DNA of 64,000 nt from Methylotenera mobilis JLW8 (GTDB lineage Bacteria > Pseudomonadota > Gammaproteobacteria > Burkholderiales > Methylophilaceae), in the NCBI RefSeq assembly GCF_000023705.1, contig NC_012968.1, forward strand, positions 1,736,001 through 1,800,000. The letters are read 5' to 3'. How positions within the stretch are numbered: the stretch's first letter is position 1; every line of letters starts with the position of its first letter. A model generated the notes under the pieces. It saw only the letters and a program-made list of their open reading frames with translations. It was not told the origin of the DNA and searched no databases. Both the position numbers and the translations under genes were made by a program. Positions 1-64,000 of this stretch are shown piece by piece.

Positions 1-561
1 GCCAAATGCACCAGCCCAAGAGCCTTTAAATGACTCAGCATCCACATAGCCAAGGTCTACCATCAGCAGCGCATCCAACAACTGGGCTTTAAAGAAATCT
101 GCTCTACGCCCCTCATAGGCTAAGGTAGCCAATGCCGACAAAACATCCAGATTGCCTTGCACCCTGCCGTACTGGGTTTCCATACCCCAAAACGCAATCA
201 GTATCTGCCTAGGTACACCGTACTGCGCCTCAATCTCTGTCAGCAGTGCTTGATGCTTCAGCAACAAAGCACGCCCCTTTTGGACTTTTTTGTTATCAAC
301 ACGCTGCGCAAAATAATCTAAAAACGGACTAATAAACTCAGGCTGCGCTCTATCCAGCTTAATTACGTTCGGCAAGTAGGCAGTACGGCTTACAAAACCC
401 AGTGTAGTGTCATCCGCCATACCGAGCGCTTTAGCCTCAAATCTTATATTCTCTAGCCAAGTAGCAAAATCCTCTTTGGCCGCAGCATTACCTGCAAATA
501 GCAGCGTGCAGCACGCCAACATCAATGGTAAATACTGCAGCAACGCAAGATGCCTATTCAT
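1..561 (-). CDS. mltB: Lytic murein transglycosylase, MltB-like (3' part missing)
   Basis: The minus-strand frame from the ATG at 561 stays open to the window edge, giving 187 residues and no stop, so the C-terminal part lies outside. The N-terminus has a hydrophobic signal sequence (about residues 8-28, ending NAAA-KED). The body reads as the SLT_2/MltB fold, with FLDYFAQRV near residue 77 and FWGMETQYGR near residue 125. The Glu of that motif corresponds to the catalytic acid of the family. Such enzymes cleave the MurNAc-GlcNAc bond of peptidoglycan in the periplasm, forming anhydro-MurNAc ends. The start overlaps the stop of the upstream SDR gene by 8 bases, suggesting translational coupling. 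Whether it is a lipoprotein (MltB) or a soluble relative is unclear; the lipobox is weak. Confidence 0.85.
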   Translation of the reverse strand, partial: MNRHLALLQYLPLMLACCTLLFAGNAAAKEDFATWLENIRFEAKALGMADDTTLGFVSRTAYLPNVIKLDRAQPEFISPFLDYFAQRVDNKKVQKGRALLLKHQALLTEIEAQYGVPRQILIAFWGMETQYGRVQGNLDVLSALATLAYEGRRADFFKAQLLDALLMVDLGYVDAESFKGSWAGAFG

Positions 562-1408
562 TTACCAACTCTGCTAACAGTGCTTGGTAGCCGGCTTGGT
601 AGTCAGGATATTGTAAGACAAATCCGGTCGCCAGCATCGCCTGGTTACTGAGCCGTTTGCCACCACTCACGGCTGGCGGCGCAGCCGGTTTTAGCCCTAG
701 CTGAACTGCAATCCAGTTGAGCACTTCGTACTGGCTGACGGGTTTGCAATCAGTCACAATATAACAAGGCCTAATCTGCCTGCCAGCAATTACTTGTTGT
801 ATTAAATGTACGATAAAATTTGCAGCATCATCACGCTGGATGCGATTAGTCCAGCTATTATCGATAGGCCAGCGCTCTGGTGCTTTTGCCAGATTAATCA
901 TGCGTAAACGTCCTGGACCATAAATGCCAGATAGCCTCAGCACCGTATTGCCACATGTCATCGAATTTAATAAAGACTCTGCCTCTAGCAGGCGTTCACC
1001 ACCAAAATCCACCGGTGCTGCAGCAGTTAACTCATCCAATAGCTCATCTGTGACTTGGCCATAAACACGCGTGCTTGATACAAAAAACACATGCTTCAAT
1101 TGCGAATTTACTTGTTGCGTAAGCAACACATTACGCAAGCCATCAACATATGCCTGTTGATATTGCGCATCAGTTTGGCCTGTTGCAGCCACACAATAGA
1201 CGATAATATCCGGCTGGATGGTGCGCAAGACATCTAATGAGCTATACACGGTCACATCCGCTTGCAGCATATGTACCTGTGGCGCTGCTTTGGGGCTTCT
1301 GGCAACGGCATAAACTTCGGCGTTTAATCCAGTTAACCTTGTTGCTATAGCGCTACCTAGGTCGCCATAGCCTATGATTAACACTTTGGTTCGCGGCGTA
1401 TTATGCAT
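554..1408 (-). CDS. NAD(P)-binding SDR/epimerase-like protein (YeeZ-type)
   Basis: This is an atypical short-chain dehydrogenase/NAD-dependent epimerase. The N-terminal Rossmann motif GYGDLG sits in KVLIIGYGDLGSAIATRL, and the central SSTRVYGQ segment is typical of the YeeZ-like group. The frame is open from a TTG at 1444, but I prefer the ATG at 1408 (starting MHNTPRTKV). It places the Rossmann strand close to the N-terminus and overlaps the upstream NUDIX stop by 8 bases, matching the overlap with the downstream transglycosylase gene. That gives about 284 residues, cytoplasmic. The substrate is unknown; members are often annotated only as sugar-nucleotide epimerase-like. The three-gene overlap suggests one operon with the NUDIX and MltB-like genes. 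Confidence 0.8.
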   Translation of the reverse strand: MHNTPRTKVLIIGYGDLGSAIATRLTGLNAEVYAVARSPKAAPQVHMLQADVTVYSSLDVLRTIQPDIIVYCVAATGQTDAQYQQAYVDGLRNVLLTQQVNSQLKHVFFVSSTRVYGQVTDELLDELTAAAPVDFGGERLLEAESLLNSMTCGNTVLRLSGIYGPGRLRMINLAKAPERWPIDNSWTNRIQRDDAANFIVHLIQQVIAGRQIRPCYIVTDCKPVSQYEVLNWIAVQLGLKPAAPPAVSGGKRLSNQAMLATGFVLQYPDYQAGYQALLAELVNE

Positions 1409-1943
1409 GCTGTTGCATATATTTTTCGGTGAGGAATAGCGCAACGATAGTCTTGCTATCGGTAATTTTGCCTTGCTGCACTAATTGAATCGCTTCTGCT
1501 AACGAGAGCTCAAATACTTCTAAAACCTCATCTTCGTCGCGTTGGCTGGCACCGGCAACCAAACCCTGCGCTAAGTAGGTATGAATCACCTCATTAGAAT
1601 AGCCAATACACGGGTGCTGCTCGCCTAGTTTCACCCAATTCTGAGCGATATAACCAGTTTCTTCCAGCAACTCACGCTGCCCAGTTTGCAATGTGGTTTC
1701 ATTGGCATCTATTTTGCCAGCTGGCAGCTCAATAAAGACTTGATGCAAGGGATATCTGAATTGACGTTCAAACACAATATTGCCATTAGCCAAAATGGGA
1801 ACAATGATCACCGCCCCCGGGTGCGTTACATACTCACGCTGGCTAATGTTGCCATTTGGTAAACGCACTTGATCACGTTTCACACAAAGAAAATCTCCTT
1901 GCGCTAACTCTTCGCTACTAATGCAATGCTCGGTCAAGTCCAT
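1401..1943 (-). CDS. nudF: NUDIX hydrolase, ADP-ribose pyrophosphatase-like
   Basis: The protein has 180 residues with a complete Nudix box (G-x5-E-x7-REUxEExGU) beginning at GKIDANE and ending at RELLEETGY, about residues 76-98. The upstream strand FRYPLHQVFIELPAGKID is characteristic of the ADP-ribose/ADP-sugar pyrophosphatase subgroup, which cleaves ADP-ribose to AMP and ribose 5-phosphate using Mg2+. The start is supported by an AAGGG Shine-Dalgarno six bases before the ATG. It is first in the overlapping three-gene set with the SDR and transglycosylase genes. Substrate specificity cannot be fixed from sequence, and other ADP-sugars are possible, so the symbol is by subgroup only. Confidence 0.85.
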   Translation of the reverse strand: MDLTEHCISSEELAQGDFLCVKRDQVRLPNGNISQREYVTHPGAVIIVPILANGNIVFERQFRYPLHQVFIELPAGKIDANETTLQTGQRELLEETGYIAQNWVKLGEQHPCIGYSNEVIHTYLAQGLVAGASQRDEDEVLEVFELSLAEAIQLVQQGKITDSKTIVALFLTEKYMQQHA

Positions 1944-2080
1944 GAACAGCCCTTTTAGTTACTAATCACAAAATCATACTGGTAGATAATAGCAGAAGAC
2001 CAAAGCCGCAAGTAAAGGCAATAGCTAAGCAACATCAACGGTTGAGCAACTGCAATGATTAAACAACTTTAGGCACTAAA

Positions 2081-2104
2081 CGCTAGCATCTATTAATGCT
2101 AGCG
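2081..2104 (-). terminator. Hairpin at the 3' end of the nuo operon
   Basis: A perfect 9-bp stem (CGCTAGCAT / ATGCTAGCG) with a 6-base loop lies 20 bases past the stop of the DUF2818 gene. The U tract on the minus strand is short (TTTAG), so this is a plausible but weak intrinsic terminator or an mRNA 3'-end stabiliser for the complex I transcript. Confidence 0.5.
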
Positions 2105-2123
2105 CCGCGATGGAGTGAAATAA

Positions 2124-2426
2124 CTAGATAGTTTTTTTCCAGAGGACTTTATACACAAAGCCTGGAAAAGCAAACACCAAGAACAAAAAGCTGGTGACCG
2201 CATAGAACTCCCAGTCTTGTGGTGCAGCTTGGCCGAAGGTTGCACGCTCTGCATATTGCGCTACAACACCTACCAAAAAGTAAAGAATTATAAGCTCAAG
2301 TAGACACCAAGCTATATTTTTGGCGCCAGTTGCCGCCTTGAGCGGAATAACATAAAACAGTTTATCCGAGAACCAAGGCAGGTTCGCCGCCAAGAACATA
2401 ATACCTAACAATACCCAAATCGTCAT
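2124..2426 (-). CDS. DUF2818 small membrane protein at the end of the nuo operon
   Basis: This 100-residue integral membrane protein has three hydrophobic segments (about residues 2-20, 36-58 and 72-94), with PWFSDKLFYV after the first. It matches my recollection of DUF2818, found directly downstream of nuoN in betaproteobacteria. It starts one base after the nuoN stop, so it is almost certainly co-transcribed with complex I. The function is unknown. Position and size suggest a complex I accessory or assembly subunit in the inner membrane, but that is inference; no catalytic or cofactor motif is visible. Confidence 0.75.
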   Translation of the reverse strand: MTIWVLLGIMFLAANLPWFSDKLFYVIPLKAATGAKNIAWCLLELIILYFLVGVVAQYAERATFGQAAPQDWEFYAVTSFLFLVFAFPGFVYKVLWKKTI

Positions 2427-3875
2427 TTAACTTAAACTTCTACTAATTGCATAAAAACAAATCGTCATCAGCCCTTGCGGCATGATACCAATCGCCAATA
2501 AAGCCAATGCATTCATACTTAAAATAACACGCATATCAAATGGTGCGGTAATCGGGCTATGATCTTCCGGCTCATCAAAGTACATCAATTTGATCACGCG
2601 TAGATAATAGAACGCACCTATCACTGCCATTAATACGGCGAATACTACTACCCACAAGAAACCTGCCTGCAATGCAGCTTGCAACACTGCAAACTTAGCG
2701 TAGAAACCTAAGGTTGGTGGGATGCCTGCCATGCTAAACATCACGATTAACATTAGAAACGCGACCCAAGGGCTACGTTGATTCAGGCCTTTTAAATCGC
2801 TTAAGTTTTGTGCTTCAAAGCCCTTGCGTGATAACAGCAGAATTATACCGAAACCGGCAAGCGTCATTACCACATAGCTCGTGATATAGAACAAAGCCGA
2901 GATATAGCCATTGCCGCTGGCGCTCATCAAGCCCAGCAACACGAAGCCTACGTGAGAAATGGTGGAGTATGCCAACATACGTTTCAGGTTAGTTTGAGCA
3001 ATAGCCGTCACGTTGCCGAGTACGATAGACAATACTGCCATAATTAACAGCATTTGCTGCCAATCAATCGCCATCGTCTGCAGCGCTTGCGCTAACAGTC
3101 GAATCACAAAAGCAAAAGCCGCTAGCTTAGGCACTGAACTAATCAGCATAGTGATGGCAGTCGGCGAACCCTCGTACACATCCGGCACCCACATCTGGAA
3201 CGGTACCGCACCCAGCTTAAATGCTAGGCCAGCCACAATGAACACCAAGCCCAATACCATCACCGCATGAATTTTAGCGCCGTTCATCAGGACATGATTG
3301 ATGTCAGAGATATTTAAGCTACCGGTCATGCCGTAAACCATACTCATACCGTATAGCAACATACCTGAGGCCAGCGCGCCCAACACAAAATACTTCATGG
3401 CTGACTCTGTGGCATAGCGGTTATCACGGTCTAGTGCCACTAAAGCGTACAGACTTAATGATAGCAACTCCAAACCAACATACAGCGTAAGCATGCTTTG
3501 GCCAGACACCATAATCATCATGCCCACCACGGAGAACAACACTAAGGCATAAAATTCACCACGGAACATATTGCGCAACTGTATATATTGCCTAGTGTAA
3601 ACAAAGATCAATGAGGTACCAATGTATATCATCAACTTCAGTACATCAGACATGGCGTCATCCACAAACGCGCCAGTAAACGCATAGCCAACGCTTGGTG
3701 CGTGTGTAGTTACCGTGAAATAGGCTGCTAACAGCAAGCCTAGCTGTGACAATCCATAGATTGCAATTCGATTCGACTGTTTTAAAAACAGGTCAGTAAT
3801 CAATACTAGCATCGCCATCCCTAACAGGATGATTTCAGGTAAGGCGGTAATGAGGTCGTAACGTATATTTTCCAT
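2427..3875 (-). CDS. nuoN: NADH-quinone oxidoreductase subunit N
   Basis: This 482-residue antiporter-like subunit is part of the complex I membrane arm, with about 14 transmembrane helices. The proton_antipo_M domain is evident: FKLGAVPFQMWVPDVYEGSP around residues 220-240, carrying the conserved Lys and Pro-rich helix, and AQTNLKRMLAYSTISHVGF near residue 295 with the conserved Lys. The length is normal. It contributes one proton-translocating channel, coupled to NADH oxidation through the lateral charged axis. It is the last nuo subunit gene, separated from nuoM by four bases and abutting DUF2818. Confidence 0.97.
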   Translation of the reverse strand: MENIRYDLITALPEIILLGMAMLVLITDLFLKQSNRIAIYGLSQLGLLLAAYFTVTTHAPSVGYAFTGAFVDDAMSDVLKLMIYIGTSLIFVYTRQYIQLRNMFRGEFYALVLFSVVGMMIMVSGQSMLTLYVGLELLSLSLYALVALDRDNRYATESAMKYFVLGALASGMLLYGMSMVYGMTGSLNISDINHVLMNGAKIHAVMVLGLVFIVAGLAFKLGAVPFQMWVPDVYEGSPTAITMLISSVPKLAAFAFVIRLLAQALQTMAIDWQQMLLIMAVLSIVLGNVTAIAQTNLKRMLAYSTISHVGFVLLGLMSASGNGYISALFYITSYVVMTLAGFGIILLLSRKGFEAQNLSDLKGLNQRSPWVAFLMLIVMFSMAGIPPTLGFYAKFAVLQAALQAGFLWVVVFAVLMAVIGAFYYLRVIKLMYFDEPEDHSPITAPFDMRVILSMNALALLAIGIMPQGLMTICFYAISRSLS

Positions 3876-3879
3876 GGAC

Positions 3880-5379
3880 TTATAAGCCTGCTGGCAGCTT
3901 GCTATTTGCTAGATGTGAAAGAAGTTGAGTAACCGTTGCATTGGTCATATCGGTAAGTGGTTGTGGGTAGATACCAACGGCCAGCACCAATATTGCCAAG
4001 ATCGCTAAAATTAAGAACTCACGTTTGTTCAAGTCTTTAAGTGCTTGCACATTAGCGTTAGCAACTTCACCGTAAAATACGCGCTTTACCATCCATAAGG
4101 TATAAGCAGCACCAAAGATTAAGGTGAATGAGGCCAAGAACGCGTACCAGAAGTTCACTTGGATGGCGCCTAGAATCACCATAAACTCACCAACAAAACC
4201 TGAAGTGCCAGGCAAGCCACTATTCGCCATTGCGAACAATACGGCAAATGCTGCAAACGCAGGCATAGTATTAGCCACGCCACCATAAGCATCAATCTGA
4301 CGGCTGTGTACGCGGTCGTACAGCACACCTACACACAAGAACATGGCAGAAGAAATAAAGCCATGAGAAATCATCTGTACTACGGCGCCCTCTAGCCCTA
4401 GGTTATTGAAAATAAAGAAACCTAGGGTAACAAAGCCCATGTGTGAAATTGAAGAATAAGCAATCAGCTTTTTCATGTCTTTTTGTACTAGCGCCACTAA
4501 TGCAATATACACAATCGCAATCAGCGACAATGTAATCATGAAGCCAGATAAGTAATGCGCAGCATCAGGTGCAATGGGCATGGCAAAGCGCAGGAAGCTG
4601 TAGCCACCTAATTTCAATGCAATAGCTGCCAACACTACAGAACCACCGGTTGGTGCCTCCACGTGAGCATCTGGCAGCCAAGTATGCACTGGCCACATGG
4701 GGATTTTCACCGCAAACGCTGCAAAGAATGCCAAGAAAATCAGCACCTGCACATTTAATGGCAACGGCAATTGATAGTAATCTGAAATCGCGAAGCTACC
4801 GGTTTGGTGAAACATATAGATAAACGCAACCAGCATTAGCAATGAGCCTAGCAACGTGTATAAAAAGAACTTAACGGTTGCATATACACGGTTAGGGCCG
4901 CCCCAGATACCAATCACTAGGAACATTGGGATTAGCATTGCCTCCCAGAATACATAGTACAAAATTGCATCTAAAGTACTAAAAACGCCAATCATCAGGC
5001 CGCTCATGATTAAGAACGATGCCATATATTGTGCAACACGTTTTTCAATCACCTCCCAAGCAGAGATCACCACAATCACAGTAGTGAAACTAGTGAGTAA
5101 TATGAGGGGAATCGCAATACCATCAGCACCTAAGTGGTAATGGATATTAAAAGACATAATCCACAAGAAGCGTTCCTGGAACTGGAAGCCGCCATCAGCA
5201 AAATTAAAATGAGTATATAGCGGGATTGTGACTAAAAAGCTCGCCACACTGCCAAACAAGGCTAGCCAACGCGTGAGATTGGGTTTGCTGTCATTCGCTG
5301 TAAACAACACCAACACGCCTGCCAATACTGGCAGCCAGATGGAGAAACTAAGGATATGTTGCAAAAAATATTCAAGCAT
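3880..5379 (-). CDS. nuoM: NADH-quinone oxidoreductase subunit M
   Basis: This 499-residue membrane subunit of complex I belongs to the antiporter-like family. The signature VKIPMWPVHTWLPDAHVEAP (about residues 225-244) and the conserved Lys region ALVQKDMKKLIAYSSISHMG (about 295-315) are intact. So is the charged WEAMLIPMF segment near residue 145, with the essential Glu. It forms one of the three proton half-channel modules of the membrane arm. The gene lies between nuoL and nuoN with short spacers, as expected for one polycistronic message. Confidence 0.97.
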   Translation of the reverse strand: MLEYFLQHILSFSIWLPVLAGVLVLFTANDSKPNLTRWLALFGSVASFLVTIPLYTHFNFADGGFQFQERFLWIMSFNIHYHLGADGIAIPLILLTSFTTVIVVISAWEVIEKRVAQYMASFLIMSGLMIGVFSTLDAILYYVFWEAMLIPMFLVIGIWGGPNRVYATVKFFLYTLLGSLLMLVAFIYMFHQTGSFAISDYYQLPLPLNVQVLIFLAFFAAFAVKIPMWPVHTWLPDAHVEAPTGGSVVLAAIALKLGGYSFLRFAMPIAPDAAHYLSGFMITLSLIAIVYIALVALVQKDMKKLIAYSSISHMGFVTLGFFIFNNLGLEGAVVQMISHGFISSAMFLCVGVLYDRVHSRQIDAYGGVANTMPAFAAFAVLFAMANSGLPGTSGFVGEFMVILGAIQVNFWYAFLASFTLIFGAAYTLWMVKRVFYGEVANANVQALKDLNKREFLILAILAILVLAVGIYPQPLTDMTNATVTQLLSHLANSKLPAGL

Positions 5380-5400
5380 TTTTTATACTTTAGGAAAGAA

Positions 5401-7443
5401 TTAAATCTTTAAAAGACCAAGAGATAGCATTAAAAACACGCCAATAATCATCGCGAATGCATAGTGATAAATCAAACCGGTCTGTAGCTTACGTACCACA
5501 CCAGACAACTTGCCAATCAGATTAGCCGTACCATTCACCATAGCACCATCAATCACTTTAACATCGCCGATTTGCCATAGCTTGTTACCTATAAATCTGG
5601 AGCCTGCTGCAAAGAAACGGTCATTAAAGCTATCAAAGCCGTATTTGTTTTCTAAAACCTGGTTAATTAAGCTGAATTTTGCTTGAATCGCCGCAGGAAT
5701 ATCTGGGCGCTTCATGTAGAAGAACCATGCCAACACCACGCCAGATGCAGCCAATGCAAACGGCAGCGTCATTAAGCCATGTAGCGCCATACCCACTGGT
5801 GAGTGGAATATGTGATGCCAATGGTGCGCAAGCTCGTGCATAGCAGGGTGTGCATGCGCATCTACAAAAATAACGCCTTTAAAGAAATCGCCAAACAGCA
5901 TAGGTTCGATTGCAAAATAACCGATAGCTAATGATGGTACTGCCAATAGTATCAATGGTAACTTCACCACCCAACCCGGCTCATGTGGATCATCCGCTGG
6001 GCTTAAACCATGATGGTGTTCTTCATCGTGATGGTCGTCATCATGGTGATGCGCATCATGTTTAGCCTCGCGCCACTTCTCTTTACCGTGGAACACCAAG
6101 AAATACATACGGAAGCTATAGAAAGCGGTTACAAACACGCCAACTAACACTGAAAAATAGGCAAAGCCACTACCGGCAACGGTAGAGAACTTAGCCGCCT
6201 CAATAATACTGTCTTTAGAATAGAAACCTGACAGCAACGGCGTACCGATTAAGGCCAACGAGCCTATCAGTGAAGTAATCCAGGTAATTGGCATGTACTT
6301 TTTAAGATTACCCATATTACGGATATCTTGATCATGGTGCATGCCCATAATCACCGAGCCTGCTCCTAAGAACAGCAATGCTTTAAAGAACGCATGGGTC
6401 ATTAGGTGGAAAATAGCAACCGAATAAGCTGATGCGCCTAACGCTACTGTCATATATCCTAATTGCGACAAGGTAGAATACGCCACCACACGTTTGATAT
6501 CGTTTTGGATAACACCCAAGAAACCCATAAACAAGGCGGTGATACTGCCGATTACAATTACAAATGATAAGGCAGTTGAAGATAGTTCAAACAACGGTGA
6601 CATGCGCGCCACCATAAAGATACCAGCAGTAACCATGGTTGCGGCATGAATCAACGCAGAAATCGGGGTTGGGCCTTCCATAGAGTCAGGCAACCATACG
6701 TGTAGCGGCACTTGTGCAGATTTACCCATTGCACCGATAAACAATAAGATACATGTCACTGTCATCAGTGACCAAGACGCATTGCCAATCAGGTTGATTT
6801 TAGTATCAGCCATCGCCGGTGCCACTGAGAACACTGCAGCATAGTCCAGACTACCAAAATGGTATAGCACCAGACCGATGCCGAGCAAGAAGCCAAAGTC
6901 ACCCACACGGTTAACTAAGAACGCCTTCAGGTTAGCGTAAATTGCGGTCGGGCGTGTGTACCAGAAGCCAATCAGTAGGTAAGAAACCAAACCCACCGCT
7001 TCCCAGCCAAAGAATAGCTGCATGAAGTTATTGCTCATCACCAGCATCAGCATAGAGAAGGTGAATAGCGAAATGTAGCTGAAGAAACGTGCGTAGCCTT
7101 TGTCTTCGTGCATATAGCCAATGGTATAAATATGCACCATCAACGACACAAAAGTCACTACCACCATCATCATGGCGCTCAGCCTGTCGATTAAGAAGCC
7201 AATTTCAAATGAGAAATTTCCACTTTTCAACCAAGAATACACAGTCTCATTGTAAGGCTGGCTCACTATGGCATGATTTAGCACATAGGCTGACAAACCG
7301 AAAGAAACTGCCACACCGGCAATGGTCACCACATGGGCAGCGGCTCTAGGAAGATACTTGCCAAACAAGCCGATAATAATGGCGGCCAATAAAGGAAGCA
7401 AAGGGATTGCAAGATAGATTTGTTGCATACTCATGCTAAACAC
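5401..7443 (-). CDS. nuoL: NADH-quinone oxidoreductase subunit L
   Basis: This 680-residue distal subunit of the complex I membrane arm has the N-terminal proton_antipo_N domain. Conserved blocks include GWEAVGLVSYLLIGFWY (about residue 147), AQVPLHVWLPDSMEGPTPIS (about 245) and IQNDIKRVVAYSTLSQLGYM (about 310). The C-terminal end carries the long amphipathic helix and a final transmembrane anchor. A His/Asp-rich cytoplasmic or periplasmic loop (about residues 460-480, KHDAHHHDDDHH) interrupts the C-terminal third. As I recall, such His-rich loops are common in betaproteobacterial NuoL. The gene abuts nuoK directly. Confidence 0.97.
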   Translation of the reverse strand: MFSMSMQQIYLAIPLLPLLAAIIIGLFGKYLPRAAAHVVTIAGVAVSFGLSAYVLNHAIVSQPYNETVYSWLKSGNFSFEIGFLIDRLSAMMMVVVTFVSLMVHIYTIGYMHEDKGYARFFSYISLFTFSMLMLVMSNNFMQLFFGWEAVGLVSYLLIGFWYTRPTAIYANLKAFLVNRVGDFGFLLGIGLVLYHFGSLDYAAVFSVAPAMADTKINLIGNASWSLMTVTCILLFIGAMGKSAQVPLHVWLPDSMEGPTPISALIHAATMVTAGIFMVARMSPLFELSSTALSFVIVIGSITALFMGFLGVIQNDIKRVVAYSTLSQLGYMTVALGASAYSVAIFHLMTHAFFKALLFLGAGSVIMGMHHDQDIRNMGNLKKYMPITWITSLIGSLALIGTPLLSGFYSKDSIIEAAKFSTVAGSGFAYFSVLVGVFVTAFYSFRMYFLVFHGKEKWREAKHDAHHHDDDHHDEEHHHGLSPADDPHEPGWVVKLPLILLAVPSLAIGYFAIEPMLFGDFFKGVIFVDAHAHPAMHELAHHWHHIFHSPVGMALHGLMTLPFALAASGVVLAWFFYMKRPDIPAAIQAKFSLINQVLENKYGFDSFNDRFFAAGSRFIGNKLWQIGDVKVIDGAMVNGTANLIGKLSGVVRKLQTGLIYHYAFAMIIGVFLMLSLGLLKI

Positions 7444-7749
7444 TTAGCCTTTCAAACTGTCTAAATCGTCGACGTTAATGGTGCGCAAGTTTCTGAACAA
7501 CACAACCAATATCGCTAAACCGATAGCAGACTCTGCAGCAGCTACCGTTAATATGAAAAATACAAAAACCTGGCCTGCAACATCGTTCAGATAATGGGAG
7601 AACGCAATAAAGTTAAGGTTAACTGCTAACAGCATTAGCTCAATTGCCATCAATAAAATAATGACATTTTTACGATTCAGAAAAATACCAATGACGCTAA
7701 TCGCAAACAGCAATGAGCCTAAAATCAGGTAATGAGATAAACCGACCAT
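7444..7749 (-). CDS. nuoK: NADH-quinone oxidoreductase subunit K
   Basis: This 101-residue, three-helix subunit of the complex I membrane arm is homologous to MrpC and ND4L. The conserved Glu residues of helices 2 and 3 are present in [15 protein letters not shown] and in [18 protein letters not shown]. These acids belong to the proton pathway next to NuoJ and NuoA. The length is standard. The start overlaps the nuoJ stop by one base and its own stop abuts nuoL, so the genes are translationally coupled. Confidence 0.97.
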
Positions 7750-8429
7750 TATTTAGCCCCTTTATCATCAGCTTGCGCTGATGTATCTACAGCATCATTT
7801 TTTTCCGCTACTTTTTCCACTTCGGCTTCCATTTTTACAATTCTTATACGGTCTGCTTTTTTCACCAGCACTTGTTTCGCTGGATCCATAGACTTGCTGT
7901 CTCTACGATCACGCAAGGTCAAGGCAATTGCAGCCACAATCGCCACTAGCAAGACTACTGATGCCAGCTCAAATGACAATAAATAATCGGTATACAACAC
8001 ACGACCCAGCTCTGCAGTATTGCTGTAATCAGCCGGATGTGCAGGCGGTGCTGCCACTACATCCACGCCAAAATTACGTGCTCCAACTACCATCACCATT
8101 TCCACTGCCATCAAACCACCAACAGGCAAGGCTACTGGCAACGCTTTCCAAAAACCTTCACGTAATTTATCCAGATTAATATCCAGCATCATCACCACAA
8201 ACAGGAACAGCACCATCACCGCACCTACGTACACCAATACCAATGCGATTGCCAGAAACTCAGCCTCTAACAGCAGCCAAATACCAGCGGCGGTAAAGAA
8301 CGCCAATACCAGATACAGTGCGGCATAAACAGGATTGCGCGTGGTAATCACACGTAAACCTGCAATCAGCAGAATGGTTGCGAGCGTATAAAAAACGATG
8401 TCTTGAAAATGCAAGCCAAAAAATGTCAT
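7749..8429 (-). CDS. nuoJ: NADH-quinone oxidoreductase subunit J
   Basis: This 226-residue membrane subunit of complex I (ND6 homologue) has five hydrophobic helices. The conserved segment [25 protein letters not shown]-type helix 3 (about residues 56-80) contains the pi-bulge region tied to quinone-coupled conformational change. The C-terminus has a charged extension of about 50 residues rich in Lys, Asp and Ala (ending [10 protein letters not shown]) that is longer than in E. coli and probably lies in the cytoplasm. The gene lies between nuoI and nuoK within the operon. Confidence 0.96.
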
Positions 8430-8497
8430 ATTTTTAAATGGTTATCTGTTAAAAGTACTTAAACGATGTATGTAGGCTTTACTATCTAAATAGTTTT

Positions 8498-8992
8498 CTA
8501 TCTAAATGACTTATCTTGCGCTCTATCAGCAGCAATTTGTTTTTCGTGTTTATCACCTACTGCTAACAACATCTCTTTGGTATAAATCAAATCACCGCGT
8601 TGCTCGCCGTGATAGTCAAACACACGAGTCTCTACAATAGAATCTACAGGGCATGATTCTTCACACATGCCGCAGAATATGCATTTGGTCAGGTCGATAT
8701 CATAGCGTGTGGTGCGGCGCGTTTTATCATCCTCACGTTGCTCAGACTCAATCGTAATAGCCATCGCAGGGCACACAGCCTCACACAATTTACAAGCGAT
8801 ACAACGCTCTTCACCATTTGGGTAACGACGCAATGCATGTAAACCACGGAATCGGTTCGATTGTGGTGTATTTTCTTCCGGGTATTGAACAGTAATTTTA
8901 GGTGCAAAAAAGTAACGGCCTGTAAGCGCCATGCCTTTTAGCAACTCCCATAACATTAAGCTGCCTAATGTTTGTTTAATTGATTTAATCAT
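8498..8992 (-). CDS. nuoI: NADH-quinone oxidoreductase subunit I
   Basis: This 164-residue peripheral-arm subunit carries two [4Fe-4S] clusters (N6a and N6b). Both ferredoxin motifs are complete: [12 protein letters not shown] near residue 64 and [16 protein letters not shown] near residue 103. It passes electrons from NuoG towards NuoB. The N-terminal amphipathic helix ([16 protein letters not shown]) would sit on the membrane surface against NuoH. Length and position between nuoH and nuoJ are normal. Confidence 0.97.
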
Positions 8993-9057
8993 AATTTTAT
9001 TTATTCAAAGTCTGATCACTAAACCAGTCTAATCACAAAAGCTAGTGAAACAATAAG

Positions 9058-10086
9058 TTAGTGAAACAAATATGCCCATGGGGTTTGCATCATGCCACCT
9101 ACAAACACAATCCACACAATAGTAATTGGAATAAACACCTTCCAGCCTAAACGCATAATCTGGTCATAGCGGTAGCGTGGGAAGGTTGCCCTAAACCATA
9201 AGAATAAGAATAATAAGAAACCAACTTTAGCCAGTAACCACAAGAAACTATCTGGAATAAACGGCACAGGTGACAACCAGCCACCCAAGAACATCAATGC
9301 TGCCAGCATAGACACTAAAATCATGTTGGCGTATTCAGCCAAGAAGAATACTGCAAACGCCATACCTGAGTACTCAACGTGAAAACCGGCAACAATCTCT
9401 GACTCACCCTCGGCCACGTCAAATGGCGCGCGGTTGGTTTCAGCTACAGCACTAATAAAGTAAACAATAAACAAAGGGAATAATGGAATGAAGTACCAAT
9501 GCCAGAAGCCACCTTCTTGGCCTAAAACAATTTTACCTAGATTTAAACTATTAGCGCACATCAACACGCCCACCAATGCAAAACCCATCGCAATTTCGTA
9601 TGAAACAATTTGTGCTGCTGAGCGTAAACTGCCCAAGAATGCATATTTAGAGTTAGAAGCCCAGCCTGCGATAATCACGCCATAAACAGCCACAGAGGTC
9701 ATGGCAAGGATATAAAGTAAACCTGCATCTACATCTGCCAACACCATATTTAAATCAAACGGTACTACAGCCCAAGCTGCAAACGCAGGTGCAATTGCTA
9801 GCACCGGACCCAGCAAAAACAGTGCCTTATTAGAGGCTGTTGGTAAAATCACCTCTTTCAACAGTAGCTTGATACCATCCGCCAGCGGTTGCAGCAAGCC
9901 GAAGTAACCAACGCGGTTAGGACCGATACGCACTTGCATATAACCAATCACTTTACGCTCTGCTAGCGTTAAATAGGCCACAGCGCCCATCAGCGGCAAC
10001 ACAATTGCAACAATTTTAATCAGAGTCCAGCCAGTGATTTCAACTGCTGGCCAGTAACTACCGAATAGATTTGATAACCATTCCAT
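9058..10086 (-). CDS. nuoH: NADH-quinone oxidoreductase subunit H
   Basis: This 342-residue membrane subunit (ND1 homologue) forms the quinone chamber with NuoB and NuoD. It contains the conserved signature [20 protein letters not shown] (about residues 42-61). The acidic loop [20 protein letters not shown] near residue 215 carries the Glu/Asp residues of the E-channel. About eight transmembrane helices are evident. The stop-start overlap with nuoG is one base. Length and composition are typical. Confidence 0.97.
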
Positions 10087-12521
10087 TAGGCACGCGCTTC
10101 CGTAATGTTTTTATTAATAGCTTGTAACTGCTCTAAAGATAATTTCTCAATCGTGATGTCGCCCATCAAATCACCTAGGCCAATAGTTGCCTCGTGCGCA
10201 GCTGCCACGCGCACACAACCCATTGCCACGTGATCATCCAGACGCACGGTCAATACTGCACTACCTTTATCCTGTTTAACCAATACATGGTCACCTTCAA
10301 CCAAATCTAAAGCTGCTAACTGACGGCCACACATACGTGCCATTGGTTTAATGTTGTATTTGGTTTTTTGTAATGGTGGTGAGCGTCTTACAATCGGATC
10401 AGACTCATATTGCGGCACTTCGCCAATACGTTGCAGACCGTCATGTTTGATATTCACTTGAATCTCAACCAACTCTCTCAAGTTGTTATTCAAACTACGC
10501 CAAACCACAGCAGATGGTTTCTCACCGTTAAAGATCGCATCTTTAACTTGCTCGCTAGATTCAAAATCAAAGCCAGCCAAACCTAAGGTATTGGCTAACA
10601 CGCGTAATACTTTCCATGCTGGGCGTGCCTCACCTAAAGGTCTCACTGCTGCAGCAAAGCTCTGCACACGACCTTCCATGCTCATGAAAGTACCAGAGGT
10701 TTCTGTGAACGGTGTGATAGGTAATAGAATATCTGCATGCTCTAGCGCTTGCGATTTATAAGCAGTCAGCGCAACTACACATTCCGCTTTTTCCATCGCC
10801 GCTTTAGCCAATGCTGCGTGCTGGCAATCCAGCTCAGGCTCAATATTTAACAACACATAGGCCTTACGTGGCACTTCCAGCATCGCACGCGCGTGCATGC
10901 CGGTACTTGATGGCATTACGCCCATCATGTGCATACCAGTGCTATTGGCTGCAGCAGGCAATATACCGCCTTTAGCGCCAGTGATACCACCAATCGCCTC
11001 AGCCATACTGTACATTTCTGTAAAGCGTGGGTCGCTCAATGCCATGTTGCCTAAGAAAATACCGACTTTTGGCGCAATCAAATCATAGTCTTTACCATGA
11101 CCAGCCAAACTTTCCGCGATCGCTTGCGTGTTTGGGCGCACTTTAATATCGTCCAGCAAGCTCGTGAGTGATGGCGGCAAACATAGAGATAAACGTTGCA
11201 AACCAGACATCGCTTTTAGAATCTGACCAAGCACATTGACCATATCATTTGGACGCACAATTACTTTATGCGCGATATCCATCAGCGGGTCATTATCCAG
11301 TGGGCTCACCACAGATAATTCAGCGCCATTCGCCACAGCTCGACGGAAACGCTGCGCCAGTAATGGATGCTCATTACGTAAATTAGAGCCAATCACAATA
11401 ATACGGTCCAGCTCTTCGATCTCATGGATATTGCAGCCCATCCATGGCGTACCTAAGCGCTTGCCATCCAACCTGAAGTCAGTTTGACGTAAACGGTAGT
11501 CCACATTACCACTGTTCAAGCCATTTGCTAATTTCTTAGCGAGGTAACCTTCTTCCATGGTGCTGTTTGGAGAAACCAGCACACCTAATGCCTCACCACC
11601 ATATTCATTGGTGATATCTTTTAACTGCCCAGCGGCGAACTCAAGCGCGGTTTTCCAATCGGTTTCCACCCAAGCACCGTTGTGCTTGATCATTGGCACT
11701 TTAAGACGGTCTGGGCTATTCAGGCCTTCGTACGAGAAACGATCACGGTCTGACAGCCAGCATTCGTTGATACTTTCTTTTTCACGCGGTAACACACGCA
11801 TGACTTTATTGTCTTTAACATGCACTTCAATGTGTGAGCCTAAGCTGTCATGCGCAGCAATGCTTGGCCTGCGTGTTAATTCCCAGCTACGTGCAGAGTA
11901 TCTGAATGGTTTGCTGGTCAATGCGCCAACTGGGCACAAATCAATAATGTTGCCAGACAGTTCTGAGTTAACACTCTTATCCACATAAGCGGTAATTTCG
12001 GCATGCTCACCACGACCAATCATGCCCAACTCTTGCATACCGCCCACTTCTTTCAAGAAGCGCACGCAACGTGTACACTGAATACAGCGCGTCATATCGG
12101 TGCTCACCAATGGCCCGATGTTTTTATTGAACACAACGCGCTTTTCTTCCGTATAGCGTGAGCCACTTACACCATAAGCCACCGCAATATCTTGTAAATC
12201 ACACTCACCACCCTGATCGCAAATTGGACAATCCAATGGGTGGTTAATCAGTAAAAACTCCATCACGCTTTGCTGCGCTTCAATCGCAGATTTTGAGCGT
12301 GTAAATATCTTCATCCCGTCTGCAACCGGGGTTGCGCACGCTGGTAATGGCTTGTTAAATTTCTCTACCTGCACCAAGCACATACGGCAGTTTGCCGCCA
12401 CGGATAATTTAGGGTGGTAGCAAAAACGTGGAATCGCAATACCGACTTTATCAGCCGCATCAATAATGGTGCTGCCGTGCTCGACTTCTATCGATTTACC
12501 ATCTATTTCAATATTCAACAT
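10086..12521 (-). CDS. nuoG: NADH-quinone oxidoreductase subunit G
   Basis: This 811-residue iron-sulfur subunit of the peripheral arm has an N-terminal [2Fe-2S] domain with ligands around [18 protein letters not shown] (residues 46-63). The His/Cys [4Fe-4S] site N5 is [14 protein letters not shown] (about 95-108). A further [4Fe-4S] site, N4, is [10 protein letters not shown] with a distal IDLCPVGAL (about 145-200). The remaining part is a molybdopterin-oxidoreductase-like domain that carries no cofactor in this subunit. The extra E. coli-type N7 cluster motif is not apparent, as in most NuoG proteins. It relays electrons from NuoF to NuoI. It lies 24 bases downstream of nuoF. Confidence 0.97.
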
Positions 12522-12545
12522 TATGTATTTTTACCGTCTTTACAG

Positions 12546-13862
12546 TTATTTACCGTCAACCATGCTCTTGCCATGCTGAATGTAGTATTCAAACTCAGGC
12601 CTGAAATGCTTAATAAAACTTAATACTGGCGTTGCAGCTGCCTCACCTAGCGCACAAATCGTACGACCGGCGATATTGTTACTTACATCGGTGAGCAAAT
12701 CTAAGTCTTCCATCTTGCCCTGACCTTTAACAATACGGTCAATCACGCGATATACCCAGCCCGTACCTTCACGGCAAGGTGTACATTGGCCACAGCTTTC
12801 TTCGTAGAAGAAATAAGACAATCTATGCAAAGCTTTCACCATGCAGGTTGTATCATCCATCACAATCATCGAGCCAGCACCCAGACTAGATCTAGCTTTG
12901 CTTAAGCCGTCATAATCCATGGTTGCGCCTAGAATGGCTGATGCAGGCATCACCGCAGTAGATGGTCCACCAGGAATCACCGCCTTCAATTGGCGCCCTT
13001 TCCAGATACCGCCAGCCAATGCTAGCAACTCAGTAAATGGCATGCCCATATTCACTTCGTAATTGCCAGGTTTTTCAACATGACCAGAGATAGAAAACAG
13101 TTTGGTACCACCAGAGTTTGCAACACCTAAATCAGCAAAAGCTTTACCACCATTTTGCATAATCCAAGGGATGCTGGTATAGCTTTCAGTGTTATTGACG
13201 TTGGTAGGTTTACCAAACACACCGTAGCTTGCCGGGAATGGCGGTTTAAAGCGGGGCTGGCCTTTTTTGCCTTCGATTGATTCAATCAGTGCGGTTTCTT
13301 CACCACAAATATAGGCGCCATAACCATGCACTGCATATAAATCAAAACTGAAATTTGTACCGAATAGATCTTCACCTAGATAACCAGCAGCTTTTGCTTC
13401 ATGCAATGCAGCTTCAAAGATCTCATAATCCTGCCAGATTTCGCCATGGATATAGTTGTAGCCCACACGCGCACCCAAGGTATAAGCAGCAATCGCCATA
13501 CCTTCAATTAACTGATGCGGGTTGTAGCGAATGATGTCGCGATCTTTAAAAGTACCTGGCTCACCTTCATCGGTATTGCACACTAGGTATTTCACACCAT
13601 CAAAATAACGTGGCATGAAGCTCCATTTAAGACCGGTAGGAAAGCCTGCACCGCCCCTACCGCGTAGACCCGAAGCTTTTACCTCGGAAATAATATCGGT
13701 AGGTTTGACTTTCTCGGTGACCACACGCTTCAGCGCAGCATAACCGCCTAACTTCAGGTAGGTTTCCAATGACGCCGGATTTTCCTCAGTCAGCGTACGT
13801 AACGTGACCAAAGTTTGTCCGGTTAGATCTGTTTTTACTACCGGCTTGCTAGAAGCGACCAT
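12546..13862 (-). CDS. nuoF: NADH-quinone oxidoreductase subunit F (NADH-binding)
   Basis: This 438-residue subunit binds NADH and FMN and carries [4Fe-4S] cluster N3. The FMN/NADH glycine-rich segment is [16 protein letters not shown] (about residues 65-80). The NADH-binding segment is [20 protein letters not shown] (about 180-200). The cluster motif is [12 protein letters not shown] near residue 355, with a distal Cys near TICALGEAA. It oxidises NADH and passes electrons to NuoE and NuoG at the tip of the peripheral arm. Its start overlaps the nuoE stop by one base. Confidence 0.98.
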
Positions 13863-14335
13863 TATTTAAGCCCCTCAATAATCGCGTCCACTTTATCGGT
13901 GGTTAAAAATTCATGCATTTCTGTGTTATTAACATGCATTAACGGCGCACCACCACAACAGCCCATGCACTCACCTTCTTTTAAACAAAACTTACCATCT
14001 GGGGTAACCTCATTAAAACCCACACCCAGCTTACTCTGTAGGTGATTAACGATTTCATCAGAGCCACGCAGCATGCATGAGATATTAGTACAGATCGTTA
14101 CTTTGTATTTACCTACTGGTGACAAATCATACATATTGTAAAAAGTTGCCACTTCCATCGCTGCAATTTCAGGCATGCCTAAATATTGCGCTACCTCGGT
14201 AATACTTTCTTTTGACAACCAGCCACGCTCAGTTTGCACGATACGTAAGGCACTCATCACCGCAGCCTGACGTTGATCAGCTGGGTATTTGGTCAACTCA
14301 TAATCTATTTTTGTGGTTGCTTCTGGGCTTAACAT
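13862..14335 (-). CDS. nuoE: NADH-quinone oxidoreductase subunit E
   Basis: This 157-residue thioredoxin-like [2Fe-2S] subunit (cluster N1a) has ligands in [10 protein letters not shown] (about residues 81-90) and in [15 protein letters not shown] (about 119-133). It partners NuoF at the NADH site. The length is normal for the bacterial family. An 89-base gap separates it from nuoD; otherwise the operon is continuous. Confidence 0.97.
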
Positions 14336-14424
14336 ACTGATTGATTCCTACTCCACACCGCGCACCAGCGCGCATGGCAATGACGAAAATGCTAACAATA
14401 ACGAAGAAATGTTACAGAATACGT

Positions 14425-15678
14425 TCATCGGTCGATTTCCCCGAACACGATATCTTGGGTGCCGATAATAGCAACCAAGTCGGCAATCATGTGACCTCTG
14501 GTCATTTCATCCAGCGCAGCTAAATGTGGGAAGCCGGGCGCACGAATTTTTAAACGGTATGGCTTGTTCGCGCCATCGGACACCATGTAAATACCGAACT
14601 CGCCTTTAGGATGCTCAACCGCAGCATAGGCTTCGCCCGCCGGCACATGAAAGCCTTCAGTAAACAGCTTGAAGTGGTGAATCAGATCTTCCATGTTAGT
14701 TTTCATCCCTTCACGGTTCGGCGGTGCGACTTTATTATCTGCTGTAATCACAGGGCCTGGATTTTTACGTAACCAGTCAACACATTGCTTGATGATACGG
14801 TTGGACTGTCTAAACTCCTCCATACGCACCAAGTAACGATCGTAACAGTCACCATTGACGCCTACTGGAATATCAAAATCCAAATCAGCATAAACCTCAT
14901 AAGGTTGCTTTTTACGCAAATCCCACTCAATGCCTGAGCCACGCAACATCGGCCCAGTCATACCAAGCGCTAAAGCACGCTCAGGACTGACCACGCCAAT
15001 ACCAACAGTACGTTGTTTCCAGATACGGTTATCCGTTAACAGGGTTTCATACTCATCAACATAAGCTGGGAAACGGTTGGTGAAGTCTTCAATAAAATCT
15101 AACAATGAACCTTGGCGGTTCGCATTTTGTGCTTTAACCGTCTTAGCATTGCGCATGGATGACACCTGATACTGCGGCATCGAATTTGGCAGGTCGCGAT
15201 AGACACCACCTGGGCGGTAGTAAGCAGCATGCATACGAGCACCAGAAACGGCCTCGTACACATCAAACAGATCTTCACGCTCACGGAACGCATACAAGAA
15301 CACAGTCATAGCACCTACGTCTAGCGCATGTGCGCCTAGCCATAGCAAGTGATTCAGCACACGGGTGATTTCATCGAACATCACGCGAATATACTGTGCG
15401 CGGATTGGCACTTCCAACCCCAGCATCTTTTCAATTGCCATCACATAAGCGTGCTCATTAGACATCATGGACACGTAGTCCAACCTGTCCATATAGGGTA
15501 CGCTTTGTAAATAAGTGCGATTTTCAGCCAATTTTTCAGTACCGCGATGCAGCAAACCAATATGTGGGTCTGCGCGTTGAATCACTTCACCATCTAACTC
15601 CAACACCAAACGCAACACACCGTGCGCCGCCGGGTGCTGTGGGCCAAAATTCATGGTGTAATTTCTAATTTCAGCCAT
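14425..15678 (-). CDS. nuoD: NADH-quinone oxidoreductase subunit D
   Basis: This is a 417-residue NiFe-hydrogenase-like large subunit that lines the quinone site of complex I. Conserved segments include [22 protein letters not shown] near the N-terminus, with the quinone-site His. [18 protein letters not shown] and the C-terminal IVFGEIDR are also present. The frame runs open to 15729, but the ATG at 15678 is chosen. It has an AAGGAG Shine-Dalgarno six bases upstream, starts with the family N-terminus MAEIRNYT, and overlaps the nuoC stop by 8 bases. nuoC and nuoD are separate genes, unlike the E. coli nuoCD fusion. Confidence 0.97.
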
Positions 15679-16267
15679 TGTGCGCTCCTTCGTTACGAAT
15701 GACGCGTGGAACGTTATTGCGCAACTCAATAGAAACTGGCTGATAAATTACACGCTGCTGCTCTGGGTCATAACGCATTTCGACGTTACCTATCATAGGG
15801 AAATCTTTACGGAACGGATGACCAACAAAACCATAGTCAGTCAACAAACGACGCAGGTCTGGGTGGTTTTCAAACAGAATGCCGTACAGGTCAAACGCTT
15901 CACGCTCAAACCAGTTAGCTACTGGCCACAAACCAACCAAAGTCGACAATATTGGAAAATCTTCATCTTTAGCGAACACACGCAAACGTAGACGTTGATT
16001 CAAGGAAACAGAAAGAAAATGACAGACCACTGCATAACGTAAACCATCATAACTACCTTCACCGTACTCTTGGTAGTCCACACCGCACAGATCAATCAAC
16101 TGCTCAAACTTTAACGCAGTATCATCACGCAACAACTCACAAACAGCGAGATAATCTTCGGCACGACACTCGATAGTAACTTCATCTAAAGCAACAGTTT
16201 GCTTAGTAATTTTTTCACCGAGCACTGTTTGCAAACTGGCTAGTAGCTGATCTAATTTAGCTGACAT
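15671..16267 (-). CDS. nuoC: NADH-quinone oxidoreductase subunit C
   Basis: This 198-residue hydrophilic subunit (30-kDa type) of the complex I peripheral arm has the conserved signature [40 protein letters not shown] in its second half (about residues 120-160). It supports the NuoD/NuoB interface and has no cofactor. The stop overlaps nuoD by 8 bases, implying coupled synthesis of the two partner subunits. Confidence 0.97.
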
Positions 16268-16302
16268 AATTTTGTTCTTAATTTAACAGGCCCATTATTA
16301 AC

Positions 16303-16779
16303 CTAACGGGCAATAGTGTTTGTACGCTTAATTTTATTTTGCAACTGGATGATGCCGTACAACAACGCCTCTGCAGTAGGCGGACAACCCGGCACATAGA
16401 CATCAACAGGAACAATACGATCACACCCGCGCACAACCGCATAAGAGTAATGGTAATAACCACCACCGTTAGCGCATGACCCCATAGAAATAACCCAGCG
16501 CGGCTCAGCCATTTGGTCATAGACCTTACGCAAGGCCGGCGCCATTTTATTAACCAAAGTCCCAGCCACAATCATCACATCAGATTGTCGAGGACTGGGA
16601 CGAAATACGATACCAAAACGGTCAAGGTCATAACGAGAGGCGCCTGCGTGCATCATTTCTACCGCACAACAGGCCAAACCAAAAGTCATCGGCCATAACG
16701 AACCAGTACGGGTATAGTTAATCACCGTATCCAGCGTAGTGGTGACAAACCCTTTTTCTAATACACCTTCAAGACTCAT
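16303..16779 (-). CDS. nuoB: NADH-quinone oxidoreductase subunit B
   Basis: This 158-residue subunit holds cluster N2, the terminal [4Fe-4S] centre that reduces quinone. The unusual adjacent cysteines [11 protein letters not shown] (about residues 34-44) are present. The remaining ligands are in [20 protein letters not shown] (about 98-117) and [12 protein letters not shown] (about 128-139). Length is standard. It lies between nuoA and nuoC, seven bases after nuoA. Confidence 0.98.
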
Positions 16780-16786
16780 GATTCAA

Positions 16787-17149
16787 TCAATCCCATTCCA
16801 ATGCGCCCTTCATCCACTCGTAGATGAAACCAATCACAAGCACGCCTAAAAAAACCATCATTGCAAGGAAACCGAACAAACCTATTTCACGCAGCACCAC
16901 GGCCCATGGAAATAGAAACGCGATTTCCAAATCAAACAAAATAAACAGGATAGCAACAAGATAGTAACGCACATCAAACTTCATACGCGCATCTTCAAAG
17001 GCTTCAAAGCCACATTCATACGGGGAGTTTTTTGCAGAGTCAGGTCTGCTTGGGGAGACTAGTTTAGACAGAATTAGCGGACCAACGCCAACGGCCAAAC
17101 CTACAAGAATGAACAACAATATCGGAAAATAATTTTCTAGCACTAACAA
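16787..17149 (-). CDS. nuoA: NADH-quinone oxidoreductase subunit A
   Basis: This 120-residue, three-helix membrane subunit (ND3 homologue) is the first gene of the nuo operon. The conserved loop [21 protein letters not shown] (about residues 40-60) contains the Cys of the active/deactive transition region of ND3. The helix with [17 protein letters not shown] carries the conserved acids of the E-channel. The operon promoter should lie in the 120 bases between this gene and the tRNA; I did not identify a convincing core promoter there. Confidence 0.97.
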
Positions 17150-17269
17150 ACCCCAGACTAAATCACTAAAGAATTTGCAACGAATAAAAGTAAAACATTA
17201 CCGTCACCAAAAACTAACAACTTCAAGACCAGATTTACTACTTGTAACCAAAAAATCAAAACTACTAAA

Positions 17270-17354
17270 TGGTGCCGACGGAGAGACTCGAACTCTCACG
17301 ACTTTCGTCACTACCCCCTCAAGATAGCGTGTCTACCAATTCCACCACGACGGC
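17270..17354 (-). tRNA. tRNA-Leu (anticodon GAG)
   Basis: This 85-base class II tRNA was read by eye, with encoded CCA. The acceptor begins GCCGTCG and ends CGTCGGC-A-CCA. The D arm contains the usual GGTAGACAC stretch. The anticodon stem CTATC/GGTAG encloses the loop TTGAGGG, giving anticodon GAG for CUC/CUU leucine codons. A short variable arm (GAC-GAAA-GTC) and a T arm with TTCGAGT follow. Acceptor position 5-68 reads as a U-U mismatch. It lies between secG and nuoA, a common betaproteobacterial arrangement. Confidence 0.95.
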
Positions 17355-17373
17355 ATATGCTTAAACTACATCA

Positions 17374-17715
17374 TTATTTTGGCACAGCCTCTGTACTGGT
17401 TGTTTCAGTTGCAGCAGCCGGTGCAGACTTAGCAGCATCAACCGCCTGCGTTGACATTGCCTTAACCACACTACCGCTACTAGCTTTATGGCTAGACAAG
17501 TAAGCCAACGTCAAACTAGTAATAAAAAATACGAATACGAAGCCCGCTGTCGCACGACTCATAAAATTAGATGAGCCAGACACACCAAACAAACTGCCTG
17601 ATGCACCGCTACCGAAAGATGCACCCATATCGGCACCTTTACCATGTTGCAACAATACCAAGCCAATCACACCACAAGCTGCCAGCACATGAATTACTAA
17701 TACTATATTTTCCAT
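17374..17715 (-). CDS. secG: Protein translocase subunit SecG
   Basis: This 113-residue inner-membrane component of SecYEG has two transmembrane helices (about residues 2-22 and 52-75). They flank the conserved cytoplasmic loop GKGADMGASFGSGASGSLFG. The C-terminal tail is rich in Ala, Ser and Thr, as often in proteobacterial SecG. It stimulates SecA-driven export. It lies between tpiA and the tRNA-Leu gene on the same strand and may be co-transcribed with them. Confidence 0.95.
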   Translation of the reverse strand: MENIVLVIHVLAACGVIGLVLLQHGKGADMGASFGSGASGSLFGVSGSSNFMSRATAGFVFVFFITSLTLAYLSSHKASSGSVVKAMSTQAVDAAKSAPAAATETTSTEAVPK

Positions 17716-17798
17716 TTTTTACCTTATACGCCACCGCAACACTTAAGCTAAGCCGAGTGAAATCAGCAACTTGACCGAACACAAGTCCGATACCTCAC

Positions 17799-18551
17799 TT
17801 AACATGCCGCCTGGCAAATTCCTTCAAATTCTTGCGCGCTTAATGAGCATCTACCAATCAAGCCGCCATCTATATCCTGCATATTGAATAATTGTACCGC
17901 ATTTTGAGGATTTACGCTCCCCCCGTAAAGGATTTTCAAGCTGGCTGCCGCTTCTTGATTGTGGCTTGCAACCCTATGCCGGATAAACTCATGCATACTC
18001 TGCGCTTGGTCTGGCGTAGCTGCCAAGCCGGTGCCAATTGCCCAGATTGGCTCGTATGAAACCACTGTATTCGCAAAAACAGCTGCACCGTATAGGTTAA
18101 TAATGGTGTCAATTTGCTTGGCGACGACCATTTCCATCACTCCGGCCTCACGCTCGATCAAGGTTTCACCTACACACAGTATCGGCACTAATCCATGCGC
18201 CTTGGCTTGCATGAACTTAGCTGCGATATTTTCATCAGACTCGCAATAGGCTGTTGCACGCTCTGAATGTCCAATAATGACGTGAGTTGCGCCAAAGTCT
18301 CTCAGCATACTTGCACTTACTTCACCGGTATAAGCGCCGACTACATCTTTACTGAGGTTTTGCGCACCCCATGCGATAGCAGTATGCTGCAAAAGGCTTT
18401 GCACCTGCGCGAGATATGGATATGGGACACAGACGACTACTTCAACATTTTTGAGTGCGCTTAATCGATCAAGATAAGCTTGCAGAAGCTGTTGATTCGT
18501 TGCTAAGTTGCCATGCATTTTCCAATTGGCAACTACTATTTTTCTAGGCAT
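17799..18551 (-). CDS. tpiA: Triosephosphate isomerase (copy 1)
   Basis: This 250-residue TIM-barrel enzyme interconverts glyceraldehyde 3-phosphate and dihydroxyacetone phosphate. Catalytic residues are visible: Lys in VANWKMHG (about residue 11), His in VIIGHSERA (about 95) and Glu in VVSYEPIWAIGTG (about 165). The phosphate-binding ILYGGSVNP and GGLIGRCSL loops are also present. It sits in the canonical tpiA-secG-tRNA-nuo position, so it is the likely housekeeping copy. A second gene for the same enzyme lies at 39850-40650. Confidence 0.97.
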   Translation of the reverse strand: MPRKIVVANWKMHGNLATNQQLLQAYLDRLSALKNVEVVVCVPYPYLAQVQSLLQHTAIAWGAQNLSKDVVGAYTGEVSASMLRDFGATHVIIGHSERATAYCESDENIAAKFMQAKAHGLVPILCVGETLIEREAGVMEMVVAKQIDTIINLYGAAVFANTVVSYEPIWAIGTGLAATPDQAQSMHEFIRHRVASHNQEAAASLKILYGGSVNPQNAVQLFNMQDIDGGLIGRCSLSAQEFEGICQAAC

Positions 18552-18722
18552 GCTACCCCTAATTTTTTTGAGTTCTTAAACTAAAAGTATATGGTTTATC
18601 TACTTTAGGCGGACGAATTTTGTGACAACAGCATCATCTCCATGCAATTCGCCGCAACCGTACGACATTGTAACTTAATTTTAGATGGTGGGATTTAAGC
18701 GCGAATAATAGTATGATTAATC

Positions 18723-19271
18723 ATGATAAAAAAAATTGCAGTTACGATTTTACTCATTATCTCACCCCATTTTCACGCATTTGCTGACACGGCATCAGAT
18801 GGATTATGGGCTGACGTTAAAAACACATTGTCCGAAACCTGGAACAGTAGTGATTATGAACTGTATGTACCAGTCAACACTTGGCACAACCGCGCATTTT
18901 ACGATAAAGAAAAAATAGACGGCTACAACGAACATCCCTGGGGCATAGGTATTGGCAAGTATAGATACGATGCAGATGGTGATTGGCATGGTGTATACGC
19001 GATGGTGTTTGCAGACTCACACAAGGAGATGGAGCCGGTGGCTGGCTATGCCTTTCAGAAAATGTGGCATGCCAATAATGATTTTCGCTTAGGCGCTGGC
19101 TACACCATAGGTGCCACTTTACGTGAGGACTACCACTATTTGCCGATACCGGTGATTGCGCCTATTGCTTCTATTGAGTACAAACAGTTGGCTGTGCAAT
19201 CGACTTATATAGTAGGCGGCCAAGGCAATGGCAACATCCTGTTTACCTGGCTCAAATGGCAAATCAAATAA
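18723..19271 (+). CDS. pagP: Lipid A palmitoyltransferase PagP
   Basis: This 182-residue outer-membrane enzyme has an N-terminal signal peptide (about residues 1-21, cleaved after HAFA). It is followed by the amphipathic helix and an eight-strand beta-barrel typical of PagP. Candidate catalytic residues match the family: His in PVNTWHNRAFY (about residue 54) and Asp-Ser in MVFADSHKE (about 96-97). It transfers palmitate from phospholipid to lipid A, a change that usually lowers sensitivity to cationic peptides. It is a lone plus-strand gene facing nnrD. The Shine-Dalgarno is weak. Confidence 0.9.
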   Translation: MIKKIAVTILLIISPHFHAFADTASDGLWADVKNTLSETWNSSDYELYVPVNTWHNRAFYDKEKIDGYNEHPWGIGIGKYRYDADGDWHGVYAMVFADSHKEMEPVAGYAFQKMWHANNDFRLGAGYTIGATLREDYHYLPIPVIAPIASIEYKQLAVQSTYIVGGQGNGNILFTWLKWQIK

Positions 19272-19326
19272 GGCTGTGCGTTTTTAGCCGCTGCTAACCC
19301 ATATTAAACTGAGCTAGCACACAGGA

Positions 19327-20181
19327 TTAATCACGGCTGAGTTGGTTAAGCACGTCGCGTATTGCCGTCACCAGTTCTGACGCGGTTAAACCAAGCGGAC
19401 CTATCCCACGCGCAACTAGCGCATCTGCCGCTGCACCATGTACATAAACACCCAGCCTCGCAGCCTGAATAGGCGCTAAGCCTTGCGCAATTAAACTTGC
19501 AATAACGCCGGTCAACACGTCCCCAGTACCGCCAGTCGCTAGCGCTGAATTGCCAGTAGTATTGATGCAATAACTGCCATTTTGCTCGGCAATGATGGTG
19601 CCCGCGCCTTTAAGCACACAAATCACATGTAGCGATTGCGCCAATCTGACAGCCGATTCTACGCGCTGAGATTGAATTGCTGCCGCAGTAACGCCCATTA
19701 ATCTAGCAGCCTCTCCCGCATGAGGGGTTAACACGGTTTGGCCTCGTCTATTTTTCAGCAACTCTGCTAGCTGATGATGTTGAGCAATCAAATTCAGCGC
19801 ATCGGCATCCAGCACCAGCGGGCAGGCTTGCGTCAACCAAAAAGTGAGCTCGGTGATGGCTGCGTCAGACTGTCCTAAACCAGGGCCAATAGCCACGGCA
19901 TCTAACTGCGCCAACGTTGCAAGCGCATCCGGTCTACGCATCATGATTTCTGGGTGCAGCAAATCCACCGCGGGAGCTGTTTCGCAAAGCATGGCGGCGT
20001 ATATCCTGCCGGCACCAGACAATAATGCAGCCCTGGCCGCCAGTAGCACTGCACCAAGCATGCCGTCATCGCCACCTATGATAGCAACACTGCCTGATGT
20101 ACCTTTGTGCGCGTCAACTGCACGCACCGGCAGTGCGGTTTGCAGCATTTGCTTGGTAAGTAAGTGTGGGGTTGTTTGCAT
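19327..20181 (-). CDS. nnrD: ADP-dependent NAD(P)H-hydrate dehydratase
   Basis: This 284-residue ribokinase-fold enzyme repairs hydrated NAD(P)H using ADP or ATP. The signature region TTGNSALATGGTGDVLTGVI (about residues 213-232) carries the catalytic Asp and anion-hole glycines. The VLTPHAGEAARLMG segment (about 150) is also typical. Only the C-terminal YjeF dehydratase domain is present; the epimerase half (NnrE) is absent from the polypeptide. It lies 7 bases after recJ, as part of a minus-strand operon. Confidence 0.93.
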   Translation of the reverse strand: MQTTPHLLTKQMLQTALPVRAVDAHKGTSGSVAIIGGDDGMLGAVLLAARAALLSGAGRIYAAMLCETAPAVDLLHPEIMMRRPDALATLAQLDAVAIGPGLGQSDAAITELTFWLTQACPLVLDADALNLIAQHHQLAELLKNRRGQTVLTPHAGEAARLMGVTAAAIQSQRVESAVRLAQSLHVICVLKGAGTIIAEQNGSYCINTTGNSALATGGTGDVLTGVIASLIAQGLAPIQAARLGVYVHGAAADALVARGIGPLGLTASELVTAIRDVLNQLSRD

Positions 20182-20188
20182 AGCGTGC

Positions 20189-21889
20189 TTAAACGTTCAC
20201 ATGCCTGATATTTAATTGTACTTTTTGCACACCGTTATAGCTATTGGTTTGCAATTGATAGGCCGCTTGTATCTGGCTATCTAAAAATTCTGTTTGATTA
20301 AAATAAATAGCATCAATCACTGCTGCTGATGGGCTGGCAAGCGCTCTCAAACTGAGTTTTAAATGCTTCTCAGCTAGGATACGCTGATTCACCACCTCAA
20401 ATTCATCGTAAAACAATGGCGGAGGGAAACCCTGCCCCCACACTTGATTCTCCAGTGTTTGTGCGACGGCATAGGTCATCTCGCCAGAGCTCAAGCTGCC
20501 ATCCACTTCCAAAACAGCTTCCAAATCCACTTCGGTAAGCAGGCTTTTGACCACGGCCTCAAAACCCATTTTAAATACGTTAAAATCTTCTGCCTTGATT
20601 GTCAAACCTGCCGCCATCGCATGACCGCCAAACTTCAAGATTAAATCTGGTAAATGCTTGCTCAGCAAATCCAAGGCGTCACGCAGATGCAAGCCGGCAA
20701 TTGAACGCCCAGAACCTTTAAGCAAACCGGAGCCGCCATCTGCAAACGCAATCACTGGGCGATGGTGCCGCTCTTTAATGCGCGATGCCAGAATCCCAAT
20801 CACGCCTTGGTGCCAATCTGGCTCATAAATACTGATGGAGTACTGATCCGCAATGGCTATCTCATCGAGCGAAACATTGGCACTCTCTTGCATGTCCGCC
20901 TCTATGCTACGTCTTTGCTTGTTTAAATCATGCAACTGCTGGGCGAGTACGACTGCGTCTTTTTCAGTTTCTGCCAACAGGCACTGTATACCTAGCGTCA
21001 TATCATCCAATCGGCCAGCTGCATTTAGCCGCGGCCCGACATAAAAGCCTAAGTCTTGCGCAGCGGCTTTAGCTGGCTCACGTCCCGCGACTCTAAGCAA
21101 AGCAGAAACCCCATGACTACATGCTCCGGCACGTATTCTGCGCAAACCTTGCTCTACCAAAATGCGGTTGTTTTCATCCAGTTTAACCAAGTCAGCAACG
21201 GTACCCAAGGCTACCAAATCCAGCAACTCGGTTAAATTAGGCTCAGCACTAGATTGGTAAGCGCCCTGCTCACGTAGCTCTGCTCGCAACCCTAGTAGGC
21301 AGTAGAACATGACCCCTACCCCAGCAAGATTCTTGCTGGGAAAAGTACAGCCGTGCTGGTTGGGATTGACAATACAGGCAGCCTCTGGCGTTTGTGCACC
21401 AGGCAAATGGTGGTCAGTAATCAACACCTGTATGCCCATTGCATTGGCGGTAGCTACACCATCCACACTGGCGATACCGTTATCTACCGTAACAATGACG
21501 TCTGGCGCCTGTGTCGCGGCCAGTTTGACGATTTCCGGGGTGAGTCCGTACCCATACTCAAAACGATTCGGCACTAAGAAATCTACGTTGGCACCAAATA
21601 ATCGTAAGCCTTTGACCGCAACCGCTGTCGCAGTGGCGCCATCTGCATCATAGTCACCAACCACTAATAATTTCTTATTGGCTTGGATTGCTTCAGCCAA
21701 TAGCTTCGCCATGGCCTGATTATGCGTAAGCTGCTGCGGTGGCAGCAACGCACTCAAATGTATGCTGGTTTGTGCAATATCAGACACCCCGCGTGCAGAT
21801 AGCAGGCGCGACATCAGTGGGGAGACGCCCGATGCTTGCAAGCTTTGTACGATGGCAGCAGGCACGTTACGTTGTGAGATGGATGTCAT
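20189..21889 (-). CDS. recJ: Single-stranded-DNA-specific exonuclease RecJ
   Basis: This 566-residue 5'-3' single-strand DNA exonuclease belongs to the DHH phosphoesterase family. Metal-binding motifs are visible: VVGDYDADGATATA (about residues 77-90), the DNGIAS segment, and the hallmark LITDHHLPG (about 158). The DHHA1 part contains FADGGSGLLKGSGRSI and FGGHAMAAGL (about 390-430). It works in recombination and mismatch repair. The start overlaps the upstream COG4255-like gene by 4 bases (ATGA), implying coupling. Confidence 0.96.
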   Translation of the reverse strand: MTSISQRNVPAAIVQSLQASGVSPLMSRLLSARGVSDIAQTSIHLSALLPPQQLTHNQAMAKLLAEAIQANKKLLVVGDYDADGATATAVAVKGLRLFGANVDFLVPNRFEYGYGLTPEIVKLAATQAPDVIVTVDNGIASVDGVATANAMGIQVLITDHHLPGAQTPEAACIVNPNQHGCTFPSKNLAGVGVMFYCLLGLRAELREQGAYQSSAEPNLTELLDLVALGTVADLVKLDENNRILVEQGLRRIRAGACSHGVSALLRVAGREPAKAAAQDLGFYVGPRLNAAGRLDDMTLGIQCLLAETEKDAVVLAQQLHDLNKQRRSIEADMQESANVSLDEIAIADQYSISIYEPDWHQGVIGILASRIKERHHRPVIAFADGGSGLLKGSGRSIAGLHLRDALDLLSKHLPDLILKFGGHAMAAGLTIKAEDFNVFKMGFEAVVKSLLTEVDLEAVLEVDGSLSSGEMTYAVAQTLENQVWGQGFPPPLFYDEFEVVNQRILAEKHLKLSLRALASPSAAVIDAIYFNQTEFLDSQIQAAYQLQTNSYNGVQKVQLNIRHVNV

Positions 21890-22854
21890 ACTAAGTAGAT
21901 GCTCATAGGCTTGGCTGCTCGCCAGAATTTATAAAGATCAAGCGGTTTAATTTTCGCCACTAGGGTTTGGTCATAACAAGCCAGGTTAAGTACCAATTGG
22001 GTGATGGTACGTTTTTTTAGCCCTTCCAACAAAACCTGAAAGTTATCTTCAACCAGCAATGCATCATGCGCCAACTGCACACGTACATGTGCACACCCAG
22101 CCAACTGCGTTATTACACTGCGTAAAGAGGTGAGCGGCTCGTGACGCACCAAGCCGGAGTGCTTTGCCAAGCCTTTATACAAAACACCGCTTCCAACCAC
22201 AGCATCAATATCGCAATCAAGATTTGCGGCTAAAGATGGTGGCATCACGCCGCCGCCAGAGAGCCAAATGCTATTAATCGCAACTTCACCGGCTGCTTCA
22301 CGTGCGGCATTAGCCGCATGCACATGCAATAACATCTGCACTTCATTCAAGTATGCCACCCAACGGTTAGCATCGGCACCCTGCGGCATAAAATGCGCAA
22401 TATTTTTGCCCATCGCCATTGCCGGCAGTGCTGTGTTAATTGATGGTGGCTGCGTTAAAGATAAATACCATGCACCAGACTCACCTAGCGCAAACTTTAA
22501 ACCATCTGTGACAAAGTGCGCATTCAAACTCGCGATCATCGCTTGCGCATGCTCATGTGCCACCGTGAGCGGGCAAGGCTCACTTAAACTAAAACTGTCG
22601 CGCTGTAGCACCAGATGTACTGGCTCAGCGCGCAGCCAGTAGTCGGTACCGACATCTAGCGCATCCGCAGCGGCGGCAATAGCCGCAATAGGATATTCCG
22701 GCGCAGCCAGCAAGCCGCTTTGCGCACATAGCAAAGCTTCTAATGGCAAAGCCTCTAAACGCTTACTCGCCTTAGAGAGTAAATACGCCAAAACGCTAGT
22801 TTCAGGCATGGCAAACAGTTGCCCAGTTGATACACAGTCTACAGTTAGTTTCAC
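21886..22854 (-). CDS. COG4255/RpfE-like conserved protein upstream of recJ
   Basis: This 322-residue cytoplasmic protein shows no signal or transmembrane segments. It has an N-terminal leucine-rich helical part and a conserved-looking motif AINSIWLSGGGVMPPS near residue 200. A YKGLAKHSGL region follows. It matches my memory of a family neighbouring recJ in beta- and gammaproteobacteria, sometimes labelled RpfE-type regulator or misannotated as phosphoglycerate mutase-like. The biochemical role is unknown. Overlap with recJ suggests a shared transcript. I assign the family with moderate confidence and no function. Confidence 0.6.
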   Translation of the reverse strand: MKLTVDCVSTGQLFAMPETSVLAYLLSKASKRLEALPLEALLCAQSGLLAAPEYPIAAIAAAADALDVGTDYWLRAEPVHLVLQRDSFSLSEPCPLTVAHEHAQAMIASLNAHFVTDGLKFALGESGAWYLSLTQPPSINTALPAMAMGKNIAHFMPQGADANRWVAYLNEVQMLLHVHAANAAREAAGEVAINSIWLSGGGVMPPSLAANLDCDIDAVVGSGVLYKGLAKHSGLVRHEPLTSLRSVITQLAGCAHVRVQLAHDALLVEDNFQVLLEGLKKRTITQLVLNLACYDQTLVAKIKPLDLYKFWRAAKPMSIYLV

Positions 22855-22936
22855 TCGGTTATTTTTACTCTGTTATTTTGACTTGATAAGAACTACCAAT
22901 TTTACTTGCAACCAGATGACTATGGGACACATCGCA

Positions 22937-22971
22937 TAAAAAAAGCCTAGCAGCAATAAGCTACTAGGCTA
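22937..22971 (-). terminator. Intrinsic terminator of the glycine-zipper gene
   Basis: The hairpin has a 10-bp stem (AGCCTAGCAG / CTACTAGGCT, one G-U pair) at 22944-22970. On the minus strand it is followed by seven consecutive U residues, encoded by the A run at 22938-22944. It lies about 50 bases after the stop of the 23023-23715 gene and is a clear factor-independent terminator. Confidence 0.85.
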
Positions 22972-23022
22972 AATCAAAACCATATCATGCAAAGGTTATT
23001 TCACACTTACGTTACTTCACAA

Positions 23023-23715
23023 TTAGTAGTAACGACGATCATCCCTATCGTAGCGATCATCGCGGTCATAACGCTCCTGATCTTTCCAGTCATGTTTACC
23101 GTGTCCTCGATTCCCACGCCATTGGCCATCACGGCGATAACCAGGATCAACATAGCTGATTTGTGCAGGCGCATAACGGTTTGGCGCCACCATCACATTC
23201 ACATCCACAAAACGACCAGGATGCTCAGCGGTCACCGTGTTATAGGTTCTACCGTTATACTCATAAGTGACAAAATAGCCAGTATTCACAGTTTGCCAAC
23301 GGTCTACCTGATAACACACATCTACCGGCACGTTGCGTGTTACTACTTCATTCGGGCGACTATTCGCAATACGGTCACCCGCAATCGCACCAACACCGGC
23401 ACCAACTGCGACTGCCGCAACACGGCCACTACCTCGACCTACCGTGTTACCTAACAAACCACCAGCAATACCGCCGATGATTGCACCTGTCATTGAGCGA
23501 TTACCTTGAGAGTAACTCTGTTGCTGATACTCTGTACGGCATTCTTGCTGTGGAGTATTGATACGCTCTGTTTGCGGCGTGACTGAAATCACGCGTGCAG
23601 TATCGATATATTGATCACTGGCCAACGCTGGCGTTGCAAACACTGCTGCGATCAATGCAGGCACCGCCATTGCCACGCGCGTGCTATTAACAACGTTCAA
23701 CTTAAAATTACGCAT
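23023..23715 (-). CDS. Glycine-zipper 2TM envelope protein
   Basis: This 230-residue exported protein has a signal peptide (about residues 1-32, ending TPALA-SDQ). A glycine-zipper segment with GAIIGGIAGGLLGNTVGRG then GVGAIAGDRIANS (about residues 78-120) can insert in membranes. A small beta-rich region follows, CYQVDRWQTVNTGYFVTYEY-like, and the C-terminal tail is rich in Arg, Asp and Tyr (RDDRYDRDDRR). Related proteins are outer-membrane SlyB/Rickettsia 17-kDa-type lipoproteins, but no lipobox Cys is seen here, so it may be soluble periplasmic or peripheral. The function is not known. It is monocistronic with its own terminator. Confidence 0.8.
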   Translation of the reverse strand: MRNFKLNVVNSTRVAMAVPALIAAVFATPALASDQYIDTARVISVTPQTERINTPQQECRTEYQQQSYSQGNRSMTGAIIGGIAGGLLGNTVGRGSGRVAAVAVGAGVGAIAGDRIANSRPNEVVTRNVPVDVCYQVDRWQTVNTGYFVTYEYNGRTYNTVTAEHPGRFVDVNVMVAPNRYAPAQISYVDPGYRRDGQWRGNRGHGKHDWKDQERYDRDDRYDRDDRRYY

Positions 23716-23881
23716 TTTACTTCTCCTCTATTTCTAGATTTTATTAAGCCACTGAATCAGGCCAACTCGTCGTAGCCATGCTCAGTTAACGCGATTGTTT
23801 TAAATTGGCTTACCAGAAATTGTTAATAATTTGTAACTAATGATTTTACGTAGCAGGCATTACTCAACATTAAGTAACGAT

Positions 23882-25111
23882 TTACTCATCACTCTCTACA
23901 TCCATATCAGGAATATGATTAAACGCGATACGCATCGGCGCATCTTTGAGTGCCTCATGCGCACCACCAAAGTAAATCGTATTTTTACCAAATTTTGAAT
24001 TAAGGCTATCAATGGCCTGATTTAATTTTCTCTCGTTTTCCAACGGAGCTACCTGAAACAAATCTCGAGCCACTTCATCTGCCGTGACCAGCCCTGAAAA
24101 AGACACGCCAACTGCATACGGCTCCGCATCGGTCACCGGATAATGCTGCATAAAAGCTTCTAGCGCTTCAATTAGCCGTAAAGTGTTATCCGTAGGTGAT
24201 AGCGCACTTTCTTTTTGCCAACTAGGCTTATTTCTAAATTTCACCTTAACGCTAATTCTTGAAGCGAGTAAATCGTAGCTACGCATACGCATACAGGCTT
24301 TTTGCAACAAGCGGTGCAATACCGCCCTTACGCCCACTTCGTTGCGCTGCTCAGGCGGCATCACATGTGAGTGCCCTAAACTACTGCGCGCGTTTTTAAC
24401 GTAATAAGGCTCTATGCCGCGTAACTTATCATACATGCGCTCACCTTCCACGCTACCCCATGCCACCTGCAACTGCTGCCGATTAGCAGCATACAACTGC
24501 TCCACTGTCGTAATCTTGTACCGATTTAAACGCGCCTCCATCTGCTTACCAATGCCATTTAAATCGCGCAGTTTTAATCCATACAAACGCTGCGGTAACT
24601 CATTGAAGACAATCAGCACGCAGCCATCAGGCTTTTGCATATTTGAGGCAACTTTTGCCAAATAAGTATTAGGGGCAATGCCGATAGAACAGCGAATAAA
24701 ACTGCCTGCTTTTTCCGCGAGTACCGATTTAATCTTTGCCGCCAATTTAAGTGCATTGTCTGGCTGCTGCTGACTGCCAGTGAGCTTACAAACCATTTCA
24801 TCAATTGAGAGTACTTTTTCTACGTGAGTACAACTCTCCACAATATCAATTAAAAAATGGTGATACTGCACATAGACCGGCGGCCGTGCCTCCACAAAAA
24901 TAATATCCGGGCACAACTTGCGCGCCTCACTGACCAGCGTGCCGGTTTTAATACCAAACGCTTTGGCTTCATAACTGGCTGCAATACAGCAAGTGGTTTC
25001 CGCCATCACTGCCAGCACGCCAATAGGCTTGCCTCGCAGCTCAGGCACTAACTGCTGCTCAACTGAGGCAAAATAAGAATTAAAATCTACGTATAAAGCA
25101 TTTAACTGCAT
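23882..25111 (-). CDS. Y-family DNA polymerase (DinB/UmuC-related)
   Basis: This is a translesion polymerase of about 409 residues. The palm-domain acidic motifs are present: ALYVDFNSYFASVEQ near the N-terminus and KVLSIDEMV (about residue 105). The helix-hairpin-helix DLNGIGKQMEARL (about 190) and the little-finger region follow. The C-terminus, YFGGAHEALKDAPMRIAF, differs from classical DinB (Pol IV) and from UmuC. No umuD, lexA or imuA is adjacent. The frame is open from a TTG at 25123; the ATG at 25111 puts the first catalytic Asp at the usual distance. It is probably an error-prone repair enzyme; the exact subfamily is uncertain. Confidence 0.85.
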   Translation of the reverse strand: MQLNALYVDFNSYFASVEQQLVPELRGKPIGVLAVMAETTCCIAASYEAKAFGIKTGTLVSEARKLCPDIIFVEARPPVYVQYHHFLIDIVESCTHVEKVLSIDEMVCKLTGSQQQPDNALKLAAKIKSVLAEKAGSFIRCSIGIAPNTYLAKVASNMQKPDGCVLIVFNELPQRLYGLKLRDLNGIGKQMEARLNRYKITTVEQLYAANRQQLQVAWGSVEGERMYDKLRGIEPYYVKNARSSLGHSHVMPPEQRNEVGVRAVLHRLLQKACMRMRSYDLLASRISVKVKFRNKPSWQKESALSPTDNTLRLIEALEAFMQHYPVTDAEPYAVGVSFSGLVTADEVARDLFQVAPLENERKLNQAIDSLNSKFGKNTIYFGGAHEALKDAPMRIAFNHIPDMDVESDE

Positions 25112-25244
25112 GGATAATAGCAATGAAAATATTTAGAAAAAATGAATGTTTAGCCCAATGTTGTGACTAACAATACAGCAGATAATTAGCGCCAAGCATG
25201 AAATATAGCTTAAACACTCTCAGCATTATTATAAGGATTACATC

Positions 25245-25784
25245 ATGAGTCATGAAGAAATTGCAGTATTTGCCGGCGGCTGCTTTTGGTGCACAGAACC
25301 GGTATTTAGCCAGCTGAACGGTGTAAAGAAAGTTATCTCTGGCTACATCGGTGGACACACCAGCAACCCAACCTACAAACAGATTTGCAATGGAGATACC
25401 GGTCATGCTGAGGCCATTCAAATCACTTATGATGCAGAGTTAATTAACTTTGAAACGCTGCTAGAAATATTCTTTGTATCGCACGATCCGACTACGCCGA
25501 ATCGCCAAGGCAATGATGTTGGCACCCAGTATCGTTCTGCCGTGTTCTGCCAAAATGAGGCTCAGCGCACAGCCACCGCCAGCATGATTAATACATTAAA
25601 TAAACAACAGATTTGGGCCAGCCCCATCGTGACCGAGATCAATGCCGCTGAAACCTTTTACCCAGCGGAAGATTACCACCAGTATTATTTTGATAAGAAC
25701 CCCAATCAACCTTACTGCATGGCAGTCGCCGCACCTAAAGCCGCTAAAATTAGAGCCAAGTATGCACAGTTAATTAAAGAATAA
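25245..25784 (+). CDS. msrA: Peptide-methionine (S)-S-oxide reductase
   Basis: This 179-residue enzyme reduces the S epimer of methionine sulfoxide in proteins. The catalytic motif AVFAGGCFWCTEPVF lies at the N-terminus (Cys about residue 13), followed by GYIGGHTSNPTY and TGHAEAIQITYD, all typical. NDVGTQYRSAVF supplies the Asp/Tyr pocket. Length is typical of the single-domain cytoplasmic form. A single plus-strand gene, preceded by an AAGGATTA Shine-Dalgarno region, it lies divergent from the Y-family polymerase gene. Confidence 0.96.
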   Translation: MSHEEIAVFAGGCFWCTEPVFSQLNGVKKVISGYIGGHTSNPTYKQICNGDTGHAEAIQITYDAELINFETLLEIFFVSHDPTTPNRQGNDVGTQYRSAVFCQNEAQRTATASMINTLNKQQIWASPIVTEINAAETFYPAEDYHQYYFDKNPNQPYCMAVAAPKAAKIRAKYAQLIKE

Positions 25785-26191
25785 AAAACTAACACACTCT
25801 AAATTTAGCCTCTGCTACCAATTTTAGCGGTGGCGCTATAGCGGATTTGCAGCAGGTCGAATGTGACAATCAAAGAGCAAAACCGATACATGAGTGGGAA
25901 TAATCATACTGAAGGTGTAATCTTCTACCCTAATACTGTTATCGCTTGGTGTAACTGAATGATCTGCACCTGCTAAATGCTAGCAGATTTCTTAATGAAT
26001 GTATTTTTCTCTTGTTAGCAATCTTCAGCAAGCAAGGCATTGGCTATAGAAACCAAGATCAAAAACAACACCAAGTGAACTGAGTAATATTTCATTTGAT
26101 GCAATTAGTTTTTATCATCATTTTGATACAAAGCCATTATGCCTATGAAAAAGTACCCAAGACCTAATCTTTATTTATGCAATCATTGCAA
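25785..26191. other. Gene-poor AT-rich spacer after msrA
   Basis: This 407-base stretch has no convincing gene. A minus-strand frame of about 46 codons between stops around 25835-25975 is readable but has no start or Shine-Dalgarno. No tRNA, terminator with a clear U tract, or long repeat was seen. It forms the left part of the accessory-looking patch that continues to 27559. Confidence 0.6.
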
Positions 26192-26593
26192 TTAATTTTG
26201 TACCAGATTGATTAATAAAAACCCTATGATTACGTTAACAATCACAATCAAAACAAATGAAACAGCATTACTCACCAAACTACTTCTTAGCATCTTTCCG
26301 GTTTCATTTAGATATTTATCTGAGAAAGCTATTGGTGACAACACGAATACGGTTGATAAAAACAACTCTTCATTTTTATGCAGAACCATTTTTAAAAAAT
26401 CACCGTATCCTTCAGATAGAAAGCGCATGGCGAGCGCAATATTGCATATTAAAAAACTAGCATCAAGCCCTAAAACAATCCTAAATAAAACTGAGCTTGA
26501 TATGTTCTCCATAGCAAAAAATACTGCAATTGACACAAGACACAACACAAAGACAAACCCACTACTCAATAACTTCTTACTAATAAAACTCAT
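26192..26593 (-). CDS. Small hypothetical integral membrane protein
   Basis: This 133-residue protein has four predicted hydrophobic helices (about residues 9-28, 35-58, 78-90 and 107-130) and a short polar loop with GYGDFLKMVLHKNEE. The start is supported by GAGG seven bases before the ATG. No family is recognised. A frame of similar length exists on the opposite strand (26208-26642), but that product is Lys/Asn/Thr-rich with no domain-like features, so the minus-strand reading is preferred. Composition is more AT-rich than the surrounding core genes, suggesting an accessory gene. Confidence 0.55.
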   Translation of the reverse strand: MSFISKKLLSSGFVFVLCLVSIAVFFAMENISSSVLFRIVLGLDASFLICNIALAMRFLSEGYGDFLKMVLHKNEELFLSTVFVLSPIAFSDKYLNETGKMLRSSLVSNAVSFVLIVIVNVIIGFLLINLVQN

Positions 26594-27559
26594 TTCAAAT
26601 CCTCAACTGCCACTACACTTTGAGCTCATACCAAACTTGTAGAATGTTTCGTTAATCACGCAAACTACTTTTCTGCATGGCACGTATTATTTGCACAAGC
26701 CATTTACCATTGAACAGAAAAGCCAAATTGCGTACAGCATTTACTAAACACACATGCTACTAAATTATTAAAACCTTCACTGTAAATTATTGTTAACTCA
26801 CTTCTATAAATCCTTGCTTTATCTAGCAAAACTCTCCCGTATAAAGTTTCATAAATCTTGGCTTGTCCATTATCGTTTTATGTAAGTCTAAGCACATAAG
26901 CATCTATTTGGTAGGCCACCTTATTCAAACCAATTCAGCATCACATATTAGAAACTAATATTATCGTTATGGCACAAGCACTTGAATCGACGTATTCTGT
27001 GACTCATTTACCTTAAGTAAATCAGGCTATGTAGTGCCTACCGGTGCAGAGATTTTGATTGATGTTAAGGTTTGTGCAATAAAAGTAGAGGATTGCCTTA
27101 CAAATTCTAAGTAGCAGAAATGGGGACAGACACAATTTTCCAAATAATATGTTGTGGTTGCTGGGGAATTGCGAAACGAGGAAGGCCTGCTATCGTATTA
27201 ACAGATAGAAAGCTAAATTAGAAATGCAACTTCATCACAATAAATCGTGTGTGATTCGATTTTTGTTTATTGTTCAGCCACATTTTTTTGAGAATAATAT
27301 CAGACCAGCTAGGGTTTCAGCTCTGCCGAACTATAAAGTTAACAATTATTTACATTGCTCATACAGTTGCAATGTGAGAACTATCAATACGAAATTGATT
27401 AGGAATAGAAATTATTAAATTTCAGGGGAAGACATCAAGTTTCAGGTAAAGCCATTAGCGCATGTCTAATGCTTTAAGCACGCACTTAAGCAAAAGACAC
27501 TCTAATAAAAAAGAAAGCGCAAGCAAGTGTAACTAATTGCTTGCGCACATTTTTTTACA
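26594..27559. other. AT-rich intergenic region with transposon-like remnant
   Basis: Nearly 1 kb without a credible gene. It contains the sequence ATGGGGACAGACACAATT near 27119-27137, which resembles tags I associate with REP-linked IS200-type (Y1) transposases. A short open stretch at about 27165-27220 reads KRGRPAIVLTD before a stop. A direct repeat TTTCAGG occurs twice near 27420-27446. A 64-codon plus-strand frame at 27224-27418 has no Shine-Dalgarno or recognisable motif and is not called. The picture fits decayed mobile DNA, but nothing intact is visible. Confidence 0.45.
27507..27553 (-). terminator. Terminator downstream of the DUF4197 gene
   Basis: A perfect 10-bp stem, GCGCAAGCAA (27517-27526) with TTGCTTGCGC (27537-27546), is flanked by an A-rich run on the left and a T run on the right. 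It could therefore terminate in both directions. It lies just past the stop of the minus-strand gene at 27560. Confidence 0.85.
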
Positions 27560-28243
27560 TTAGTTAATCAGCGCACCAAATACTTTTTTAATCGCGTTGC
27601 TAGCTTGCCCGACCGGGTCTTTGCGAATAGCAGCTTCTTCTTTTGCCATCATCAAATACACACCATCCAGTGTTTTTTGCGTGACGTACTGCTCTAGGTT
27701 GGCTTGTTCTTTTTTAACTACACCGTACTTGCTGCCCAACTCTGCAAATTTATTATATTGCTGAGCCAACTGTACGTTCTCTGTGGCTTTTTTCACGATA
27801 GGTAAAAACTTCTCGGCCATAGGCGCTGAGGTGGTTTTTTTGAAGTATTGCGTTGCAGCATCATCACCGCCAGTCAAGATTGCTTTAGCGTCTGCAACAC
27901 TCATTTTTTTAACCGAATCCTCTAACAAGGCTTTAGCTTCGGGCACGGCGGCTTCGGCTGCACGATTCATTTTAAGCACCAACTCATCCGCCTGCTTGCC
28001 CATGCCAAACATGCGCATGGCCTTTTCTGCTTTTTGCATGGTCTCTGGCAACGGAATTTTTACTTCTTTATTGCCAAAGAAACCATCTGTTGCACTTAGT
28101 TGGCCAACAGCCTTACCAGCGGCCTGAATAAGCGCCTCTTTTAGCCCGCCGCTTGCTTCTGTGTTACTCAAATCGTTCACGCTCAAGGCATTGGCATGCG
28201 TTGCAAACAATATAAAACTTAAAACTGCCACTAAGTAGCGCAT
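27560..28243 (-). CDS. DUF4197 exported protein
   Basis: This is a mostly alpha-helical secreted protein of about 227 residues. The signal peptide covers about residues 1-19 (cleavage after ATHANA). The remainder matches DUF4197 as I know it: LKEALIQAAGKAVGQLSATDGFFGN near the N-terminus and a TQYFKKTTSAPMAEKFLPIV segment. The C-terminus ends ASNAIKKVFGALI. The ATG at 28243 is chosen over 28255 because GGAG lies seven bases upstream and the signal peptide then begins cleanly. The function of the family is unknown; periplasmic location is inferred from the signal. It is monocistronic with its own terminator. Confidence 0.85.
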   Translation of the reverse strand: MRYLVAVLSFILFATHANALSVNDLSNTEASGGLKEALIQAAGKAVGQLSATDGFFGNKEVKIPLPETMQKAEKAMRMFGMGKQADELVLKMNRAAEAAVPEAKALLEDSVKKMSVADAKAILTGGDDAATQYFKKTTSAPMAEKFLPIVKKATENVQLAQQYNKFAELGSKYGVVKKEQANLEQYVTQKTLDGVYLMMAKEEAAIRKDPVGQASNAIKKVFGALIN

Positions 28244-28368
28244 ATGCTTCTCCATTCATTACCCCAAACTGGGCGCTGTAAAATTAACGATACGATTCTA
28301 ACTGAATAGTATGACAATTAATTGGCAGTATCAACTTAGCGCCCAATAGACCGTAATGCAAGCTAGAT

Positions 28369-30888
28369 CTATTTCTTGGCTTTAGCGTTTGCATGCGGAG
28401 TTACATGCCAAATTTCCTTAGCGTAATCGTTAATGGCACGATCACTTGAGAATTTAGCCATATTCGCTACGTTCAAGATCGCCATACGCGTCCAGTCCTC
28501 TTGTTTCTGGTATAGCTTGCCAACACGGTCTTGCGCTTCAATGTAGCTCGCATAGTCGGCCAGCAACAAGTATTGATCGTTGTTTAGCAAATTATCAACA
28601 ATGACTTTATAACGGCCAGGCTCATCAATAGAGAAATAGCCATCGGCGATCATATCCAACACCTGCTTAAGCTCCGGATTGCTATTGTAGTAATCGCGAG
28701 GTTGGTAGCCACTTGCCTTTACTTCAGCCACTTGCGGTGTGGTTAAGCCAAAGATAAAGATATTCTCATCGCCAACTTCTTCTTTAATTTCCACGTTAGC
28801 GCCATCCAGTGTGCCTATCGTTAGCGCACCGTTTAACGCCATCTTCATATTGCCAGTACCGCTCGCCTCTGTGCCTGCGGTAGAAATCTGCTCAGAAAGA
28901 TCGCTGCCCGGAAACAAAATCTCAGCAGCGGACACTTCGTAATTTGGGTAAAACACCACTTTCAAGCTGTCACCTACCGCGATGTCCTCATTCACGATGG
29001 TGGCAACATCATTAATCAAACGAATAATATGTTTTGCCATCCAGTAGCCAGGCGCAGCCTTACCACCAAAAATAACGGTACGTGGTGTAATTCCTTTTTC
29101 ACCACGACGAATACGGTTATACAAAGTAATCACATGCAGCACATTGAGCAGTTGGCGTTTGTACTCATGGATACGCTTGATTTGCACATCAAACAAGCTG
29201 TTCACATTCAACTTCACACCAGTTTTAGCTTCAATCTTTGCCGCTAGACGTTGTTTATTTGCAAGCTTGACCTGGGCAAATGCTTTTCTAAAATCTGCGT
29301 CATCCGCTAATGGTGTAATTTTCTTAATCTGCGTCAGGTCTTTTTTGAAGCCAGACCCAATTGCCTTCTCGATTAAGGCAGTTAAGCCTGGGTTAGCTTG
29401 ATTCAACCAACGACGTGGCGTAATACCATTAGTCACATTGGTCAGTTTTCCAGGGAAAATGCGGTCAAAGTCAGCAAACAGCGTGCTTTTCAGCAATTCA
29501 CTATGCAGCGCCGCTACACCATTGACGGTATGACTGCCAACCACGGCCAAATGTGCCATGCGCACACGACGGCCATTGTTTTCATCAATAATAGATACAC
29601 GTTGTAACAGCTCGGCATCACCCGGGAAGTGGTGGTTGACCATGTGCAAGAACTCATGGTTGATTTGATAAATAATTTCCAAATGACGTGGTAACAAACG
29701 ACCGAACAAATCCACCGTCCAGGTTTCCAGCGCTTCTGGCATTAGCGTATGGTTAGTGTAAGCAAAAATCTTAACCACCAACTCCCAGGCAAAAGACCAC
29801 GGCAATTGATAGACATCCACCAACTGATACATCATTTCAGCCACACCTACAGATGGGTGCGTGTCATTGAGTTGAATCGCTATTTTCTCTGGCAGGATCT
29901 TCCAGTCATCCTGCGTTTTCATTTCATGCGTGCTTAAAAAGCGGCGCAAAATATCTTGAATAGAAGCAGAAACAAAGAAATACTGCTGCTTTAAGCGCAG
30001 CTCTTTACCAAGCACTGACGTGTCATTCGGGTAAAGTACTTTTGAAATATTCTCGGTCGCATTACGCTCTTCTACCGCTTTTTCGTAATTACCGTCATTG
30101 AAATGCCTTAAATCAAACTCACGCGCGGCTTTAGCTGACCATAAACGTAAATTATTGACAGTATCTGTGCCATAGCCAGGCACCGGCACATCATAAGCCA
30201 TTGCAATCACATGCTCAGCGTCTACCCAATGCTGAATCTCTTCGCCCTGATCATTTGGGTATTTGACAACATGACCGTGAAACTTGATGTTATAAGTGGC
30301 CTCCGGACGTTGGAACTCCCATATATTGCCGTACCGCAACCAGTTATCCGGGTTTTCTATCTGCTGGCCATTTTCTATGGATTGCCTGAACATCCCGTAC
30401 TCATAGCGAATGCCGTAGCCTGCCGCTGGAATATCCATCGTGGCCATTGAGTCAAGAAAGCACGCCGCCAAACGACCTAAACCACCGTTACCTAATGCCG
30501 CGTCGGTTTCAAACTCTATCGCGTTCTCTAGACTGCGACCTAAGGCATCCATGCCTTCCCTCAACTCTTCGTTAATGCCCAAGTTTAGTGCAGCGTTGCT
30601 CAGCATGCGCCCAATCAAAAACTCTAAGGACAAATAGTAAACGCGCTTCGGGTCGTCGCGATAATAGGATTCTGCCGTTTGTACCCAGCGCTCCACGACA
30701 TGATCACGCACGCTATAACTCGCAGCGTCATACCAGTCCCTTGGCGTTGCAGCCTCGCTGGTCTTGAAGCTAGAGAATATCAAATGATTTTTTAAAGCCT
30801 GTTGAATTGGTCCGAGCTTGGGGATTGCAATCGACTTAGCTTTGACTGTTTTTTTAGGTTTAGCTTTAGTTTCGGCTGGCGTTTTCAT
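28369..30888 (-). CDS. glgP: Glycogen/alpha-glucan phosphorylase
   Basis: This 839-residue GT35 enzyme releases glucose 1-phosphate from glycogen or maltodextrin using phosphate. The PLP-binding lysine lies in SGTGNMKMALNGALTIGTLD (about residues 675-694). The N-terminal LGNGGLGRLAACFLDSMATM (about 128-147) and ALHSELLKSTLF segments are also typical. The first 25 residues are a Lys-rich extension. Length is normal for the bacterial family. No other glycogen gene (glgA, B, C, X) is adjacent, so it is probably a separate unit. Confidence 0.97.
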   Translation of the reverse strand: MKTPAETKAKPKKTVKAKSIAIPKLGPIQQALKNHLIFSSFKTSEAATPRDWYDAASYSVRDHVVERWVQTAESYYRDDPKRVYYLSLEFLIGRMLSNAALNLGINEELREGMDALGRSLENAIEFETDAALGNGGLGRLAACFLDSMATMDIPAAGYGIRYEYGMFRQSIENGQQIENPDNWLRYGNIWEFQRPEATYNIKFHGHVVKYPNDQGEEIQHWVDAEHVIAMAYDVPVPGYGTDTVNNLRLWSAKAAREFDLRHFNDGNYEKAVEERNATENISKVLYPNDTSVLGKELRLKQQYFFVSASIQDILRRFLSTHEMKTQDDWKILPEKIAIQLNDTHPSVGVAEMMYQLVDVYQLPWSFAWELVVKIFAYTNHTLMPEALETWTVDLFGRLLPRHLEIIYQINHEFLHMVNHHFPGDAELLQRVSIIDENNGRRVRMAHLAVVGSHTVNGVAALHSELLKSTLFADFDRIFPGKLTNVTNGITPRRWLNQANPGLTALIEKAIGSGFKKDLTQIKKITPLADDADFRKAFAQVKLANKQRLAAKIEAKTGVKLNVNSLFDVQIKRIHEYKRQLLNVLHVITLYNRIRRGEKGITPRTVIFGGKAAPGYWMAKHIIRLINDVATIVNEDIAVGDSLKVVFYPNYEVSAAEILFPGSDLSEQISTAGTEASGTGNMKMALNGALTIGTLDGANVEIKEEVGDENIFIFGLTTPQVAEVKASGYQPRDYYNSNPELKQVLDMIADGYFSIDEPGRYKVIVDNLLNNDQYLLLADYASYIEAQDRVGKLYQKQEDWTRMAILNVANMAKFSSDRAINDYAKEIWHVTPHANAKAKK

Positions 30889-31000
30889 TTTAGATAATCT
30901 TTAAATGATTGAATGGTAGTTTCATTTTAGCAAAAATTGCGCCAGCTTTATGACTGTTGTTTGAAAGTTGCATGGCAAATCTTCATTGTTCACTGCCATA

Positions 31001-31034
31001 AAAAAACCGCCGAGCTTACGCAGGGCGGTTTTTA
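31001..31034 (-). terminator. Intrinsic terminator of htpG
   Basis: The stem AAAAACCGCC / GGCGGTTTTT has a 12-base loop and flanking A and T runs, lying 17 bases after the htpG stop. The symmetric A/T flanks allow bidirectional use, but the only gene ending here is htpG. Confidence 0.85.
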
Positions 31035-31050
31035 TATTTAGAACAACAAC

Positions 31051-32952
31051 TTAGCTAATCAGACTATTCATACGTTTTACAAAACTAGCTGGGTCTTCCA
31101 ACGTGCCACCTTCTGCCAATAACGCCTGGTCGAACAACACATGCGTTAAATCTGCAAATACCGCCTCTGCAGATTCGTTTTCCAGGCGTTTCACCAGTTT
31201 GTGACCCGGATTGATTTCTAAAATTGGCTTACTTTCTGGTGCGTTCTGACCAGCCGCTTTTAAGATACGTGCCAAGTTGCCTGACAAATCTTGCGCATCA
31301 CTCACCAAGCATGCAGGAGAGTCTGTTAAGCGATGCGTCACGCGCACGTCTTTAACTTGGCTGCCCAGTGTTTGCTTAATCTTTTCTACTAAGGTTTTTG
31401 ATTCTTCTTCAATTTTCTTTTGAATCTCTTTCTCGGTTTCGGATTCAAGCTTACCTAAATCTAAATCACCCTTAGCAATAGATTGCAGTTTTTTACCTTC
31501 AAACTCGGTCAAGCTACCAAGCAGCCATTCATCCACGCGGTCACTCATCAGCAATACTTCGATGCCTTTTTTGCGGAAAATCTCCAAGTGCGGGCTATGC
31601 TGTGCCGCAGCAAAGCTATCGGCTGTGATGTAATAAATCACATCTTGCTCAGCTTGCATGCGTGAAATGTAGTCTTTGAACGATACATCCTGCACGTCGG
31701 TATCAGCCTTGGTTGAAGCAAAGCGCAATAAGCCGGCTATTTTCTCTTTATTGGCAAAATCTTCGCCTGGGCCTTCTTTGAGTACACGGCCGAACTCTTG
31801 GTAGAATTTAGCGTAGTCTTCAGGCTTGTTTTCAGCCATATCTTCGAGCAGACCTAATACCTTTTTCACAGAGCCCGCTTTAATCGCATCTACGTCACGG
31901 CTAGACTGCAAGATTTCGCGCGAGACGTTAAGTGGTAAATCTGAGGTATCAATCACGCCGCGGATAAAGCGCAGGTATTGCGGCATTAATTTTTCTGCGT
32001 CTTCCATGATAAACACGCGTTTAACGTAAAGTTTAATGCCATGACGACGGTCACGGTCGTACAAGTCAAACGGTGCTTTAGCTGGCACGTACAGTAAAGA
32101 AATATACTCCTGCTTACCCTCTACACGGCTGTGCGTGTAAGCCAGTGGGTTTTCAAAGTCATGAGATACATGCTTGTAAAACTCTTGGTACTCTTCTTCA
32201 GTAATATCATTTTTGCTACGTGCCCATAATGCAGATGCTTTGTTGACAGTTTCATCCTCATCGGTTGCAACTTCAGCACCATCTTTCCATTCTGATTTCT
32301 TCATCACAATCGGCAAAGTGATATGGTCTGAATACTTGCGGATGATGGTTTTCAGTTTCCAGTCGCTTAAGAACTCATCTTCACCTTCACGCAAGTGCAG
32401 CACGATTTCAGTACCGCGACTAGTCTTGTCTGCAGCTTCAATTGTAAAGTCACCTTCACCAGCAGACTCCCAACGCACCGCTTCTGTTACACCAGCACGG
32501 CGTGTAGTCAGCGTTACCTTATCGGCAATAATAAAGGCTGAGTAAAAGCCCACACCGAACTGACCAATTAAATTAGCATCTTTTGCTTGGTCACCGGTTA
32601 AGGCGTTAAAAAACTCTTTAGTGCCAGATTTAGCGATAGTACCAATATTAGCAATTACTTCTGCGCGGCTCATGCCGATACCGTTATCGCTAATGGTTAA
32701 GGTGCGTGCTGCTTTATCAAAAGCGATGCGGATTTTTAACTCGCTGTCATTTTCGTACAAAGCACCGTTGGCTAACGCTTCAAAACGTAATTTATCTGCA
32801 GCATCTGATGCATTTGAAATCAACTCACGTAGCACAATTTCTTTGTTGCTGTATAGGGAGTGAATCATCAACTGCAAGAGTTGTTTCACCTCAGCTTGGA
32901 AAGCCATTGATTCTTTTGGATGAATTTCTTGTTGCGCTGTCGCAGTGGACAT
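31051..32952 (-). CDS. htpG: Molecular chaperone HtpG (Hsp90)
   Basis: This 633-residue cytosolic ATP-dependent chaperone has the GHKL ATP-binding domain at the N-terminus. Its motifs are [17 protein letters not shown] (about residue 44), [13 protein letters not shown] (about 91) and [11 protein letters not shown] (about 130). Middle-domain segments such as [19 protein letters not shown] (about 340) and a C-terminal dimerisation region follow. Length is normal. An AGGAG lies eight bases before the ATG. A strong sigma-32-type promoter sits about 40-70 bases upstream (32993-33020), consistent with heat-shock control. Confidence 0.98.
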
Positions 32953-32992
32953 AAATTAAGCTCCTAATGTTAAGAATAAAACAATAGTAGCT

Positions 32993-33020
32993 ATGTGGGG
33001 ATTAGCAAAAAAATTTCAAG
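32993..33020 (-). promoter_or_regulatory. Heat-shock (sigma-32-type) promoter of htpG
   Basis: Read on the minus strand, CTTGAAA (33020-33014), a 13-base spacer, and CCCCACAT (33000-32993) closely match the RpoH consensus CTTGAAA-N13-17-CCCCATNT. The predicted start would lie about 30-40 bases upstream of the htpG ATG. Confidence 0.85.
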
Positions 33021-33130
33021 CGACAAGTTTAATGCCATGATTAAATTGTTATGCAAAATAATCAATGTCATTAAACTTTCAAACTATAATCACAAAATAA
33101 ACAGTATTATTGTTTTTATATAAAACTGTT

Positions 33131-33148
33131 TTCACATAAAACTCGCAC
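33131..33148 (+). promoter_or_regulatory. Weak Pho-box-like repeat upstream of ppx
   Basis: TTCACAT-AAAA-CTCGCAC has the Pho-box layout of two 7-mers separated by a 4-base AT-rich spacer (consensus CTGTCAT-AWAW-CTGTCAY). It matches about 9 of 14 7-mer positions. It ends 19 bases before the ppx ATG. The match is weak on its own; it is listed because similar elements precede the 34768 gene and ppk. Confidence 0.3.
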
Positions 33149-33167
33149 AAAAAGCTCTGCATCCTTT

Positions 33168-34691
33168 ATGAATAATCAATCAAGTAACTCACCCGCAGAT
33201 AAATCACTACTCGCGGCAATAGACCTTGGCTCCAATAGCTTCCGGCTTGAAATTGGCCGACTGGATAGCGGTCATATCGAGCGTGTGGAGTACATCAAAG
33301 AAGCGGTACGACAAGGTGGCGACCTAGATGAGGAGCGTAACCTAACCACCGATGCCATCGAACGCGGCATTCGCTGCTTATCTAGATTTGGTGAGCGCTT
33401 GCAAGGCTTTGATGCATCGCACGTACGTGCAGTTGCCACACAAACCTTGCGCGAAGCTAACAACCGCGATCACTTTCTCAAACTGGCAAAAAAGGCACTA
33501 GGCTTTGAAGTTGAGGTAATTTCCGGCGTAGAAGAAGCGCGTCTTATTTACCAAGGGGTAAGCCGCTTTTTACCCCAGTCCGATGAAAAAAGATTGGTGA
33601 TAGACATCGGCGGACGCTCAACCGAGTTCATCCTTGGTCACGGTTTTGAGTCTACACAAACCGCATCACTGCACGTAGGCTCTGTGGCATGGGCACTCAA
33701 GCACTTTAGCAACGGTGAATTTACTGAAAAGGCATTTACACGCGCTGAGATTTCAGCCGAATCCATCTTTGAAACCTTGGGTAATCACTTCAACAACAAA
33801 CACTGGGATGTCGCCTACGGCGCCTCGGGCACGGTGGGCGCGGTTGCAGATGTGCTAGCGCAATATGGCAAACCAGCTGATTCGGTTAGTAGAGAAAGCC
33901 TATATTGGCTAAAAGAAGAACTGCTCAAAGCAAGATATGTAGATAAGCTACGCTTGAATGGCTTAAAAGAAGACCGCAAACCGGTGATTGCCGGTGGCTT
34001 GTCAGTGCTGATTGCCGTGTTTGAGTTCCTCAACATCGATAACTTAAACGTGGCAAAAGGTGCGCTACGACACGGCTTGCTCCATGACATGCTGGCACGT
34101 GAGAACGACATACTGGACTTGCGTAATACATCAATTCAGCGCTTAGCACGTAAATTTGATGTAGATGAAACGCATGCCAACACGGTTGCTGAAGTTGCTG
34201 AGAAGTTATTTGAGAAAATCAGCGATGGCACAACCTTTGCAGACGGCGAATACTTTAAGCACGCCCGCAAATTACGCTGGGCAGCACAGTTGCACGAAAT
34301 TGGCGGCATCATCTCCCCAGTAGATGCGCACTTGCATGGCGCCTACATCCTAGACCATACAGAACCAGTTGGCTTCTCACAAAGCGAGTTGCATTGCCTA
34401 AGTTTAATTATCTTGGGTCATCGCGGCAAATTAAAGCGATTAGAAGCCGACTTCTCAGACCGTATCTTTATGATGCAATTAATTTGCATGCGTTTGTCTG
34501 TCATCTTATGCCACGCACGGCAAATGCCAAACTTACGCGGCATACAACTCACGTTAAACCACAATGGCTTTAAGGTCACACTACCAAAATCGTGGGCAAC
34601 AAAATATCCGCAATCCCACTACCTGCTGGATGAGGAAACACTGGCATGGCAGAAAATAAACTGGCACTTTGAGCTAGTAACCACAATATAA
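33168..34691 (+). CDS. ppx: Exopolyphosphatase (Ppx/GppA family)
   Basis: This 507-residue actin-fold phosphatase removes terminal phosphate from polyphosphate (or pppGpp). N-terminal ASKHA motifs are AAIDLGSNSFRLEIGR (about residues 15-30), VISGVEEARLIYQGV (about 117) and VIDIGGRSTEFILG (about 142). The catalytic Glu is expected in the EEARL segment. The C-terminal half is the HD-like helical domain typical of long Ppx proteins. It lies 76 bases before the H1-like gene and about 3 kb from ppk1. Specificity for polyP rather than pppGpp is inferred from that context. Confidence 0.93.
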   Translation: MNNQSSNSPADKSLLAAIDLGSNSFRLEIGRLDSGHIERVEYIKEAVRQGGDLDEERNLTTDAIERGIRCLSRFGERLQGFDASHVRAVATQTLREANNRDHFLKLAKKALGFEVEVISGVEEARLIYQGVSRFLPQSDEKRLVIDIGGRSTEFILGHGFESTQTASLHVGSVAWALKHFSNGEFTEKAFTRAEISAESIFETLGNHFNNKHWDVAYGASGTVGAVADVLAQYGKPADSVSRESLYWLKEELLKARYVDKLRLNGLKEDRKPVIAGGLSVLIAVFEFLNIDNLNVAKGALRHGLLHDMLARENDILDLRNTSIQRLARKFDVDETHANTVAEVAEKLFEKISDGTTFADGEYFKHARKLRWAAQLHEIGGIISPVDAHLHGAYILDHTEPVGFSQSELHCLSLIILGHRGKLKRLEADFSDRIFMMQLICMRLSVILCHARQMPNLRGIQLTLNHNGFKVTLPKSWATKYPQSHYLLDEETLAWQKINWHFELVTTI

Positions 34692-34693
34692 AA

Positions 34694-34711
34694 CTGTCAC
34701 AAAAAATTCAT
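34694..34711 (+). promoter_or_regulatory. Pho-box-like repeat upstream of the H1/RHH gene
   Basis: CTGTCAC-AAAA-AATTCAT has a near-perfect first 7-mer of the PhoB box, the AT-rich 4-base spacer and a partial second 7-mer. ATAAAACTGTCAC across 34688-34700 also matches the spacer plus second-repeat part of the consensus in the other phase. It overlaps the ppx stop region and lies upstream of the 34722-34756 palindrome. Confidence 0.4.
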
Positions 34712-34721
34712 TTGCACTAAA

Positions 34722-34756
34722 AAATAAACGGTATAAACTGTTTATATCGTTTATTT
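34722..34756 (+). promoter_or_regulatory. 35-bp near-perfect palindrome, candidate operator
   Basis: The left arm AAATAAACG-G-TATAAAC and right arm GTTTATA-T-CGTTTATTT are exact inverted complements, except for one G/T pair, around the central base 34739. Each arm contains two related TTTA/TAAA half-sites, giving a four-half-site array of the type bound by ribbon-helix-helix dimers. There are few G/C pairs, so it is not an intrinsic terminator. It ends 11 bases before the ATG of the RHH-like protein and probably overlaps its promoter. Confidence 0.6.
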
Positions 34757-34767
34757 GGAGTGTAACC

Positions 34768-35253
34768 ATGTCAAAAATCAATGCAATCCAGGCTGAAGCC
34801 TTAAAATCAACACCTGAAAATACAAGCAGCGTAGAAGCAAACAAACCTGCCACCAAGGCAGCACCAGCCAGCAAAGCTACTGTTAATCCAACTGCAGCGA
34901 AAACCAACGCTGTAAAGCCTGCGACCGCAGCCAAACCAGCAGCAAAAGTTGCCGCTAAAGCTAGCGCCGCTAGCAGCAAAAAACCTGCAGAGAAAACCGC
35001 TGAAAAAAATAAGGTTGCAAAAGAAAAAACGCCTAAACTAAAAATGGAGCGTGATAGCTTTACCATGCCTAAAACTGAGTACGCGCAATTTTCCGTACTA
35101 AAAGAGCGTTTGACTAAATTAGGTCAACCAGCCAAAAAGAGTGAGTTATTACGTGCAGGTATCATGCAGTTAAGCGCAATGACCGATGCCGCCTTAAAGG
35201 CAGCGATGGGTAAAGTACCTGCCATCAAAACCGGCAGACCTAAAAAGAAATAA
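34768..35253 (+). CDS. Histone H1-like protein with ribbon-helix-helix-like C-terminus
   Basis: This 161-residue basic protein has residues 1-90 of low complexity, dominated by Ala, Lys, Pro and Thr (AlgP/histone H1-like). From about residue 93 the composition becomes ordered. A short strand RDSFTMP is followed by helix KTEYAQFSVLKERLTKLG, a turn QPAKKS, and helix ELLRAGIMQLSAMTD, which fits a ribbon-helix-helix pattern. The end KTGRPKKK resembles an AT-hook core. A DNA-binding or nucleoid-associated role is inferred; I know similar unnamed proteins in betaproteobacteria. It lies between ppx and ppk1 and has a striking palindrome directly upstream, suggesting autoregulation. Confidence 0.8.
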   Translation: MSKINAIQAEALKSTPENTSSVEANKPATKAAPASKATVNPTAAKTNAVKPATAAKPAAKVAAKASAASSKKPAEKTAEKNKVAKEKTPKLKMERDSFTMPKTEYAQFSVLKERLTKLGQPAKKSELLRAGIMQLSAMTDAALKAAMGKVPAIKTGRPKKK

Positions 35254-35502
35254 GCACGACTGGTGATGAAGGTTGATTCGCGTCATTACTACTTAAAGTT
35301 AAATTCTGCTGAAGTTAAACTCTGGTAATGGCGCGATGATCCAATCTAGCGTCAGTTAAGTTTTTTGCGTAAAAAAATAACTAACTTTATATCAACGCAC
35401 CTTTAGAAAAACCGGCTTTATTACAACTCACATAGATAGGTAAGATAGTCTTAGGTAAGATACTCCAGTGATATAGACTGGTGTTACCTCAGCAGCCTAA
35501 TA

Positions 35503-36450
35503 CTAGTGTGGGGATTTCTTGATATAAGCGTTAACTTCATCTACCGTTTTGCTAACCTCTACTCGTAAAGCAGGATCTGCCTGTGTCAATTGCAACGCTT
35601 TCTCGGCAGCATCTTTAGCAGCCACCGCATCTCCTTGCAGCAATAGCACATTAGCCAAATTATTATATGCAGCAGCAGAGTTAGGGTGTGCAATCGTTGC
35701 GCTGCGGAAAGCCCTTACCGCATCAGCGTACTGGCCTAGCGCATAAGCACTGTTACCCAGCCCCATCAGCAGCACCAAATGTTTAGGCCAACGTGTTGCA
35801 GCTGCATCATAGGCTAAATAGATATCGGTCTTACTGGCATTGTTCTCAAAAGCCACGATTGCTTTGGCCACGGCATCCGGGTCATCAGCCTTGGGTAAAT
35901 TACCCGGTTTCAATGCGACAAACGCCCAATAATTGCTACGCGCCCAAGTGCGCTGAAAAGCGCTCAAGCTCATTTCAAAACGTTCATAAGTGCCAGAACG
36001 TAACCAGACCAACTCTCGGTCTAGATTGTAGCCAACCACTACCGCATAATGCCAAGAAGGCACCCAAGACAGACCTAAATTCTGCATCACCACCACCACA
36101 TTACCGGAGGCAACTTCTGCCAGCACAGCATCAAGCTTAGGTGCCACTTTAATCGCCAATGCGCCATGTCTGCGTGCTGCAGCCAACATTTCAATTTGTA
36201 AACTACCTTGACGGGCGGGAATATAAACTTCAGGTACCAGTTGCTCTTGCGTCACGCGAATTTCAACAGCATTGAGCGCTGTTGCTAATGCGGCAGGCCC
36301 GCAGTGATATAACGATTGGGGGAAGAATGGGGTTTGAGTCAGTTCATGCTGTCTAGGCAGCGATGTATTTTGTACGGTTTCACGTACACCTGTTGCAGCA
36401 CAGGCATTGAGTAGCAAACAAAAAGCCAGCACGATCCACTTATGTAACAT
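35503..36450 (-). CDS. PA2778-family C39-like cysteine peptidase with TPR repeats
   Basis: This is a lipoprotein of about 315 residues. From the ATG at 36450 the signal MLHKWIVLAFCLLLNAC ends in a lipobox Cys. A papain-like C39 domain follows: catalytic Cys in SLYHCGPAALATAL (about residue 51) and His in VPSWHYAVVVGY (about 134). Tetratricopeptide-like repeats make up the C-terminal third (YALGQYADAVRAFRSA, AYNNLANVLLLQGD). The alternative upstream start at 36471 is a TTG that would bury the signal. It pairs with the PA2779-family gene 45 bases upstream. The substrate is unknown; envelope location is inferred from the lipobox. A hairpin encloses the start codon. Confidence 0.85.
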   Translation of the reverse strand: MLHKWIVLAFCLLLNACAATGVRETVQNTSLPRQHELTQTPFFPQSLYHCGPAALATALNAVEIRVTQEQLVPEVYIPARQGSLQIEMLAAARRHGALAIKVAPKLDAVLAEVASGNVVVVMQNLGLSWVPSWHYAVVVGYNLDRELVWLRSGTYERFEMSLSAFQRTWARSNYWAFVALKPGNLPKADDPDAVAKAIVAFENNASKTDIYLAYDAAATRWPKHLVLLMGLGNSAYALGQYADAVRAFRSATIAHPNSAAAYNNLANVLLLQGDAVAAKDAAEKALQLTQADPALRVEVSKTVDEVNAYIKKSPH

Positions 36451-36459
36451 GCTGGCTTT
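36422..36459 (-). promoter_or_regulatory. Hairpin enclosing the start codon of the peptidase gene
   Basis: On the minus strand AAAGCCAGC (36459-36451), immediately before the ATG, pairs perfectly with GCTGGCTTT (36430-36422). The latter lies inside codons 7-10, leaving a 20-base loop that begins with the ATG. The downstream arm runs into TTTTTG. The structure covers the region where the ribosome binds and also resembles an intrinsic terminator or attenuator. Confidence 0.5.
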
Positions 36460-36495
36460 CTGTTGTAACAAGATCTAAATCAGACTAACACACGA

Positions 36496-36894
36496 TTAGC
36501 GGATAGAACGTGTAAATGGATAAACTTTAGTAAAACCAAGAATATCAGTTAATAACAGCACTAAAAATACCAGAACAATTGCACCAATAATGCCGCTACC
36601 CGCTGGTGCATTTTCAATCTGAGTCGCCATAGCGCTAGCTTCTTCATCTGTAAGTGAAGCAACGCGGCTACGCGCTTGTGCTGGATCAATACCCTTCTCA
36701 ATTAGCGCGGCCTGCACATCTTGACGTGACAAGGCGGTAACAATACGCGCACGGTCTTGATCACCTGCAGTTGAAAAGGCGCTTTCCGCAACCTGTGCCG
36801 AGCTAATCATGGCGGCCTGCACTGTTTGCACAGATCCTGTAAATAAAATAGAAGCGGCAAGAAACGTACTGAAAAAACGTTTAACAAAAATCAT
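36496..36894 (-). CDS. PA2779-family small membrane protein
   Basis: This 132-residue protein has an N-terminal signal sequence (about residues 5-27, ending VQAA). A helical extracytoplasmic region has conserved-looking VTALSRQDVQAALIEKGID, in which DPAQARSRVASLTDEEA follows. A C-terminal transmembrane helix (about 98-120) ends in basic FTRSIR. It matches the PA2779 family as I recall it, nearly always next to a PA2778-type peptidase. Function unknown; co-transcription with the peptidase is likely. It may be a partner or substrate. Confidence 0.8.
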   Translation of the reverse strand: MIFVKRFFSTFLAASILFTGSVQTVQAAMISSAQVAESAFSTAGDQDRARIVTALSRQDVQAALIEKGIDPAQARSRVASLTDEEASAMATQIENAPAGSGIIGAIVLVFLVLLLTDILGFTKVYPFTRSIR

Positions 36895-37088
36895 GGCAAG
36901 TACCCCTTATCATTAAAGTTTAGTTAAAAGACGATTTAAATCTTACTGCTCACCCTAGTTTCTGGAAATAGGCTCAAAAGCCATCACATATGGAGAAATA
37001 CGCCTACGGAGCAAAAGTAACACAGTTCAACAGCCGTGTATAGACATACGTATGCTGAAATTCTGAAGCTGCATACCGTTTCCGCTAA

Positions 37089-37562
37089 TCAAAAACTAGG
37101 TTGTTTCACGGCATCAATGTAGTAATGTGCCAGGCCATTCACCTGGCGCTGGGTTAGCCACCAAACTGCGCCCTTCTTTACCACGCACGCACTTTCGTGT
37201 AGACCTAGCAAGCTGCTGATTAGTAAACCAAGATTAGGCTGATGCCCCACCAATAGAATAGTTTGCGTGTTATCCTGATTGGCAACTGCTTGCAGTATGC
37301 GCTCCACATTACTCTTTATGTTTAAACAATCAGTAATGTTAACTTCCAGATGATTTAAGTCTTGCAAGGCCTGCACTGTTTGCAGGCAGCGTCGTGCCGG
37401 GCTGCATAGAATCTCAGTAGACTCCGGCAAATGCTTATACAGCCACTTTGCCATCTTGGCTGCATCCTTAAGACCTCGCTTAGTTAATGCACGATCATGG
37501 TCGCGACCGCTGTCACTTTCCACTTCGGCCTCTGCATGCCGCCAAATGATTAAATTTGCCAT
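37089..37562 (-). CDS. sixA: Phosphohistidine phosphatase SixA-like
   Basis: This 157-residue histidine-phosphatase-superfamily protein has the RHG-type motif LIIWRHAEAE at the N-terminus, supplying the nucleophilic His. SPARRCLQTVQAL (about residue 55) and LLVGHQPNLGLLISSLLG (about 104-121, second His) complete the site. Its short length fits SixA rather than phosphoglycerate mutases. SixA acts on phosphohistidine in phosphotransfer proteins. Here it lies 27 bases after ppk1 on the same strand, an arrangement common in proteobacteria. Its relation to polyphosphate is not established; a role on the Ppk phosphohistidine is only conceivable. Confidence 0.88.
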   Translation of the reverse strand: MANLIIWRHAEAEVESDSGRDHDRALTKRGLKDAAKMAKWLYKHLPESTEILCSPARRCLQTVQALQDLNHLEVNITDCLNIKSNVERILQAVANQDNTQTILLVGHQPNLGLLISSLLGLHESACVVKKGAVWWLTQRQVNGLAHYYIDAVKQPSF

Positions 37563-37589
37563 GATTTAATTAAGCAGTTTAGTAATCAG

Positions 37590-39665
37590 TTAATCCGTAT
37601 ATTTATGCAGTAATTGCAGTTGCGCACTATAAATACGCAGCGGCTCACCAGGCTTAGCTTTATGTGCTTGCGCTGCGATAGGCTGATAGGTGCCATCGGC
37701 ATTTAATATCCATGCATCATGGTTATCTTCTAAGTACATTTGGCAGCATTCCTGCAAAATTCGCGCACGATTTTTAGCATCGGTAATCGGCCATGCAATT
37801 TCAACACGGCGCATCATATTGCGGTTCATCCAATCGGCGCTGGAGAGCCACATATGTTCAACTTCTGCGATTTTAAAATAAAACACGCGCGAATGTTCAA
37901 GCAAGCGACCAATCACCGAACGTACACGAATTCGGCCATTCAAGCCCGGCGCATCAATCGGCAAGATGCAAGCGCCACGCAGAATCAAATCCACTTCCAC
38001 TCCGGCACGTCCTGCCCGCACCAACGCCTTCACCAATGCTTCATCCGTTAACGCATTCATTTTCAGAATAATAGAAGCAGGTTTACCAGCTTTTGCACAC
38101 AACTCTGCAGCTCTAATCTTAGCCAGCATCTGTTTATGCAAATTAAACGGCGCGACCAGCAGTTTCTGCATACGAGGCAATTTAACCTGACTGGCAATAT
38201 GCCTAAACAGATGCTCCATATCGCGGGTAATCTGCGCGTCAGCAGTCAGCATACTCACATCGGTATAAAGGCGCGCTGTTCTTGGGTTATAGTTTCCAGT
38301 AGAAACATGCCCATAATACTGAAGGCCGGAAGCCTCACGGCGCATTACCAATAACATTTTGGCATGGGTTTTGAGCCCCACTATGCCATAAACCACTTGC
38401 GCACCCACGGATTCCAAATCCTCAGCCCAGTTGATGTTGGCCTCTTCATCAAACCTAGCTTTAAGTTCCACCACAGCCATCACCTCTTTACCGCGGCGCA
38501 CTGCTTCTTGCAGCAGCTTCAGCATACGCGGGTCTGAACCAGTACGGTATATAGTTTGCTGGATAGAAAGCACATCAGGGTCATGCACTGCTTCACGCAG
38601 AAAATCAATCACCGATTCAAAACTCTCATAAGGCTGATGGATAAGTATATCCTGCTGCTTGAGCTGTGAGAAAAACGACTGATTTGGCACCAACTGCTGG
38701 CTAATTTGCGGCTCATATGGCTTAAATTTGAGTTGATCGCCCTCCGCCAAATCGGCCAACTGCATCAAACGTGCGAGATTCACCAAACCATTCACGCGGT
38801 ATAGCGACTGTTTAGGCAAATCAAATTGCTGCAGCAAAAGCTTAGCTAGTTTTTCATCGCAACCGTGCGATACTTCCAAGCGCACCGCCTCACCAAAATG
38901 GCGCTGTACTAAGCCTTTTCTTAATGCTGTGCGCAGGTTTTTTACGTCTTCTTCATCCACCGCCAAATCAGAGTGACGAGTTACCCTGAACTGTGAAAAA
39001 CATAGCACTTCACGGCCAGTAAATAAGCTAGCCAGATGCGCACGGATAACACTGGATAACGACACAAACTTTTGTTGCTTGCCACTCAAGTGTTTAGGCA
39101 GCTTAATCAAGCGTGGCAGTGCTCTCGGCACTTTCACGATAGCAATATTGTTATTGCGACCAAATGCATCGGTGCCACCCAGTGACACAATAAAGTTTAA
39201 TGACTTATTAGCTACTTGCGGAAAAGGGTGTGAGGGGTCGAGCGCAACTGGCACCAAGAGCGGACGCACACTAGACTCAAAATAACGCGCCACCCAACGC
39301 TTTTGCTCCAATGTACGCTCTGCGTTCGAGACCAAATAGACGCCAGCGCTCGCCAGTGCAGGCATTAAATCCGTATTAAAAATCTCGTACTGCTTTTCTA
39401 CTAAGGTATGTGCAGCTTTGGATATTTCCAAATAGCTTTGTACGTTGACGTCGGTCTTCTTTTCATTGTCACGCATAGCATCCACATGCGGCGCGGCGCG
39501 TACTTCAAAAAACTCATCAAGGTTAGAAGACACGATGCAAAGAAAACGCAGGCGTTCAAGCAAAGGATATTCCGCATTTTGGGCAAGACTCAATACGCGC
39601 GCATTAAACGCCAATATGCTGATGTCTCGATTAAGTAATTTAAGCGGTGAATTGACTGAACGCAT
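37590..39665 (-). CDS. ppk1: Polyphosphate kinase 1
   Basis: This 691-residue enzyme makes inorganic polyphosphate from ATP through a phosphohistidine. The N-terminal NRDISILAFNARVLSLA and FLCIVSSNLDEFFEVRAA blocks are typical. The catalytic PLD-like domains contain GLKTHAKMLLVMRRE (phospho-His region, about residue 430) and LEHSRVFYF (about 575). LSSADWMNRNMMRRVE follows. Length is normal. It lies upstream of sixA. The 5' region holds Pho-box-like repeats and an inverted repeat at 39701-39743, consistent with phosphate-starvation control. Confidence 0.97.
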   Translation of the reverse strand: MRSVNSPLKLLNRDISILAFNARVLSLAQNAEYPLLERLRFLCIVSSNLDEFFEVRAAPHVDAMRDNEKKTDVNVQSYLEISKAAHTLVEKQYEIFNTDLMPALASAGVYLVSNAERTLEQKRWVARYFESSVRPLLVPVALDPSHPFPQVANKSLNFIVSLGGTDAFGRNNNIAIVKVPRALPRLIKLPKHLSGKQQKFVSLSSVIRAHLASLFTGREVLCFSQFRVTRHSDLAVDEEDVKNLRTALRKGLVQRHFGEAVRLEVSHGCDEKLAKLLLQQFDLPKQSLYRVNGLVNLARLMQLADLAEGDQLKFKPYEPQISQQLVPNQSFFSQLKQQDILIHQPYESFESVIDFLREAVHDPDVLSIQQTIYRTGSDPRMLKLLQEAVRRGKEVMAVVELKARFDEEANINWAEDLESVGAQVVYGIVGLKTHAKMLLVMRREASGLQYYGHVSTGNYNPRTARLYTDVSMLTADAQITRDMEHLFRHIASQVKLPRMQKLLVAPFNLHKQMLAKIRAAELCAKAGKPASIILKMNALTDEALVKALVRAGRAGVEVDLILRGACILPIDAPGLNGRIRVRSVIGRLLEHSRVFYFKIAEVEHMWLSSADWMNRNMMRRVEIAWPITDAKNRARILQECCQMYLEDNHDAWILNADGTYQPIAAQAHKAKPGEPLRIYSAQLQLLHKYTD

Positions 39666-39700
39666 GATATTTTCTAATTAGTTATTTCATTCAGCATAAG

Positions 39701-39743
39701 TGACAATTATGACAGTGTCATGAAAATTCATAAAAACCGTCAT
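39701..39743 (-). promoter_or_regulatory. Pho-box-like repeats upstream of ppk1
   Basis: Read on the plus strand, three 7-mers recur with 4-base AT-rich spacers: GTGTCAT, GAAA, ATTCATA, AAAA, CCGTCAT (39715-39743). This matches the 11-bp periodicity of PhoB sites. An overlapping inverted repeat ATGACA-G-TGTCAT (39709-39721) gives CTGTCATAATTGTCAC on the ppk1-coding strand. The cluster starts about 36 bases upstream of the ppk1 ATG. Confidence 0.5.
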
Positions 39744-39849
39744 CTCTGTGAAATATGTAAAAGCTTAGCAAACAGATATGGCTATTTTATGTAGGAAACA
39801 AACAAAAACCTTATACACTTTGGTAAGGACTACCGCCTATAGTAGAGGT

Positions 39850-40650
39850 TCACTCCCCATGTGCCAAGGCATTTGCAATCAAAGCTACTTTCGTAAAGGC
39901 TTGCGCATCCAGCGATGAGCGCCCCAGCAAACCGCCGTCTATATCATGCATGGACAGCATATCATGTGCATTATCGGCAGTTAGACTGCCGCCATAGAGA
40001 ATGCGCACCTGCTGTGCAAGCGCATGGTCGCGCGTAGCGATAAGCTGTCGAATCAGCACATGCATCAACTGCGCTTGCTGTGGGCTTGCATGCTGCCCGC
40101 TGCCAATTGCCCACACCGGCTCATAAGCCACCACAATATTAAGAGATTTAGCACGTTCCAATGCATCGTCATCCAGTGCATTTAGCATATTCAGCAGTTG
40201 CTGCTGAATCACTTCTTCAGCCATACCGGCATCACGCTCTTGCTGCGTTTCGCCCACACAGTAAATTGGCGTTAAGCCACTAGCTAATGCACGCAGGAGC
40301 TTAGTCGCAATGATGTCATAGCTATCTAAGCGCAACAGACGCCGCTCAGAGTGCCCCACAATCACGTAGCTGCAGCCAAACTCCGCTATCATTGCAGCAG
40401 AGATACATGAAGTATAAGCACCTTCATCATACTGGCTCACATTCTGCGAACCCCACAGAATGTTGCTGCCAGCCAATAGTTGCTGCCCTTGGAACAAATA
40501 AACATAGGGTAAACACAGTGCAAAATCTACCGCATCCAGCGCCTGCAGATTTAATCGCAATTGCTGCAATAGCTGCTGATTACCGGCAATGCTACCGTGT
40601 AATTTCCAATTACCAACTATGAGCTTTCGTCGCTTAGTCATGCCAACCAT
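39850..40650 (-). CDS. tpiA: Triosephosphate isomerase (copy 2)
   Basis: This 266-residue TIM-barrel protein is clearly paralogous to the gene at 17799-18551 but quite divergent. Catalytic residues are all retained: Lys in VGNWKLHG, His in VIVGHSERR and Glu in VAYEPVWAIGSG. ILYGGSLTADN and GGLLGRSSL phosphate loops are intact. It should therefore be active. Neighbours are ppk1 upstream of the shared intergenic region and tcdA behind, not glycolytic genes. The first two starts (MVGM) are close; the first ATG is kept. Why two copies exist cannot be told from sequence. Confidence 0.94.
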   Translation of the reverse strand: MVGMTKRRKLIVGNWKLHGSIAGNQQLLQQLRLNLQALDAVDFALCLPYVYLFQGQQLLAGSNILWGSQNVSQYDEGAYTSCISAAMIAEFGCSYVIVGHSERRLLRLDSYDIIATKLLRALASGLTPIYCVGETQQERDAGMAEEVIQQQLLNMLNALDDDALERAKSLNIVVAYEPVWAIGSGQHASPQQAQLMHVLIRQLIATRDHALAQQVRILYGGSLTADNAHDMLSMHDIDGGLLGRSSLDAQAFTKVALIANALAHGE

Positions 40651-40799
40651 CGTCTTTCAATTAGATATACGGGATGGAAAATCACTGCTAATTTGATGCT
40701 GGAATTACAAGTTGATACTGAAAATGTATTACCAACCACTGACGTCGCCCCATCTAGCCAGGTCTAAGCGATGATGGCTAACCTACCATGCCCACACGA

Positions 40800-41606
40800 T
40801 TATTTTTGCAAGAAAGATTTTAACGCTAACGCGGAGGCGGTAAAGCCGAATGGCGCAGTGACACAGACGCTAGAACCATAACCAGCACAATTCAAGCCTG
40901 TTACGCCAGCATTAGTATCAACCTCGCAAGTGGCATCTGGCTTAATCACCGGCTCGTCTGAATAAACCGCCTGTATGCCAAATTTATCGGACTTTTTGGT
41001 GTTGCTAGCTTTGGGGAATTGATGGTCACGGCGTAATTGATTGCGTACTTTGGCCAACAATCTATCGCCGGATACATACGCTAAGTCAGTTGCCTGTATG
41101 CGAGTAGGGTCCAACCTACCGCCGGCAGCACCTACCGTTACCAAGGGCAGTTTGTGCGCACGGCAAAAAGCGGCAATTGCCACTTTTGCCTTAGCATCAT
41201 CAACGCAATCAATCACGAAGTCATAGGTCTGCTTCAGCATGACGGCTACATTCTCTACCGTCACAAAGTCTTCCACCTCATGTACGTTGGCCAAAGGGTT
41301 AATGGCAAGAATACGCTCACGCATAGCGGTCACCTTGGCTTTGCCGAAAGTGTCGTCTAAGGCATGCAACTGACGGTTGACGTTAGACTCTGCAACATTA
41401 TCCAAATCAATTAAAGTAATATTGCCTACCGCATTACGCGCCAAAGCCTCGGCTGCCCAACTACCGACCCCACCTATGCCGATCACGCACATATGTGCAG
41501 ACTGCAATTTCAACAAGCCATCGGCACCGTATAACCTAGCCACGCCACCAAAGCGCCGCGCCATATCCGGTTGCTGCATAGTATCGAGTACAGTGACTTC
41601 AGACAT
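40800..41606 (-). CDS. tcdA: tRNA threonylcarbamoyladenosine dehydratase (TcdA/CsdL)
   Basis: This 268-residue E1-like/ThiF-family protein has the ATP-binding Rossmann motif GIGGVGSWAAEALARNAVG (about residues 43-61) and the DLDNVAESNVNRQ segment. DFVIDCVDDAKAKVAI (about 130) follows, and DKFGIQAVYSDEPV is typical of TcdA. It converts t6A37 to its cyclic form in tRNAs reading ANN codons, using ATP. The start overlaps the acpS stop by one base (TAATG), so it is part of the pdxJ-acpS transcript. Confidence 0.93.
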   Translation of the reverse strand: MSEVTVLDTMQQPDMARRFGGVARLYGADGLLKLQSAHMCVIGIGGVGSWAAEALARNAVGNITLIDLDNVAESNVNRQLHALDDTFGKAKVTAMRERILAINPLANVHEVEDFVTVENVAVMLKQTYDFVIDCVDDAKAKVAIAAFCRAHKLPLVTVGAAGGRLDPTRIQATDLAYVSGDRLLAKVRNQLRRDHQFPKASNTKKSDKFGIQAVYSDEPVIKPDATCEVDTNAGVTGLNCAGYGSSVCVTAPFGFTASALALKSFLQK

Positions 41607-41983
41607 TATATTTCCAGCACTACAAAAGCTGCGGCCAGGTTTTTTTCATCACTAATACTGATATGCATATGGCTAATATTTTTTTCATCTAATAACGCCT
41701 GCAATACTGGCGCCAGCACCAATATAGGCTTACCTAAAGCATCATGGCTTACTGATATATTTTGCAAAGTGGCAGGGGCACGCAAGCCAGTACCTAAGGC
41801 TTTAGAAAACGCCTCTTTAGCGGCAAACCGCTTAGCTAAAAAACGCGCTTTAATCTGCGATTGCTCATAACTAGCCAACTCGCTCTCCGCCAGTATTCTG
41901 CGTGCGAAAGCATCGCCAAACTCTGCAATTGAGTCTTTAATACGCGTGACTTCTACAACATCAGTACCTATGCCAAAAATCAT
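41606..41983 (-). CDS. acpS: Holo-[acyl-carrier-protein] synthase
   Basis: This 125-residue trimeric phosphopantetheinyl transferase moves the CoA arm onto acyl carrier protein. The Mg2+-binding signature IFGIGTDVVEVTRI at the N-terminus and FLAKRFAAKEAFSKALGTG (about residues 50-66) are both intact. Length is standard. It follows pdxJ in many proteobacteria; here a small zinc-ribbon membrane gene is inserted between them, overlapping acpS by 4 bases. Confidence 0.96.
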   Translation of the reverse strand: MIFGIGTDVVEVTRIKDSIAEFGDAFARRILAESELASYEQSQIKARFLAKRFAAKEAFSKALGTGLRAPATLQNISVSHDALGKPILVLAPVLQALLDEKNISHMHISISDEKNLAAAFVVLEI

Positions 41984-42282
41984 AAATCCGTTTCTACTAT
42001 TTTTTGAGATTGTTTAAAATCGCAGCGCGTACAACTCTCTACCAGATACGTGTCTTTTTTCACAAAATAAGTAAATAACGACCCTACTAAACCGATGGCG
42101 CCAAAAATTAAATATCCAGGGAATCTTCCACTACCGCTGTGTGCAATTATAGGAAATGCAAAATACAGAGCACAAAAAACTATCGCACTAAAAAACAATG
42201 CGACTAGCACCCCTTCCCAAGACAGCGTAATGCGCCTAGTGACATAGGTATTGTTGGCACACCGGGGGCATTGACCTTGCAT
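41980..42282 (-). CDS. Small membrane protein with a split zinc ribbon
   Basis: This 100-residue protein has CPRC at residues 5-8 and CTRC near residue 85, which together would form a four-Cys zinc site. Between them lie two transmembrane helices (about residues 26-46 and 55-75) forming a hairpin, so both Cys pairs face the cytoplasm. No family is recognised. It is embedded between pdxJ (11 bases after it on the transcript) and acpS (ATGA overlap), strongly suggesting co-translation. Function unknown; such proteins can serve as membrane-tethered metal or RNA/protein-binding modules. Confidence 0.75.
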   Translation of the reverse strand: MQGQCPRCANNTYVTRRITLSWEGVLVALFFSAIVFCALYFAFPIIAHSGSGRFPGYLIFGAIGLVGSLFTYFVKKDTYLVESCTRCDFKQSQKIVETDL

Positions 42283-42293
42283 AGGTTAATAAA

Positions 42294-43019
42294 CTATTTC
42301 GCAAATTCTTTAATCAGTGCTTTCATCTCGCGCACGGCATTATCCCAACCCACAAACAAGGCATGGGCCACAATGGCATGGCCGATATTTAGTTCTTCAA
42401 AGCCGTACATACGTGCAATGTGATGCACATTATGGTAGTGCAGGCCATGCCCAGCGTTGACCACTAAACGCGCGTCTTTTGCATGATGCAGCGCACGTTC
42501 GATACGATCCAGTTCGCTAGTTTGCGCGCGTTCCGTTTCTGCATCAGCAAAAGTGCCAGTATGCAGTTCAATCACCGGCGCACCTACTTTAACTGCCGCA
42601 TCTATTTGTGCCAAATCTGGCGCAATAAATAACGAGACACGAATACCAGCATCACTCAGTTTTTTAACGGCGTGCTGTACTTTATCAAAGTTGCCAATCA
42701 CATCCAGCCCACCTTCGGTGGTGCGCTCTTCGCGGCGCTCTGGCACCAAGCATACATCCTGTGGCATAACCTTAATTGCGATATCCAGCATCTCATCTGT
42801 CACGGCACACTCAAGGTTCATTTTGGTTTGCAGTAGCGGGCGCAAAGCAAAAATGTCTGCATCTTGCATATGTCGGCGATCCTCACGCAAATGCAAAGTA
42901 ATGCTATCCGCACCAGACTGCTCAGCACGCAAAGCCGCCTGCACTACGCTAGGATATTTAGTGCCACGTGCCTGACGAATTGTTGCAACGTGGTCGATAT
43001 TGACACCCAATTTAATCAT
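42294..43019 (-). CDS. pdxJ: Pyridoxine 5'-phosphate synthase
   Basis: This 241-residue TIM-barrel enzyme condenses 1-deoxyxylulose 5-phosphate with 3-amino-2-oxopropyl phosphate to give pyridoxine 5'-phosphate. N-terminal [20 protein letters not shown] and active-site [17 protein letters not shown] (about residues 41-57) are typical. The [12 protein letters not shown] loop (about 190) is intact. It sits in the recO-pdxJ-acpS order common in proteobacteria. Confidence 0.97.
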
Positions 43020-43094
43020 GCGTCTATCACCTTATAAATCAAAATATTATGGCAGCACAGACACAACTCACATTGCGCTGTCTCAAGAAGTTCG

Positions 43095-43841
43095 TTAATA
43101 CCCTTGCAATTCAATCAGTAACTGCCGAGTATGTAATGGCTTATCGCCTAAATAATGGGCTAGCAAATAACGCATCAACTGCTTGCTCTGCTGCTGGGTT
43201 TGTTCATCGCTATAATCGTCATGCAGCATATCGATTAAGGTCTTGCCGGACAGCTGCACACCATTTTCATAGCGTGTCTCATAACGTGCAGAGGCACAGC
43301 GTATTGGGTAGGCACCGTGCTCGGCCTCATAACGATAAGCCTGCTGCATCACTATCGGCGTGTTATTGACGTCCAACTGTAGCGGTATTGCGTAGCCTAG
43401 TTCTTGCAGAAACTTCAGCTCAAAACGACGCAACGTTGTCGCCAGATGCTGTTCACTCGCCAAGGCTTTTAAGGTCTCAGCATAATAGGCAAACAAGGCT
43501 TCGTGCGGGTCTTCACGCGGCAGCAGTCTTAGCAAAAGCTCGTTAAGGTAAAAGCCGCACATCAGTGCTTCGCCCTGCAACAGCAGTAAACAACCGTTCC
43601 ACTCTAAGCCGTGTAAAGTTTTAAGCTCCAGCTTACCTGACCATGTTGCCAACATAGGCTGAAACGCCTGTAGCATGCCGCGCATGGCGGAGCGTGGACG
43701 CCTTGCGCCTTTTGCGGTGGTGGCAACGCGCCCGAACTCACGTGAAAACAGCTCAACCACCAAGCTGGTTTCTTTAAATGGATAGGTATGCAGTACGTAA
43801 ACGGACTGATTGTCTTGACGATGAGAACTCGCTGACGCCAT
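43095..43841 (-). CDS. recO: DNA repair protein RecO
   Basis: This 248-residue protein is the RecFOR mediator that loads RecA on SSB-coated single strands. The N-terminal OB fold contains VLHTYPFKETSLVVELFSREFG and GARRPRSAMRGMLQAF. The C-terminal helical domain follows. The four-Cys zinc motif of some RecO proteins is absent, as in E. coli. It lies between era and pdxJ, as in most betaproteobacteria. Confidence 0.94.
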   Translation of the reverse strand: MASASSHRQDNQSVYVLHTYPFKETSLVVELFSREFGRVATTAKGARRPRSAMRGMLQAFQPMLATWSGKLELKTLHGLEWNGCLLLLQGEALMCGFYLNELLLRLLPREDPHEALFAYYAETLKALASEQHLATTLRRFELKFLQELGYAIPLQLDVNNTPIVMQQAYRYEAEHGAYPIRCASARYETRYENGVQLSGKTLIDMLHDDYSDEQTQQQSKQLMRYLLAHYLGDKPLHTRQLLIELQGY

Positions 43842-43846
43842 AAATA

Positions 43847-43966
43847 CTATTCAATCACCTTGATACCAGCAGCCATGTTCATGGTATCGAGATTAACGTC
43901 ATCTAGAACCAATTGCATCAACGTGCCACCATTACCATCAAAAAAACCGACAATTTGCCCAATCAA
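43847..43966 (-). CDS. Possible 39-codon gene or gene remnant between era and recO
   Basis: A minus-strand frame from a TTG reads MIGQIVGFFDGNGGTLMQLV then LDDVNLDTMNMAAGIKVIE and a stop six bases before the recO start. It looks protein-like (balanced hydrophobic/acidic pattern), yet no Shine-Dalgarno or ATG start is present, and a stop lies five codons upstream of the TTG. It may be a small peptide gene, the tail of a decayed gene, or chance. I do not recognise the sequence. Confidence 0.3.
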   Translation of the reverse strand: MIGQIVGFFDGNGGTLMQLVLDDVNLDTMNMAAGIKVIE

Positions 43967-44019
43967 TCCCAGCTTAATAAGCTATGAGTTAATTAGACAG
44001 AAATAACACAACCTTGCGA

Positions 44020-44952
44020 TTAATAACCTAACGATTTTAGGGCGCGTGCATCATCTGCCCAACCGCCTTTAACTTTCACCCAAGTTTCCAAATAAACCTT
44101 GCCTCCAAACAGTTTTTCCATGTCTTGTCTGGCTTCGGTAGAAATTTGCTTTAGCTTCTCACCATTTTTACCAATCAGCATAGGTTTTTGGCTATCTTTA
44201 TCCACGATGATGGCGCAAAAAATTCGGCGTAATTTACCCACTACTTCAAATTTCTCAACCTCTACCGCTACTGAGTAAGGAATTTCATCACCTAGCAGTC
44301 TAAATATTTTCTCACGCACTAATTCTGCCGCTAGGAAACGCTCATTTTTATCGGTCAATTCATCTTCCGAGTAAATCGCTTCTTGCTCAGGTAAATAAGT
44401 GCGGATAGATTTTAATAACTCATCTAGATTCAAGCTCTTTTTCGCGCTGACCGGTACGATTTCTGAAAATGGAAATTCCAAATCAAAGTCTTGAATCAGT
44501 GGCAGAATATTGCCTTTATCGCCCATTAAGTCCAGCTTATTCACCACCAAAATCGTCGGTGTTTTATCAGACAATAGTTGCAATACCTTACGGTCAGCAT
44601 CACCTAACTTCATTGGCTCAATCACAAACAGCACCACATCTACTTCCGTCAGCACTTGGGTGACTGTTTTATTTAGGCCTTTATTCAACGCATTGAGGTG
44701 CTTTTGCTGAAAACCTGGTGTATCAACAAATAAATACTGCGTATCATCTGTCGTATGAATACCCAATAGACGGTGGCGCGTAGTCTGTGCCTTACGCGAG
44801 GTAATCGCCAACTTCATGCCTAAAATATGGTTAAGCAGCGTAGACTTACCCACATTCGGGCGCCCAACAATCGCGACCGTACCGCATTTAAAAGGCCCAT
44901 CACTTAAAGCAGCAACCGCTTTGACTTCAAGTTCGTGATCAATATCTGTCAT
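44020..44952 (-). CDS. era: GTPase Era
   Basis: This 310-residue GTPase acts in 16S rRNA maturation and 30S assembly. The P-loop is [13 protein letters not shown] (about residues 26-38). The G3 region is DTPGFQQ (about 77-83), and G4 is [10 protein letters not shown] (about 138). The C-terminal KH domain contains [21 protein letters not shown] (about residues 255-275), which binds the 3' end of 16S rRNA. Its start overlaps the rnc stop by 4 bases. Confidence 0.97.
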
Positions 44953-45641
44953 TTTTTAACTTTTCCAATATGGAGTTTATTTAACGCAAGCAAAGCGAGC
45001 TCTGCTGCCTGCTGTTCAGCTATGCGGCGGCTTCTGCCCTCGCCTACTGTGCGAATTTGATGTTTTTCCACTAGACACTCCACCACGAATTTTTGCTCGT
45101 GTGCTTCACCACTAGTGTGTATAACCGTATATTCAGGGACTGCGATCTTTCTACTCTGCAACAACTCCTGCAGCAAAGATTTAGGATCTTTATCTATGAC
45201 TTTAGGGTCTATGGTTTCCAGCTTGCCGGCGTATAGACCCAACACGAAAGTTTGCGCCGCTTCAAAACCGCTATCCAGATAAACTGCACCGATAATGGCT
45301 TCCAGGGCATCAGCCAAAATAGACGGCCTGCGCCAACCGGCACTCTTTAACTCACCTTCACCTAGCAATAACGCATCACCAAGATTCAGAGATAAGGCAA
45401 TTTCGGATAAGGTCGCCTCTTTTACCAATTGCGCACGCAGACGGCTTAAATCACCCTCTGCTAGCTTGGGGAAACGCTGATATAACTGGTGCGCAATGAT
45501 GAAATTAAGGGCACCATCCCCCAAAAACTCAAGCCGTTCGTTATTCTGGCCTGCATAACTACGATGAGTGAGTGCCTGTGTTAACAAGCTTTCATTCACA
45601 AACTGATGCGACAAGCGCCTTAATAACTCTTGTTTAGACAT
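44949..45641 (-). CDS. rnc: Ribonuclease III
   Basis: This double-strand RNase of about 230 residues has the signature [20 protein letters not shown] (about residues 38-57) carrying the catalytic acids. The second acidic motif is [16 protein letters not shown]. The C-terminal dsRBD contains [15 protein letters not shown] and [18 protein letters not shown]. The ATG at 45641 is taken as start; the frame also begins one codon earlier at a TTG. The enzyme matures rRNA precursors. It is coupled to era by overlap. Confidence 0.97.
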
Positions 45642-45686
45642 CAATACCGCCAGAAGTTAACTGCTTATTCAATTTTTTCAAATACA

Positions 45687-46079
45687 CTACTTGCCATCAC
45701 TACGCGCTGAAAAGTCTATCAGCACACTTACATTACCCATAATCGGCTTAACAACCTCATATGAAACCGACACGACTGCACCACCATCAGGCGCTTTCTC
45801 TATCACCAGATCTGAGCCTTTAACGGTATCAACATAGGCAATCGAAGCGCGTTTTTCAAACGAATCTTTAATTTCTTTGTTGGTCATCGTACCTAGCGAT
45901 TCAGACTGCATGGCTTTCAGCACTTTTTTCACTGACATAAACTCAATATAAGCCGGAGCAACTTTCATGACAACCAAAGCGGCAAATACGACAAAAGCAC
46001 CAACGATTAACATGCCTAATAAAGTGGCGCCCTGCTGTTTTTTAACGCGTTGCATATGCATTAACTTATTCACCATCAT
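45687..46079 (-). CDS. DUF4845 pilin-like membrane protein
   Basis: This 130-residue protein has a short basic N-terminus and one transmembrane helix (about residues 17-40, GATLLGMLIVGAFVVFAALV), resembling type IV pilin-like leaders. A small extracytoplasmic domain follows. It matches DUF4845 by size, pattern and location between lepB and rnc in betaproteobacteria. Function unknown; conserved linkage to signal peptidase I suggests a role in envelope biogenesis. GGAG lies four bases upstream of the ATG. Confidence 0.8.
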   Translation of the reverse strand: MMVNKLMHMQRVKKQQGATLLGMLIVGAFVVFAALVVMKVAPAYIEFMSVKKVLKAMQSESLGTMTNKEIKDSFEKRASIAYVDTVKGSDLVIEKAPDGGAVVSVSYEVVKPIMGNVSVLIDFSARSDGK

Positions 46080-46117
46080 TAATCTCCATATTTAGTCAGT
46101 TTAGTACAGCCAAATCA

Positions 46118-46897
46118 TTAGTCTATTTTATTGCCGATTCTAGAACCCTGATCAAAATTCATCCAAATAAAAAATGCCTTGCCGACTAGATTCTGCTCCG
46201 GTACGAAACCCCATACTCGGCTATCGGAACTATTATCTCGATTATCCCCCATCGCCAGATATTGTCCATCCGGTACAGTGACTTCTTCACCTTCTGCAAA
46301 TTTAGCGCCTATGGTGTCCGCATCGTAGTTGCCAATCACGTTATGTACCAAAATATCATGATTTTTACTGCCTAGCTGCTCATGATACTGTTTTGCCTGC
46401 ACCACATTAAGCCCAGACATCACGTACTCATAATAACCGGCGCTCTCGACAGCAACCGGCTGTCCATTAATAGTGAGGCGCTTATCCTGATAGCCTATTT
46501 TATCGCCAGGCAAGCCTACTACGCGCTTGATGTAATCTATAGAAGGGTTAGGCGGATAATGAAACACGATGACATCACCACGTGCCGGCCTATTCACCGG
46601 TAGGAAGGTGTTATTTAAAATGGGAACGCGCAGACCGTAAGTAAATTTATTCACCAAAATAAAGTCACCAGCCAATAAGGTTGGCATCATAGAGCCTGAT
46701 GGAATCTTGAACGGCTCAACAATAAATGAACGCACCAAAAACACCACCAAAATAACGGGGAAAAAGCTCTTAGCGTACTCAACCAGCACTGGCTCATCCG
46801 CGCCCGCAGGACGTTTTTTACTTAATACAAGAATATCAAATAGCCAAATTAGCCCAGTAACCAGCAATACGACTATCATAAAAAGCGCGAACATCAT
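46118..46897 (-). CDS. lepB: Signal peptidase I
   Basis: This 259-residue inner-membrane serine protease removes Sec/Tat signal peptides. Two N-terminal transmembrane helices are followed by the catalytic Ser in FKIPSGSMMPTLLAGDFI (about residues 67-84) and the general-base Lys in YIKRVVGLPGDKIGY (about 126). The MGDNRDNSSDSRVWGFVPE box (about 216-234) is also intact. It lies between lepA and DUF4845. Confidence 0.97.
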   Translation of the reverse strand: MMFALFMIVVLLVTGLIWLFDILVLSKKRPAGADEPVLVEYAKSFFPVILVVFLVRSFIVEPFKIPSGSMMPTLLAGDFILVNKFTYGLRVPILNNTFLPVNRPARGDVIVFHYPPNPSIDYIKRVVGLPGDKIGYQDKRLTINGQPVAVESAGYYEYVMSGLNVVQAKQYHEQLGSKNHDILVHNVIGNYDADTIGAKFAEGEEVTVPDGQYLAMGDNRDNSSDSRVWGFVPEQNLVGKAFFIWMNFDQGSRIGNKID

Positions 46898-46914
46898 GGC
46901 GTTTTACCTTATTT

Positions 46915-48708
46915 TTATTTATCTTCTACTCTTAAAATCGCTAAGAATGCTTCTTGCGGAATCTCAACGCTACCCACTTGCTTCATGCGCTTTTTACCCT
47001 CTTTTTGCTTCTCAAGCAACTTACGCTTACGGGTAATATCACCGCCATAACATTTGGCAATCACGTTTTTACGCATGGCTTTTACTGTTTCACGCGCAAT
47101 GATGTTGGCACCAATAGAAGCCTGAATTGCCACATCAAACATCTGACGCGGGATTAATTCACGCATTTTTGCTGCCACCTCACGGCCACGATAAACGCTG
47201 TTGCTGCGATGCACAATCAGACTTAACGCATCCACACGTTCACCGTTCACCATAATATCCAGTTTAACCAAATCAGCCGCACGGAACTCTAAAAACTCGT
47301 AATCCATACTTGCATAACCACGAGATACAGATTTCAGACGGTCAAAGAAGTCTAACACCACCTCATTCAATGGCATTTCATAGCTTAACATCACCTGACG
47401 GCCCATATACTGCATATTGCGCTGAATGCCACGTTTACCGTTACATAAAGTCATGACTGGGCCTACATAATCTTGAGGCATCAGCAAGTTCACCACAATC
47501 ATCGGCTCACGAATCTCTTCAATGCGTGATGGCTCCGGTAAGCGTGATGGATTCTCAATCTGTACCACCTCACCATTTTTAAGCAGTAGCTCGTAAACTA
47601 CCGTTGGCGCGGTGGTAATCAAATCCATATCGTATTCGCGCTCTAAACGCTCTTGCACAATTTCCATGTGCAGCAGACCCAAGAAGCCGCATCTAAAACC
47701 AAAGCCTAATGCAGTTGAGTTTTCTGCCTCAAACAGCAAGGACGCATCATTCAAACGCAATTTTTCTAGCGCTGTACGCAGTGCCTCAAACTGGTTGGAT
47801 TCAACCGGGTATAAACCAGCAAACACTTGCGGCTTCACTTCTTTAAAGCCTGCCAATGGCTCGGCTGCAGGCTTAGCAGCCAAGGTCACTGTGTCGCCCA
47901 CTTTAGCAGCAGCCAACTCTTTAATGCCTGCAATCACAAAGCCCACTTGGCCCGCTGACAATGCAGTTTTTTGTAACGATTTTGGTGTAAATACGCCTAC
48001 TTGCTCGCACAGGTGCTCAGAACCGGTTGCCATCAGGCGAATCTTGTCTTTAGGTTTTAGTGTGCCGTCCACTACGCGCACCAACATCACTACGCCTACA
48101 TAGTTATCAAACCATGCATCAATCACCAAGGCTTTAAGTGGCTTAGTAGCATCACCTACTGGTGGCGGTACTTTAGCAATCACCGCTTCCAGTACGTCAC
48201 GCACACCCACACCAGTTTTAGCAGAACAACGCACGGCATCTGACGCATCCACGCCAATCACATCTTCAATCTCCTGAATCACTCGGTCAGGGTCGGCTGA
48301 TGGCAAATCAATTTTATTCAACACAGCCGTTACTTCCACGCCTAAATCCAGCGCGGTGTAACAGTTGGCCACACTTTGTGCCTCCACGCCCTGGCTAGCG
48401 TCAACGACCAGCAAGGCGCCTTCGCAAGCAGAGAGTGAACGCGAAACCTCGTAGCTAAAGTCTACGTGGCCTGGGGTATCAATTAAATTCAAATGGTAAA
48501 TCTGTCCGTCATCCGCCTTATATTCCAAAGCCGCTGTTTGCGCTTTAATCGTAATACCACGCTCACGCTCAATATCCATAGAATCAAGCACTTGCGCTTC
48601 CATCTCACGATCTGCCAAACCACCGCATAGGTGAATAATTCGATCCGCCAAGGTGGATTTACCGTGATCGATGTGAGCAATAATGGAAAAGTTACGAATG
48701 TTTTTCAT
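46915..48708 (-). CDS. lepA: Elongation factor 4 (LepA)
   Basis: This 597-residue ribosomal GTPase has the P-loop [16 protein letters not shown], switch regions with [14 protein letters not shown] (G2) and [20 protein letters not shown] (G3), and [10 protein letters not shown] (G4). The LepA-specific C-terminal domain ends near [20 protein letters not shown]. The start at 48708 ([10 protein letters not shown]) is the family start; the frame extends to a TTG at 48762 without homology. A hairpin separates it from mucD. It back-translocates or aids ribosome assembly. Confidence 0.97.
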
Positions 48709-48811
48709 GTTTAATTTTTTAATAATGACTAATTGACGGCTAACGGGCTGTTCAGATAACAATACAAAGCGTACTTAATATTTGGGCATACCGGATATAA
48801 AGGCATACTAG

Positions 48812-48842
48812 ACAATAAGGGCGCACTAGGCGCCCTTATTGT
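48812..48842 (-). terminator. Terminator-like hairpin between mucD and lepA
   Basis: A perfect 13-bp stem ACAATAAGGGCGC / GCGCCCTTATTGT has a 5-base loop. The stem is GC-rich near the loop and AT-rich at the base, with a U-rich but interrupted 3' flank. It suggests that the rpoE-rse-mucD transcript ends here and lepA has its own promoter. Confidence 0.7.
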
Positions 48843-48930
48843 TAACCGAACAGCTCGGATTTTACAGCAAATTCAAAGTATTAACATCTACAGATTAATG
48901 CTTAGCCTTTATTATGCGGTGAAACAGCAT

Positions 48931-50343
48931 TTACTTGGCACTTGGTATTTTAACCGGCACATACAGGGTGCTCTCACCACGCAACACGAGCAATGCAACG
49001 GTTTTACCTGCAGCAAACCCAGCCAACTGCTTGTTAAATTGCTCAAGGCTTTGCACTTCGGTATTATTTAAACCTAATATCACATCACCGCGCCTAATAC
49101 CTGCCTGCGCTACAGCACCTAACGCATCCATCACCAAAAGACCATTTTTACCATTCAGCTTTTTCTTTTGCTGCGGTGTAAGCTCTTTTAAGATTAAACC
49201 AACACGGTCCGCATCCTGTTTGACTGCAGGCTTATTCGCTTGCGCCGACTCAGACGGGTCTGATGGCATTTCACCAATTGCCACACTCAAGGTTTTATCA
49301 CTACCTTTACGCAGCACTTCCACTGGCACGGCTTTGCCTGGTCTAGCCGCACCGACCGCACGCGGCAAATCTGTAGAGCTGTTAATCGGCTTACCGTCAA
49401 ATTTAATGATGACATCACCAGCCTCTACACCACCTTTGTCCGCAGGGCCGCCTTTTTCTACCCCGGCAACCAAAGCACCATTGGTATTCTTCATGCCAAA
49501 TGATTCCGCCAACTCCTTGCTCAACTCTTGAATCACCACCCCTAACCACCCTCTAGTTACCTTACCAGAAGCTTTTAATTGGTTAGTCACCTCAAGCGCC
49601 ACGTCAATAGGAATACTGAACGACAACCCCATAGAACCACCGCTACGGCTGTAAATTTGCGAGTTAATACCCACTACTTCACCAGCCAGATTAAACAATG
49701 GCCCACCAGAGTTACCCGGATTAATCGCAACATCGGTCTGAATAAATGGAACAAAGTTTTCCTGCGGCAACGCTCTGCCCTTGGCACTCACAATACCGGC
49801 AGTCATGGTATTTTCTAGGCCAAACGGAGAGCCAATCGCCGCTACCCATTCACCCACTTTCAATTTATTGGGATCGCCAATTACCACTTTTGGCAAACCT
49901 GTTGCCTCAATCTTTACCAGCGCAACATCGGTACGCTTGTCTGCGCCGATAATCTTGGCTTTAAATTCACGTTTATCGAATAACTTAACAATCACCTCAT
50001 CCGCATCAGACACTACGTGCGCATTGGTCAAGATATAGCCATCACTGCTGATCACAAAACCAGAACCGAGAGACTGTGATTTATACTCTGGCTGGGCCCC
50101 GCCGCCATTTTGGCCTGGAAAATTAGGAATACCAAAGCGCTTAAAAAACTCCTGTAACTGCTCATCGCCCAACATGCCCGGCAACTGCGTAGGACTAGCA
50201 CGCATATTTTGCGTAATGCTGATATTTACAACCGCAGGTCCTTGCTTTTCTGCCAGCTCGGTAAAATCCGGCAAATCTTTAGCATGCACATTCACTGCAG
50301 AACACAAAACAAATATCACTGCAGCAAGCCAACTTCTCATCAT
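48931..50343 (-). CDS. mucD: Do/DegQ-family periplasmic serine protease (MucD)
   Basis: This 470-residue HtrA-type protease has a signal peptide (about residues 1-21, ending VHAK). The protease domain has the catalytic triad: His in YILTNAHVVSDADEV (about residue 110), Asp in DKRTDVALVKIEATG (about 141) and Ser in AINPGNSGGPLFNLA (about 214). Two PDZ domains follow, each with a GLI-type binding loop. It degrades misfolded envelope proteins. It closes the sigma-E cluster after rseC, the mucD position. Confidence 0.95.
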   Translation of the reverse strand: MMRSWLAAVIFVLCSAVNVHAKDLPDFTELAEKQGPAVVNISITQNMRASPTQLPGMLGDEQLQEFFKRFGIPNFPGQNGGGAQPEYKSQSLGSGFVISSDGYILTNAHVVSDADEVIVKLFDKREFKAKIIGADKRTDVALVKIEATGLPKVVIGDPNKLKVGEWVAAIGSPFGLENTMTAGIVSAKGRALPQENFVPFIQTDVAINPGNSGGPLFNLAGEVVGINSQIYSRSGGSMGLSFSIPIDVALEVTNQLKASGKVTRGWLGVVIQELSKELAESFGMKNTNGALVAGVEKGGPADKGGVEAGDVIIKFDGKPINSSTDLPRAVGAARPGKAVPVEVLRKGSDKTLSVAIGEMPSDPSESAQANKPAVKQDADRVGLILKELTPQQKKKLNGKNGLLVMDALGAVAQAGIRRGDVILGLNNTEVQSLEQFNKQLAGFAAGKTVALLVLRGESTLYVPVKIPSAK

Positions 50344-50407
50344 CTACTCACCCCACTTAATTATGTTTGAAATATGTTTAAAAAATTTAAATGTTTCAAA
50401 TACCAAG

Positions 50408-50878
50408 CTAATTAATGCCTGATGCATCACTGACCACATCATCAGCATAGCGCAACACCACAGCCTGATATGAATTAACACCCGCAGAACGCCCGCGCCC
50501 CATCAAGTACCATTTAACCCAGAAAAATCCTATGCACAAACCAAAGACGGCAGCTAGCACTACGTACAGCTGATTGTTAAATAAAGCCTCGGCTAACACT
50601 GAAAAGAAAATCAGGCTTAATAGAGGCAGCACATACAGCAAAAAAACCGAGCGTAATGCCATGCGCTCATCAATGCCAACCACGACACTGTCGCCAACCT
50701 GTGCATTGATGCCATTTTCCGCTAAGAATGTTTGGCTTTTATGACCAAGCATTTTGCCCCAAGTTGCATTACCGCAACCACGTCGCTGCCCACAAATGCT
50801 GCATGCGGTTCTGCGCTCGATTTCCAGCTCAACTGCACCTTGCTGGCAACGAATGACGACTGCGTGTTCTTCTATCAT
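50408..50878 (-). CDS. rseC: RseC/MucC family regulator
   Basis: This 156-residue inner-membrane protein has an N-terminal cysteine cluster CSICGQRRGCGNATW (about residues 22-36), as in RseC proteins. Two transmembrane helices near residues 78-97 and 103-123 follow. The family modulates sigma-E signalling and the reduction of SoxR; the mechanism is not settled. It sits in its usual place after rseB. Confidence 0.9.
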   Translation of the reverse strand: MIEEHAVVIRCQQGAVELEIERRTACSICGQRRGCGNATWGKMLGHKSQTFLAENGINAQVGDSVVVGIDERMALRSVFLLYVLPLLSLIFFSVLAEALFNNQLYVVLAAVFGLCIGFFWVKWYLMGRGRSAGVNSYQAVVLRYADDVVSDASGIN

Positions 50879-50921
50879 AAGGATGAGTGAAACTGACCAG
50901 AGAGTGATTTAGTAATAACTA

Positions 50922-51917
50922 CTATTTCCCAATGACTACCGCGTTGGCAATCTGCACCACGGTTGCCTCAGGCACCTCACCCACCGCAGTCACCAGATAG
51001 CCGTGATTCACACCGGCATAAAAACTGGTATAGCCGCTAGAGGCTAACGCCACTTTGGTTTTTTCGCCTTTATTCGTAGGCTCAATAAATAATGACACCG
51101 TGGCCAAGCCATCTGAAAAAATCATATGCATGACGGGATAAGGTTTACCTGGCACCATACGTACTATTTGATCTACCTTGCGATAACCGGCTGGCAGCTC
51201 TTTAATCTCCCATGTCACCGACAATTTGCCATCAGGCAAAATCACCGGCTCATCTGCCATTACATAGCTCTTTTTGCTATCAATGCGTGGGGTGAACCAA
51301 TCAAGACCAACCGAATTTAATAAGGACACGCGGTTAAAGCCAATACTCTCAATAATCTCACTGCGCTGATTAAATCTGACGGACTTTAATAACAAACCAT
51401 ACTCGTCATCTATCCAGAATTTATAGCTATAACGCAACCTGTCTTTAGGCTCCAGAAACAGAATTTGCGCCTGACGGTCTGCCACCCGTTCATGGGTGCT
51501 TAAATGTACGTTGTAATTATCTTTAATCGTATCAAAGTTTAGCGGCAACATGGCTGGGAACATATTTTGGCCGCGCTTTTTCTCAATCACTATTTTTTCG
51601 TTTTTAGCGTTATAAATCACCAGATTACTACCTTGGCTCAATACTTCACGCGATGCACCATCTAACACCACATTGCGAGAAAATTCGTTTCTGCCATCAA
51701 AAAAATGGGTAATTTGTACCGCTTTCGCCTGCTGACCTGTTTGGTAAACAAAGACACCTTCATAACTTAAAGCACGCGCGGCAACGGCTGCTTTTTGCAA
51801 CATCACCCATAATTCATCATCGCTAGTGGCATAGCTAGCAAAACTCGTTACACATAAAACAAATAGCGTAAGCCCGGCGAGTGGCTTAGCCGAAAAAACG
51901 CGACTGCTTGAAATCAT
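50922..51917 (-). CDS. rseB: Sigma-E factor regulator RseB (MucB)
   Basis: This 331-residue periplasmic protein has a signal peptide (about residues 1-30, ending FASYA). The MucB/RseB fold is indicated by segments such as SYEGVFVYQTGQQAKAVQITH and RYSYKFWIDDEYGLLLKS. It binds the RseA periplasmic part and lipopolysaccharide/lipoprotein signals to hold back RseA cleavage. Its start overlaps rseA by 4 bases (ATGA). Confidence 0.93.
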   Translation of the reverse strand: MISSSRVFSAKPLAGLTLFVLCVTSFASYATSDDELWVMLQKAAVAARALSYEGVFVYQTGQQAKAVQITHFFDGRNEFSRNVVLDGASREVLSQGSNLVIYNAKNEKIVIEKKRGQNMFPAMLPLNFDTIKDNYNVHLSTHERVADRQAQILFLEPKDRLRYSYKFWIDDEYGLLLKSVRFNQRSEIIESIGFNRVSLLNSVGLDWFTPRIDSKKSYVMADEPVILPDGKLSVTWEIKELPAGYRKVDQIVRMVPGKPYPVMHMIFSDGLATVSLFIEPTNKGEKTKVALASSGYTSFYAGVNHGYLVTAVGEVPEATVVQIANAVVIGK

Positions 51918-52405
51918 TCTGAATAATTCACTGATTGAATATAGTATGAACTCGTTGAGGGGGCTAGTGATTGATGCGCCATCAAATACTCATTGGGAAT
52001 GGATTCGCTGGTAGTTGTGACTTGCGCGACTTCTAGTGCTGCGGCGGGGTTAGGCTCAGTTTGCTGCTGCAATGCCAGCCAACCCACCACCATTACAGCA
52101 GCAAAGGATGCCGCAATAGACCAGCTAGCGGGTAATTTATCTTTTAATACTGCTGTAGTTTTTTTATGGGCTGTAACCTTTGATGCACTAGGGGCCAGCA
52201 CTGTGGGTTCTTGTTCTATTCTTTGCATGAGCTTTTGTTTAAAGCTCGCGCCTAACGCCACATCGCCACGCATCGCGTCGCCAATCAAGTGGTACTGATG
52301 CCAAGTTTGCGAGGCTTGTCTACTAGTGTGTATGGACGCAATCAGATGCTCAGCATCTTCTACTGCAATTTCGTCATCCATTAAAGCAGAAATTTGTTCA
52401 CTCAT
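51914..52405 (-). CDS. rseA: Anti-sigma-E factor RseA (MucA)
   Basis: This is a single-pass inner-membrane protein of about 163 residues. The cytoplasmic N-terminal domain begins MSEQISALMDDEIAVEDAEH and contains the SQTWHQYHLIGDAMRG block that binds sigma-E. A transmembrane helix (WSIAASFAAVMVVGWLALQ, about residues 95-113) and a short periplasmic tail follow. The ATG at 52405 has AGGAG six bases upstream and is preferred over the adjacent GTG. DegS/RseP-type proteolysis would release RpoE. Confidence 0.93.
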   Translation of the reverse strand: MSEQISALMDDEIAVEDAEHLIASIHTSRQASQTWHQYHLIGDAMRGDVALGASFKQKLMQRIEQEPTVLAPSASKVTAHKKTTAVLKDKLPASWSIAASFAAVMVVGWLALQQQTEPNPAAALEVAQVTTTSESIPNEYLMAHQSLAPSTSSYYIQSVNYSE

Positions 52406-52506
52406 CACTTACTCCTAATACACTACTAACAACGCATCGATAATTTCGTGCTTTAATCAAATCGTTAAAATCTAAATAGCGGCAAAACTTAACGACAAAC
52501 GTTTAC

Positions 52507-53265
52507 TTACCAACGCTTATTTTCTGGTGTATCCAACAAAGGTCTTAATTTCAGCGCAATCGTCTCACGCGCTCTGAAGATTCTTGAACGCACTGTGCCA
52601 ATTGGGCAACTCATAATGGTTGCGATTTCTTCGTAACTTAAACCCTCAATTTCACGCAAGGTAATAGCCGTCTTCAACTCTTCAGGCAGGCCTTCCACGG
52701 TATCGTTAACCGTTTGCGCGATCTGCTTGGTCATCATGCTGGATTCAGGGGTTTCTGTGGTACGCAACTCATCACCACTGTCAAAATTCTCGGCATCTTC
52801 GATTTCAATATCAGTAGACACCGTAGGACGGCGTCCCATAGAAACCAAGTAGTTTTTTGCCGTATTAATACCAATACGATAGAGCCAAGTATAAAAAGCA
52901 CTATCGCCTCGGAAATTTGGTAATGCACGATACGCTTTGATAAAGGACTCTTGCACCACATCCTCAATCTCAGCCTGATCGCGAATCATGCGTGATAACA
53001 GACGCGCCAACTTGCGCTGATATTTATCAACAAGCAGGCCAAACGCACGCTTATCCCCGCGTTGCGCGCGCACTACGAGCTCATGATCAATCTCACGATT
53101 ACCAGAAACTGGTGCATTAGCCACTACTTGCAACCCCTCTGTCGCACCCACTTTGGTCTGTTCAATTTTATTATCAAATCTTTCACTTCTGTAAGTATAA
53201 CCCTGGCCTGCAGGTTGAACGAAGTTAAATTGGACTAATTCCTGAATTTTACTGGGTTGTATCAT
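52507..53265 (-). CDS. rpoE: RNA polymerase sigma-E factor
   Basis: This is an ECF sigma factor. Region 2 contains AQRGDKRAFGLLVDKYQRKL and EDVVQESFIKAYRALPNF. Region 4 contains LRTAITLREIEGLSYEEIA-type helix-turn-helix text ending GTVRSRIFRAR. From the ATG at 53265 the protein is 252 residues, about 50 longer at the N-terminus than usual RpoE (about 200). That ATG has a strong GGAGG seven bases upstream. A GTG at 53124 with AGAGGGG nine bases upstream would give 205 residues, the usual size. Both starts look usable. It heads rpoE-rseA-rseB-rseC-mucD; a sigma-E-type promoter lies at 53371-53400. Confidence 0.93.
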   Translation of the reverse strand: MIQPSKIQELVQFNFVQPAGQGYTYRSERFDNKIEQTKVGATEGLQVVANAPVSGNREIDHELVVRAQRGDKRAFGLLVDKYQRKLARLLSRMIRDQAEIEDVVQESFIKAYRALPNFRGDSAFYTWLYRIGINTAKNYLVSMGRRPTVSTDIEIEDAENFDSGDELRTTETPESSMMTKQIAQTVNDTVEGLPEELKTAITLREIEGLSYEEIATIMSCPIGTVRSRIFRARETIALKLRPLLDTPENKRW

Positions 53266-53370
53266 TACTTTGCCTCCACAGCATAAGATTTTTAATCTAA
53301 TTACTTTTCATCTAATGACAACTAAACGATTACTTTTTTATGTTTACTACGTTATTTCTATTGCCTTTTA

Positions 53371-53400
53371 TAAAGACCGCGATACACTCTTAGAAGTTCC
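53371..53400 (-). promoter_or_regulatory. Sigma-E-type promoter of the rpoE operon
   Basis: On the minus strand GGAACTT (53400-53394), a 17-base spacer, and TCTTTA (53376-53371) match the RpoE consensus GGAACTT-N16/17-TCnnA well. Transcription would begin about 100 bases upstream of the 53265 ATG. Autoregulation of rpoE by its own sigma factor is well known; here the element sits in the intergenic region shared with the divergent nadB. Confidence 0.8.
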
Positions 53401-53439
53401 GAACAATTCAATCCTCCCCCACACAAATCCTTGTAAATT

Positions 53440-55077
53440 ATGCAGCAATTTGATGTTTTAATTATTGGCAGCGGCCTCGCAGGACTCTCGCTTGCACTCA
53501 GAACTGCCGATCATAAAAAAATCTGCTTAGTCAGCAAACGCAGCATTAACGACACAGCCAGTAATTGGGCACAAGGTGGTATTGCAGCCGTACAAAATAA
53601 CGAGGATTCTATAGACGCTCATATTCAAGACACGCTGATTGCGGGCGCCGGCCTTTGCGATGAGGCAGTCACGAGGAAGGTAGTGGAGCACGGTAAAGAA
53701 ACCGTAGAATGGCTGATCGAACAAGGGGTGAAGTTCACCCGTGACAGTAATAACAGCAAGTACCATTTAACGCGCGAGGGCGGCCATAGCCACCGTCGCA
53801 TTATCCATGCGGCAGACGCCACTGGCCACGCGGTACAAACTACGCTGGCCGACCAGGTAAGACAACACCCTAATATCACCCTACTTGAAAACCACATTGC
53901 GGTGGATTTAATCACTACGCACAAGGTGAAAAATCTAGACCCAAAAATCACTGAAAACAACGCATGCTTAGGCGCTTATGTGTTGGACAACAGCACCGGC
54001 AAAGTCATCACCATAGGCGCACACAATACTATTTTGGCCACTGGCGGCGCCGGCAAAGTGTACCTTTACACGACCAACCCTGATGTAAGTACTGGCGACG
54101 GTATCGCCATGGCGTGGCGCGCTGGCTGCCGCGTAGCCAATATGGAGTTCATTCAATTCCACCCAACCTGCTTATTCCACCCTCACGCTAAATCCTTCTT
54201 AATCTCAGAAGTGGTGAGAGGTGAAGGTGGCTTACTTAAGCTGCCGGATGGCACCAGATTTATGCCAGAGTATGACCAGCGTGCAGAACTGGCGCCAAGG
54301 GATATCGTAGCGCGCGCCATAGACTTTGAAATGAAAAAACGCGGGCTTGACTGCGTGTATCTAGACATTTCGCACAAACCGCTCAGCTTTATACAAGAGC
54401 ATTTCCCGAATATCTATAAGCGTTGTTTAGAGCTGGGCATTGATATCAGCAAAGCACCCATCCCTGTTGTACCAGCTGCACACTATACCTGCGGCGGCGT
54501 AATGACAGATGATAAGGGCCAAACCGACGTGAACCACCTCTACGCAATTGGCGAAACCTCTTGCACCGGCCTGCATGGGGCAAACCGCTTAGCCAGCAAC
54601 TCATTATTAGAGTGTTTAGTATTTGGCAAAGCAGCGGCTGAGGACATTTTAAGCCAGGCCCAACACACAGTGACCAACCTGCCATATTGGGATGAAAGCC
54701 GTGTAACAGACGCAGATGAAGAGGTATTAATCACCCACACCTGGGATGAGTTACGTCGCTTTATGTGGAACTACGTTGGTATTGTTCGTACAGACAAACG
54801 TCTTAGCCGTGCGCTGCATCGCATACATATGTTGCGTGATGAAGTGCATGAGTTCTATAGCAACTTTAAAATTAGCAACGACCTGATTGAGTTGCGTAAC
54901 TTGCTGCAAGTGGCAGAACTGATTGTATTAAGTGCGATTGAACGCAAAGAGAGTCGTGGCCTGCACTGTAGCAAAGACCACCCCAATTTAGAGGAGGAAG
55001 CCATTCCCACTGTGCTGGAGCCCTCCAATTACTACAGCCTACTAGATAGAGAGCATGGGCTTAAACATCAGCATTAA
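53440..55077 (+). CDS. nadB: L-aspartate oxidase
   Basis: This 545-residue flavoprotein oxidises aspartate to iminoaspartate for NAD synthesis. The FAD-binding N-terminus is [16 protein letters not shown] (about residues 6-21). Family segments [15 protein letters not shown] (about 37) and [13 protein letters not shown]-like [20 protein letters not shown] (about 112) follow. FHPTCLFHP and [20 protein letters not shown] (about 382-401) are intact. It lies divergent from rpoE, as in E. coli. Confidence 0.97.
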
Positions 55078-55139
55078 CTTTGTCACTCCTTAAAAACACA
55101 GCATATCAACACCAAAAAAATCTGACTTTTAAACAAAAT

Positions 55140-55168
55140 CTGACTTTAATCCGAATACTCCGTATAAT
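55140..55168 (+). promoter_or_regulatory. Sigma-70-type promoter upstream of the RhlE-like helicase
   Basis: CTGACT (55140-55145), a 17-base spacer, and a perfect TATAAT (55163-55168) form a good housekeeping promoter. The start would lie near 55175, leaving an untranslated leader of about 155 bases before the TTG start of the helicase gene. Confidence 0.7.
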
Positions 55169-55330
55169 TCAGGTTATTCCCTGCGCAAACCAATCAGCGT
55201 AGCGGTCTTAAAACATTAAATCTTTCCTGATTCATACAATCACGTAATTGATTTTTACCTATGCCTACCTCGATTGGTGTTGCTTCACAAAGTAATAGGT
55301 CGGCTTAAATTTCCCAGCTGAGGCTACACT

Positions 55331-56839
55331 TTGACTATTGAAACAAGCAACACAACCACCTTTGACTCTTTAGGTTTATCCGAACCTATCCTACGTGCAA
55401 TTAATGACGCTGGTTACAGCGCCCCTACTCCGATTCAAGCCAATGCTATTCCACTGGTATTATCCGGCGGTGACTTATTAGCTGGCGCACAAACCGGTAC
55501 CGGTAAAACTGCAGGTTTCACCCTGCCGATTCTGCACTTACTTAGCAAAAAGCCACGTGCTGAAGCTGCTGCCAGCCGCCCACGCTGCTTGATGCTCTCA
55601 CCCACACGTGAACTTGCAGCGCAGATTGAAGAGTCAGTAAAAACTTACGGTAAACATCTGCCGCTGACCTCCACCGTGATTTTTGGCGGCGTGAATGCAA
55701 ATCCGCAAATTGCCCGATTAAAAAAACCACTGGATATTTTGGTGGCAACACCAGGCCGTCTGCTAGACCATGCCAATCAAAAAAATGTTGATTTATCCGG
55801 CATTGAGATTTTAGTACTAGACGAAGCTGACCGCATGCTAGATATGGGCTTCATCCGTGATATTAAGAAAATTCTGGCAATACTACCTAAGCAGCGCCAA
55901 AACTTGCTGTTCTCAGCCACCTTCTCTGAAGAAATTAAAGCATTGGCAGATGGCCTGCTGCATAACCCAGGCTTTGTTGAAGTAGCGCGCCGCAATACCG
56001 CCTCAGAGTTAGTTGAACAAACGGTACATATGGTGCCGCAAGCGCATAAACGTGATTTGGTTACCCACCTGATTAAACACCATGATTGGAAGCAAGTATT
56101 AGTGTTCACACGTACCAAGCATGGTGCTAACCGCTTGGCGGAAAAGCTGATCAAAGACGATATTCAGGCAGCGGCGATTCACGGCAACAAGAGCCAAGGT
56201 GCACGTACCAAGGCATTGGCACAATTTAAAGATGGCAGCATGCGTGTATTGGTAGCAACCGATATTGCAGCACGCGGTTTGGATATTGACCAATTACCGC
56301 AAGTAGTAAACTTTGAATTACCCAATGTACCGGAAGACTATGTACACCGTATTGGCCGTACTGGCCGTGCCGGCAGCAGCGGCGCTGCGGTTTCTCTGGT
56401 TGATAGAGAAGAAATCAAACTATTAAAAGATATTGAAAAGCTGATTAAGCGCGAAATCCCAAGAGTCAGTGTTGAAGGATTTACACCTGCCGCTAATCCG
56501 GAGCCTGAAGCGCCACGCGCACCGCGTCCGCAGCAAGGGCAACGCCGCAAACCTCAGGAAAATAGCAAACAAGCCACGCCAGCAAAGAACAATGCTGCGG
56601 CACCAAGCCAACAAGCCAAGCGCTCGCAACCAGCACAGCCTCGCTCACAAAAACCAATGTCTGAGGCGGCTAGACATCAGGCCATGCCACAAAGTGCGCT
56701 TTTTTCACCTCAACCAACTAACAGCAACCAACGTGGCAATCGCGGCAATAGCAACCGCGGGCAAGTAGCGCGCGGACAGCAAAACCGTGGTAATGCCAAC
56801 CCTGGCAGCCAATACAGAACGGGTGGTAGAGACCGCTAA
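55331..56839 (+). CDS. rhlE: DEAD-box RNA helicase, RhlE-like
   Basis: This 502-residue ATP-dependent RNA helicase has motif [18 protein letters not shown] (about residues 56-71) and [10 protein letters not shown]. Motif II is [15 protein letters not shown] is in NLLFSATF, and [17 protein letters not shown] and [10 protein letters not shown] complete the core. The C-terminal 110 residues are basic, low complexity and rich in Gln/Asn/Arg, an RNA-binding tail. Translation must begin at TTG 55331: GAGG lies seven bases upstream and the Q-motif region starts within ten residues, with no ATG until motif Ia. The long leader may carry regulation. Confidence 0.93.
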
Positions 56840-56865
56840 CGCTAGCCAAACAAAGTCAGCATACG

Positions 56866-57360
56866 ATGAAGATATGGGTAGATGCAGACGCGTGCCCGGT
56901 TGTGATAAAAGAAATTTTATTCAGGGCTGCAGAACGCACCAAGATTACCACCACGCTGGTGGCTAATCAGTTTCTGCGCACGCCACCTTCCACCTATATT
57001 AAGACGGTGCAGGTTGCCAGTGGCTTTGATGTTGCTGACAATCATATTGTGTTAGCCCTACAGGCTGGTGACTTAGTGATTACCGCGGATATCCCGCTCG
57101 CGGCACAGGTAGTAGAAAAAGGCGCCTACGCGCTGAACCCGCGCGGTGAACTCTATACCGAAGCCAACATCAAAGAACGCTTAAGCATGCGTAACTTAAT
57201 GGAAGAGCTACGCAGCAATGGTGTGGAGATTAGCGGGCAATCTGCATTCAATCAGGGTGATCGCCAAGCGTTTGCCTCTGCACTGGATAAACTAATTGCT
57301 AACTATCTGAAAAATAATCAGGTTTTATCCAATAGTGTTTTACCAGTAGATACAAAATAA
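56866..57360 (+). CDS. YaiI/YqxD family protein (DUF188)
   Basis: This 164-residue cytoplasmic protein has the family N-terminus [20 protein letters not shown] and the [24 protein letters not shown] block (about residues 76-99). The fold is PIN-like with conserved Asp residues at DADACP and TADIP, hinting at a nuclease. No activity is established for the family to my knowledge. It follows the helicase gene by 26 bases and is probably co-transcribed. Confidence 0.9.
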
Positions 57361-57444
57361 ATATCACCTATATTTAAGTTATTCCAGAAATTTAGATTAA
57401 AATTTCAACATTATTTTCAACAAACCCAGTTAGAGGATTTAACC

Positions 57445-57924
57445 ATGCAAGTTGCAATGAACACTGTTGTCACAATGACTTACGAACTGAAAGATGCTGA
57501 TGGCAATGTGCTTGAATCAAGCAATGAGCCAGTAGCGTACTTACACGGTGGTTATGACAACATTTTCCCAAAAGTTGAAGAAGCTATGCACGGCAAAAAT
57601 ATCGGTGATGTAGTGGTTGTAGATTTACAACCAGCCGATGCTTTTGGTGAGTATGACGAAGAGTTGGTACAAATTGAGCCAGCGAGCGCTTTTCCTGCTG
57701 CAGACCTAAAAGTAGGCATGCAATTTGAAGGTGAAGATGAAACTGGCGACGTTGTGCTATACACCGTAACAGAAATTGCAGATGGTAAAGTGATTGTAGA
57801 CGGCAACCACCCTTGGGCTGGTGAGCGCGTTGTGTTCACAGCAACCATTACAGCTGTACGCAGTGCAAACAAAGAAGAAGTTGCCCACCAACACGTACAC
57901 GGTGCAGGCGGCCACCACCACTAA
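57445..57924 (+). CDS. slyD: FKBP-type peptidyl-prolyl isomerase SlyD-like
   Basis: This 159-residue protein has the FKBP domain split by an IF (insert-in-flap) domain as in SlyD. Motifs are NTVVTMTYELKDADGNVLE, GYDNIFPKVEEAMHGKNIGD, and VDGNHPWAGERVVFTATI (about residues 118-135). The C-terminus is His-rich (HQHVHGAGGHHH), suggesting metal binding, as in nickel-handling SlyD. It is a cytosolic chaperone/isomerase. A GAGG lies nine bases upstream of the ATG. Confidence 0.93.
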   Translation: MQVAMNTVVTMTYELKDADGNVLESSNEPVAYLHGGYDNIFPKVEEAMHGKNIGDVVVVDLQPADAFGEYDEELVQIEPASAFPAADLKVGMQFEGEDETGDVVLYTVTEIADGKVIVDGNHPWAGERVVFTATITAVRSANKEEVAHQHVHGAGGHHH

Positions 57925-57956
57925 TCAATTGCCAACTAGCAACTTTCTAGCGCATA

Positions 57957-58475
57957 TTGATGAAACCGTTTTTGCTGAATCTGTTAGCCTGCGCTTTGCT
58001 ATACTGTGCGCAGGCAGCTATTGCTGCCACAACCTACCGTTGTAGCAGCAATAGCTTTCAAGATACGCCATGCCTGAACTACAGCCACAGCAAACCATTG
58101 AAATCAGCGGCAAAAACGGTAACTAACCCTGAACCAACCAAAGCCCCAGCTCCATATGTCGTGGATGCTGATTGCAAACAACGTGGCGATGCCGCCAAGA
58201 AAATCATGTGGCAGCGTCAGGTAGGTAAAACCAAAGAACAACAGCTAGAGGCTACGCAAGACACACCGACACATGCGCTAATTAGCGAGGTTTACAACCA
58301 GCGCGGTACTGTTGTAGAAGTCAGAAACAATGTTGAGCTAGCCTGTATGCAACAGAAAGAAAAAGATAAGCTCGCAGCGCAGTTATTATTAGCGGCAAAC
58401 AAGCTGAAACGGCATGACAATTCAACGGCCGCAACACCTGAGCCAACCGCTACCGGCAAAGCCAATAAAAACTGA
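57957..58475 (+). CDS. Exported protein with DUF4124-like N-terminus
   Basis: This 172-residue protein has a signal peptide (about residues 1-24, ending AAIA-ATT). The mature N-terminus TTYRCSSNSFQDTPC has the spaced cysteines and QDTPC end typical of DUF4124 proteins. The rest is a Lys/Gln-rich helical region with VEVRNNVELACMQQKEKDKL. Function unknown; periplasmic location is inferred. It lies 32 bases after slyD and 92 bases before DUF4202. Confidence 0.65.
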   Translation: MMKPFLLNLLACALLYCAQAAIAATTYRCSSNSFQDTPCLNYSHSKPLKSAAKTVTNPEPTKAPAPYVVDADCKQRGDAAKKIMWQRQVGKTKEQQLEATQDTPTHALISEVYNQRGTVVEVRNNVELACMQQKEKDKLAAQLLLAANKLKRHDNSTAATPEPTATGKANKN

Positions 58476-58567
58476 TACCAACCAAAATGCGCACTTCGCA
58501 TGCGCTAAAATCAATACCCCTGTTTAACCCAAGACTTTAAAAACTTAAGCCTTCAAATCTACCGCCC

Positions 58568-59182
58568 ATGAATATATCTAATCCATCACAGTTTGACCAA
58601 GCCATCGCGCGCTTTGACGCATTTAATGCTTTAGACCCCAACCTGGAAGATATGACCGGTGCCAGCCAGCCTAAAGAGTTAGTTTATGCACAGCGCATGA
58701 CGGAGATGCTCAAACGCTACAGTGCAGAGGCTTCTGAGGCGCTGTTGCTGGCAGCAAGATGCCAGCATATCGGCCGTTGGAAAACACCGCGTAGCGACTA
58801 CCCAATGACCAAGCCGGGATACCACCAATGGCGCAATGCACTAAAGTCGTTTCATGCTGATACCGCACGCAGTATTCTGAGCGAACTTGCCTATGATGCA
58901 GCGACAATTGACCATGTATGCGCATTGGTAAAAAAAGAACTGCCAAGAACCAACCTTGAAGCGCAGACACTGGAAGATGTCATCGTATTAGTCTTCCTTG
59001 AGCACTATCTTGCGCAGTTTGTCGCCACGCACAGCGACTACGAAGAAGCAAAGTTCGTAGATATATTGGTTAAATCTCTACGTAAAACCTCACCACAAGC
59101 GCATCAGTTTATTTTATCCATGACAACATTACCGGAAGCACTAGCACCGCTGGTAAAAAAATTAGTGATGGAACAGTTCTAG
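58568..59182 (+). CDS. DUF4202 protein
   Basis: This 204-residue, mainly helical cytoplasmic protein matches DUF4202 as I recall it. The order of conserved blocks is KELVYAQRMTEMLKRY, AARCQHIGRWKTPRSDYP, PGYHQWRNALKSFHADTA and DVIVLVFLEHYLAQF. The His/Asp spacing is reminiscent of an HD-type metal-dependent phosphohydrolase, though not a canonical HD motif. Function unknown. It is convergent with nasA across a shared terminator; members of the family often neighbour nitrogen-metabolism genes, which I treat as weak context. Confidence 0.75.
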   Translation: MNISNPSQFDQAIARFDAFNALDPNLEDMTGASQPKELVYAQRMTEMLKRYSAEASEALLLAARCQHIGRWKTPRSDYPMTKPGYHQWRNALKSFHADTARSILSELAYDAATIDHVCALVKKELPRTNLEAQTLEDVIVLVFLEHYLAQFVATHSDYEEAKFVDILVKSLRKTSPQAHQFILSMTTLPEALAPLVKKLVMEQF

Positions 59183-59237
59183 CCTGTATTGGAAATAGCG
59201 ATTCAATTTGATTACCATGAGACAAGCAGCTTAAAAA

Positions 59238-59274
59238 TAAAAAAGCGCACTACATCGCAGTGCGCTTTTTTTTT
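59238..59274 (+). terminator. Bidirectional terminator between DUF4202 and nasA
   Basis: The stem AGCGCACT / AGTGCGCT has a 7-base loop, an A run on the left and nine T residues on the right (59266-59274). It can end both the plus-strand DUF4202 transcript and the minus-strand nas transcript, which stops at 59293. Confidence 0.9.
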
Positions 59275-59292
59275 AGCTAACGTGCTTTAGCC

Positions 59293-62010
59293 TTAATTTT
59301 TAGCATAGATACGTACCAATTGTTTTAACTCAGGCACACATGAGCCACACTGCGTACCGCATTTAAGCTTGTTCTGTAGCGTAATCAAATCTGCACCCAA
59401 CTGAATATTGTCGATAATTTCGTTTTCGGCAACATCTAGGCAGTTACATACAATCTTACCGCGGCTACGCTGACCAGCTGGCGGCGCACTTAACGGTGCC
59501 AACGCCCAACGGCGTAGCTCTGGGCTAAACTCACCGGTACCCATCACGTCTTTAAGCCATGCAGTCGCCAGGGTCTCACCAACCAACCTTACACCTGTCA
59601 CTTCGGCTTTATTTTCCAAATTGGTTTCAACCAGAATACGCTTACTGATACCACGTTTAGCATCCAGATAATTGAGTAAAGGTGCATCACCAGTCATACC
59701 GAGTATCGCATCAATCTCTTCAATCATCTGTGCATCCGGCGCCTCCGTATGTGCAGCTCGCAGGATAAGCATGCCGCTATGGGTTTCGGTCTGGCGACCA
59801 AACAGCCCACAGCTGGCGTATTCAAAGTGCGATAAGAAACCTCTGATTTTTTGCAGCACCTCCAGATTATGGATGGTGCGCATCACCGTCATCCGCCAAG
59901 GCAACTCTAACTTCTCTAGCTTAATCGCGGTGTGTTTGAGTTCTGGCTGTTTAGAGGTTTTGTCAAAACTTGGCGGCATTAACGCATTCACACCCAAACC
60001 ATTCATATACTGGCTGCCCCAGTGCATCGGAATAAAAGTTTGTGATGGTCTTACCTCATCTGACACCTGAGCCGGTAATACTAGGCTACCCCGCTTGTTA
60101 CTGACTTTAACGATGTCGCCATTGTTAATAGAACGGCGCATCATGTCGTCAGCGTTCATCTGAATCACTGGCTCTTCTGCATGGTTAAACAGCTGCGCAA
60201 CGTTACCGGTGCGGCTCATGCCATGCCACTGATCGCGTAATCGGCCAGTAAGCAAGTGTAATGGATGACGTGCATCGGTTTTATCCGCCGTCGCTTTATA
60301 AACAGCATTCACAAACTGCGCTCTACCATCAGGCTTTTGGAACACGCCGTCGGCATACAAACGTGCCTTACCACTAGCATCGCCCTCTTTAAACGGCCAT
60401 TGCTGTGGACCTTGCTCGTTAAGCAAGTCGTAGCTTAAGCCTGTAATATCGAGGTCGCGTCCACGTGTGGTTTCGCGGTGCTCGTTAAAGATTTGCTCTG
60501 TAGTGCTATAAGGAAATAAAGCGCTACCTTTCGCAAGCCTTTGCTCTAGACGCTGCGCAAAGTCTACTGCGATTGCCCAGTCATGGCGCGCTTCCGCAGG
60601 CGTTGCCACAGCAGGGTTCACGCGCGTAATACGGCGCTCTGAATTGGTCACTGAACCTTCTTTTTCGCCCCATGTGCTTGCTGGCAGCAGCACATCGGCA
60701 TATTTTGCGGTTTCGGTATTATTGAAAGCATCTTGTACTACCACAAACTGAGCGGTATCCAAGGCCTCCAGCACACTATTCAGGTCTGGCATAGAGTGTG
60801 CTGGGTTAGTGCAGGCAATCCAGATGGCTTTAATACTGCCCTCTTTTACCGCATCAAACATCTCAATGGCTGATTTACCAGGTGTTTCCGGCACGCTATC
60901 TACGCCCCATAAGTCAGCGACTTCTGCGCGATGCTCAGCATTAGCTAAATCTCTATGGCCAGACATCAGCGTAGCCATACCGCCCACCTCACGCCCACCC
61001 ATGGCATTAGGCTGACCTGTCAGCGAGAACGGTCCAGCACCCGGTTTACCGATTTGCCCAGTGGCCAAATGCAGGTTAATCAGCGCTGCATTTTTTTCTG
61101 TACCGTGCACAGACTGGTTCAAACCCATACAGTACATAGAAAGACTAGGGCCTTTGCCAAACCATTTAGCGGCAGTGATAATATCTGCCTCTTTAATACC
61201 GCAAATATCAGCTACCATTTTAGGCGTGTATTCACGTACGGTTTCTTTTAGCTCTGCAAAGCCATTGGTGTATTGCTCGATATAGGCATGGTTCAACATA
61301 CCTTCCCATAGCATGACATGCAACATGCCGTTAAATAATGCGACATCCGTACCCGGCAAAATTGCTAAGTGCAAATCAGCAGCCTTGGCGGTATCGGTTT
61401 GGCGTGGGTCAACCACTACTATTTTTAAATTAGGATTCTTTGCTTTGGCATCTTCAATCCGACGATAAATGATCGGATGCGCAAAAGCTGTATTGGAGCC
61501 GGCAATGAATAAGCACTCGGTATGATCGATGTCTTCATAACAGGCAGGCGGTGCATCTGCACCTAAGGTCACTTTATAACCTGCGACGGCAGACGACATG
61601 CACAGACGCGAGTTAGTATCTACGTTATTCGTACCAATCAAGCCCTTAGCCAGTTTGTTAAAGACGTAATAATCTTCAGTGAGTAACTGCCCGGAAAGAT
61701 AAAAAGCAACGCTATCAGGACCATGTGTTTCAATAGTTTTAGCAAACTTCTCAACCGCTAAGTCTAGTGACTCATCCCATGTCGCGCGCTTGCGTGGTAA
61801 ATCACGGTTAGTACGCAGTTCTGGGTATAGCAGGCGATTATCCAGCTTAGCTGACAGATGCAGCGTAGAGCCTTTGGTACACAAACGCCCAAAGTTGGCC
61901 GGATGGTTCGGATCACCTTTAACATCGATAATTTTGTCGTTTTCAGAGTGAATAATCACCCCGCAGCCTACGCCGCAATAACAACAGGTACTTTTAGTTT
62001 GCTTAATCAA
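59293..62010 (-). CDS. nasA: Assimilatory nitrate reductase catalytic subunit
   Basis: This 905-residue cytoplasmic molybdenum enzyme reduces nitrate to nitrite. The N-terminal [4Fe-4S] ligands are CCYCGVGCG and LCTKGSTL (about residues 9-50). The Mo-bis-MGD domain contains NTNSRLCMSSAVAGY-type text (about residue 132). The C-terminal region carries a BFD-like [2Fe-2S] domain with CNCLDV and KCGTQCGSCVPELKQLV (last 45 residues). Such tails link to the electron donor in NasA/NasC proteins. It follows nirD by five bases and precedes a bidirectional terminator. Confidence 0.95.
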   Translation of the reverse strand: MIKQTKSTCCYCGVGCGVIIHSENDKIIDVKGDPNHPANFGRLCTKGSTLHLSAKLDNRLLYPELRTNRDLPRKRATWDESLDLAVEKFAKTIETHGPDSVAFYLSGQLLTEDYYVFNKLAKGLIGTNNVDTNSRLCMSSAVAGYKVTLGADAPPACYEDIDHTECLFIAGSNTAFAHPIIYRRIEDAKAKNPNLKIVVVDPRQTDTAKAADLHLAILPGTDVALFNGMLHVMLWEGMLNHAYIEQYTNGFAELKETVREYTPKMVADICGIKEADIITAAKWFGKGPSLSMYCMGLNQSVHGTEKNAALINLHLATGQIGKPGAGPFSLTGQPNAMGGREVGGMATLMSGHRDLANAEHRAEVADLWGVDSVPETPGKSAIEMFDAVKEGSIKAIWIACTNPAHSMPDLNSVLEALDTAQFVVVQDAFNNTETAKYADVLLPASTWGEKEGSVTNSERRITRVNPAVATPAEARHDWAIAVDFAQRLEQRLAKGSALFPYSTTEQIFNEHRETTRGRDLDITGLSYDLLNEQGPQQWPFKEGDASGKARLYADGVFQKPDGRAQFVNAVYKATADKTDARHPLHLLTGRLRDQWHGMSRTGNVAQLFNHAEEPVIQMNADDMMRRSINNGDIVKVSNKRGSLVLPAQVSDEVRPSQTFIPMHWGSQYMNGLGVNALMPPSFDKTSKQPELKHTAIKLEKLELPWRMTVMRTIHNLEVLQKIRGFLSHFEYASCGLFGRQTETHSGMLILRAAHTEAPDAQMIEEIDAILGMTGDAPLLNYLDAKRGISKRILVETNLENKAEVTGVRLVGETLATAWLKDVMGTGEFSPELRRWALAPLSAPPAGQRSRGKIVCNCLDVAENEIIDNIQLGADLITLQNKLKCGTQCGSCVPELKQLVRIYAKN

Positions 62011-62015
62011 GTCAA

Positions 62016-62330
62016 TTACTCTTTTAATTCTAAATAAACTACGCCATCTTCAATCTTAGTATTAAAACATGCAGTTTCGCCTACATCCGGCTCATCTGCC
62101 TTGCCATCTACCAAGCTGATTTTCCAGCTATGTAATGGGCAGGCGATTCTGTCGCCGTACACAATACCTTCTGACAATGGGCCGCCTTTGTGTGGGCAGC
62201 TATTATTTACAGCGTAGATGCGGTCATCTTCTAAACGGAACACACCGATATCAACGTCTTTACTACGCACAACACGTGCGCCTAATTTAGGGATTTCCTC
62301 AAGAGGTGCAACTCTTACCCAATTACTCAT
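62016..62330 (-). CDS. nirD: Nitrite reductase (NADH) small subunit
   Basis: This 104-residue Rieske-like protein has the ligands reading SCPHKGGPLSEG (Cys-His) and CPLHSWKISL (Cys-His), a complete CxH...CxxH site in this protein, although many NirD proteins have lost it. It is the small partner of NirB in ammonium-forming assimilatory nitrite reductase. It abuts nasA (5 bases) and follows the kinase gene by 28 bases; nirB, which normally precedes it, is absent from this position. Confidence 0.88.
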   Translation of the reverse strand: MSNWVRVAPLEEIPKLGARVVRSKDVDIGVFRLEDDRIYAVNNSCPHKGGPLSEGIVYGDRIACPLHSWKISLVDGKADEPDVGETACFNTKIEDGVVYLELKE

Positions 62331-62358
62331 TTTAGTCCTACCTTTATATCAAGTTGAA

Positions 62359-64000
62359 TCATGAAACAGCTAATAAATAAATCAATAAAAAATTCAAGAT
62401 AAGCGAAAATATCGCTATCCATTGCCACTTAACCAACCTAGCGCGTGCAATCAATGGTGTGCGGGCCGGTGGCAAAATGGGCTTTAATTCGCCATGCTCT
62501 AAAGCTATCAACATTTCTTCAGCAGTTTCAAAACGCTGCTTAGGATCGGTTGCAATGGCTTTTAGCACTATATTCTCTAACCAGTACGGGATATCTGGAC
62601 GGTATCTGGTTGGGGCAGTTGGAGTACCAAACTTTGGATTCTGAAAAGGCTCTATTTCACCATGCGGATACTTGCGTGTCAGTAGATGATACAACGTAAC
62701 GCCCGCTGCATAAATATCACTTTGTGGCGTTGCCACGGCCCCTTCAAACAATTCTGGCGCCATATAGCTAGGCGTGCCCGGGTTTTGCACTACATCTGAC
62801 TTAGAAGTCTGCATGCTAAGTGCAACCCCTAAATCTAAAATACGCAGGCGTTGATCACTGCCTTGATGCACGTTCGCAGGTTTAATGTCACGATGTACGA
62901 TATTTAGACGATGCAAGGCGCCGATACCGCGCATCATATCCACGCCTACTTTGCCAATACCAGCCACCGTAAAGTGATGTCCGCTATCTATGCGCTGCTG
63001 CAAGGTTGAACCTTCATGCCAGCTCATCACATAGTAAAGCTTGCTGCGCTTTTCTACAGAGACCGGGAATACCTGCGGCACATACTGTGAAACCACACGT
63101 TTCGCCAGCCACTCTTCATTCAACAGACCATTGCAGCTCTCGGTGTCAGTTGCCAGCGCAGGCTGTAAGGTTTTCAGTACAAAGAACTGTTTAGTCGTCG
63201 TGTGCCTGACTTTATAAAGCAGACTGGCACGTGACTCATACATGTTTTCCAGCACTTCAAAATCATCAATGATGTCACCCACATTGAGCTTATCTGGCAC
63301 CGTTAAATGTCTGCCGCCGGCTAACAACTCAAGTAAAGTATCTTCGCCCAGCGCTTCTACTCTTAACGCAATTGCAGTGGAGTTATCCTGACTGCCCTTT
63401 TCAATCGCGGCTTTAGTCAGATGATCGCACATCATTTGCGGGTTGTTGTATAAGCCCAGCACCTTATGGATGGTTTGCTCACCTACACTATCCCACACGC
63501 CATCGCTCATTAGCGCAAACACATCACCTTCTTGCAGCGCACCTTCAGAAAAATCCACTTCAAGATGGCGATCTAAACCTACCGCGCGCTTTAACACGTG
63601 GCGCATATCTGGCCTGTCCCACACATGGTCTGTGGTCAGTTGCTTTAATACGCCATTGCGTAATAGGTAGATACGTGTATCGCCAACATGTGCAGCGTAA
63701 TAACGCTGACCACGCAATACCAATAAAGACAGGGTGGTTGCCATGCCAGCCATCGCGCTGTTGGCGTTAGCCTGTGCAATTAACCAGCGATTAGCCGCCA
63801 CCAGCACTTTATCGAGCGCGGTGAATGGTTCCCAGGTATCCGGTGTGGCGTAGTAATCTGTAGTGACAGTACGTACCGTCATCTCAGAAGCTTCACCACC
63901 ACCGGCATTGCCACTCACACCATCAGCGATGGCAAACAGCGCACCTTTGACACTTAACTGCTCACCTGACGGCGTTACTACTCCAACATAATCTTCATTA
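62359..64000 (-). CDS. PP2C phosphatase - Ser/Thr kinase fusion (5' end outside window)
   Basis: The frame continues past 63918 to the window edge without a stop (upstream residues NEDYVGVVTPSGEQL and FAIADGVSGN), so the true start is outside and the GTG at 63918 is internal. The first part is PP2C-like: ADGVSGNAGGGEASE, HVGDTRIYLLRNG, MSDGVWDSVGE and QDNSTAIAL. The second part is a Hanks-type kinase: VLKTL with Lys, NIVHRDIKPANVHQ, and DLGVAL in place of DFG, then PGTPSYMAPELFEG. It ends in a transmembrane helix (last 25 residues). The Gly-rich loop is degenerate. It is adjacent to nirD-nasA, as in some pseudomonads as I recall. Likely a regulator of nitrate assimilation; targets unknown. 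Confidence 0.9.
   Translation of the reverse strand, partial: NEDYVGVVTPSGEQLSVKGALFAIADGVSGNAGGGEASEMTVRTVTTDYYATPDTWEPFTALDKVLVAANRWLIAQANANSAMAGMATTLSLLVLRGQRYYAAHVGDTRIYLLRNGVLKQLTTDHVWDRPDMRHVLKRAVGLDRHLEVDFSEGALQEGDVFALMSDGVWDSVGEQTIHKVLGLYNNPQMMCDHLTKAAIEKGSQDNSTAIALRVEALGEDTLLELLAGGRHLTVPDKLNVGDIIDDFEVLENMYESRASLLYKVRHTTTKQFFVLKTLQPALATDTESCNGLLNEEWLAKRVVSQYVPQVFPVSVEKRSKLYYVMSWHEGSTLQQRIDSGHHFTVAGIGKVGVDMMRGIGALHRLNIVHRDIKPANVHQGSDQRLRILDLGVALSMQTSKSDVVQNPGTPSYMAPELFEGAVATPQSDIYAAGVTLYHLLTRKYPHGEIEPFQNPKFGTPTAPTRYRPDIPYWLENIVLKAIATDPKQRFETAEEMLIALEHGELKPILPPARTPLIARARLVKWQWIAIFSLILNFLLIYLLAVS

Follow-up and report, generated by a model that had tools for sequence, protein, structure and literature searches.

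In the genome of Methylotenera mobilis JLW8, the gene of a basic protein of 161 residues lies between the genes for an exopolyphosphatase (ppx) and a polyphosphate kinase (ppk), and a row of three contiguous 9-bp subsites overlaps its promoter and accompanies it from genome to genome. We consider it rather probable that the product is a dedicated autorepressing protein of the ribbon-helix-helix (RHH) type with an Ala/Lys/Pro tail that binds polyanions, and that it serves polyphosphate storage. The window, i.e. the whole stretch of DNA that was analysed, has a length of 64,000 nucleotides and corresponds to C1:1736001-1800000 of a host genome of 2,547,570 bases in one contig. The features of the locus are collected in Table 1.

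How bacteria measure polyphosphate and match their granule proteins to it is poorly understood, and this gene family offers a concrete handle on the problem. The gene occurs in cultured Methylotenera, Methylophilus, Acidovorax, Polaromonas and relatives, and one predicted operator per genome, in the genus examined, makes sensing of the polymer directly testable. Furthermore, the analysis provides a candidate function and a candidate regulatory site for a family with at least 574 relatives matched in named genomes, which are called 'hypothetical protein' where they are annotated.

Table 1. Features of the locus. Positions refer to the window, except where residues of the 161-aa protein are given.
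Feature	Position	Strand	Basis or remark
ppx, exopolyphosphatase, upstream neighbour	33168-34691	+	Pfam Ppx-GppA, E 6e-71
Pho-box-like element CTGTCACAAAAAATTCAT, candidate PhoB site	34694-34711	+	14/18 to E. coli-type consensus
-35 element TTGCAC	34712-34717	+	TTG 16 bp from TAAACT
Imperfect 35-bp palindrome	34722-34756	.	inverted-repeat search, 17-nt arms
Operator subsite 1, AAACGGTAT	34726-34734	.	9-bp array
-10 element TAAACT, inside operator	34734-34739	+	position conserved with -35
Operator subsite 2 (centre), AAACTGTTT	34735-34743	.	9-bp array
Operator subsite 3, ATATCGTTT	34744-34752	.	9-bp array
Ribosome-binding site GGAG	34757-34760	+	read directly from the sequence
H1-tailed RHH-like protein, 161 aa	34768-35253	+	ORF; single copy in genome
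Tail of the 161-aa protein	residues 1 to about 88-90		Ala/Lys/Pro-rich, N-terminal
Ordered domain of the 161-aa protein	residues ~90-148		followed by the KTGRP end at 154-158
Conserved RHH-like domain (RDSFTMP strand segment, helix A, helix B, extra helix C)	35035-35211	+	AlphaFold helices, hhalign to RHH_1
sixA-like histidine phosphatase, cassette member	37089-37562	-	sole NCBIfam match sixA TIGR00249, 71.5 bits vs 74.5 cut-off
ppk, polyphosphate kinase 1	37590-39665	-	Pfam PP_kinase domains

Operator array and promoter

The initial annotation of this DNA had reported a palindrome in front of the open reading frame, and this was recovered by the inverted-repeat search. The two arms of 17 nt (34722-34738 and 34740-34756) are 94% complementary, stand 1 nt apart and end 11 bp before the ORF. 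Even when 3 mismatches are allowed, the 2.55-Mb genome contains no second copy, and within the genus the palindrome is located a few bases 5' of the start codon in 26 of 26 readable upstream regions.

Rows of three AWACNGTWT 9-mers were scored, at every period from 5 to 15, in 144 upstream regions drawn from genomes of the genus, family and order. At a period of 9, a score of at least 22/27 was reached in 122 of the 144 regions, against 0-4 at the other periods; a subsite spacing of 10 was rejected, since period 9 alone stands out. After removal of duplicate species the array was present in 112 of 134 upstream regions, and the threshold was reached by about 0.1% of dinucleotide shuffles. The palindrome is not a chance feature. 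The original description as four TTTA half-sites captures the outer face of this array, which is better described by three contiguous 9-bp palindromic subsites. In some relatives the subsites are arranged as direct repeats (in L170, AAACTGTAT-AAACCGTAT-AAACCGTTT), and the existence of such versions argues that selection maintains the 9-bp unit and not the palindrome as a whole. A row of 9-bp subsites is what would be expected for stacked dimers.

Genome-wide operator scans were pattern-based. Among 52 genomes of the genus, 47 have exactly one site matching the array pattern, placed at the gene; in 45 of these both strands match at one place, and in two genomes one strand only. Five genomes have no site. 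In four of them (G006, G169, G174 and G176) the gene was likewise not found, and in the fifth, G015, the contig begins within the gene (L011). The operator thus occurs where the gene does and is missing where the gene is missing. The array is also retained upstream of relatives with only 45-60% domain identity and at loci with unrelated neighbours, which means that it follows the gene and not ppx. The search for other operator targets gave one weak extra site in 1.5 Mb of loci. Because other operator copies are absent, we take the role of the protein to be structural or local rather than one of global regulation.

The promoter holds a fixed position relative to the array. In most of 44 non-redundant upstream regions from Methylophilaceae, a -35 element of the TTGACA/TTGCAN type is found exactly 16 bp before TAAACT, and many of them carry TTGACA itself. 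The mean number of -35 matches at a spacer of 16 was 3.88 out of 6, compared to 0.7-2.6 at other spacers. TAAACT straddles the first and the central subsite, and the palindrome has its invariant centre at the final T of this hexamer; the repeated subsites lie over the promoter of the gene they accompany. Binding would be expected to repress by blocking RNA polymerase, because the array covers the -10 element and the expected start, which would fall about 7 nt past TAAACT, close to where subsites 2 and 3 meet. The protein very probably binds the array and represses its own gene. The earlier suggestion of an autoregulated DNA-binding protein thereby gains support from an array that lies over the gene's own promoter and is linked to the gene.

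Binding by the protein itself is a prediction, and a separate, unlinked repressor could in principle occupy the array. We find this improbable, as array and gene come and go together with one site per genome, and a separate single-target regulator that always tracks the gene is the less economical explanation. Additionally, an inverted repeat that follows the ppx stop codon and directly precedes a start codon could be read as an RNA element or as the ppx terminator, and not as a protein site. However, the conserved promoter places the start point inside the palindrome so that only half of it would be transcribed, direct-repeat versions retain the 9-bp unit but can no longer form the hairpin, and the array accompanies the gene to loci that have no ppx upstream. 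The promoter geometry together with the direct-repeat copies largely refutes the hairpin, to which we give hardly any credence.

Basic tail and C-terminal domain

The N-terminal 90 residues consist of Ala, Lys and Pro to 57%, confirming the basic Ala/Lys/Pro tail of the initial annotation, and the net charge of the whole protein is about +22. For 68 relatives the median tail has 82 aa, 57% Ala+Lys+Pro and a net charge of +14, as far as composition only is considered. By composition the protein has the Ala/Lys/Pro-rich basic tail of AlgP and other H1-like proteins. Preceding the fast-changing tail is a peptide conserved in the genus, MSKINxxQAxAL (34768-34803), which can be recognised in sister genera too (L082, L083, L084) and is a possible interaction motif. 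The architecture varies among relatives: in one (L062 of genome G234) the order is swapped, with the basic tail C-terminal to the RHH-like domain, and in some the tail is short or missing (almost absent in L094).

The conserved part of the protein is the last 75 residues (RDSFTMP...KKSELLRAGI...KTGRPKKK), and the invariant residues of the domain are R, D, P, KK and R. The extreme end of the protein had been called AT-hook-like. The GRP core is indeed present in the conserved K-T-G-R-P, but the Arg that precedes it in the RGRP of AT-hooks is missing, and Pfam gave no AT-hook match in the window protein.

An RHH fold had been proposed for the C-terminal part, and the evidence on this comes from profiles and from structure models. 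No Pfam or NCBIfam family scored above its cut-off for the window protein or for its 60-residue C-terminal domain; RHH_1 (PF01402) was hit at an E-value of 0.11 in one of 53 family members, which places the domain outside the curated model. When hhalign was run against 25 RHH_1 domains from relatives, the probability was 72% and the E-value 3e-5 (one-to-one), with 37 columns in register, RDSFTMP being aligned with the strand and KKSELLRAGI with helix B. None of 200 column shuffles equalled this score. Two AlphaFold models, having a mean pLDDT of 85 and 89, show helices at the places expected from the proposed fold (residues ~102-117, 124-137 and 140-148), and the strand-like N-terminal segment is assigned in one of the two. 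The alignment and the helix positions together give the strand-helix-helix register of the RHH superfamily, with a helix A that exceeds the one of RHH_1 by about 5 residues.

Foldseek searches against PDB and BFVD, as well as VIA-align, returned no significant match for monomer models of 58-75 residues, in which the strand would pair only in a dimer; a sequence search of the PDB gave chance matches only. The profile-profile match and the helix topology speak for the proposed fold, and the structure searches, in our judgement, decided neither way. Since the profiles align but the structure searches gave no relative, we regard the RHH fold as likely and not as proven. From the alignment we infer that R95, S97 and T99 occupy the positions of the DNA-reading strand residues of Arc.

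RHH repressors such as MetJ, Arc, CopG and omega bind tandem operators made of contiguous short palindromic subsites and regulate their own genes. The window protein resembles them in the strand-helix-helix register, in the R/S/T pattern of the strand, in the subsite array and in the predicted autoregulation. It differs from them by an extra third helix, the longer helix A, a 9-bp period, the basic tail and the KTGRP end.

Gene neighbourhood and distribution

The setting in a polyphosphate cluster, pointed out from the beginning, holds: ppx and ppk flank the gene, and the neighbourhood is evolutionarily conserved. Among the best 80 named relatives, the full arrangement ppx>gene><sixA<ppk is seen in 59, and another 8 have gene><sixA<ppk but no ppx match, giving a total of 67 of the 80. 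The order ppx-gene-sixA-ppk is kept in both Methylophilaceae and Comamonadaceae. A toxin-antitoxin pair was rejected because no small partner gene is conserved at the locus, where ppx, sixA and ppk are the neighbours that recur; a phage origin was likewise rejected, as no phage match was obtained. In the window, the genes for a DUF6627 protein and for a C39-like peptidase with TPR repeats separate the gene from sixA (35503-36894, minus strand). This insertion is found only in the M. mobilis/M. oryzisoli group (3 of the best 80 relatives), and elsewhere the gene adjoins sixA.

Relatives were found in 92 of 187 genomes from the family, in 66 of 300 from the order and in 6 of 274 from the class, and the closest named relatives among the matches listed belong to Methylotenera. 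Plasmid matches are few and mostly fall on large Burkholderiales replicons; where such plasmid records are annotated, the product name of the relative is 'hypothetical protein'. Far from the main taxonomic range, the domain has a lone cyanobacterial relative on a Calothrix plasmid (AP018278.1, 27550-27759).

Across the order, the gene is found beside ppk in f25 (L068, L080), before (rpiA-)phoU-ppx in f15 (L067, L074) and after ppx in f8 (L099), and in L097 ppx is at a distance of 4 kb. In Azonexaceae-type loci it heads a pstS-pstC-pstA-pstB-phoU series in the same direction (L069 of f21; also L146 and L154). About half of the order-wide loci have no phosphate gene within approximately 8 kb, so the link to polyphosphate is not universal.

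In trees of ppk and of ppx, the cassette-bearing Methylophilaceae join Comamonadaceae, away from other Methylophilaceae. The separation from the other Methylophilaceae, represented by L089 in the ppk tree and by L089 and L094 in the ppx tree, has full support. The simplest reading is that the cassette moved as a whole from one family to another. All 92 carriers of the gene in the family possess ppk (92/92), compared to 56 of 95 non-carriers; this co-occurrence is used as supporting evidence only, because the gene and ppk frequently lie side by side and many of the genomes are incomplete. Three genomes of genus g31 (G101, G102, G104) have a cassette-type ppk and no detectable gene, which indicates that loss of the gene need not involve ppk.

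These distributions bear on another explanation, according to which the product is an autoregulated H1-like nucleoid protein with broad DNA binding, and its proximity to ppx and ppk is a frozen neighbourhood without any tie to polyphosphate. Many relatives do sit elsewhere (L070, L073, L076-L079, L081, L095, L096, L098), and most of the relatives placed elsewhere keep the array with no phosphate genes nearby. However, phosphate arrangements of varied kinds recur (the ppx/ppk cassette, the pstSCAB-phoU head, phoU-ppx and ppk alone), and the cassette appears to have travelled as a whole. We regard a frozen neighbourhood as unlikely, and prefer a protein that serves polyphosphate storage.

Known systems and a possible polyphosphate circuit

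AlgP of Pseudomonas aeruginosa has been tied to polyphosphate granules by proteomics and localisation, and is built from an alpha-helical N-terminal domain and a C-terminal tail of KPAA repeats (PMC9239181). The window protein is likewise a small basic protein with a Lys/Pro/Ala tail (disordered in AlgP) and with DNA binding, which is predicted here; no homology is claimed. In contrast to AlgP, it has no tandem KPAA repeats and no alpha-helical N-terminal domain, the tail being N-terminal and irregular and the ordered domain C-terminal and RHH-like, and it has a dedicated operator array.

PhaR of Ralstonia eutropha represses its own gene among others and leaves the DNA when PHB forms (PMC3079617). 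By analogy, the logic proposed for the window protein would be the same, namely an autorepressor released by a storage polymer. PhaR also represses phaP and senses PHB, whereas the window protein has a single operator in each genome and differs in its domain and, as proposed, in its polymer. CHAD-domain phosins are another group of non-enzymatic polyphosphate-related proteins (PMC6537752). Their polyphosphate-binding domain is alpha-helical and unrelated to the RHH-like domain described here. We know of no promoter operator for CHAD-domain phosins.

Literature joining polyphosphate granules with RHH proteins was not found in a search that covered few of the subscription journals, and the literature found to name both H1-like and RHH proteins concerns P. 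aeruginosa. The parts of the system are each of known kinds, and their combination appears to be undescribed in the literature searched.

In the circuit that we propose, dimers of the C-terminal domain would bind the three contiguous 9-bp subsites (AWACNGTWT) over the -10 element and the start, and plentiful free protein would shut off its own promoter. Accumulating polyphosphate would draw both tail and domain onto the polymer, so that the level of free protein falls, the operator is cleared and more protein is made; the amount of protein would then follow the amount of polyphosphate. The protein could also tie granules to the nucleoid, as has been proposed for AlgP. That polyphosphate pulls the protein off the operator in the manner of PhaR, and that the tail links granules to the nucleoid in the manner of AlgP, is drawn from analogy and put forward tentatively. 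If true, it would constitute a polyphosphate counterpart of the PhaR/PHB circuit. Somewhat doubtful in our view is the full combination, i.e. one protein acting as granule/nucleoid linker and as polyphosphate sensor, a polymer competing with a single operator, and a mobile ppx-gene-sixA-ppk cassette in beta-proteobacteria.

The operator might also do no more than hold the level of an AlgP-like granule-positioning protein constant, without polyphosphate being sensed through it. The AlgP/H1-like composition of the tail (PMC9239181), the synteny and the single operator per genome all fit such a protein, but all of this anatomy is shared with the explanation that we prefer, the titration step being the one exception. 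We consider positioning without sensing a possibility to be taken seriously, if not the probable one.

For the autorepressing storage protein that we prefer, the Pho-box-like element just upstream may turn the promoter on under phosphate limitation. The element is conserved in most of the genus. Its core matches TGTCAYAAAWNWKTCAY with 0 mismatches, and at up to 1 mismatch the genome contains 5 sites, one of the other four being located directly upstream of phoB (TIGR02154, E 1e-104). The pattern is not enriched genome-wide, and a reversed control pattern gave 3 genome sites. Because the reversed control also produced three matches, PhoB control is treated as a lead only, and the assignment of the element as a PhoB site is suggestive. 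Several of the Azonexaceae-type upstream regions carry a Pho-box-like CTGTCAAAAAAnTTTAA, and their 9-bp array is only degenerate. In Methylophilus-type promoters (L121, L124), a Pho-box-like TTTTTATGACAGTTGACA in reverse orientation overlaps the -35 element.
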